From a virus: DNA of 29,419 nucleotides. Position numbers and translations under genes: made by a program. Location: the IMG/VR virus record IMGVR_UViG_3300049459_000153, positions 1-29,419 of that record, one strand, 5' to 3'. Every line of letters begins with the position of its first letter. The first letter of the stretch is position 1. The notes beneath the pieces were generated by a model. The model made no database searches and was not told the origin of the DNA. It saw nothing but the letters and a program-made list of their open reading frames with translations. Of the stretch, positions 1 through 29,419 are shown one piece after another.

Positions 1-114
1 GCCCCGCACTACGTTCTGCCGCATCGACGTGAGGAGCGCGTTTATCCTCGGGCGATTCGGCTGAAATCACCGAAGTATCCGATCAAAAATAAAAATGCCA
101 GTCAGCTTAACTGA
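1..114 (+). CDS. C-terminal end of a probable IS4-family transposase (partial)
   Basis: The first frame is open from the window edge to a TGA at 112-114 and encodes 37 residues rich in Arg, Lys and Pro, including RVYPRAIRLKSPKYPIK. A basic tail of the form R-x-YPR-x-hydrophobic-K followed by YP-x-K is typical of the C-terminus of IS4-type transposases (family knowledge recalled, not searched). The catalytic DDE region would lie left of the window. The stop codon falls inside a hairpin, as is common at insertion-sequence ends. The fragment does not resemble the holin or antiterminator genes usually found just before a terminase. It could instead be the tail of an unrelated basic phage protein, so the call is tentative. 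Confidence 0.42.
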   Translation, partial: APHYVLPHRREERVYPRAIRLKSPKYPIKNKNASQLN

Positions 115-146
115 CTGGCATTAGCCAGTAGGGCGGTCTTTTTTTT
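94..146 (+). terminator. Hairpin pair followed by a T run, end of the upstream element
   Basis: A perfect 12-bp inverted repeat (94-105 and 111-122, loop CTTAA) overlaps the stop codon of the preceding reading frame. A second, mutually exclusive stem pairs ACTGGC (114-119) with GCCAGT (124-129), and eight T residues follow at 139-146. The arrangement looks like the transcription terminator or terminal structure of an insertion sequence. The T run is not directly next to either stem, so it is not a textbook terminator. Confidence 0.5.
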
Positions 147-168
147 GCTCTTGGTTTGGAGTTTCGAC

Positions 169-777
169 ATGGAGCGACCTCAGCCATCGTCCGATCTACT
201 CGACTCATTTTTACTCAGGTTGAGCCCTGCACCTGATGTCTGGATGTGGATTAGGAGGGAGATCCTCGCCGACACCGGAAGCATCCACAACGAAGACCAC
301 GCCCATCTGATCGATGCTGACATTCGTGTGATGTGGGCGTCTGCTGCTTTCACGAAGAAGGGGCGCACGGTGGTAGGCCAAGCCGAACAGGTCGCTTTCC
401 GCGCCGGCGGTTGGCAGAAAGCCAGGATGGAACAGCAGATGCTGGATTGGTTCGGCGAAGTGCCGGCCTACATCATCACCTTGGCCGCGGACTACTGCGC
501 TCAATGCAGTGACGCTGACTTCTGCGCACTGGTCGAACACGAGCTGTACCACATCGCTCAGGCGACAGATCAGTACGGCGCACCCAAGTTCACCCAAGAA
601 GGTCTACCCAAGCTTGAGATGCGCGGACACGACGTTGAAGAGTTCGTCGGTGTGGTCCGCCGCTACGGTGCGAGTCCTGCGGTGCAGGAGTTGGTGGACG
701 CTGCAAACAATCCTGCTGAGGTGGGGAAAATGAACATATCGAGGGCCTGCGGAACCTGTCTGCTCAAGTCGGCCTGA
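169..777 (+). CDS. Putative phage metallopeptidase
   Basis: This 202-residue protein carries a zinc-protease signature HELYH at residues 124-128, preceded by a hydrophobic strand and followed by an acidic segment. It matches the putative metallopeptidase family found immediately before the small terminase gene in many Pseudomonas and related siphophages. The substrate is unknown; a role in head maturation or host-protein processing is only inferred from position. The C-terminus has a CGTC pair that may bind metal. The ATG at 169 is preferred over a TTG at 145 because GGAG lies 7-8 bases upstream of it and the TTG sits at the edge of the T run. The terminase genes follow after 32 bases, so it is probably the first gene of the late operon in this window. 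Confidence 0.8.
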   Translation: MERPQPSSDLLDSFLLRLSPAPDVWMWIRREILADTGSIHNEDHAHLIDADIRVMWASAAFTKKGRTVVGQAEQVAFRAGGWQKARMEQQMLDWFGEVPAYIITLAADYCAQCSDADFCALVEHELYHIAQATDQYGAPKFTQEGLPKLEMRGHDVEEFVGVVRRYGASPAVQELVDAANNPAEVGKMNISRACGTCLLKSA

Positions 778-809
778 TCCTTGACAGGACCTTGACGGAA
801 TAAACCCAT

Positions 810-1271
810 ATGGCAGCCCTGAAAGATGAGGTGAAGCGCTTCATTGTGCAGGCGTTGGCCTGCTTTGATACGCCGACTCAGGTAGTGCAGGCGGTCAAGG
901 AAACATTTGGCGTTGAGGTATCTCGCCAGCAGTGCGAGCAGTACGACCCAACGAAGCATGCCGGCCGTGACCTTGGCGTGAAGTGGAAGGCGGTGTTTGA
1001 AGATACCCGCAAACGCTTCCGCGAAGAGACAGCCGAGATCCCGATCGCAAACCGTGCGTTCCGGCTCCGCGCCATGAATCGGTTTGTCGAGCGGGCCGAG
1101 ACGCTGAAGAACATCGGCCTGGCCATGCAGATCCTCGAGCAGGCCGCGAAGGAAGTCGGCGACGTCTACGTCAATCGCCATCGGAAGGATGAGCCTGACG
1201 ACGAACCGGCAATCCCGACGCGCATTCAGGTCGACGTAGTGGATGCGAGGAAGCCGAATGCCGAGCCTTAA
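810..1271 (+). CDS. Terminase small subunit (DUF2280)
   Basis: The protein is 153 residues and matches the DUF2280 type of small terminase: an N-terminal helix-turn-helix-like segment (about residues 1-50, starting MAALKDEVKRF and including a TPTQVVQAVKETFGVEVSRQQ stretch), then a basic helical middle with repeated Arg/Lys, and an acidic C-terminal tail. Small terminases recognise the packaging site on phage DNA and hand it to the large subunit. The last 14 bases overlap the start of the large-subunit gene, which points to translational coupling. No enzymatic motif is expected or seen. Confidence 0.86.
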   Translation: MAALKDEVKRFIVQALACFDTPTQVVQAVKETFGVEVSRQQCEQYDPTKHAGRDLGVKWKAVFEDTRKRFREETAEIPIANRAFRLRAMNRFVERAETLKNIGLAMQILEQAAKEVGDVYVNRHRKDEPDDEPAIPTRIQVDVVDARKPNAEP

Positions 1272-2559
1272 CGTTCCGCAGTCGCAGTTCCTCTTGTTGC
1301 CCCACAAGTTCCGCGCATTCGTTGCTGGGTTCGGCTCCGGGAAGACCTGGGTAGGATGCTCAGCGCTCAGCAAGCATTTCATGGAGTGGCCCGGCGTCAA
1401 CGCTGGGTACTTCGCGCCGACATACCCGCAGATCCGCGACATCTTCTATCCCACGATGGAGGAGGTGGCCTACGACTGGGGCCTAAAGACCAAGATCAAT
1501 CAGGCGAACCATGAGGTTCATATCTACAGCGGCCGGCAGTATCGCGGTACTGTGATTTGCCGGTCGATGGAGAAGCCGCAAACAATCGTCGGCTTCAAGA
1601 TCGGTCACGCTCTGGTCGATGAACTGGACGTGCTGACGTCGATCAAGGCTCAGCAAGCCTGGCGCAAGATCATTGCTCGGATGCGTTACAACCTGCCCGG
1701 GCTTAAAAACGGCGTGGACGTGACCACGACGCCGGAAGGCTTCAAGTTCGTCTTTCTCCAGTTCGTGAAGCAGTTGCGCGACAAGCCAGCGCTGAAGGAG
1801 ATGTACGGCCTTATCCAGGCCAGCACCTTCGACAACGAGCTGAACCTGCCAGACGACTACATCGCCTCGCTGATGGAGTCGTACCCCGAGCAACTGATTC
1901 GCGCGTACCTGAATGGCCAGTTCGTCAACCTGACATCCGGATCGATCTACCACGCCTACGACCGCAAGCTGAACCAGTGCTTCGACACTGTGCAGCCCGG
2001 TGAGCCGTTGTTCATCGGCATGGACTTCAACGTCGGGAAGATGGCCGCGATTACCCACGTCAAACGTGATCAGGGACTGCCGCGCGCCGTGGACGAGTTG
2101 ATGGATGGCTACGACACGCCGGACATGATCCGCCGTATCAAAGAGCGGTACTGGGAGCACACCGGCAACGACTACAAGAAGACCTGCGAGATTCGGATCT
2201 ACCCGGACGCCTCCGGCGATTCGCGTAAGTCGGTCAATGCCAGCGTCACCGATATCGCCATGCTCAAGCAGGCAGGCTTCACGGTCATTGCGCCGGCGGC
2301 CAACCCACCGGTGAAGGACCGGATCAACGCCATGAATGCCATGTTCTGCAACGCGCAGGGCGAGCGGCGTTACCTGGTGAACCCGTTTACATGCCCGACC
2401 TACGCCGATGGCCTGGAACAGCAGATCTGGGCGCCGAACGGTGAGCCGGACAAGAGCCAAGGTAACGACCACGCCAACGATGGCGGCGGTTACTTCATTC
2501 ACCGCGAGTACCCGATCATCAAACCGGTCACCGCTATCAAAATGGGATACGCCCGATGA
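1258..2559 (+). CDS. Terminase large subunit
   Basis: This is the 433-residue packaging motor. The N-terminal ATPase has a Walker A motif GFGSGKT at residues 24-30, a Walker B motif VDELD at 120-124, and a TTTPEG coupling segment at 156-161. The C-terminal nuclease has the acidic residues expected of an RNase H fold, D256 in FIGMDFN and D317/D321 in YPDASGD. It pumps DNA into the prohead through the portal and cuts the concatemer. The start at 1258 is chosen over the in-frame ATG at 1243 because GAGGAAG lies just upstream of 1258. The stop overlaps the portal start (ATGA). Confidence 0.95.
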   Translation: MPSLNVPQSQFLLLPHKFRAFVAGFGSGKTWVGCSALSKHFMEWPGVNAGYFAPTYPQIRDIFYPTMEEVAYDWGLKTKINQANHEVHIYSGRQYRGTVICRSMEKPQTIVGFKIGHALVDELDVLTSIKAQQAWRKIIARMRYNLPGLKNGVDVTTTPEGFKFVFLQFVKQLRDKPALKEMYGLIQASTFDNELNLPDDYIASLMESYPEQLIRAYLNGQFVNLTSGSIYHAYDRKLNQCFDTVQPGEPLFIGMDFNVGKMAAITHVKRDQGLPRAVDELMDGYDTPDMIRRIKERYWEHTGNDYKKTCEIRIYPDASGDSRKSVNASVTDIAMLKQAGFTVIAPAANPPVKDRINAMNAMFCNAQGERRYLVNPFTCPTYADGLEQQIWAPNGEPDKSQGNDHANDGGGYFIHREYPIIKPVTAIKMGYAR

Positions 2560-3974
2560 GCAACGACGTCTCCTTCAAGCGGGCGGACTACATCGAAGTG
2601 CTGGATCGCTGGGCAACCGTGCGCGACGTTTGCGCCGGTCAGCACAGGGTTGTTGACCGACTGCCGTACATCAATGCTCACGACAAGTCGCCGGAGAACG
2701 TAGATCGAAACAAGGCCTATCGCGAACGGGCGGTGTTCAAGAACGCCACCGGTCACACGCGCAATGGTTTGCTCGGTTTGGCGTTTCACAAAGACCCGAC
2801 GCTGACCGTCGCCAAGAAGATGGAATACCTGCAGGACAACGCCAACGGATCCGGGGTGAGCATTTATCAGCACTCACAGGGCACACTTGAAAAAGTGCTT
2901 GAGGCTGGGCGCCACGGTTTGTACGTCGACTATCACCAAGACGCCGGCGCTGGCGGGCACTCGGTGATCCTCTCGTACTGCGCCGAAGACATCATCAACT
3001 GGCGCACGGGCATGGTGAACGGTCACAGCGTGCTGACCTTGGTTGTGCTGCGCGAGTCGCCGGAGATCGAAGACGGCTTCGGTTTCAAGGTGGTAGAGCA
3101 ATATCGGGAATTGGCGCTCGAGGATGATGGCTTTGTCTGCCGCGTTTGGCGCCGATCTGGGCCGAAAGGTGGCGGGCCGCTGGCCGTTGTGCAGGAATTC
3201 AAACCCACCGGCGCCGCCGGCCGCCTGAAGGAGATCCCGTTCACCTTCGTAGGCGCACAGAACAATGACCCAAGCATTGACGAGTCACCGCTATACGACA
3301 TTGCAATGATCAACCTGGGCCACTACCGGAACAGCGCTGACTATGAAGACAGCGTCTTCTGGTGCGGCCAAGCCCAGCCTTGGATTTCCGGTCTGGATGA
3401 GCAGTGGCGCGACTGGATGGAGAAGAACGGCGTTTACGTCGGCTCCCGCGCCCCGATGATGCTGCCAACAGGTGGCGCCTTCGGTTATGCCCAGCCACTG
3501 CCGAACACGTTGGTGAAGGAGGCCATGGCTGACAAGAATCAGATGATGATCGAGCTGGGCGCCCGCATGGTCGTAGCCTCTCTGTCGTCCAAGACGGCGA
3601 CCGAAGCACGTGGTGATCAATCTGCATCGACGTCGGTGCTCGCCGGCTGCGTGGCCAACGTCAGCGAGGCCTATACCCGCGCGATCATGTGGTGCTGCAC
3701 CTACATGGGGGTTGACGACGCAAAGGTCGCCTATCAGATCAACCAGGAATTCGTGGAACTGACGGCTGATCCGCAAATGATCACCGCACTGGTCGGCCTC
3801 TGGCAGAACGGTGGATTCGCCAAGGCGGATCTTCGGGCGTACCTGCGCAAGTTGGGCCTGATCGCGCCTGAGCGCACAGACCAGCAAATTGACGGTGAGC
3901 TGGCGGAGCAGGGCGATGGCCTGGGTCTGGATGATGAGGACAAACTAGATGGCGGCAAACCAAGCAATCCTTGA
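2556..3974 (+). CDS. Portal protein (DUF4055 family)
   Basis: This 472-residue protein starts in the ATGA overlap with the large terminase, the usual portal position. The N-terminal part (NKAYRERAVFKNATGHTRNGLLGLAF) and the middle segment with GRHGLYVDY and NWRTG are typical of DUF4055 proteins, which act as dodecameric portals at the unique head vertex and form the DNA channel and tail-joining site. The C-terminal third is rich in helix and acidic residues, as expected for the stem and crown. The following gene begins 26 bases before its stop. Confidence 0.87.
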   Translation: MSNDVSFKRADYIEVLDRWATVRDVCAGQHRVVDRLPYINAHDKSPENVDRNKAYRERAVFKNATGHTRNGLLGLAFHKDPTLTVAKKMEYLQDNANGSGVSIYQHSQGTLEKVLEAGRHGLYVDYHQDAGAGGHSVILSYCAEDIINWRTGMVNGHSVLTLVVLRESPEIEDGFGFKVVEQYRELALEDDGFVCRVWRRSGPKGGGPLAVVQEFKPTGAAGRLKEIPFTFVGAQNNDPSIDESPLYDIAMINLGHYRNSADYEDSVFWCGQAQPWISGLDEQWRDWMEKNGVYVGSRAPMMLPTGGAFGYAQPLPNTLVKEAMADKNQMMIELGARMVVASLSSKTATEARGDQSASTSVLAGCVANVSEAYTRAIMWCCTYMGVDDAKVAYQINQEFVELTADPQMITALVGLWQNGGFAKADLRAYLRKLGLIAPERTDQQIDGELAEQGDGLGLDDEDKLDGGKPSNP

Positions 3975-5037
3975 CGCCACGATTCGGCACGCGGTCTTCC
4001 TCGAAAAGCTGAAGGCTGGCGAGGTCGGCAAGTTCGCCCCCTTCCTGAAGGAAATCGACCGCTCTATTCGCGACAGGCTCACGCAGTCAGATCTGACCGA
4101 TTACAACGTGAAGCGTCTTGAGGCGCTGCTGAAGGAGGTCGACAGTCTGCTGCTGGGCATCTTCGACCGCTACAGCGCGCAGCTAAACCTCGACCTAATC
4201 GACATCGCCAATTACGAGGCTGAGTTTGAAGCGTCGAGCCTGGTCCGGTCAGCGCCGGTTGGTGTCTCGTTGGATGTGGTGGCGCCGACGGCGGCAGCCA
4301 TCCGCACAGCGGTGCTCACCAATCCTCTCAGTGTGCGCGGCACCGGCGGCGGCAAGCTGCTCAAGTCGTTCATTAAGGGATGGACAAGTGCTGAGCGCGA
4401 TCGCGTCACCGGTACGATTCGGCAGGGATTCTTCGAAGGGCAAACGAACTTCCAAATCATCCGCAACATTCGCGGCACCAAGGCGGCGGGCTACAAAGAT
4501 GGAATCCTCGCTACCACCAACCGCAATGCCAGCACGGTGGTGCACACCGCGATTCAACATGTGTCGTCTCAGGCGCGCATGGAGGTGGCAAAGGCCAACA
4601 CTGACATCGTGTCCGAAGTGGAGATGGTCGCCACGTTGGACAGCAAGACCAGCCAGCAGTGTCGGTCGATGGATAAGCGACGGTTTCCGGTCGACTCAGG
4701 CCCGCGGCCACCTTTTCACCCGAATTGCCGCACCACGTTTATCTTGCTGACCAAGCTCAGCGAGATGTTCGCCAAGGGCGCTACCCGAGCGTCGGTGGGC
4801 GCAGATGGGGCAGGGCAGGTCAGTGCGAGCCTCGATTATTACCACTGGCTACAGCAGCAGCCGGCGTCGTTTCAGGATGTGGCGATCGGGCCGGTGCGGG
4901 CAAAGCTGTTCCGCGAGGGCGGGCTGAGCGTCGAGCGTTTCGCGGAGCTGCAACTCGATCGGAACTTCGCTCCGCTGACCTTGTTGCAGATGAAAGGCTT
5001 GGAGCCCTTGGCATTTGAAAGGGCGGGTTTGGCTTGA
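3949..5037 (+). CDS. Minor head protein, SPP1 gp7 / Mu gpF (MuF) type
   Basis: A 362-residue protein. Residues 1-200 are helical; the C-terminal third carries the MuF signature: ATLDSKTSQQC (D231 to C238), then a Pro-rich PPFHPNCR with H257 and C260. This arrangement defines the minor capsid proteins of the SPP1 gp7 / Mu gpF family, which associate with the portal and are carried in few copies in the head, and may be ejected with DNA. It overlaps the portal gene by 26 bases. The gene ends the first head sub-block; the next 670 bases hold an accessory gene rather than the expected scaffold. Confidence 0.9.
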   Translation: MAANQAILDATIRHAVFLEKLKAGEVGKFAPFLKEIDRSIRDRLTQSDLTDYNVKRLEALLKEVDSLLLGIFDRYSAQLNLDLIDIANYEAEFEASSLVRSAPVGVSLDVVAPTAAAIRTAVLTNPLSVRGTGGGKLLKSFIKGWTSAERDRVTGTIRQGFFEGQTNFQIIRNIRGTKAAGYKDGILATTNRNASTVVHTAIQHVSSQARMEVAKANTDIVSEVEMVATLDSKTSQQCRSMDKRRFPVDSGPRPPFHPNCRTTFILLTKLSEMFAKGATRASVGADGAGQVSASLDYYHWLQQQPASFQDVAIGPVRAKLFREGGLSVERFAELQLDRNFAPLTLLQMKGLEPLAFERAGLA

Positions 5038-5045
5038 AATAGCGA

Positions 5046-5075
5046 TTGGCTTCGTTAAGGTGTCTTTGACATAGA
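5046..5075 (+). promoter_or_regulatory. Possible promoter of the accessory gene at 5089
   Basis: A TTGGCT hexamer (5046-5051) is separated by 18 bases from CATAGA (5070-5075), ahead of a GGAG ribosome-binding site at 5079-5082 and the ATG at 5089. Both hexamers deviate from the sigma-70 consensus. The site is proposed mainly because the downstream gene ends in its own terminator and would otherwise depend only on late transcription. Confidence 0.32.
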
Positions 5076-5088
5076 CAGGGAGTTACAC

Positions 5089-5754
5089 ATGCACCTTACC
5101 AAGCCAGACATTCCGTATTTGACCAGTGAGATCATCGGCACTGATGAAGGTTGTGGGATTTTCATCCCTGCTAACCGAATGCTTTATCAGTTTGTGAAAG
5201 ATAACCCGAGCAATACTGACAAGGCTCAGATCGCATCTAAGGCATTGATCATTGGACGAAGCCTCTCTGCATCTGCCGAGCGGCGCACACCAAGCGAAGT
5301 TGACCCCGTCACTGGTACAGCTAATTTCTACGACCTATTGGGGCAGACCATTGCCGACTCGATGGTCGGAGAGTTGCTCGATATGCTGGATGAGGATCAG
5401 GAACTCACGCCGATGTTGATCGGCGACGTTGTAAAGGCCCATGCTTTTCTATGCGATGCAGTCACCAAAATAACTGAAAAAGATTGCAGCAGTTTCTCTT
5501 CAAAATATCTCCATTTTCATCGCCCAAAGCTGTTTCCGATGATGGACTCTAGAGCTCGAACGGCTTTGAAATGGGTGGCAGATGAGCACGATTGGGTTTT
5601 CGCACATACAACTGCAGGGCAATCTAAAAACTACAGGGTTTACGTGGATCACTTCCTTCGGGCTCGCCAGCTTTTCGAAGATTATCTGGAGCGACCATTA
5701 AGCTTGAGAGAGATGGATAACATCCTTCTGAATCGATTCGACTTATACATTTGA
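5089..5754 (+). CDS. Accessory protein of unknown function inside the head operon (moron)
   Basis: The 221-residue product is not a recognised virion protein. It has a block KALIIGRSLSASAERR at residues 51-66 and a strongly patterned segment SSKYLHFHRP (137-146) followed by PMMDSRARTAL (150-160). I recall similar SSKYLHFH...DSRA patterns in uncharacterised bacterial proteins, some of which look related to helix-hairpin-helix/OGG-like DNA-glycosylase folds, but I cannot confirm this. It has no signal peptide or membrane segment. The gene has a good GGAG site 6 bases before ATG, a visibly more A/T-rich sequence than its neighbours (for example around 5461-5520) and a strong terminator directly after it. 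It separates the MuF-like gene from the scaffold, which normally adjoin. These traits mark a laterally gained gene, perhaps expressed in the lysogen. Confidence 0.8.
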   Translation: MHLTKPDIPYLTSEIIGTDEGCGIFIPANRMLYQFVKDNPSNTDKAQIASKALIIGRSLSASAERRTPSEVDPVTGTANFYDLLGQTIADSMVGELLDMLDEDQELTPMLIGDVVKAHAFLCDAVTKITEKDCSSFSSKYLHFHRPKLFPMMDSRARTALKWVADEHDWVFAHTTAGQSKNYRVYVDHFLRARQLFEDYLERPLSLREMDNILLNRFDLYI

Positions 5755-5767
5755 CGATCATGAATCT

Positions 5768-5790
5768 AACCCGCTTCGGCGGGTTTTTTT
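5768..5790 (+). terminator. Intrinsic terminator after the accessory gene
   Basis: A GC-rich stem AACCCGC/GCGGGTT with a TTCG tetraloop is followed by a run of T residues ending at 5790. It starts 13 bases after the stop of the accessory gene, so it ends that transcription unit. Its first 22 bases are identical to the hairpin at 18569-18590. Confidence 0.87.
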
Positions 5791-5833
5791 ATGCCTGCAA
5801 AGCGGGCAACACATACCCAAGGGGTGCATCAAC

Positions 5834-6562
5834 GTGGCAGAAGAAAACGAAATCGACCTGGACAATCCGGCAATCAAGGCCGCTATCGCGACTGCCGTTG
5901 AAACCTCTGTTTCTGGTCTGAAAACCAAAAACTCTGAGCTGCTGGGCAAGCTGAAGGAAACCACCGGCAAGCTGACCCAGTTCGAAACTCAGTTTGAAGG
6001 CATCGACATTGACGCCGTCAAAGGCTTGCTCAGCCGGGCCGGCCAAGACGAAGAAACCAAGCTGCTGACAGAGGGAAAGGTGGACGAGGTATTCAACCGC
6101 CGCACTGAACGCCTGCGTGGCGACTACGACAAGCAGTTGAAGACCGTCACCGCACGGGCTGAAAAGGCTGAAGCATTCGCCGCCAAGTTCCAAGGCAAAG
6201 TCCTGGGCGATTCGGTACGTGGTGCAGCATTGAAAGCCGGCGCACTGCCGGAAGCAACCGACGACATCATCCTGCGCGCCAAAGGCGTGTTCTCGCTGAA
6301 CGAAGAGGGTGAAGCGGTCGCCGTTGATGAATCTGGCCAGGTCATCCTCGGCAAAGACGGCAAGACCCCTCTGACCCCGCTCGAATGGGCGGAATCGCTG
6401 CGCGAAAGCGCGCCTCACCTGTGGCCAAGGGCTTCAGGAACACATGCCCCGGGCGGGGGTGGCGGCCAGGCTGCATTCAAGCGCTCCGAAATGACTGCCG
6501 AGCAAAAGCGCGACTACCAGCGCAAGCACGGCCAAACCGCATACCTGCAATTGCCCAAGTAA
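5834..6562 (+). CDS. Head scaffolding protein
   Basis: A 242-residue acidic, helix-rich protein directly before the major capsid gene. Residues about 28-58 (SGLKTKNSELLGKLKETTGKL and on) and 95-125 look like coiled coil, and the C-terminus is a Gly-rich linker (THAPGGGGGQAAF) followed by a basic segment EQKRDYQRKHG. This is the usual design of phage scaffolds, which guide prohead assembly through their basic C-terminal helix and then leave. The start is a GTG at 5834 with AAGGGGTG about 8 bases upstream; no ATG lies nearby in frame. No protease domain is visible. Confidence 0.8.
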   Translation: MAEENEIDLDNPAIKAAIATAVETSVSGLKTKNSELLGKLKETTGKLTQFETQFEGIDIDAVKGLLSRAGQDEETKLLTEGKVDEVFNRRTERLRGDYDKQLKTVTARAEKAEAFAAKFQGKVLGDSVRGAALKAGALPEATDDIILRAKGVFSLNEEGEAVAVDESGQVILGKDGKTPLTPLEWAESLRESAPHLWPRASGTHAPGGGGGQAAFKRSEMTAEQKRDYQRKHGQTAYLQLPK

Positions 6563-6574
6563 GGGGATTCACCC

Positions 6575-7537
6575 ATGGCAACGACTGTGAACAGCGACCT
6601 GATCATTTACAACGATGAGGCGCAAACCGCATACCTGGAGCGTGTCCAGGACAACCTCGATGTATTCAACGCATCGTCCAATGGCGCGATCGTTCTCGAC
6701 AACGAACTGATCGAAGGCGACTTCCGCAAACGCTCGTTCTACAAGATCGGCGGCTCGCTGGAGCACCGTGACGTCAACTCCACCGGCAAAGTGACTGCGA
6801 AGAAGATCGGCGCCGGCGAGGCCGTTGGTGTCAAGGCGCCATGGAAGTACGGCCCGTACCAGACCACCGAAGAGGCCTTCAAACGCCGCGGTCGTCCGGT
6901 CGATGAGTTTTCCCAGATCATTGGTGCCGACGTTGCCGACGCCACTCTGGAAGGTTTCATCCAATACGCCACTGCTGCATTGCGCGCCTCGATCAGCTCC
7001 AACGCTGACATGGTGGTTTCGGCCAACATCGAGACGGATGGCAAAAAGACCCTGACCCGCGGCATGCGTAAGTTCGGCGACAAATTCGGTCGCATCGCGC
7101 TGTGGGTCATGCACTCCAGCGCTTACTTCGACATCGTCGACGAGGCGATCGCGAACAAAGTCTACGAAGAGGCGGGTGTCGTCATCTACGGCGGTCTCCC
7201 TGGTACTCTCGGTAAGCCGGTGCTGGTCACCGATACCGCGCCCACAGATGTGATCTTCGGCCTGCTGCCAAACGCTGTGGTGATCACTGAATCGCAGGCG
7301 CCTGGCTTCCGCTCCTACGCGGTGAATGACGAAGAGAACCTGGGTATCGGCTACCGCGCTGAAGGCACCGTCAACATCGATGTGCTCGGCTACAGCTGGA
7401 AGGAAGCCGCTGGTGGTGCGAACCCAACGCTTGCCGCCGTGGGTTCGGCTGCGAACTGGGTCAAGCATTCCAACAGCAACAAAGTGACTGCTGGTGTGCT
7501 GATCACCCTGACCACTACGCCACCAGCCGGCGGCTGA
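6575..7537 (+). CDS. Major capsid protein
   Basis: A 320-residue protein following the scaffold by 12 bases. It begins MATTVNSDLIIYNDEAQTAYLERVQDNLDVFN, and contains the internal segment GRIALWVMHSSAYFDIVDEAI and a glycine-rich YGGLPGTLGKPVLVTDTAP block, a pattern seen in HK97-fold major capsid proteins of the 13-like group in Pseudomonas and enterobacterial phages. The shell is built from several hundred copies. There is no sign of an N-terminal delta domain, which fits the separate scaffold gene. The last 40 residues are Gly/Ala/Thr-rich and may be a surface extension. The ribosome-binding region is AAGGGGATT before ATG. Confidence 0.9.
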   Translation: MATTVNSDLIIYNDEAQTAYLERVQDNLDVFNASSNGAIVLDNELIEGDFRKRSFYKIGGSLEHRDVNSTGKVTAKKIGAGEAVGVKAPWKYGPYQTTEEAFKRRGRPVDEFSQIIGADVADATLEGFIQYATAALRASISSNADMVVSANIETDGKKTLTRGMRKFGDKFGRIALWVMHSSAYFDIVDEAIANKVYEEAGVVIYGGLPGTLGKPVLVTDTAPTDVIFGLLPNAVVITESQAPGFRSYAVNDEENLGIGYRAEGTVNIDVLGYSWKEAAGGANPTLAAVGSAANWVKHSNSNKVTAGVLITLTTTPPAGG

Positions 7538-7582
7538 TACTGGCCCTGAAAGCGGTCAGCGATGGCCGCTACGGAGACTTTT

Positions 7583-8173
7583 ATGGAACTGGTTTACTCC
7601 ACCCAGAACTCGGACTTCGATCCGGAAAAGCGGTATCGAAATCCAGCGCATTTCGATCGGCCTGAAGCGGGTGTAACCCACGCAGTTGTGATTGGCGACT
7701 GGCCGAAAGTGGTCGACGCCTATGAGGCGCTTAGCGTCGAAGTTTCTGTGTTGAAACCTCTGATCAGCCAGCCAGTTGATTCGAGCGGCGCTGACACCAT
7801 TGCCAGCCTGGAGCAGGATAACTTCACGCTACGCGCCGAGCGCGATGGCATCCAGCGGCTGATCGAAGCCGCGGAAGGTCAGTCGGAGCTGGAACACCCA
7901 GGCGCCGGCGAACTGCCGACCCGCTTGTACGGTGCGCTGAAAGCCATTCACGAAGGCGTCGTCACCATCGGGGGCGAACGCGATAATTTGGCGGGAGAAG
8001 TTGAATCACTCCGCGCTGAAGTCGCACATCTCAAGGCGGCAGCGGAGCCGGTCGATAATGCCGAGAAGATCGCAAGCCTCAAAGCGCAGCTCGACGCCGC
8101 CAACGTGACGTACCGGGCGAACGCTTCGGTAGAATCGCTGGAAAAGGCAGTTGCTGATCTGCAACAGGCGTAA
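7583..8173 (+). CDS. Head-region protein with coiled coil and HeH/LEM-like C-terminus
   Basis: A 196-residue protein after the capsid gene. The N-terminal 45 residues (MELVYSTQNSDFDPEKRYRNP) resemble a compact domain; residues about 70-160 are heptad-patterned coiled coil (IASLEQDNFTLRAERDGI, NLAGEVESLRAEVAHLK). The end, LKAQLDAANVTYRANASVESLEKAVADLQ, resembles the HeH/LEM or SAP-like helical extension often found at the tail of phage head-joining proteins. The start at 7583 is preferred to 7562 because ACGGAG lies 6-7 bases upstream. Its precise role is not established; a head decoration or joining role is inferred from position. Confidence 0.7.
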   Translation: MELVYSTQNSDFDPEKRYRNPAHFDRPEAGVTHAVVIGDWPKVVDAYEALSVEVSVLKPLISQPVDSSGADTIASLEQDNFTLRAERDGIQRLIEAAEGQSELEHPGAGELPTRLYGALKAIHEGVVTIGGERDNLAGEVESLRAEVAHLKAAAEPVDNAEKIASLKAQLDAANVTYRANASVESLEKAVADLQQA

Positions 8174-8230
8174 CAGTCCGGGTGCCCGGTAACGTGGCAT
8201 CCGATCCAAATCATCACAGCGAGCTGATTC

Positions 8231-8734
8231 ATGACTCTCATCATTGAGGATGGCACCGGCAAGCCTGACGCCGAAAGCTACGCATCCGCCGAAGACCTGG
8301 CCATGTACGCCGTGAAGTTTGGCGTGACCATTCCCGAGGAGGTGCCAGCACAGGAAGCGCTGCTGCGCCGGGCCGCGCTTGCAATGGATGGCATGACGTG
8401 GAAAGGGCGAAAGTCCAACAGCGAGCAGGCCCTGTCCTGGCCGCGCCGCAGCGTTGAGCTGGATTACGAGATCAAGCCCGACAACTACCTGCCGGCGCGA
8501 ATCCAGTACGGCCAAATGGCGCTGGCTGCCGAGATCCACACCGACGATATCGACCCGGTCGACCAACGCCAAGGCGCAGTAATCCGCGAGCGAGTCGAAG
8601 GCGCGGTCGATGTTGAATACGCCCCGATCAGCAACAAAAGCGGCAGGCTATTGCCGGCCGCGCCGGATCGTCCAAGCCGAACCCAGTTCGCCGATTACTT
8701 GGCCAAACGAGGCCTCTTTGCTGTAAGGGCCTGA
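8231..8734 (+). CDS. Head-tail connector, DnaT-like (DnaT_2) family
   Basis: The 167-residue protein begins MTLIIEDGTGKPDAESYASAEDL and has the segments EALLRRAALAMDGMTWKGRK and ALSWPRRSV, all typical of the phage family named putative DnaT-like ssDNA-binding protein. Despite the name, proteins of this type sit in the connector position and share the pattern of gp6-like adaptor proteins, which form a ring beneath the portal. The intergenic gap before it is 57 bases; it ends 2 bases before the next gene. The connector role is inferred from family and gene order. Confidence 0.8.
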   Translation: MTLIIEDGTGKPDAESYASAEDLAMYAVKFGVTIPEEVPAQEALLRRAALAMDGMTWKGRKSNSEQALSWPRRSVELDYEIKPDNYLPARIQYGQMALAAEIHTDDIDPVDQRQGAVIRERVEGAVDVEYAPISNKSGRLLPAAPDRPSRTQFADYLAKRGLFAVRA

Positions 8735-8736
8735 CA

Positions 8737-9108
8737 ATGAATGCGTTCTACGACCGCACGGCCGCTACCGCTCTGCGGTTGATTACGCAGTTCGGCCAGC
8801 CCGTAACCATCAGCAAGACCGAGCCTGGCGAGTATGACCCTGAGACCGGTGGCGATTCACCGGGCGCCACGATCGAGCAGACCGCCCAAGGCATCCTGCT
8901 CGACTTCACGGGTCAGGAGTTCCAGAACAACAGCCTCATCAAGCAGGGCGACAAGAAGCTCAAGATCGCCGCACAGGGGCTGGAATGGGTGCCGGATCTG
9001 CTGAACAAGGTGATCATTCAGGGACGCACCTGGTCAATTGTGCCGCCGCTGAAAGAGGTGAATCCCGCCGGGACGGCGATCCTTTATGAGCTGCAGGTGC
9101 GGTCATGA
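8737..9108 (+). CDS. Head-tail stopper-like protein
   Basis: A 123-residue protein between the connector and the HK97 gp10-like gene, where stopper proteins are encoded. It is beta-rich, with segments GQPVTISKTEPGEYDPETGG, LLDFTGQEFQN and RTWSIVPPLKEVNPAGTAILYELQV; the last is the characteristic end of phage head-closure proteins that plug the connector. The stop overlaps the next start by 4 bases (ATGA). The identification rests on pattern and order, since these proteins are poorly conserved in sequence. Confidence 0.75.
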   Translation: MNAFYDRTAATALRLITQFGQPVTISKTEPGEYDPETGGDSPGATIEQTAQGILLDFTGQEFQNNSLIKQGDKKLKIAAQGLEWVPDLLNKVIIQGRTWSIVPPLKEVNPAGTAILYELQVRS

Positions 9109-9758
9109 GCAAATACTCAGGCCTCAACGGCAGTTTCGCCGAGAACATCCGTCAGTTCGCCGAGCAGGCCCTGGCAGGACTGGACGCCACCTTCCGAGAA
9201 ATCGTGATCGAGATCGGCAGCAGCGTTATTCGGATGTCGCCGGTGGGCAATCCCGAGATTTGGGCCGCGAACGTGGCGCATCGCGCAACCAACACCCGCG
9301 CCGCCGACGACTACGATTTCAAGGTTGCCGTGCGCAACACCCTCATCAATCTCGACGAGAGCAATTTCACCAAAGCCGGCAAACTGAAGCGCGGCGTGAA
9401 GTATGCGAAGCCGCTGACAAAAACCGAGCGCGACCAAAACTTCAACGTGAATGGACTGGTTGCCGGCAAGGATTACGTCGGTGGCCGGTTCCGCGGTAAC
9501 TGGCAATTTTCTATAGGGGCACCGGCAGAAGGCGAACTTGATCAGGTCGATCCGGCCGGCGGCGTCACGCTGGCGAAGCTTAGGCTTCAGGTCGAGCAAC
9601 TGACTATTGGGCAAACGGCGTACATCGTGAACAACCTGCCATATGCGGTGCCACTCGAGTACGGCCATTCCAAGCAGGCACCGGGCGGCATGGTGCGCAT
9701 CACGCTCGCGCGGTTCCAGCAGATCGTCGACGAAGCCATCAGGAACAACCAGGTATGA
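9105..9758 (+). CDS. Tail completion / minor tail protein, HK97 gp10-like
   Basis: A 217-residue protein. The start resembles gp10-type tail-completion proteins (an N-terminal helix SFAENIRQFAEQALAGLDATFREIVIEIGSSVI followed by SPVGNPEIW), and the C-terminus has the conserved NNLPYAVPLEYGHSKQAPGGMVRITL segment of that group. These proteins join the completed tail to the head. It overlaps both neighbours by 4 bases, which implies tightly coupled translation with the stopper and tail terminator. Confidence 0.82.
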   Translation: MSKYSGLNGSFAENIRQFAEQALAGLDATFREIVIEIGSSVIRMSPVGNPEIWAANVAHRATNTRAADDYDFKVAVRNTLINLDESNFTKAGKLKRGVKYAKPLTKTERDQNFNVNGLVAGKDYVGGRFRGNWQFSIGAPAEGELDQVDPAGGVTLAKLRLQVEQLTIGQTAYIVNNLPYAVPLEYGHSKQAPGGMVRITLARFQQIVDEAIRNNQV

Positions 9759-10171
9759 GCCACAACATCATCGCTTCGATCTACGAGGCAAGACTGATTG
9801 CCTGGGTGAAAGCGCTGCCGGTGCCCATCAAGGTTGTCGTCGAGAACGAGACCTATGAGCCCGGAACTGGCGTCACCTACCTTCGAGCTTTCACTCTGCC
9901 GGGCGACACCGCAAGCGGCACGCTCGGCGGTGATCACAAGCTGTTCACCGGTGTGTTTCAAGTCAGCATCGTGACGCCGGCGGGCAAGTATCGCGGCGCG
10001 GCCGGCGCGCTGGCTGACCAGATCGCCGCGCTGTTTCCGCTGTACGAGCGAATCACGAAGAATGCACTGACCGTGGTGACCATGACGCCAGTCGATCAAG
10101 GGCCAGGTATCCCAGACGACACGACCTACACCGTTCCGGTTTCGTTCGCGTACCGCGCCGACACCAACTAA
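9755..10171 (+). CDS. Tail terminator protein (DUF4128-like)
   Basis: A 138-residue protein that begins SHNIIASIYEARLIAWVKAL and ends with the beta strand TYTVPVSFAYRAD. Size, position just before the tail tube gene and the pattern GDHKLFTGVFQVSIVTPAGKYRGAA match the lambda gpU-like terminators annotated as DUF4128. The protein caps the growing tail tube when the tape measure length is reached and docks it to the head. The start overlaps the upstream stop (ATGA). Confidence 0.8.
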   Translation: MSHNIIASIYEARLIAWVKALPVPIKVVVENETYEPGTGVTYLRAFTLPGDTASGTLGGDHKLFTGVFQVSIVTPAGKYRGAAGALADQIAALFPLYERITKNALTVVTMTPVDQGPGIPDDTTYTVPVSFAYRADTN

Positions 10172-10193
10172 TCCGCCCATTGGGCAAACCCAG

Positions 10194-10215
10194 AACCCGC
10201 CATTGAGCGGGTTTT
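10194..10215 (+). terminator. Terminator-like hairpin before the tail tube gene
   Basis: AACCCGC (10194-10200) pairs with GCGGGTT (10207-10213) across a 6-base loop, followed by TT. The T run is short and interrupted (GTTTTGTC), so termination would be weak. It may limit expression of the tail tube relative to upstream genes, or stabilise mRNA ends. Confidence 0.55.
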
Positions 10216-10241
10216 GTCATTTCTGAAGAGAGGAAAACCCC

Positions 10242-10898
10242 ATGGCCGGCATTCAAATGCCCAACGGCGCGACGTTCGAAATTGCTTCCGCCTATGGCGC
10301 TGCAATCCCATTCACCGCCCTGACCAATGCCAATCCGGCAGTGGCGACCGCTGCAGCGCACGGACTGGCCGAGGGCGACATCATCGCCGTCAGCTCTGGC
10401 TGGACCCGTCTGGACGGCCGCGCCGTGCAAGTCGGCGAGATTGCCAGCGGCACCTTTGCGCTCGATGGCGTGAACACCACGAACATTCAGCAGCATCCGG
10501 CCGGCTCGGGCGTCGGTGCCGCCCGCGAGGTGACGACCTTCACCGAGATCTCGAAAATCACCGAACTCGGGTCGAGCGGCGGCGACCAGCAGTTTCTGAC
10601 GTTCGGCTTCCTGGCTGACGATGACGACCGCCAGATGCCGACCACCAAGAATCCGATCACGCTGACCATCACGGTCGCCGACGATCCGTCGCAGCCCTAT
10701 GTCGATGTCTGCGAGGCCGCGGACGACGACAAGCAGGCCCGCGTTCTACGCCTGAACCTGCCAGGCGGCAGCCGCATCATCTACAACGGCTACGTCTCGA
10801 TCACTTCGACCCCGACCATGTCGCGCAACAATCTGATGACCCGCGTGATCAGCATCGCGCTAACCGGTCGCCCAACTCGTTACAGCGCCTCGGCGTAA
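10242..10898 (+). CDS. Major tail tube protein (lambda gpV-like)
   Basis: A 218-residue protein with its own strong ribosome-binding site (AGAGAGGAAAA). It has an N-terminal MAGIQMPNGATFEIASAYG and a beta-rich core with SKITELGSSGGDQQFLTFGFLADDDDRQMPTT and RIIYNGYVSITSTPTMSRNNLMTRVISIALTG, a typical tail-tube end. Many copies polymerise as hexameric rings around the tape measure. A Gly/Ala-rich insertion near residues 30-90 could be an outer domain, as in lambda gpV where the C-terminal Ig-like domain decorates the tube. It is followed by the chaperone genes in the standard order. Confidence 0.88.
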   Translation: MAGIQMPNGATFEIASAYGAAIPFTALTNANPAVATAAAHGLAEGDIIAVSSGWTRLDGRAVQVGEIASGTFALDGVNTTNIQQHPAGSGVGAAREVTTFTEISKITELGSSGGDQQFLTFGFLADDDDRQMPTTKNPITLTITVADDPSQPYVDVCEAADDDKQARVLRLNLPGGSRIIYNGYVSITSTPTMSRNNLMTRVISIALTGRPTRYSASA

Positions 10899-10907
10899 GG
10901 AAGGCAC

Positions 10908-11288
10908 ATGGCAAAGTTCACACTCGCCCGGAATCCAACCTTCAAGCACATTGTCATGCTACCAACGGTGGGTGGTGATCCGGTCAGCGTTGAGTTCGAA
11001 TTCAAATATCGCGATCGCACCGAACTGGCTGGCCTCTACGCGGAGTGGGGCGAGCGTCATAAGGCCCTCAAAGAACAAGCGGAAGAGGCCGGCATTGAGC
11101 AGTTCACGGCTTTGCTGATTGATCTGCAGGTCGAGCAGTTGAAAGCGATTGTCGCCGGCTGGGATATCGCTGAAGAGTTCACCGACGAAAACCTGCGCAT
11201 CCTGGTCAGTTCCATTGCCGCCACGCCGAGTGCAGTGCTGGCCGCTTACTCCGATGCTTTCAGCAAGGCCCGGTTGGGAAACTCCTAA
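10908..11288 (+). CDS. Tail assembly chaperone, G-type (upstream product)
   Basis: A 126-residue helical protein starting MAKFTLARNPTFKHIVMLPTVGG and containing EFEFKYRDRTELAGLYAEW, the usual start of the G/TAC chaperones that coat the tape measure before tube polymerisation. The C-terminus reads ...DAFSKARLGNS and stops at 11286-11288. The final codons cover a perfect slippery heptamer, so a fraction of ribosomes should continue in the -1 frame. The gene lies between the tail tube and tape measure genes, exactly where lambda has G and T. Confidence 0.86.
   Translation: MAKFTLARNPTFKHIVMLPTVGGDPVSVEFEFKYRDRTELAGLYAEWGERHKALKEQAEEAGIEQFTALLIDLQVEQLKAIVAGWDIAEEFTDENLRILVSSIAATPSAVLAAYSDAFSKARLGNS
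11276..11282 (+). promoter_or_regulatory. Programmed -1 ribosomal frameshift site GGGAAAC
   Basis: In the chaperone frame the codons are TTG GGA AAC, so the preceding G plus GGA AAC forms G-GGA-AAC, the canonical X-XXY-YYZ heptamer. Lambda G/T uses GGGAAAG. The -1 frame is open on both sides of the site, with no stop until 11603. A 9-bp stem (11317-11325 with 11332-11340, one U-G pair) lies 34 bases further on, which is farther than the usual spacing for a stimulatory structure. Confidence 0.87.
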
Positions 11289-11605
11289 GCGTCTCCCGCA
11301 AGCTGTACGAGCCGGGGCCGTCAGCCGAGTCGCTGGCGGCCTTCGGCCTTTCTCTTCGTGACATACCCGATGAGATCTGTGAGGTCTTGCCTGATGTCTG
11401 GCAAGCCTTCAAGGTCTTCGAGGCCATGGGCACTCAGTGGCGTACAGGCGCGTGCGGCGCTACCGGACTCGATTACACGTCAATTCGCCACGTCGCCGGC
11501 TTTCTCGGCCTTACCCGCTCGGAGGTCACCGACGTCTTTCCAGATATCCGCGTCATGGAAGCCGAAGCCCTGCGGGTGATGGCGGAACAGAGGGACAGTA
11601 AATGA
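11282..11605 (+). CDS. T-type chaperone extension (DUF1799) made by -1 frameshifting
   Basis: This is the downstream part of a G-T fusion. After slippage at 11276-11282 the reading frame continues LLSVSRKLYEPGPSAESL, then DIPDEICEVLPDVWQAFKVFEAMGTQWRTG to a TGA at 11603-11605. This adds 107 residues to 125 from G, giving about 232 in total. The DVWQAFKVFEAMGTQW segment is the DUF1799 signature. There is no ATG or ribosome-binding site for the frame; the only nearby start is a TTG at 11387 that would truncate the conserved part. The stop overlaps the tape measure start by 4 bases. The fusion is the form that bridges tape measure and tube protein in lambda. Confidence 0.82.
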   Translation, partial: LLSVSRKLYEPGPSAESLAAFGLSLRDIPDEICEVLPDVWQAFKVFEAMGTQWRTGACGATGLDYTSIRHVAGFLGLTRSEVTDVFPDIRVMEAEALRVMAEQRDSK

Positions 11606-14600
11606 GCACCACCTTCGCGTCCCTCGGCATCGAGGTGAACTCCTCGTCGGCATCCAAGGCGGCTGACGATCTCGACAAGCTGGTCGATTCGGCGGTCGAT
11701 GCTGAAAAAGCCATTGATGATCTCGGCAAGTCGGGTGAAGGCTTGGCTAGCACTGGCAAGAAGATCAGCCAGGCCGAGAATGAGGCTGCTCAGGGCATCG
11801 ACAAGGCCACGGGCGCCAAAGAGCGCCAGGTCGATGCCAGCCGCAAGGCAGGTGCCAGCGCTGCCAGTGAAATCGCAATCATCAGCCAGCTCGACAAGGC
11901 GATGTCCGGCAACATCGGCAGCATGGAGCAACTGATCCAGGCTGAAGGCTTGCTGGAGCGCGCTCGCAAGGGCGGTCTCGTCACCATCGAGCAGCAGGAG
12001 TCCTATCAGGATCGGCTTGGCAAGGCGTATGAGCGGATCGAGAAAGCCGAAGCCAAGGAGATGGCGCAGAAGCAGCGGCTGATCGACGCTGAAAACCGTC
12101 AGATCGAAGCGTTGAAGCGCACGGTCAACGGCATCGACCCGGTCACTGCGAAGTTGGCAAAGCTGGAGGCGCAGGAGAAAGCGCTCAACGATCTGTACAA
12201 GGCCGGACAGGTCGACGCGACTCGTTACGGTGAGGCGCTGGCGAAGATCGGCAAAGACCGTGACGGCCTGACCGCGACAGAAACTGCATTCGACAAGCTG
12301 AAGCTCGGCACCCGCCAGGCGCAAGAAAACGTGATGCAGCTGACCAATGCCCTGCAGTCTGGGGATTGGGGGAGTGGTGCGCGGGCTGTCGCTCAGTTGG
12401 GCGCTGGTGCGGGCGAGTCTGCCAAGAGCCTGGCCGCAGCACTGATTCCCGCCGGCTTGCTGGCCGCTGTCCTCGGCGCGCTGGGTTATGCCTACTTCGA
12501 CGCACAGAAGCAGGCCCGCGAGTTCAACGTCGCCATCAACGGCGGATCGAACGATGCCGGTCAGAGCATTGCCAGCCTCAAGGTGATGGCCGATACCGCC
12601 GGGGCGATCACTGAGAACTTTGCAGGCGCTCGCGAGGCGGTGATTGCACTGGCTTCCGGTGCCGCTACCAGCGGCGTCCAAATGCAGAACCTGGCTCAGG
12701 CCGCGGCAGCAATTGGTGAGGTGACAGGCAAGGGCGCTGGAGACATCGCCAAGTCGCTCGCGAATGCCGGAGACACCGCCACAGAAGCCGCGCAGAAGAT
12801 CAGCGACCAGTATGGGCTGCTCACCTACGAGCAGTACCAGACGATCAAGGCGATTGATGATCAGGGAGACCATCAGCGAGCGCTGGACACCCTGAGTGAA
12901 GATCTCAATCAGTCGGCCCAGGAGCGCTTGAAGCATTACCGGGAATCCCTGTCCGATATCGAACGCGATTGGGATCGGGTGAAGGTGGCCATCAAGGGCG
13001 CTTACGCCGAAGTCCGATCAGAGATTTTCCCTGATCTGGCAAAGCAGATCGAGATCACCCAGCGCGTACTGGAAACCCGGAAGGGGGGCGGTGTCACAGG
13101 TGCGATATCAAACGGGCTGAGCTCGCTCAATTCTTTTCTGGGGTTGAACGACGGTGAGAACGACGACTCGACGCCTGCGCTGGAGGCCAAGCTTGCAGGA
13201 CTGAAGGCACGCTTATCAGCGAGCGAAAGCAACACTGCCGCGACTGGCGAAGCGACTCGGGCGAACAAGGAATTGATCGCTGTCCAGAAGGAACTGGACA
13301 AGCAGATGGACAACCTGAACCCACTCGCAAAGCGTCAAGACGCCTACAAGAAGCTCAACGATCAGTTCACGACGCTTTATCAAGACGCCGAAAAGACCGG
13401 TCAGAAATCCCCATTGCTCGACGGTGTGTTCTTCGACGGCCAAAAGTTCTCTGGTGGCGCCTACGACAAACTGCGTAAGGCAATCGACGAGCAGAAAAAG
13501 GACCCCAAAGCTGCTGCGGGTAGCGTCGATCTATCCGGGTTCAATGACTCGAAAAACGCGCTCAATACCGTGCTCGCCGAGTACAAAAATGCTCAAAAGG
13601 ATTTGGAGGCTTCGCAAAAGGCTGGGCTGATCTCGCAGGCTGATTATCTGCAAGCGCGTGAAGCCATGATCGGCAACGAGCGCGACGAGGTCACTGCAGC
13701 TTATGAGGCTGAGATCACCGCACTGGAAGCGGCGAAGAGCAAAGCCGGCACATCGGCCACACAGCGCATCCAGCTTGACCAGAAAATCGCCGACGCCCGG
13801 GCTGCCATGGTCAAGGTGCAGCAGGATGCTGACACCGAATTGAGCGTGCTGGCGAAGAACGAAGAAGGCCGGCTGAAGAAGCAGACCGAGGCCGTCAACA
13901 CCTATAGCAGCGCGCTGCAGCAACAAGTCAAAACTTTGCGTGAGCAGGGCCAGCGTGCGGCGGCGGGCGTCGGCCTGGGAGATCGTCAGCGCGATCTGAT
14001 GAGCCAGCAGAACGGCATCGACGATCGCTTCAATCAGCAGAAGCTGGATCTGGCGAACCAGTACGGCGATGGCTCGCGCGGCATGAGCCTTGACGAGTAC
14101 ACACAGAAGCTGGCGGCATTGAAGGCAACCCAACAGGACCTGCACGACACCGTTCAAGCCAACTACGACGAGATGACGGCAGCCCAGGGCGACTGGAGTG
14201 CTGGAGCTTCGTCGGCGTGGCAGAACTATCTGGAGTCCGCACAGAATGCGGCGGGGCAGACGAAAAGCCTGCTCACTAATGCGTTCAGCTCGGCAGAGGA
14301 CGCTGTAGCCAGTTTCGCCATCAATGGCAAATTCTCGTTTTCTAACTTCACCAAATCGGTGTTGGCGGATATGGCGAAGATCGCCGCTCGACAGGCTACG
14401 TCTCAAGGGCTCAGCGCTCTATTCGGCGTTGCTGCATCTGCGGCGGGTTCGTACTTCGGTGGTGGCGGTGGCAATGGATTGGCCGCTGGATCTGCCGGCG
14501 CTGTGTCTTCAGATCTCGGAGCATCGCAGGCCGGTTACACGGGGTTTGATCTTTCCGGATATCGGGCTGCTGGCGGGCCTGTTGCGCCGAACTCTCTGTA

Positions 14601-14925
14601 CGAAGTCAACGAACTGGGGCCGGAGCTCTACAACGAGGGCGGGCGGTCATTCCTGATGACCGGTGCCAACGGCGGTAGCGTCACGCCGCTGACCACCGGC
14701 GGCGGGCCTGCACTGGCTGCAATGTCTGGCGCTAGTGGAGGCCCGACGCAGATTAATGTGCAAGTTTCGGTAGCCAGCAACGGTTCGACCAGTTCTGCCA
14801 CGGACGATCCTGCGTACGAACAGTTCGGCAAAGATCTCGCCGACTTTGTCGATCAGCGCTATCAAAAGTTGGTGAGCGTCGACCTTCGGCAGGGCGGCAA
14901 GATCAACCGGGCGATCAAGGGGTAA
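11602..14925 (+). CDS. Tape measure protein (lambda gpH-like)
   Basis: A 1107-residue, mainly helical protein whose length sets tail length; at the commonly used ~1.5 Å per residue this suggests a tail of about 165 nm (estimate). The N-terminal 270 residues are coiled coil (ASKAADDLDKLVDSAVD and on). A hydrophobic segment SLAAALIPAGLLAAVLGALGYAYF lies near residues 278-301. A long Ala/Glu/Lys helical region follows, and the C-terminal part near residues 866-945 (WSAGASSAWQNYLES ... FSFSNFTKSVLADMAKIAARQA) matches the lambda tape-measure C-terminal domain. A Gly/Ser-rich tail follows. The protein is probably cleaved and later injected with DNA. Confidence 0.95.
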   Translation: MSTTFASLGIEVNSSSASKAADDLDKLVDSAVDAEKAIDDLGKSGEGLASTGKKISQAENEAAQGIDKATGAKERQVDASRKAGASAASEIAIISQLDKAMSGNIGSMEQLIQAEGLLERARKGGLVTIEQQESYQDRLGKAYERIEKAEAKEMAQKQRLIDAENRQIEALKRTVNGIDPVTAKLAKLEAQEKALNDLYKAGQVDATRYGEALAKIGKDRDGLTATETAFDKLKLGTRQAQENVMQLTNALQSGDWGSGARAVAQLGAGAGESAKSLAAALIPAGLLAAVLGALGYAYFDAQKQAREFNVAINGGSNDAGQSIASLKVMADTAGAITENFAGAREAVIALASGAATSGVQMQNLAQAAAAIGEVTGKGAGDIAKSLANAGDTATEAAQKISDQYGLLTYEQYQTIKAIDDQGDHQRALDTLSEDLNQSAQERLKHYRESLSDIERDWDRVKVAIKGAYAEVRSEIFPDLAKQIEITQRVLETRKGGGVTGAISNGLSSLNSFLGLNDGENDDSTPALEAKLAGLKARLSASESNTAATGEATRANKELIAVQKELDKQMDNLNPLAKRQDAYKKLNDQFTTLYQDAEKTGQKSPLLDGVFFDGQKFSGGAYDKLRKAIDEQKKDPKAAAGSVDLSGFNDSKNALNTVLAEYKNAQKDLEASQKAGLISQADYLQAREAMIGNERDEVTAAYEAEITALEAAKSKAGTSATQRIQLDQKIADARAAMVKVQQDADTELSVLAKNEEGRLKKQTEAVNTYSSALQQQVKTLREQGQRAAAGVGLGDRQRDLMSQQNGIDDRFNQQKLDLANQYGDGSRGMSLDEYTQKLAALKATQQDLHDTVQANYDEMTAAQGDWSAGASSAWQNYLESAQNAAGQTKSLLTNAFSSAEDAVASFAINGKFSFSNFTKSVLADMAKIAARQATSQGLSALFGVAASAAGSYFGGGGGNGLAAGSAGAVSSDLGASQAGYTGFDLSGYRAAGGPVAPNSLYEVNELGPELYNEGGRSFLMTGANGGSVTPLTTGGGPALAAMSGASGGPTQINVQVSVASNGSTSSATDDPAYEQFGKDLADFVDQRYQKLVSVDLRQGGKINRAIKG

Positions 14926-14928
14926 TTC

Positions 14929-15267
14929 ATGGCAATTGAGCGCTTCACCTGGCAGACGGAGAAGGGTGCGACTGGCGATATCAAGCAGCGCACCCGAACC
15001 AAGCAGTTCGGTGATGGTTACGGCCAAACTGTCTCTGACGGCATCAACAACGAACAGCAGTCATGGCCTGTCAGCTATACCGGGAGTTCGGCAAAAATCA
15101 AAAACATCATTGCCTTCCTCCGTCGCCACAAGGGCGCGAAAGCGTTCCTGTGGACGCCGCCGCTGGGCGAACTCGGTCTCTACAAATGCGCGGGCTTTCA
15201 GCCATCCCACAAAGGCGGATCGGTTTACACGCTGACAGCCACATTCGAACAAACCTTTCATCCTTGA
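14929..15267 (+). CDS. Minor tail protein M (tail tip)
   Basis: A 112-residue protein that begins MAIERFTWQTEKG and has KQFGDGYGQTVSDGINN, then LWTPPLGELGLYKC and a C-terminal YTLTATFEQTFHP. These are the hallmarks of the lambda gpM-type minor tail family (phage_min_tail). It joins the tail tip between tape measure and gpL. It lies 3 bases after the tape measure gene and 11 bases before the L gene. Confidence 0.93.
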   Translation: MAIERFTWQTEKGATGDIKQRTRTKQFGDGYGQTVSDGINNEQQSWPVSYTGSSAKIKNIIAFLRRHKGAKAFLWTPPLGELGLYKCAGFQPSHKGGSVYTLTATFEQTFHP

Positions 15268-15278
15268 GGTAACGCCGT

Positions 15279-16031
15279 ATGGCACTGATCACGGACATCC
15301 AGAAACTGGAGCCCGGAGGCGAGATTCGCCTGTTCGAAATTGACGGCACTGAATATGGTGCGGATTTTCTGCGTTTCCATGCACACGCAATTCCGCATAC
15401 ACCGGAGGAATTGCTCGCTTACGAAGGCTCGATTGATGACCTGCCTGCGAAGTCGATCTTCTGGCAAGGCAATGAGTACGCGGCGTGGCCAGTTCAGATC
15501 GAGGGCATTGGTGCGGACAGTAATGGTAGCGCCACCAGGCCGACTTTCATGGCGGGTAACGTCAATGGGCGAATCACCGCGCTGTGCCTGGCCTTCGATG
15601 ATCTGCTGAAGTTTCAACTGACAGTGCGGGAGACGCTGGCCCAGTATCTGGATGCTGCGAACTTTCCGGACGGAAATCCGACAGCAGACCCGACGCAAGA
15701 GGCGCTGGAAATCTGGTTCATCGACCAGAAAACAGGCGAAGACGGTGAGGTTGTCCAGTGGGAGCTTTCGTCCCCGGGTGAGATCGACAACCACGGGTTG
15801 CCCGGGCGGCAGATGACGACCTTCTGCCACTGGGCCATGACCGGCGGCTATCGCGGACCTAACTGCAACTACACCGGTGGGGCGATGTTTGATCACGATG
15901 ACAATCTCGTCGACGACCCCAGCAAGGACGAGTGCAAGGGTGGATTAAAGTCCTGCAAGTTGCGCTTCGGCGAAAACAACCAGCTTCCACACGGTGGCTT
16001 TCCAGCCGTTTCTCTTATTGCACGGAGCTGA
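15279..16031 (+). CDS. Minor tail protein L with Fe-S cysteine set
   Basis: A 250-residue lambda gpL-like protein of the distal tail. It starts ALITDIQKLEPGGEIRLFEIDGT. Four cysteines are arranged as in lambda L: C183 (TTFCHW), C196 (GPNCNY), C219 (DECKGG) and C226 (LKSCKL). In lambda L the equivalent cysteines bind a [4Fe-4S] cluster; the same is inferred here. The ribosome-binding region is TTGAGGTAACGCC. The end of the protein is followed after 2 bases by the K gene. Confidence 0.92.
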   Translation: MALITDIQKLEPGGEIRLFEIDGTEYGADFLRFHAHAIPHTPEELLAYEGSIDDLPAKSIFWQGNEYAAWPVQIEGIGADSNGSATRPTFMAGNVNGRITALCLAFDDLLKFQLTVRETLAQYLDAANFPDGNPTADPTQEALEIWFIDQKTGEDGEVVQWELSSPGEIDNHGLPGRQMTTFCHWAMTGGYRGPNCNYTGGAMFDHDDNLVDDPSKDECKGGLKSCKLRFGENNQLPHGGFPAVSLIARS

Positions 16032-16033
16032 CC

Positions 16034-16798
16034 ATGCGCAAGCACATCTTGAGCGCGATCCAGGCGCACGCGGCGGCCGAGTACCCAAAAGAGTGCTGCG
16101 GCCTGCTGCTGGCCATTGGGCGCAAGCAACAATACTTTCCCTGCATTAATGTCTCGACCGAGCCGAACGAAGAGTTTCGAATCGACCCCGAGCAGTACGC
16201 GGCGGCGGAGGACGTCGGCGAGGTGATCGGCGTGGTGCATTCGCATCCGGACGCGACCAGCAGGCCGTCACCACGCGACCTGGCCATGTGCGAGGCCACC
16301 GCGCTACCCTGGCACATCCTGAGCTGGCCCGAAGGCGATCTTCGAACGGTCACACCGTCCGGCGAGGTACCGCTACTGAAGCGTCCTTTCGTGCACGGCG
16401 CGTGGGACTGCTGGCAGGTCTGCGCCGATTGGTACAAACGCGATTGGGGGCTGGAGTTCGAAGCCTTCAAACGCGCCGATGGCTGGTGGGAAAGCAAGGA
16501 CAACACCAGCCTATACGAGGCGAACTACGAGGCCGCCGGCTTCTACCGCGTCGACCAGCCGCAGCGCGGCGACATGATCGTGATGGAAGTGGGGCGCACG
16601 GTTTTCCCGAACCACGCCGGGATTTTCCTCGGCACTGACCCAGCGCTGCCAGGTGAGGATGCGGCGACGTTCGGCCCTGGGCCGTTCCTTCTGCATCACC
16701 TGTACGGAAGGCCATCGGAAATCATCATCTACGGTGGACCTTGGCATGAGCGAACACGCCTAATCCTCAGGCACAAAGATGCACGACCAACCAAATGA
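16034..16798 (+). CDS. Tail assembly protein K: JAMM protease plus NlpC/P60 domains
   Basis: A 254-residue protein with two fused hydrolase domains as in lambda gpK. The N-terminal JAMM/Mov34 domain has E20 and the zinc motif H69-S-H71-P with S79 and D82 (VVHSHPDATSRPSPRD). The C-terminal NlpC/P60 domain has the catalytic C126 in the DCWQ context and H194 in NHAGIFLG. Such proteins assemble and may process the tail tip and can cleave peptidoglycan during entry. The ATG at 16034 is chosen because it follows the L stop by 2 bases; the longer frame from 15932 overlaps L heavily and lacks a good start. The gene that should follow directly, I, is displaced by 1.8 kb. Confidence 0.92.
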   Translation: MRKHILSAIQAHAAAEYPKECCGLLLAIGRKQQYFPCINVSTEPNEEFRIDPEQYAAAEDVGEVIGVVHSHPDATSRPSPRDLAMCEATALPWHILSWPEGDLRTVTPSGEVPLLKRPFVHGAWDCWQVCADWYKRDWGLEFEAFKRADGWWESKDNTSLYEANYEAAGFYRVDQPQRGDMIVMEVGRTVFPNHAGIFLGTDPALPGEDAATFGPGPFLLHHLYGRPSEIIIYGGPWHERTRLILRHKDARPTK

Positions 16799-16822
16799 TG
16801 CTGCAGGAAGGGAGATCGAGCT

Positions 16823-17017
16823 ATGGAAGTTAAAAATGAAATCCGAATCGGCTCAATCAGGGTTGAAAGCACCGAAGAAAATCAGAGCACAGTAGGGCGC
16901 GCCGATGGGCCTGTACCAGCTCCTATTGAGCGAGCTTTCATTGCGCATGAAAGCTCTGCAAGGGCCGAACTATTCGACGTAGAGGCGGTAAATGTCCGCT
17001 TGGAAGTCCATTACTAA
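16823..17017 (+). CDS. Small hypothetical protein at the start of the accessory cassette
   Basis: A 64-residue acidic reading frame (MEVKNEIRIGSIRVESTEENQS) with a good GGGAG site 8 bases before the ATG. It shows no recognisable domain, signal peptide or membrane segment. Its last 48 bases overlap the end of the reverse-strand protease gene, and its middle includes a perfect 10-bp hairpin. It could be a real small gene at the cassette edge or chance coding in a regulatory segment; coding evidence is limited to length and ribosome-binding site. Confidence 0.35.
   Translation: MEVKNEIRIGSIRVESTEENQSTVGRADGPVPAPIERAFIAHESSARAELFDVEAVNVRLEVHY
16932..16956. other. Perfect 10-bp stem-loop at the cassette edge
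   Basis: GAGCTTTCAT (16932-16941) and ATGAAAGCTC (16947-16956) are exact inverted repeats around the loop TGCGC. It lies 13 bases past the stop of the reverse-strand protease gene, so it may end that transcript or protect its 3' end, although no T run follows on either strand. It could also be a protein-binding site. Confidence 0.5.
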
Positions 17018-17539
17018 CCTCCCAGCCTTGATGACCAAAACACCAATGATCAGGCTTTCGCCGTGCTCGCCATCATCTACGAGGTTTGAGGAAAAAACGT
17101 CCGTTTCGTATTGATTGCCGGTTTCGGGCAGAAGTATGTGCGCTAAGTGTTGGGTCGATTCAGTCCATCCTCCACCGTTTCGTAACCTTGCAGTTCCGAT
17201 TTGCGGGCAGCCCGCTTCAGCAATCAATTTTGGTGTCGCGTAGTTATTGTCTGCCCCCGTATCGATGAGTGCGTAGGTTGGCTTGAGGCCAGTGAGAACT
17301 CTTGGCCCGGCACCGTGCTCCGGATCGTACCTAAGGACCGCGATGACGACCGGCCTTCCCGGCGGCCGAGCATAGGTTTTGCCGTCTTTTCGTAAAAACC
17401 TGATCTGTGCGAATTTGGTTTCATCCGGTATCACGTAAGAGCTCAAGCAGACCTCCAGGTCATAAACGCGCCGAAATTGGCGCAGTCCCAGTCCTTGGGC
17501 TTGCAGGCAAAGGACTGGGTATTTAAAAGCAATCAGCAC
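16970..17539 (-). CDS. Retropepsin-like aspartic protease
   Basis: The product carries the catalytic block YALIDTGADNNYATPKLI (Asp-Thr-Gly; Asp at about residue 93 from the GTG start) and, near the C-terminus, the second element SLIIGVLVIKAGRLVMDF, the hydrophobic-hydrophobic-Gly of single-domain retroviral-type proteases. Such proteins are active as homodimers. The first 75 residues are a separate domain of unknown type, and no signal peptide is seen. The GTG at 17539 has GGAGG 11 bases upstream and overlaps the stop of the preceding membrane-protein gene; a TTG at 17557 is possible. It is oriented against the tail operon. Substrate and partner are unknown; coupling to the membrane protein is inferred. 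Confidence 0.76.
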   Translation of the reverse strand: MLIAFKYPVLCLQAQGLGLRQFRRVYDLEVCLSSYVIPDETKFAQIRFLRKDGKTYARPPGRPVVIAVLRYDPEHGAGPRVLTGLKPTYALIDTGADNNYATPKLIAEAGCPQIGTARLRNGGGWTESTQHLAHILLPETGNQYETDVFSSNLVDDGEHGESLIIGVLVIKAGRLVMDFQADIYRLYVE

Positions 17540-18069
17540 TGTTTGATTTGCCTCCAAGTGGTCTTCGTTTTCTTCACGATCCTGATTTGTTCTTGTCGAA
17601 CTTCACGATCTTTTGCTCGCCTAGGCGAGCGATATCTGGAGGGGATGGTTCTTGTGAATCCATGTCCAAGGCGACTGGCTTCTTGAAGGAGCGTCTCAAC
17701 AAACGTTTTCTGGGATAACCACCAAACTTCTAGCGCGAGCGGCGGAGCCATGTAAACGAGCTGGTAAATGACTCGACTTGTTGAAGAAGTCGTTTGAAGC
17801 GCTATTAACATGACTCCCATCGATACGATTGCTGACAACATGAACGCTCCGAAAAGCGCGCCCTCTTTCTGAAGCTGTCGCTGTACAGCGAAGGCATCGA
17901 CACGAAGCGCTTTCGCCTTTTTCAGCTCTTTGCTGCGAGACTTTCGAAGGGCTTTCCCTACGAAGCGCTGTGCGGGAACGAAAGCTTTTTTGAAGCCCCA
18001 AAAAGCCAAAGCGACAAGAACAGGGAGATACAGATCTTTGTAGCTAGGTAAATCAGTAGCGAGATCCAT
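17533..18069 (-). CDS. Membrane protein of unknown function paired with the protease
   Basis: A 178-residue protein predicted to cross the membrane two or three times: residues 13-25 (LYLPVLVALAFWGF), 71-91 (ALFGAFMLSAIVSMGVMLIAL) and about 100-118. A basic, helical cytoplasmic segment separates the first two (residues 30-65, ALRKSRSKELKKAKALR), and the C-terminus is highly basic (RSPRRAKDREVRQEQIRIVKKTK). No known domain recognised. An AGGAT site precedes the ATG. The stop overlaps the start of the protease gene, so the two are almost certainly cotranscribed and coupled. Confidence 0.78.
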   Translation of the reverse strand: MDLATDLPSYKDLYLPVLVALAFWGFKKAFVPAQRFVGKALRKSRSKELKKAKALRVDAFAVQRQLQKEGALFGAFMLSAIVSMGVMLIALQTTSSTSRVIYQLVYMAPPLALEVWWLSQKTFVETLLQEASRLGHGFTRTIPSRYRSPRRAKDREVRQEQIRIVKKTKTTWRQIKQC

Positions 18070-18201
18070 ACCGGATCCTTCAAAAGAAATAAGGCATAAC
18101 GCTACTACTTATGGATCCAATTTTGCCACTGGCATTCCATCCACGCTGGATGCCCGGACAGTGCCGCGCTAAAGTGCATCATTTCCACAGGAGTGACCTG
18201 C
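18070..18201. promoter_or_regulatory. Divergent intergenic region between membrane-protein and lipoprotein genes
   Basis: This 132-base gap separates two outward-facing genes, so both promoters should lie here. On the reverse strand TTGGAT is followed after 16 bases by TATGCC. On the forward strand TTGCCA at 18123-18128 has no convincing partner. ATCCA (18139-18143) and TGGAT (18147-18151) form a small inverted repeat that could be an operator. None of these is a strong match. Confidence 0.32.
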
Positions 18202-18552
18202 ATGAAATTGATCTTAGGAGCGCTGGCGGTAGCGCTGTTGGCGGGGTGTATGGCACCGACGATGAACGAAGCTAGGCAGAAAGGGCCGGACAAGATTCTG
18301 TACTCGAAAAAGTCTGACAAGGCAGTCGCTCAGTGCACTCAGTACGAATGGCAGAATCAATCCCTGTTCGGGGTAACGCCTGAAGCGACTCTTCAGCCTG
18401 GGCGCGATAATGGCTACACCGTGTTCACTGCCGGATCTGAATATTTCGTCGACATTCAACCTGGAGCATCCGGTGCAGTGATCAAGTATTACGCAGTGTT
18501 GAACAACTGGATATCTGCTAAACGACTGAGCGCTCTGCAAAGCTGCCTTTGA
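18202..18552 (+). CDS. Small lipoprotein (lysogenic-conversion type)
   Basis: The 116-residue protein starts MKLILGALAVALLAGCMAPT, a classical type II signal peptide with lipobox LAGC and lipidated C16. The mature part is about 101 residues with three further Cys, no recognised domain, and a polar, beta-like composition. The ATG at 18202 has AGGAG 8 bases upstream, better than the GTG at 18193. A strong terminator follows. Small phage lipoproteins such as lambda Bor or Cor-like exclusion proteins are the closest functional analogies, but sequence similarity is not evident. It is probably inserted in the inner or outer membrane of the host. Confidence 0.84.
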   Translation: MKLILGALAVALLAGCMAPTMNEARQKGPDKILYSKKSDKAVAQCTQYEWQNQSLFGVTPEATLQPGRDNGYTVFTAGSEYFVDIQPGASGAVIKYYAVLNNWISAKRLSALQSCL

Positions 18553-18566
18553 TCGAAACCTATTTC

Positions 18567-18590
18567 AAAACCCGCTTCGGCGGGTTTTTT
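18567..18590 (+). terminator. Intrinsic terminator after the lipoprotein gene
   Basis: A stem CCCGC/GCGGG, extended by AAAA/TTTT, with loop TTCG is followed by six T residues. It ends the accessory cassette. The core 18569-18590 is identical to the terminator at 5768-5789, which ends the other in-operon accessory gene. Confidence 0.88.
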
Positions 18591-18607
18591 ATTGCATGGA
18601 GAAAAGT

Positions 18608-19219
18608 ATGTCTGCACTGGCAATCAATTATCAGCCCATGACAACGATCTTGCTTTATGGGCAACTTCGCCAGTTCGGCCGCTCCTTCCGCCTTTCGGTG
18701 AGGACGCCCGCTGAAGCCATCAAGGCTCTCTGTGTGCAAATCCCCGGTTTTGAAAGATTCCTTTCCAATGCGAAATCTCGCGGAATCGAGTTCGCTGTAT
18801 TTCGAGGTAAAACAAATATCGGAGAGTCGGAGCTGGGATTTGGGGGGGATGGAGAGATTCGGATCGCGCCGATCATCACTGGCAGCAAGAAGGCTGGCGG
18901 ACTTCAAACGATTATCGGCGCGGTGCTTATCGTTGTCGGCTTGGTCATCACCGGCGGCACATTTGGCGCCGGCGCGCCCTTTGGCTCCGCGCTGATCACG
19001 ATGGGGGCATCTATGGCTATCGGCGGCGTGATTCAAATGCTCAGCCCCGCAGCCAACGGTCTGAAGACCAGCGCGTCACCCGAAAACACTCCCGGTTACG
19101 CCTTTGGCAGCGCCAAGAACACTACCGCATCGGGTAACCCGGTCCCGCTCTGTTACGGCAAGCGCCGTGTAGGCGGAGCAATCATAAGCGCCGCGATCTA
19201 CGCCGAAGACCAGATGTAG
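18608..19219 (+). CDS. Tail assembly protein I
   Basis: A 203-residue lambda gpI-like protein required for tail-tip assembly. Residues 13-90 form the conserved domain (TILLYGQLRQFGRSFRLSV, IPGFERFL), and a long hydrophobic Gly/Ala-rich segment at about 99-146 (TIIGAVLIVVGLVITGG...) precedes the end SGNPVPLCYGKRRVGGAIISAAI, a well-known gpI C-terminal motif. The ATG at 18608 has GGAG 6 bases upstream and is preferred to 18596. In lambda it overlaps K; here the accessory cassette separates them and a terminator precedes the gene, so its expression needs read-through or its own signal. Confidence 0.91.
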   Translation: MSALAINYQPMTTILLYGQLRQFGRSFRLSVRTPAEAIKALCVQIPGFERFLSNAKSRGIEFAVFRGKTNIGESELGFGGDGEIRIAPIITGSKKAGGLQTIIGAVLIVVGLVITGGTFGAGAPFGSALITMGASMAIGGVIQMLSPAANGLKTSASPENTPGYAFGSAKNTTASGNPVPLCYGKRRVGGAIISAAIYAEDQM

Positions 19220-19220
19220 C

Positions 19221-19236
19221 CGAACGAACGAACGAA
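19221..19236 (+). repeat. Tetranucleotide tandem repeat (CGAA)4
   Basis: Four exact tandem copies of CGAA begin just after the stop of gene I. The tract lies between the stop and the terminator-like hairpin. Copy number may vary between strains, but it is outside both coding regions so no phase effect on protein is expected. Confidence 0.7.
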
Positions 19237-19242
19237 CACCAC

Positions 19243-19265
19243 AACCGCCCGAGAGGCGGTTTTTT
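19243..19265 (+). terminator. Terminator-like hairpin between I and J
   Basis: AACCGCC (19243-19249) pairs with GGCGGTT (19255-19261) around loop CGAGA and is followed by four more T residues. It lies 17 bases before the J start, inside an operon whose genes should be cotranscribed. Confidence 0.78.
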
Positions 19266-19282
19266 ATGGACTGGAGGAAAAG

Positions 19283-22200
19283 ATGGGCGCAGCTCTGCAA
19301 ATGGAAGTCCACGGCGAGAAGAGCGGCAGCAGCAAGCCAAAAACGCCGACCGAGGCGCCAGATAGTCTGCGCTCGGTGGCCGTGGCAAAAATGCTGATCG
19401 CGATGGGTGAGGGCGAGTTTGCCGGCAATCCCACCGCTCAGGACATCTATCTCGACAACACGCCACTGCAAGATCCGCAAGGAAACATGAACTTCCCGAA
19501 CGTGAAGTTTGAGTATCGCAACGGCTCAATTGAACAGGACTACATCCAGGGTATTCCGTCAGTAGAGAATGAAACCACTCTTGGCATTGAGCTGCACAGC
19601 GGGACGCCTTGGGTGCGTGCGATTACCAATATCGATTTGTCGGCGGTGCGCCTGCGCTTTGCCTGGCCCATGCTTCAATCTGTCGATGCAAACGGCAACG
19701 TGAATGGCTACCGGATTGAGTACAAGGTCGAACTTGCCACAGACGGTGGCACATATCAGCAGGTGCTGAGTGAGGCGGTCGACGGCAAAACCGGAAGCAT
19801 TTATGAACGAACCCGCCGTATTGACTTGCCTGCCGCCACAAGCGGTTGGCTAATGCGCGTCACGCGAATCACACCGAATCAGAACAACCCCAACAAAATC
19901 GCCGACACGATGAACATCGCGGGCTTCACCGAGGTGATCGATGCGAAGCTTCGGTACCCGAACACTGCGCTGCTTTACATCGAGTTCTCCGCCGAACAGT
20001 TCCGAAGTATCCCGGCAGTGACTGTCGACACCCTGTTGAAAAAACTGCCGGTGCCGAGCAACTACAACCCGGAAACTCGAAGCTACACCGGGATCTGGGA
20101 CGGCACGTTTAAACAGGCCTGGTCGGATAATCCTGCATGGATGACTTACGACATCACCGTCAGCGATCGCTTCGGCCTTGGCCGGCGCATAAAGCCGTGG
20201 CAAGTCGACAAATGGGAGCTTTACCGGATTGCCCAGTATTGCGACCAATTGGTGCCGGACGGGAAGGGTGGTCAAGAACCTCGATTCCTTTGTAGCCTGA
20301 ACCTGCAAGGCAAAGCCGATGCTTGGTCGTTGTTGCGCGACATTTCGGCAATTTACCGAGGCATGACTTACTGGGCTCAAGGCCAAGTGTTTTCGCTTTC
20401 GGATATGCCGCGCGCGACTGACTTTGACTTCGCCTACACCAGGGCGAACGTGATCGACGGCAAGTTCACTTACTCGAGCGCATCGGAGCGCACCCGGTAC
20501 AGTCGCGCCCTGATCAGCTACGACAATCCGTCGAACAACTACGACACCGATGTCACGGCTGTTACTGACCCGAAACTTCAGCGCCGTTATGGTGATAATC
20601 CACTTGAGATCAGCGCCATCGGCTGCACTCGAGAGTCGGAGGCGCAGCGCCGCGGGAAGTGGGCGCTACTTACCAACTCGCGCGATCGTGCAATCACCTT
20701 TAAAGTCGGCCTTGATGGTCGGATTCCGTTGCCAGGATATGTGATCCCCGTTGCGGATGAACTGCTTGCAGGTCGCCCCATCGGCGGACGTATTTCGGAA
20801 GTCGCTGGACGCACCATAAAACTGGATCGCGACACTCAAGCGAAGGCCGGTGATCGGCTGATCTTGAATCTGCCGAACGGCACCTGCGAGGGACGCACCG
20901 TGCAATCGGTAGCTGGCCGCGCGATCACGGTCACCGCAAATTACTCGGTGGCCCCAGAGTCTGAACTGGTCTGGGCGCTGGATGCCGATGACCTTGCCGT
21001 CCCTTTGTATCGGGTTACTGCGGTGTCTCGGCCGGAACCGGGAGTGTTTGAGATCTCGGCCGTCCAGTACGACCCGAGCAAGTTCGCGCACATCGACACT
21101 GGTGCGCGACTAGAAGAGCGTCCAATCAGTGTAATTCCAATCACTGTGGTTCCACCGCCAGCCAGCGTTACGCTTACTTCTGCTTCGGTCATTTCGCAGG
21201 GCTTGTCGGTAGCCACTATGACTATCGCCTGGCCAGCCGTTCCCGGCGCAGTTGGCTATGACATCGAATGGCGCAAGGACAGCGGCAACTGGATCAAGTT
21301 GCAGCGCACCGGCATGACCAACGTCGACGTGGTCGGCATCTACGCCGGTGCCTATGTGGCCCGCGTCCGCGCGGTGAGTGCCTTCGACATTACGTCGCCG
21401 TGGCGCAACTCGATCCTGACGAGTCTCAGCGGGAAGCAGGGTCTGCCGCCGGCCTTGGCGTTCCTGACCGCAACGCCGCTGCTGTTCGGTATCTACCTGA
21501 AGTGGGGTTTCCCTGCTGGCGCTGAGGACAGCCAGCGGACAGAGATCTGGTATGGACCCACGACGCAGCTTGATGCGGCCACGAAGCTGACAGACTTGGC
21601 TTATCCGCAGAGTGACTTCTCCATGCTCGGCCTGCGCGCTGGCGTGACGTTCTACTTCTGGGGCCGGATCGTCGACAAAATCGGCAACATCGGGCCGTGG
21701 TATCCGATCGGTATGGGTGTGCAGGGGCAATCCAGTTCTGATGCAGCCGCAATTCTCGAAATGATCGCGGGACAGATCACCGAGACAGAACTCGGTGAGG
21801 ACCTTCTGGCAGAAATCGAGAAGATCCCAGGCTTGCAGGCGCAAATCGACGCGCTCGATGGGCTGAAAGGCTACGACCCAGAAGCCACCTACGAAGAGTA
21901 TGACCTGGTGGTGCAGGGCAAGCGCATCTATCAGGCGACAGGTCCAGTACCGGTCGAAACTCCACCACCAAACCCTGCGTACTGGCTCGATGTTGGTCAG
22001 ACCGTAGAAACCGCGAATGGCCTTGCTCAGCAGGTGGCGACCAACACCGCCGAGATCATCGAACTCGATGGGGTTGTCACCGCGCAGGCATCGGCTACGC
22101 AGACTCTGCGTGCGGCGTATCGAGAGGATGACGGAGTTGGCGATCTTACCGACGCAATGAAGGGCTGGACGAGCACGGCGTCGATAGCGACTGAAAGCAA

Positions 22201-22852
22201 GGTCAGGGCGTCTGAAAACGAAGCCACCGCCCAGCGCATCACCACGTTCGATGCAAAGATCGCCGCGAACGAAGCCAACATCACCCAGCTTGAACAGGTG
22301 GTGGCCACCAACGCTTCGGCAACGGCGACGAAAATTGACCAGCTGAATGTTTCGGTTGATCAGAACTCAGCGGCCATTCAGCAGACGTCCACGGCCTACG
22401 CGGATACGGCCGGCAAGCTGACGACTATGTGGTCGGTGAAGATGCAGGTCACGGCAAACGGACAGTACGTCGCCGCTGGCATTGGCCTTGGGATCGAGAA
22501 CACTGGCGCAGGCTTGCAAAGCCAGTTTCTGGTTGCTGCGGATCGATTCGCCATCGTCAACACCATTGCGGGCGGCGCCATCTCGGTTCCGTTTGCGGTG
22601 CAGGGCGGGCAGGTGTTCATGAATGCTGCTTTCATCCAAGACGCTTCGATTGGAAACGCCAAGATTGGCTTCTTCATTCAGTCGGATAACTACATCGCCG
22701 GCGTACAGGGATGGCGCATCGACAAGGCTGGCAACTTCGAGTTGAACAGCCCTCTTGGCGGCGGCGCTCGTCAAACCATCAACAACAACGGCGGCAAGGT
22801 GTTTGATGAGAACGGCGTCAAGCGTTATCAGTGGGGGAATTTGAACGCATGA
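19283..22852 (+). CDS. Tail tip / host specificity protein J
   Basis: A 1189-residue central tail-tip protein. The N-terminal region (RSVAVAKMLIAMGEGEFAG, IYLDNTPLQDPQGNMNF, VENETTLGIEL) is the conserved gpJ start. A fibronectin type III-like domain lies near residues 620-715 (PASVTLTSASV ... GYDIEWRKDSGNW), then a carbohydrate-binding-like patch near 863-905 (GYDPEATYEEYDLVVQGKRIYQA), then coiled coil, then a DUF1983 domain near 1041-1145 (WSVKMQVTANGQYVAAGIGLG). The tip recognises or bridges to receptor-binding parts. The ATG at 19283 has GGAGG upstream. The C-terminal ATGA overlaps the next gene. Confidence 0.95.
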   Translation: MGAALQMEVHGEKSGSSKPKTPTEAPDSLRSVAVAKMLIAMGEGEFAGNPTAQDIYLDNTPLQDPQGNMNFPNVKFEYRNGSIEQDYIQGIPSVENETTLGIELHSGTPWVRAITNIDLSAVRLRFAWPMLQSVDANGNVNGYRIEYKVELATDGGTYQQVLSEAVDGKTGSIYERTRRIDLPAATSGWLMRVTRITPNQNNPNKIADTMNIAGFTEVIDAKLRYPNTALLYIEFSAEQFRSIPAVTVDTLLKKLPVPSNYNPETRSYTGIWDGTFKQAWSDNPAWMTYDITVSDRFGLGRRIKPWQVDKWELYRIAQYCDQLVPDGKGGQEPRFLCSLNLQGKADAWSLLRDISAIYRGMTYWAQGQVFSLSDMPRATDFDFAYTRANVIDGKFTYSSASERTRYSRALISYDNPSNNYDTDVTAVTDPKLQRRYGDNPLEISAIGCTRESEAQRRGKWALLTNSRDRAITFKVGLDGRIPLPGYVIPVADELLAGRPIGGRISEVAGRTIKLDRDTQAKAGDRLILNLPNGTCEGRTVQSVAGRAITVTANYSVAPESELVWALDADDLAVPLYRVTAVSRPEPGVFEISAVQYDPSKFAHIDTGARLEERPISVIPITVVPPPASVTLTSASVISQGLSVATMTIAWPAVPGAVGYDIEWRKDSGNWIKLQRTGMTNVDVVGIYAGAYVARVRAVSAFDITSPWRNSILTSLSGKQGLPPALAFLTATPLLFGIYLKWGFPAGAEDSQRTEIWYGPTTQLDAATKLTDLAYPQSDFSMLGLRAGVTFYFWGRIVDKIGNIGPWYPIGMGVQGQSSSDAAAILEMIAGQITETELGEDLLAEIEKIPGLQAQIDALDGLKGYDPEATYEEYDLVVQGKRIYQATGPVPVETPPPNPAYWLDVGQTVETANGLAQQVATNTAEIIELDGVVTAQASATQTLRAAYREDDGVGDLTDAMKGWTSTASIATESKVRASENEATAQRITTFDAKIAANEANITQLEQVVATNASATATKIDQLNVSVDQNSAAIQQTSTAYADTAGKLTTMWSVKMQVTANGQYVAAGIGLGIENTGAGLQSQFLVAADRFAIVNTIAGGAISVPFAVQGGQVFMNAAFIQDASIGNAKIGFFIQSDNYIAGVQGWRIDKAGNFELNSPLGGGARQTINNNGGKVFDENGVKRYQWGNLNA

Positions 22853-23172
22853 GTGCTTATGGCGTGAGAATCTGGGGCGCCGACGGGGCGCTCCAGCTAG
22901 ACGAAAACTCTTTCACGATTCGAGTTGTGCTGTCGACACTGGTAACTTTTCCGGTAGGGCCAAAAAGCAGTCAGGACTTCTCCGTCCCCGGCGTCGGCCC
23001 AGGAAACGGAACCGCTATCGTAATACCCAACGGCACATATGACAGTAATCAGATGCAGTTCGAGACTGAAATGCTCGATGGTGTGGCGCGAGTTTATAAC
23101 CACACGCGAACCTACGCGGCTAGCAATGTTTCGTCCGGAACGATGCGCTTGATCGTAATGAGGTGGAGTTGA
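22849..23172 (+). CDS. Small gpJ-associated tail protein
   Basis: A 107-residue beta-rich protein beginning MSAYGVRIWGADGALQLDENSF. The YGV-x7-LQLDENSFTIRVV start is shared in pattern with the next gene, so the two may be diverged copies of one tail-tip adaptor domain. Genes of this kind follow J in many Pseudomonas siphophages and tailocin-like loci; a tail-tip accessory role is inferred from position. The ATG in the ATGA overlap with J is chosen over an earlier in-frame start at 22831. Confidence 0.78.
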   Translation: MSAYGVRIWGADGALQLDENSFTIRVVLSTLVTFPVGPKSSQDFSVPGVGPGNGTAIVIPNGTYDSNQMQFETEMLDGVARVYNHTRTYAASNVSSGTMRLIVMRWS

Positions 23173-23852
23173 TGCCCTATGGTGTCCAGTTTACGAATAA
23201 CAACAACGTGGTGACTCTAGATTCTGAATTCTCTAGGTTAATGGTCATCGCGTCGGGTCGGTACGCGCCGACGCAGGAACAAGGGCTCGGCTCTGTTACA
23301 ACCTTCGCTAGGCCTGTCACGTCCCAAGAGCCGCCTCTGGTATTTGTGCGTCCCGACACCATCAATGGGGTAGCAGGGTTGTGTCAGATGAGGCTTCTCG
23401 GCTCGGCGGGAAACTGGACTGGGTTCTATGTCCGAGCTTACGACGTAAATGCTGCCGCACTGAACGGCGGGTATTTTGTAGCGACGTTCGGTGCTCAGCC
23501 TGTCGGGCAATACGGAATGCGATTGTGGGATGGAGCTGGAAAGCTGCTGTTTGACTCCGGCACCCCTAATGCAACATTCACTCGCGCTTTCCAGAACTGG
23601 ACATACGTCACCTACGACATATCTGAGCAAGGGCTTACTCGAATCTTCTACAGCGTACCGTTCAACTTTCCCGAGAACGAATTCATGCTGCTGAACACGT
23701 TTGGGATGCCCATGACTTCGGGTAGCGGGATTCCCCGAAACCTCTACTGCTGGTGGGACTTTCCCAACAACAAGCTCTACGCGATCACTGTTGCTGCATC
23801 AAATCCGTTCGCTTTTTTCCTTCCAGCAGTTTTCGCAAAACAAGCCGCTTAA
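23172..23852 (+). CDS. gpJ-accessory tail protein
   Basis: A 226-residue beta-rich protein beginning MPYGVQFTNNNNVVTLDSEFSR, with segments TTFARPVTSQEPPLVFVRPD, GFYVRAYDVNA, LWDGAGKLLFDSG and a C-terminus NLYCWWDFPNNKLYAITVAASNPFAFFLP. I recall close relatives as the second gene after J in Pseudomonas phages; their role is not known in detail but presumably forms part of the fibre-tip apparatus. The start at 23172 uses AGGTGGAG upstream and overlaps the previous stop by one base. Confidence 0.83.
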   Translation: MPYGVQFTNNNNVVTLDSEFSRLMVIASGRYAPTQEQGLGSVTTFARPVTSQEPPLVFVRPDTINGVAGLCQMRLLGSAGNWTGFYVRAYDVNAAALNGGYFVATFGAQPVGQYGMRLWDGAGKLLFDSGTPNATFTRAFQNWTYVTYDISEQGLTRIFYSVPFNFPENEFMLLNTFGMPMTSGSGIPRNLYCWWDFPNNKLYAITVAASNPFAFFLPAVFAKQAA

Positions 23853-23872
23853 TCAATTTAAAGGATGCTTTC

Positions 23873-24874
23873 ATGGCCTGGCACAGATTGGGTATGGTTT
23901 CTGTCACCCAAAATTCACCAACTGTCACCGGCGTCGGAACTGCATTCGCAGCGAACACGCGCATCGGGGACGCGTTCATTGGCCCTGATGGGCGTCTGTA
24001 TGAGCTTGCGAATTTCGCGAGCGATACGGTGATTTCAATCAGCCCGCCTTACCTTGGGCCAACCGCGTCGAATGCGACCTATGCAGTCGCTCCGGTGCAA
24101 GGCTACCAAAAAGCCTTGAGTGACGAGGTGCGAAGCTGGGTCAACGCTTATGGCCCGAAAATGGCCGCCCTCGGCACAACCGGAAACTACGACATTCTGC
24201 CGTTGAGCAAGGGCGGAACCGGGATCGCCGCGAACAACAATTCCGAGCTGTTGGCCGGCATCGGCGCAATGCCCTCTGCGGGCGGCTCGTACGCGCCCGC
24301 TTTCAACTCGCTGCGCGTTACCGCCGGCGCGGTGCCTTCAGCAGGCGGCGGCTTCCTTGGATGGAACGAGACTGGAAATGGCAGTGGCATGTCGGGCGCT
24401 GTGTCCTTCACCTGCAATCAGGGTGGCGGGACGGGTGGTTTCAGCTGGCGCTCAGTGAATGCCGGCAACACCGCCGGCGGACCGTTCATGACTTACTCAT
24501 ATGCAGGCGTACTGAACGTTCCTGTCGGACTTCAGCTTGCCGGTCGGAATGTCGTCGAGAGCGGCTCCAATGCCAACGGCAACTGGGTCCGATTCGCCGA
24601 CGGGACGCAGATTTGTACGTATTCCTCGGGGGGTATTGGAGCCGTTACCGTGTCAGGTAACAGCTGGATAAGTAGTGCTTCGACGTGGACATACCCCGCG
24701 GCCTTCGCCTCCGGGACAGAGCCGGTGATAACCGGCACACCCAACTCCGGTGCCGGGGTGATTGGGCTGGCAGGCGCGCCCACCAACGTGAATGCCAGTT
24801 GGTTGAGGATTTCTTTTTACAGTGACTCGACTGCTCGAGGCTGCCGGTTATTGGCAGTAGGCCGTTGGTTCTAA
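23873..24874 (+). CDS. Tail fibre protein
   Basis: A 333-residue protein whose N-terminus (MAWHRLGMVSVTQNSPTVTGVGTAFAANTRIGDAFIGPDGRLYELANFAS) is the phage-attachment domain seen in fibres of Pseudomonas phages and tailocins. A repeat-like middle (LPLSKGGTGIAANNNSELLAGIGAMPSAGG) and a Gly/Ser-rich C-terminal region (SGGIGAVTVSGNSWISSASTW ... CRLLAVGRWF) suggest a trimeric shaft and receptor-binding tip. The ATG at 23873 has AAAGGA upstream; the frame can be extended left but overlaps the preceding gene. No depolymerase signature is visible. Confidence 0.86.
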   Translation: MAWHRLGMVSVTQNSPTVTGVGTAFAANTRIGDAFIGPDGRLYELANFASDTVISISPPYLGPTASNATYAVAPVQGYQKALSDEVRSWVNAYGPKMAALGTTGNYDILPLSKGGTGIAANNNSELLAGIGAMPSAGGSYAPAFNSLRVTAGAVPSAGGGFLGWNETGNGSGMSGAVSFTCNQGGGTGGFSWRSVNAGNTAGGPFMTYSYAGVLNVPVGLQLAGRNVVESGSNANGNWVRFADGTQICTYSSGGIGAVTVSGNSWISSASTWTYPAAFASGTEPVITGTPNSGAGVIGLAGAPTNVNASWLRISFYSDSTARGCRLLAVGRWF

Positions 24875-24887
24875 AAAGGCAGACAAA

Positions 24888-25178
24888 ATGATCATCAAAC
24901 TTTCACCAATTCGAATGGAAGGCGTCATGACGCTTTTCAAATCCGGTGACGCGCTTACCATCGATGGCGAGACCTTCGACTTCACCGCATTGCCGGACGG
25001 GGCGACATTACCTGTCGATGCAGTTGGCTGTGCACGTGTCGTTGCGCCTGTGGAGCGCATCGGCGGCCAACTGATCATCACCCTGTCGCTACCGATCACC
25101 ACGGACGCCAGTGAGGCCGCGTGCTTCCCGGCGGATATCGCCAACCCGCCCGACGGCGAAGTGAGCCTGCCCCGATGA
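24888..25178 (+). CDS. Small fibre-associated protein
   Basis: A 96-residue protein starting MIIKLSPIRMEGVMTLFKSGDALTIDGETFDF, with a C-terminus PADIANPPDGEVSLPR. Proteins of this size and start follow the fibre gene in many Pseudomonas prophages and are annotated only as phage tail proteins. A fibre assembly or capping role is inferred from order. Its stop overlaps the next start (ATGA), so the two are coupled. Confidence 0.74.
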   Translation: MIIKLSPIRMEGVMTLFKSGDALTIDGETFDFTALPDGATLPVDAVGCARVVAPVERIGGQLIITLSLPITTDASEAACFPADIANPPDGEVSLPR

Positions 25179-25411
25179 ATATCGATTTCAGCAAAGTGAT
25201 CACCGCCGAGCAGCGCAAAGCTGATCAGCTCAAGGCCGAACTTGACGCGGTCTACGCGCTGCGTCGCGTCGCCTATCAAGCGGAGTCTGATCCGGTACGT
25301 CTGGAGATCGCTTACGACGCATTGAGCCAAGGCCTTGAGCCTGACTTCACGCCTTGGGTGACATCGGTTGCAGCGATCAAAGCGCGATACCCATTACCGA
25401 CTTCAAACTGA
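25175..25411 (+). CDS. Small protein after the fibre genes (possible fibre-assembly protein)
   Basis: A 78-residue helical protein (MNIDFSKVITAEQRKADQLKAELDAVYALRRVAYQ...) ending PWVTSVAAIKARYPLPTSN. The opening, DFSKVITAEQR, resembles short fibre-assembly proteins found after fibres in phages and tailocins. The start at 25175 lies in the ATGA overlap with the previous gene and is preferred to the longer frame from 25121. A terminator-like hairpin starts 18 bases after the stop. Confidence 0.7.
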   Translation: MNIDFSKVITAEQRKADQLKAELDAVYALRRVAYQAESDPVRLEIAYDALSQGLEPDFTPWVTSVAAIKARYPLPTSN

Positions 25412-25429
25412 TCAATGACGAACACCCGG

Positions 25430-25451
25430 CCGCCCATGAGGCGGTTTTTTT
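25430..25451 (+). terminator. Intrinsic terminator between tail and lysis genes
   Basis: CCGCC (25430-25434) pairs with GGCGG (25440-25444) around CATGA and is followed by seven T residues. The stem is short but GC-only. It separates the fibre genes from the endolysin. Confidence 0.75.
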
Positions 25452-25467
25452 GTGCCTGGAGATAGTG

Positions 25468-25890
25468 ATGACTGCAACCGAAAAAGATCGAGACATCCTC
25501 GCGCGCACGCTGTGGGGCGAGGCTCGCGGCGAAGGAACTGGCGGCCAGATCGCCGTGGCCTGGACGATTCGCAACCGCGTGTTTGATGGGAGGGAAAAAT
25601 CGTGGTGGGGTGAGGGCTACGCTGGCGTTTGCCAGGCAAAGTACCAGTTCAGTTGCTGGAACAAGACCGACCCGAACTATCAGTTCCTGATTGGCGTGAA
25701 GCAGATTCCGTTCCGCGAGCTGGCGCAGTGTCGGATCGCGGCTGACCAGGTGATCGATGGGAAAGTGCCCGATCCTACCGGCGGTGCCACGCACTACTAC
25801 GCCACCAGCATCAAGGCCCCGGCCTGGGCGGCGAAGGCAAAGCAGACCCTCAAGTTGGGTGGTCACGTGTTCTTCAGGGATGTGCCGTGA
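25468..25890 (+). CDS. Endolysin, SleB-like cell-wall hydrolase (Hydrolase_2)
   Basis: A 140-residue protein with the Hydrolase_2 signature WGEARGEGTGGQIAVAWTIRNR, in which E18 is the likely catalytic residue, and GATHYYATSIKAPAWA in the C-terminal half. Family members cleave the glycan strands of peptidoglycan. No signal peptide or SAR segment is seen, so release should need a holin. The ATG at 25468 has GGAG upstream; the longer frame to 25354 runs back through the terminator. The stop overlaps the spanin start. Confidence 0.88.
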   Translation: MTATEKDRDILARTLWGEARGEGTGGQIAVAWTIRNRVFDGREKSWWGEGYAGVCQAKYQFSCWNKTDPNYQFLIGVKQIPFRELAQCRIAADQVIDGKVPDPTGGATHYYATSIKAPAWAAKAKQTLKLGGHVFFRDVP

Positions 25891-26396
25891 TGGTCGTTCC
25901 GTGGAAGGCGGTCGGTGTACTGGTGCTGGTGCTCGCCGGCTTCTGCAGCGCCTGGCAGTTTCAGGATTGGCGCTACGGCCGGCAATTGGCCGAGCAGTCC
26001 AAAGTACACACCGAAACCCTTAATCAGCTCACCCAAGCTGCCGCCACCGCGCAACAGGCCGAGCAGGATAAGCGGATGGCGCTCGAGCAGAAGCTTTCGG
26101 CCAGCGAGCAAACCCACTTCAGGAAAATGACTGATGCCCAACGTGACCAAGATCGTCTGCGCGATCGCCTTGCCACTTCTGATCTGCGGCTGTCAGTCCT
26201 CCTCGACGCAACCGACGTTGCCAAAGACTGCGACGTGCCTGCCACCGCCGGCGCCCGCGGCGTGGATCATGCAGCCGTACGCGCCCGACTTGACCCGGCG
26301 CATGCTCAACGAATTATCGCCATCACCGACACCGGCGACCGTGGATTGATCGCGCTGCAGGCTTGCCAAGCGTATGTGAAGAATCTGCAGGAGTGA
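25890..26396 (+). CDS. Inner-membrane spanin Rz
   Basis: A 168-residue protein with one N-terminal membrane segment (about residues 5-22, VVPWKAVGVLVLVLAGFCSAW) and a periplasmic coiled-coil rich in Gln/Ala/Glu (KVHTETLNQLTQAAATAQQAEQD...), the usual i-spanin layout. It would link the inner membrane to the outer-membrane lipoprotein Rz1 and fuse the two membranes at the last step of lysis. ATG at 25890 overlaps the endolysin stop by one base; a GTG 3 bases earlier is also possible. Confidence 0.88.
   Translation: MVVPWKAVGVLVLVLAGFCSAWQFQDWRYGRQLAEQSKVHTETLNQLTQAAATAQQAEQDKRMALEQKLSASEQTHFRKMTDAQRDQDRLRDRLATSDLRLSVLLDATDVAKDCDVPATAGARGVDHAAVRARLDPAHAQRIIAITDTGDRGLIALQACQAYVKNLQE
26134..26349 (+). 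CDS. Outer-membrane spanin Rz1, nested in Rz
   Basis: A 71-residue reading frame lies entirely within Rz in the +1 frame. It starts MPNVTKIVCAIALPLLICGCQ, a lipoprotein signal with the lipobox ending at C20, and the mature 52 residues are Pro-rich (TQPTLPKTATCLPPPAPAAW), the standard o-spanin composition. AGGA precedes the ATG by 10 bases. This is the Rz/Rz1 embedded architecture of lambda. Confidence 0.88.
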   Translation: MPNVTKIVCAIALPLLICGCQSSSTQPTLPKTATCLPPPAPAAWIMQPYAPDLTRRMLNELSPSPTPATVD

Positions 26397-26460
26397 TGGC
26401 GCCGCGCCATTCTTGCGAGGTCGCAAGCCGTGAACCATCATTTAGACTCGTACGGGATGA

Positions 26461-26556
26461 ATGGTGAACATGGACAAGCAACTGGCGGGCTACTCAATTT
26501 TGATGACGATTATTTGGGTTTCAGTCGTTCTTTCCGTCATGTATTGGATGTCGTAG
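26461..26556 (+). CDS. Possible 31-residue single-span membrane peptide
   Basis: The frame from ATG 26461 (or ATG 26470, 28 residues) reads MVNMDKQLAGYSILMTIIWVSVVLSVMYWMS with a hydrophobic stretch long enough to span a membrane. It lies just after Rz, in an otherwise non-coding gap (26397-26568). The ribosome-binding site is poor for both starts. It may be a real small lysis-associated or regulatory peptide, or chance. Confidence 0.3.
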   Translation: MVNMDKQLAGYSILMTIIWVSVVLSVMYWMS

Positions 26557-26568
26557 TGAAGGTAATAG

Positions 26569-26808
26569 GTGGCTGAATTGGAAGGCGTGGTGCTGAGCGA
26601 GAAGATGCAGAGAGAAGCGGATCGGCTGCTGGCCCAGATTGTCCGGGCTGATTCGATGATCATCGCTGTGAAGGCGGGAGCACGGGCGGATGGCTTCGTG
26701 CTGGGGCTGGAAACCGGCGGAGCTTTGCGCGACGGCGATGCTGAAAGGCTGTACATCATTTTCGAAGCCGCTTTGGTTGAGCGCTTGAAAACGCTGACGC
26801 ACAGTTGA
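26569..26808 (+). CDS. Conserved small phage protein of unknown function
   Basis: A 79-residue acidic helical protein (MAELEGVVLSEKMQREADRLLAQIVRADSMIIAVKAGARADGFVLGLETGG...). It starts with GTG at 26569 preceded by GAAGG 6 bases upstream. I recall similar proteins at the right end of Pseudomonas prophages but know no function. It is the last forward-strand gene and meets the SRAP gene tail to tail, with abutting stops. Confidence 0.72.
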   Translation: MAELEGVVLSEKMQREADRLLAQIVRADSMIIAVKAGARADGFVLGLETGGALRDGDAERLYIIFEAALVERLKTLTHS

Positions 26809-27489
26809 TCAATCGATCGGCTTGAGCAGATCCAGGCCCTGGTTTCGGACATTCCCTACGGCCCGGTCAACCTTGAACCATTCGAACACCTCTGTCGGTT
26901 CGCCCTGGTGCAGCACCATCTGTTCGGCGCGCTCTTTCGGAGTGGCCGGATCCAGCCATTCCCGGGCGAGTTCAGGCGATAACGCCACCGGCCGCCGGTC
27001 GTGGATATCGACCATGCCCCCGGCGCTGTCGGCTGTGATGATCACAAAGCCGTCATGCTCGCCCGGGTCGTGCTCTTCGTTCGGGTATTGACCGATGGCG
27101 GCACACAGGATTGGTGACTGGTCCCGGTGCCTGATCAGATAGGGCTGCTTCTTCGGCCCGCCTTCTTCGACCCATTCGAACCAGTTGTTGATCGCGACGA
27201 TCGCCCGGTGCGGCCAGATGGGACGGAAGAACGGGCCGTGGGCGACTTTCTCAACTCGTGCATTGATCGGCGCCGCGCGATCCTTGGCCCAGTGCGGGCG
27301 CCATCCCCAACGGACCATATCGGCGTGCAGGAACTGGCCTTCCCGGTGAAAGAGAGCGAGCTGCGCAGTCGGCGCGGCGTTGTACCGTTCGAAGGGTTGC
27401 TCACCGGTCGAATTGACCAAGGCGTTCGGCATGCTGAGCGCCGCCACGAAGTCGTGAATGCCGCTGTATTGGGAAAGTCGTCCGCACAT
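26809..27489 (-). CDS. SRAP-domain protein (YedK/HMCES type), abasic-site crosslinker
   Basis: A 226-residue protein starting MCGRLSQ. After removal of Met1, Cys2 is the conserved residue that forms a thiazolidine crosslink with abasic sites in single-stranded DNA. Other active-site residues match the family: N38 (RYNAAPT), E105 (NNWFEW) and H163 (DIHDRRPVAL; the usual sequence is HDRMPV). The start at 27489 is chosen because Cys must be residue 2 and AGGG lies 8 bases upstream. It is the second gene of an operon behind a LexA box. Likely shields abasic sites during replication under stress; in phages it may protect the genome. The name yedK refers to the E. coli homologue. Confidence 0.92.
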   Translation of the reverse strand: MCGRLSQYSGIHDFVAALSMPNALVNSTGEQPFERYNAAPTAQLALFHREGQFLHADMVRWGWRPHWAKDRAAPINARVEKVAHGPFFRPIWPHRAIVAINNWFEWVEEGGPKKQPYLIRHRDQSPILCAAIGQYPNEEHDPGEHDGFVIITADSAGGMVDIHDRRPVALSPELAREWLDPATPKERAEQMVLHQGEPTEVFEWFKVDRAVGNVRNQGLDLLKPID

Positions 27490-27511
27490 TGCCAAGCCCT
27501 CGCATGATCTA

Positions 27512-28237
27512 TCAGCGTAGACCCGACGGCGCGGGCTTCGTTACAAAACCTTTACCGGCGCAGGTCGGACAATCCTCCCGGGCATCAAAGTGATCGAGGC
27601 AGGTGGGGCACATGCAGAAGGCCGCCGACTCAATGTGAGGCCGCATCTTTTCAAAAGCGTACAGATCCCGTTCTTCATGTGCGACTTGCGCTGCATCTAT
27701 AAGCGCCCGGTAAGCATCGGCATCGGAAATTGGTCGGTGCGTTACGCCGGCGATCATTCGTTCGGTCTCGATAAGCTGATATCGGCGACCATTCATTTCC
27801 AGCACCAGGCCTGAAATCCGCCCAATCTTCGGAGAAAGACCCAAGGTCAGCCGCACACCATCCGCGTCAGAGTAGACCTTGCCGTCGTAAGCGAAGGAAG
27901 CGCCGCGGGGTTCATCACTTTCGAAGTTGAAGATTGACCGGCTGATGGTGCCCAGCAGACTCCCGTTGTCGATCTGAACAACATCATAGGTAGAGGCGCC
28001 GCGGTACTGCCCGGGCGAGTTCTGCAGCTCCTCGACGGCATGCCAGTACGCTGCGTCCGCCATTTCGTTCATGTCGAACTGCTCAAGATGATCAATCAGG
28101 CCCTCATCGAGGAGCGTCGCCGCCATCTCGCTGAGGGTTTCCCTGTGCCCCTCTGGGTTTTGTAGGCGGAAGTCCTGATCATCGAGAGTTGCGCGCCATC
28201 GCTGGAGTCGGAAGGTTTTCGCTTGGTCGAAATTCAT
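27512..28237 (-). CDS. Hypothetical protein with C-terminal zinc ribbon, under a LexA box
   Basis: A 241-residue protein that I do not recognise. The N-terminal 200 residues are mixed helix and strand (QAKTFRLQRWRATLDD, SLLGTISRSIFNFESDEPRG) with no known motif. The C-terminal region has C208, C210, C213 and C223, C226 in two CPxC knuckles (CMCPTC ... DCPTCAGKG), a zinc-ribbon resembling a single DnaJ-type repeat. It precedes the SRAP gene by 22 bases on the same strand, so the two form an operon. The LexA box lies 22 bases upstream of its ATG. The ribosome-binding site is weak. A role in DNA damage response is inferred only from regulation and partner. Confidence 0.75.
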   Translation of the reverse strand: MNFDQAKTFRLQRWRATLDDQDFRLQNPEGHRETLSEMAATLLDEGLIDHLEQFDMNEMADAAYWHAVEELQNSPGQYRGASTYDVVQIDNGSLLGTISRSIFNFESDEPRGASFAYDGKVYSDADGVRLTLGLSPKIGRISGLVLEMNGRRYQLIETERMIAGVTHRPISDADAYRALIDAAQVAHEERDLYAFEKMRPHIESAAFCMCPTCLDHFDAREDCPTCAGKGFVTKPAPSGLR

Positions 28238-28259
28238 GAAACGGGATTCACTGTACGAA

Positions 28260-28279
28260 TGCTGTATGTATGTACAGTA
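28260..28279 (-). promoter_or_regulatory. LexA binding site (SOS box)
   Basis: The 16 bases CTGTATGTATGTACAG at 28262-28277 fit CTGT-N8-ACAG exactly; over 20 bases (28260-28279) the match to the E. coli consensus TACTGTATATATATACAGTA is 17 of 20. It lies 22 bases before the reverse-strand gene at 28237, within the usual position for a LexA operator. No other gene start is nearby on the forward strand. Confidence 0.85.
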
Positions 28280-28396
28280 ATCGAGCTGCGTCGAGCAGGC
28301 GAGGGGGAGTCGACGAACAGCAGGGGAAGCTGCTTTTTGTCTAAAGGCGCCTCCGTGCCTGAGCGTTTCGATCCTAAACTGAAGTTAAGTGTTTTT

Positions 28397-28798
28397 TCAA
28401 AGAGGATGATTTGGCTGAAGTAGATCTGCTACAGCCATCACTAGCTCATCCATAGACCAAGGCTTTTCTAAGTAAATTGTTGAGGATGGGATCTCCAGGG
28501 GATCTAGCGCGTATCCAGAAGTGAGAATCGTAGCTGTAGCGGGCCACTTTGCCTTGACCAACGCTATGAGTTCTGCGCCTTGAAGTTGACCAGGTAAGCC
28601 GTGGTCCGAAATCACAAGAGGACAATTCTCTTGCATGCTCAGCAAGTGTTCAAAGGCGCTGTCTGCGGTGTCGAAAGCCAGGCACTGAAGACCGATATCG
28701 GACAAAATCTCAACCATCAATAATCGAATTGTCGGGTCGTCCTCTACGACGATCACGAATCCGGATACAGGAGAAAGCTTGCCCCATTCTTCGTTCAT
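28397..28798 (-). CDS. Stand-alone response-regulator receiver domain
   Basis: A 133-residue CheY-like receiver with no output domain. It has the acidic pair D20-D21, phospho-acceptor D65 (LVISDHGLPG), the conserved Thr/Ser (T93/S94 in ILTSGY) and K112 (YLEKPW). All key residues are present, so it is probably phosphorylatable. No histidine kinase is encoded nearby; the partner would be host-encoded. AGGA precedes the ATG by 9 bases. The receiver is closest in style to those attached to hybrid kinases. It may be a genuine prophage cargo or a host gene next to the attachment end. Confidence 0.85.
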   Translation of the reverse strand: MNEEWGKLSPVSGFVIVVEDDPTIRLLMVEILSDIGLQCLAFDTADSAFEHLLSMQENCPLVISDHGLPGQLQGAELIALVKAKWPATATILTSGYALDPLEIPSSTIYLEKPWSMDELVMAVADLLQPNHPL

Positions 28799-28920
28799 GT
28801 GATTGTTCCTGTATCCACCATTTTTGCTGCACGAGCATTGTCGGTTCCCAGTTTAGGCCTCTTCTCAATATCCGATTTGGTTGAAGAGCGGTTTGAGCAT
28901 CCTCTATCGGCTTAAAGCGG

Positions 28921-29130
28921 TCATTCCGGCGTCATTAGCACGGCCAGAGTCATTTTGATAAATTCTTCATTTTTGTCGATTGCCCAGAGCGCACCGCGGA
29001 CGTTCTCGGCGACATCGGCGGATCCGCGCTGTTCCACCCAGTTCGACAGCTCCATGATGGCGGCTTCGAGGGCGAGCTGGTTTTCGTTGATCTTGAAGAG
29101 CAGGGAAGGGAGCAGGTCGGAGTTGGGCAT
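28921..29130 (-). CDS. Conserved small hypothetical protein
   Basis: A 69-residue helical protein (MPNSDLLPSLLFKINENQLALEAAIMELSNWVEQRGSADVAENVRGAL...), a pattern I associate with small Pseudomonas proteins without known function. The ATG at 29130 has AAGGAA 6-7 bases upstream and is preferred to 29151. It lies between the receiver gene and the tRNA, on the reverse strand, and could be host or phage. Confidence 0.7.
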   Translation of the reverse strand: MPNSDLLPSLLFKINENQLALEAAIMELSNWVEQRGSADVAENVRGALWAIDKNEEFIKMTLAVLMTPE

Positions 29131-29198
29131 TTTGGATTCCTTAGCAGTCAAGGAGCCAGCGTAGCACCGTGTTACATGAAGAGTGTTTTAACCATTGG

Positions 29199-29297
29199 CA
29201 GGACGCCAGAGAGGGGAAAACTCGGTCGAGTTATGGAACGCGTCCACATAAGTTATGGAACGGATTCGGCTAGGCGGAAATTTTTCAGGACGCCAGA
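29199..29297. repeat. Two pairs of short direct repeats near the tRNA
   Basis: CAGGACGCCAGA occurs at 29199-29210 and again at 29286-29297. Between them AGTTATGGAACG occurs at 29229-29240 and 29251-29262, spaced exactly 22 bases apart. Apart from these the stretch 29152-29340 shows no gene. Such nested short repeats next to a tRNA 3' end resemble arm-type recombinase sites or iterons, but they could also be remnants. Confidence 0.6.
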
Positions 29298-29300
29298 AAC

Positions 29301-29330
29301 GACAAAGCCCTGAATAATCAGGGCTTTGTC
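29301..29330 (-). terminator. Strong hairpin downstream of the tRNA-Ser gene
   Basis: A perfect 13-bp stem (GACAAAGCCCTGA, 29301-29313, with 29318-29330) with loop ATAA lies 10 bases beyond the tRNA 3' end. On the reverse strand it is followed by TTTC, so it is a reasonable intrinsic terminator for the tRNA transcript. Confidence 0.75.
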
Positions 29331-29340
29331 GTACTTAAGA

Positions 29341-29419
29341 TGGCGGAGGCGATGGGATTCGAACTCATGGACCTGTTACAGTCGACGGTTTTCAAGACCG
29401 TTGCCTTAAACCACTCGGC
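29341..29419 (-). tRNA. tRNA-Ser(UGA), 5' end outside the window
   Basis: The reverse strand reads from the D-arm GCCGAGTGGTTTAAGG through an anticodon stem ACGGT/ACCGT with loop CTTGAAA (anticodon TGA), a long variable arm, a T-loop TTCGAAT and acceptor 3' half CGCCTCC-G-CCA, with CCA encoded. The long variable arm confirms serine. About nine 5' bases fall beyond the window edge. The T-stem ATGAG/CCCAT has one A-C mismatch. The 3' end faces the prophage, the usual orientation for integration into a tRNA. Confidence 0.92.

What the first reader, a model, noticed from the sequence alone, without database searches (positions are those of the whole stretch)
16970..17539. Retropepsin-like aspartic protease encoded by a prophage
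The sequence shows LIDTGAD and a downstream IIG-x-L-V-I block, the two structural landmarks of single-domain aspartic proteases. Bacterial members are rare and mostly of unknown function, and one within a phage tail operon, fused to an uncharacterised N-terminal domain, is unusual.
Basis: partly seen in the sequence, partly recalled or inferred. Interest (0 to 1): 0.62.

Follow-up and report, generated by a model that had tools for sequence, protein, structure and literature searches.

The report
Retropepsin carried in swapping prophage cassette
A Pseudomonas prophage carries a small gene for a protease built like the HIV protease; it is one of many interchangeable passenger genes that swap in and out of a fixed slot in the tail operon, always in reverse orientation, most likely (not yet tested) to change or protect the bacterium that carries the prophage.

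Summary
The minus-strand ORF encodes a retropepsin-fold protease: invariant DTGA in 43 relatives, AlphaFold pLDDT 86.5, best PDB matches FIV, EIAV, HTLV-1 and HIV-1 proteases and Rickettsia APRc, dN/dS about 0.05. The true start is the internal TTG at 17446 (158 aa), so the 'N-terminal domain' is mostly a mis-called start; residues 1-37 of the 195-aa ORF are a conserved non-coding linker.

The gene is not part of the tail operon. It lies antisense in the K-I gap as cargo of a 'reverse moron' cassette: leader T1, membrane-protein gene, linker T2, protease. In loci fetched with the T1 and T2 sequences, both elements are always antisense to tail genes and almost always between K and I. They precede 57 gene families. 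Genes reassort across T2: of 49 pairs sharing the upstream gene, 46 have unrelated downstream genes. Enterobacterial phages (HK97, HK022, ES18) have a different conserved leader in front of reverse morons, including a related retropepsin.

Most likely function (inferred): a prophage protease active in lysogeny, probably against superinfecting phage. Morons are known; the conserved leader/linker pair and two-slot shuffling appear undescribed. No cleavage activity, dimer or expression was tested.

The parts
16970..17446 (-). Retropepsin-like aspartic protease CDS (158 aa, TTG start), slot B cargo
   Evidence: Homologue start sites and GGAGG spacing; family alignment A2; AF2/Foldseek; dN/dS
17261..17263 (-). 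Catalytic Asp codon (D62 of DTGAD)
   Evidence: invariant in 43 of 43 relatives
17450..17520 (-). T2 linker: hairpin CCCAGTCCTTTGCCTGCAAGCCCAAGGACTGGG, then GCGCC-AATTTC-GGCGC and a Shine-Dalgarno (GACCTGGAGGTC); breakpoint between slot A and slot B
   Evidence: 159 distinct copies, logo, breakpoint analysis. Approximate ends
17533..18069 (-). Slot A cargo: 178-aa protein with at least two predicted membrane segments, no family match
   Evidence: shared with L154, L173, L200, where slot B differs
18090..18162 (-). T1 leader (about 75 nt) upstream of slot A
   Evidence: 155 distinct copies, sharp-edged logo, alignment A3. Approximate ends
16886..16903 (-). Terminator-like hairpin downstream of the protease (weak; shuffles give 2.2 such sites by chance)
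16823..17017 (+). Small sense ORF (64 aa) convergent with the protease and overlapping its 3' end by 48 nt; probably a real gene
   Evidence: homologues in L001, L002, L003; non-overlap dN/dS about 0.28-0.43
15932..16798 (+). Tail tip assembly gene K (JAB + NlpC/P60), left flank of the cassette (ORF as listed; the true start may be internal)
18193..18552 (+). Small lipoprotein (phrog_914), right flank
18596..19219 (+). Tail assembly gene I, right flank

Best explanation
A catalytically intact, single-domain retropepsin-type protease, expected to work as a homodimer in the cytoplasm. It is slot-B cargo of a two-slot 'reverse moron' cassette inserted antisense between tail genes K and I of a Pseudomonas lambda-like prophage. 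T1 (leader) and T2 (linker with ribosome-binding site) are conserved modules that let cargo genes be exchanged by recombination while staying expressible. Shown by sequence: fold family, catalytic motif, purifying selection, antisense K-I location, conserved T1/T2, reassortment of cargo across T2. Inferred: expression in lysogeny, dimerisation, proteolysis, exchange by homologous recombination at T1/T2, and the role. The most likely role is prophage-encoded defence: the protease cleaves a protein of superinfecting phage (or a host protein that such phage need).
For: Fold and catalysis. Real start and linker. Antisense in all 502 flank comparisons, K-I or K-lipoprotein gap in 206 of 213. Cassette absent from the K-I gap annotation of related isolates phiAH14a and PseuP_222, so dispensable. 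57 cargo families after T1/T2; 87 two-slot arrays with 61 distinct A-B family combinations. Across T2, 46 of 49 same-upstream pairs have unrelated downstream sequence and 36 of 44 same-downstream pairs have unrelated upstream sequence. Window against L200: 96-100% identity through gene A, then collapse at T2; window against L001: the reverse. Eleven of 17 T1/T2-linked protease copies follow T1 directly, so no obligate membrane-protein partner. Other cargo includes a NucS-like PD-(D/E)XK nuclease matching PADLOC candidate PDC-S02, HsdR-N and ClpP. Enterobacterial analogues are annotated 'reverse moron' in HK97 and 'moron' in HK022 and ES18. Literature: morons are generally expressed in lysogeny, and one antisense moron has its own promoter (PMC7067206).
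Against: No activity, dimer, expression or anti-phage assay. No PADLOC or PHROG family matches the protease, and most cargo families have no known function. No sigma-70 consensus promoter was found near T1. T1 shows no covariation, so its nature (RNA leader or DNA site) is open. T1/T2 loci were mostly fetched by exact core match, which inflates core conservation, and exactly identical contexts were collapsed, which slightly inflates the discordance counts.
Confidence: 0.5

Rival explanations
1. Lysogenic conversion without defence: the protease processes a host protein (a regulator, ribosome-modification factor or envelope protein) and so alters host physiology, as the host retropepsin-like protease of the Pseudomonas RimABK system does.
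For: Characterised bacterial retropepsins act on host proteins (PMC11957791, abstract seen). Cytosolic single-domain protein with no phage-assembly context. Moron cargo is functionally diverse.
Against: Rapid cargo exchange and nuclease/defence-like neighbours fit arms-race genes better. No substrate known.
Confidence: 0.25
2. Counter-defence or prophage self-regulation: the protease cleaves a repressor, a host defence protein or a competing prophage's product during infection or induction.
For: Accessory phage gene with its own leader. Other peptidase-fold cargo (ClpP) at the same locus.
Against: Antisense to late genes and not linked to immunity genes. Relatives lack the cassette altogether.
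Confidence: 0.13
3. Virion maturation protease of the tail or head, as retroviral proteases are for Gag.
For: Lies physically inside the tail gene cluster.
Against: Antisense in every locus compared. Interchangeable with unrelated genes at the same site. No such gene in the K-I gap of related isolates.
Confidence: 0.03
4. The ORF is spurious or a decayed gene.
For: One homologue (L005/L020) is frameshifted.
Against: dN/dS about 0.05, invariant catalytic motif, matching starts.
Confidence: 0.01

Closest known systems
Retropepsins (MEROPS A2; HIV-1, FIV, EIAV, HTLV-1 proteases)
   Same: Single pepsin lobe with DTGA and a hydrophobic-hydrophobic-G motif; Foldseek E down to 4e-5, target TM 0.6-0.7; profile E 7.7e-6 to HTLV-1 protease.
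   Different: Free-standing gene of a dsDNA tailed phage, not part of Gag-Pol; about 55-residue N-terminal stretch before DTG; no polyprotein.
Bacterial retropepsin-like proteases (Rickettsia APRc 5c9f; host 'retropepsin-like aspartic protease' genes)
   Same: Fold and catalytic motif. The ten weak hits in Pseudomonas genomes look like such host genes (inference).
   Different: APRc is membrane-linked (established knowledge); this one is cytosolic, prophage-borne and carried in a cassette.
Reverse morons of HK97 (gp23), HK022 (srb, gp23) and ES18 (gp25)
   Same: Small antisense accessory genes inside the tail region, preceded by a conserved leader.
   Different: I-J or other gap; a different leader sequence (TE); T2 was found only in Pseudomonas-type loci; different cargo.
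Enterobacter phage-plasmid retropepsins (NZ_CP091500, NZ_CP083846)
   Same: Antisense in phage late genes, same protein family at 27% identity, TE leader, convergent small ORF.
   Different: Different leader, no T2, different gaps.
Tab/anti-Tab of P. aeruginosa phage JBD26
   Same: Prophage moron giving phage resistance (PMC10884400).
   Different: Encoded in the late operon between the terminase genes; blocks virion assembly; no protease fold.

Membership tests
Retropepsin (family A2-like, clan AA) | D-[TS]-G-[AS] catalytic motif | tested here: met
   Invariant in 43 relatives
Retropepsin (family A2-like, clan AA) | Single-lobe pepsin fold | tested here: met
   AF2 pLDDT 86.5, pTM 0.81; Foldseek to retroviral proteases and APRc
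Retropepsin (family A2-like, clan AA) | Downstream hydrophobic-hydrophobic-Gly motif | tested here: met
   IIG at residues 133-135, G135 invariant
Retropepsin (family A2-like, clan AA) | Profile match to curated family models | tested here: met
   26 of 43 members hit PF13650 and 26 hit PF13975 at E<=0.01; the window member alone is below the Pfam cut-off
Retropepsin (family A2-like, clan AA) | Homodimer with DTG loops facing | not testable with these tools
   Only monomer prediction is offered
Retropepsin (family A2-like, clan AA) | Pepstatin-type or protease-inhibitor-sensitive cleavage activity | not testable with these tools
   Needs biochemistry
Phage moron | Accessory gene absent from close relatives | tested here: met
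   K-I gap of phiAH14a and PseuP_222 carries no antisense cassette
Phage moron | Own promoter and terminator | tested here: inconclusive
   Conserved leader T1, but no sigma-70 consensus match and one weak terminator
Phage moron | Expressed in the lysogen and changes the host | not testable with these tools
   Needs RNA-seq and phenotyping
Integron gene cassette | attC sites and an integrase | not tested
   Considered because of the T2 hairpin. No integrase seen in the annotated flanks examined and T2 has no obvious attC boxes (inspection only)
Anti-phage defence system | Match to known defence families | tested here: not met
   No PADLOC hit for the protease or the membrane protein
Structured regulatory RNA (T1) | Covarying helices or an Rfam family | tested here: not met

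The most novel reading that the evidence does not exclude
T1 and T2 define a previously undescribed, integrase-free gene-cassette platform in Pseudomonas tailed phages: two addressed slots, antisense in the tail operon, that combinatorially exchange dozens of mostly unknown anti-phage or host-modifying genes. The HIV-like protease is a new kind of prophage defence effector among them. A parallel platform with another leader exists in enterobacterial phages and shares cargo families with it.
Probability: 0.35. Interest if true: 0.85.

Novelty: new variant of a known kind. Interest (0 to 1): 0.62.

Why it matters
T1 and T2 work as sequence handles: searching for them pulls out dozens of uncharacterised prophage accessory genes that are hard to recognise otherwise, many likely to be anti-phage or host-modifying. 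The retropepsin would be an HIV-protease-like enzyme used in a phage-bacterium conflict, testable with known aspartic protease inhibitors. The two-slot shuffling gives a concrete, testable picture of how prophages trade accessory genes without an integrase.

Tried and rejected
Rfam gave no family for T1 or T2. RNAalifold gave no fold for T1 and only a three-pair stem for T2; an explicit T1 hairpin showed no covariation beyond shuffles, so a riboswitch/ribozyme reading was dropped. The T2 hairpin is clear in sequence but several copies (L203, L206, L154) have a broken 5' arm, which fits a recombination junction better than a strictly structured RNA. A fixed-distance sigma-70 promoter upstream of T1 was not found. 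Single-sequence PDB search gave only chance hits. PHROGs, NCBIfam and PADLOC gave nothing for the protease or the membrane protein. An obligate protease-membrane partner model was dropped because the slots reassort. ST64B was fetched to link the leader to a measured lysogeny transcript; the antisense gene discussed in the paper was not identified in the annotation and only poor leader matches (6 mismatches) were found, so nothing is claimed. No held paper was found that pairs retropepsins with prophages or describes T1/T2; that library lacks most subscription journals, and the original HK97/HK022 paper was not read.

Full report
Observation. The minus-strand ORF 17557..16970 exists and carries ALIDTGAD and LIIGVLVI. 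The start should be moved. Homologues begin with M/V-x-x-Y-x-(I/V)-P at the residue that is position 38 of the 195-aa ORF; the window has a TTG there preceded by GGAGG, and L001 has the same TTG with the same spacing. The protein is therefore 158 aa (17446..16970). The 37 residues upstream translate a conserved linker, which is also found before an unrelated gene in MT836437. The 'uncharacterised N-terminal domain' thus shrinks to the roughly 55-residue stretch before DTG, part of which is predicted as strands of the same domain.

Is it a retropepsin? Alone it gives only a sub-threshold Pfam hit (E 0.046). With relatives from viral contigs, Pseudomonas genomes and Enterobacter plasmids the case is strong. 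In 43 sequences D62-T63-G64-A65 and G135 are invariant. Twenty-six members hit PF13650 and 26 hit PF13975. The profile finds HTLV-1 protease at 7.7e-6 and Ddi1 at 7e-5. The AlphaFold model (pLDDT 86.5, pTM 0.81) matches FIV, EIAV, HTLV-1 and HIV-1 proteases and Rickettsia APRc at Foldseek E 4e-5 to 9e-4, and phage proteins named aspartic or acid protease in BFVD. Close homologues show dN/dS about 0.03-0.13. Dimerisation could not be tested.

Where it sits. The window is a 29.4-kb IMG/VR virus record related to Pseudomonas siphophages phiAH14a, PseuP_222 and Medea1. The protease lies antisense between tail tip gene K and a lipoprotein plus gene I. The annotations of phiAH14a and PseuP_222 show no antisense gene in this gap, so it is accessory. 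Upstream on the same strand is a 178-aa membrane protein.

Two conserved elements. Upstream of the membrane protein is T1, a roughly 75-nt block: CCTGTCC-x-GGCATCCAGCGTGGATGGAATGCCAGTAAC, a spacer of near-constant length, then (C)GTAGTAGCGTTGTGCC. Between the two genes is T2, a hairpin CCCAGTCCTT...AAGGACTGGG followed by GCGCC-AATTTC-GGCGC and a Shine-Dalgarno. Core searches of viral contigs returned 101 stretches with T1 and at least 120 with T2; a relaxed scan of 323 loci gave 155 and 159 distinct copies and none in shuffled sequence. Conservation has sharp edges. The cores were used for fetching, so their conservation is inflated, but the conserved flanks (CCTGTCC, TAGTAGC..GCC, the 5' hairpin arm, the GGCGC stem) were not part of the search. 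T1 was present in 32 of 149 Pseudomonas species genomes, with no hits to the reversed control pattern, and in P. aeruginosa phage AUS531phi at the same K-I position, antisense, before a small ORF. Neither element has an Rfam family, and T1 shows no covariation, so whether T1 acts as RNA or DNA is open.

A swapping cassette. In all 502 comparisons with the nearest structural gene, T1 and T2 are antisense, and 206 of 213 fully flanked copies lie between K and I or K and the lipoprotein. A few genomic T1 copies lie elsewhere. ORFs following T1/T2 fall into 57 families. Most are small and unknown; exceptions include ClpP, a NucS-like PD-(D/E)XK nuclease (PADLOC PDC-S02), HsdR-N, BRCT and DUF6338 proteins. 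Reassortment is the key result. Of 49 pairs with at least 85% identity upstream of T2, 46 have no detectable similarity downstream and one matches on both sides; of 44 pairs alike downstream, 36 have no similarity upstream. T1 behaves similarly (33 of 46 and 44 of 57). Exactly identical contexts had been collapsed beforehand, which removes some concordant pairs. Eighty-seven two-slot arrays show 61 distinct A-B combinations from 23 A and 19 B families. The window is itself an example: it shares gene A with L200 at 96-100% identity until T2, after which the sequences diverge, and it shares the protease with L001 only from T2 onwards. In L154 the same gene A is followed by a divergent retropepsin. 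The protease follows T1 directly in 11 of 17 T1/T2-linked copies, so it does not need the membrane protein.

A parallel in enterobacteria. Enterobacterial relatives of the protease lie antisense in phage late genes behind a different long leader, TE, found in at least 120 viral stretches, usually before different small genes. TE occurs in HK97, HK022, HK633, ES18 and SPN3UB. In HK97 it directly precedes gp23, annotated 'reverse moron product'; in HK022 it precedes srb/gp23, and in ES18 gp25, both annotated as morons or possible morons. Three cargo families, the retropepsin among them, occur behind both TE and T1/T2.

How it most likely works. Morons are generally expressed in lysogeny, and an antisense Salmonella moron has its own promoter (PMC7067206). 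By analogy, the cassette is expected to be transcribed in the lysogen, with T1 as leader and T2 supplying a ribosome-binding site for slot B. Short conserved blocks such as T1 and T2 would allow exchange by phage recombinases; this is inference from known relaxed phage recombination and was not tested. The protease is expected to be a cytosolic homodimer. The cargo pattern (rapid exchange, nucleases, other peptidases) favours anti-phage defence over host conversion, but not decisively; about 0.5 is my confidence in the whole statement, with the fold, location and shuffling parts much firmer than the role.

Novelty. Retropepsin folds in bacteria and phages are known, and reverse morons are already annotated in HK97 and HK022. 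I found no description of the retropepsin as moron cargo, of T1/T2, or of two-slot reassortment in the papers held, which omit most subscription journals. I rate it a new variant of a known kind.

Noticed in passing
window 16823-17017 (+): A 64-aa sense ORF with a good ribosome-binding site overlaps the protease's 3' end; homologues and dN/dS about 0.28-0.43 suggest a real gene. Convergent overlapping small genes recur at this locus, as in HK97 gp22/gp23 and the Enterobacter plasmids.
   Followed up: partly
L013 11036-11587; L162: ClpP-like peptidase genes occur as antisense accessory genes: near the retropepsin in an Enterobacter phage-plasmid, and behind T1 in a Pseudomonas contig.
   Followed up: partly
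L268, L209, L446: A T1 cargo family resembling an Ntn-hydrolase/proteasome-type peptidase by eye; no Pfam hit.
   Followed up: partly
L440, L441, L444, L445, L446, L450: T1-like elements in Pseudomonas genomes without tail genes K/I nearby, some in front of the same cargo families, so the cassette also occurs at other loci.
   Followed up: partly
window 5089-5754 (+): A 221-aa protein of unknown function between head genes, with only insignificant family matches.
   Followed up: no
L466 (Salmonella phage SPN3UB) 1923-2271 and 5013-5347: Two TE leaders with two reverse morons in different gaps of one phage.
   Followed up: no
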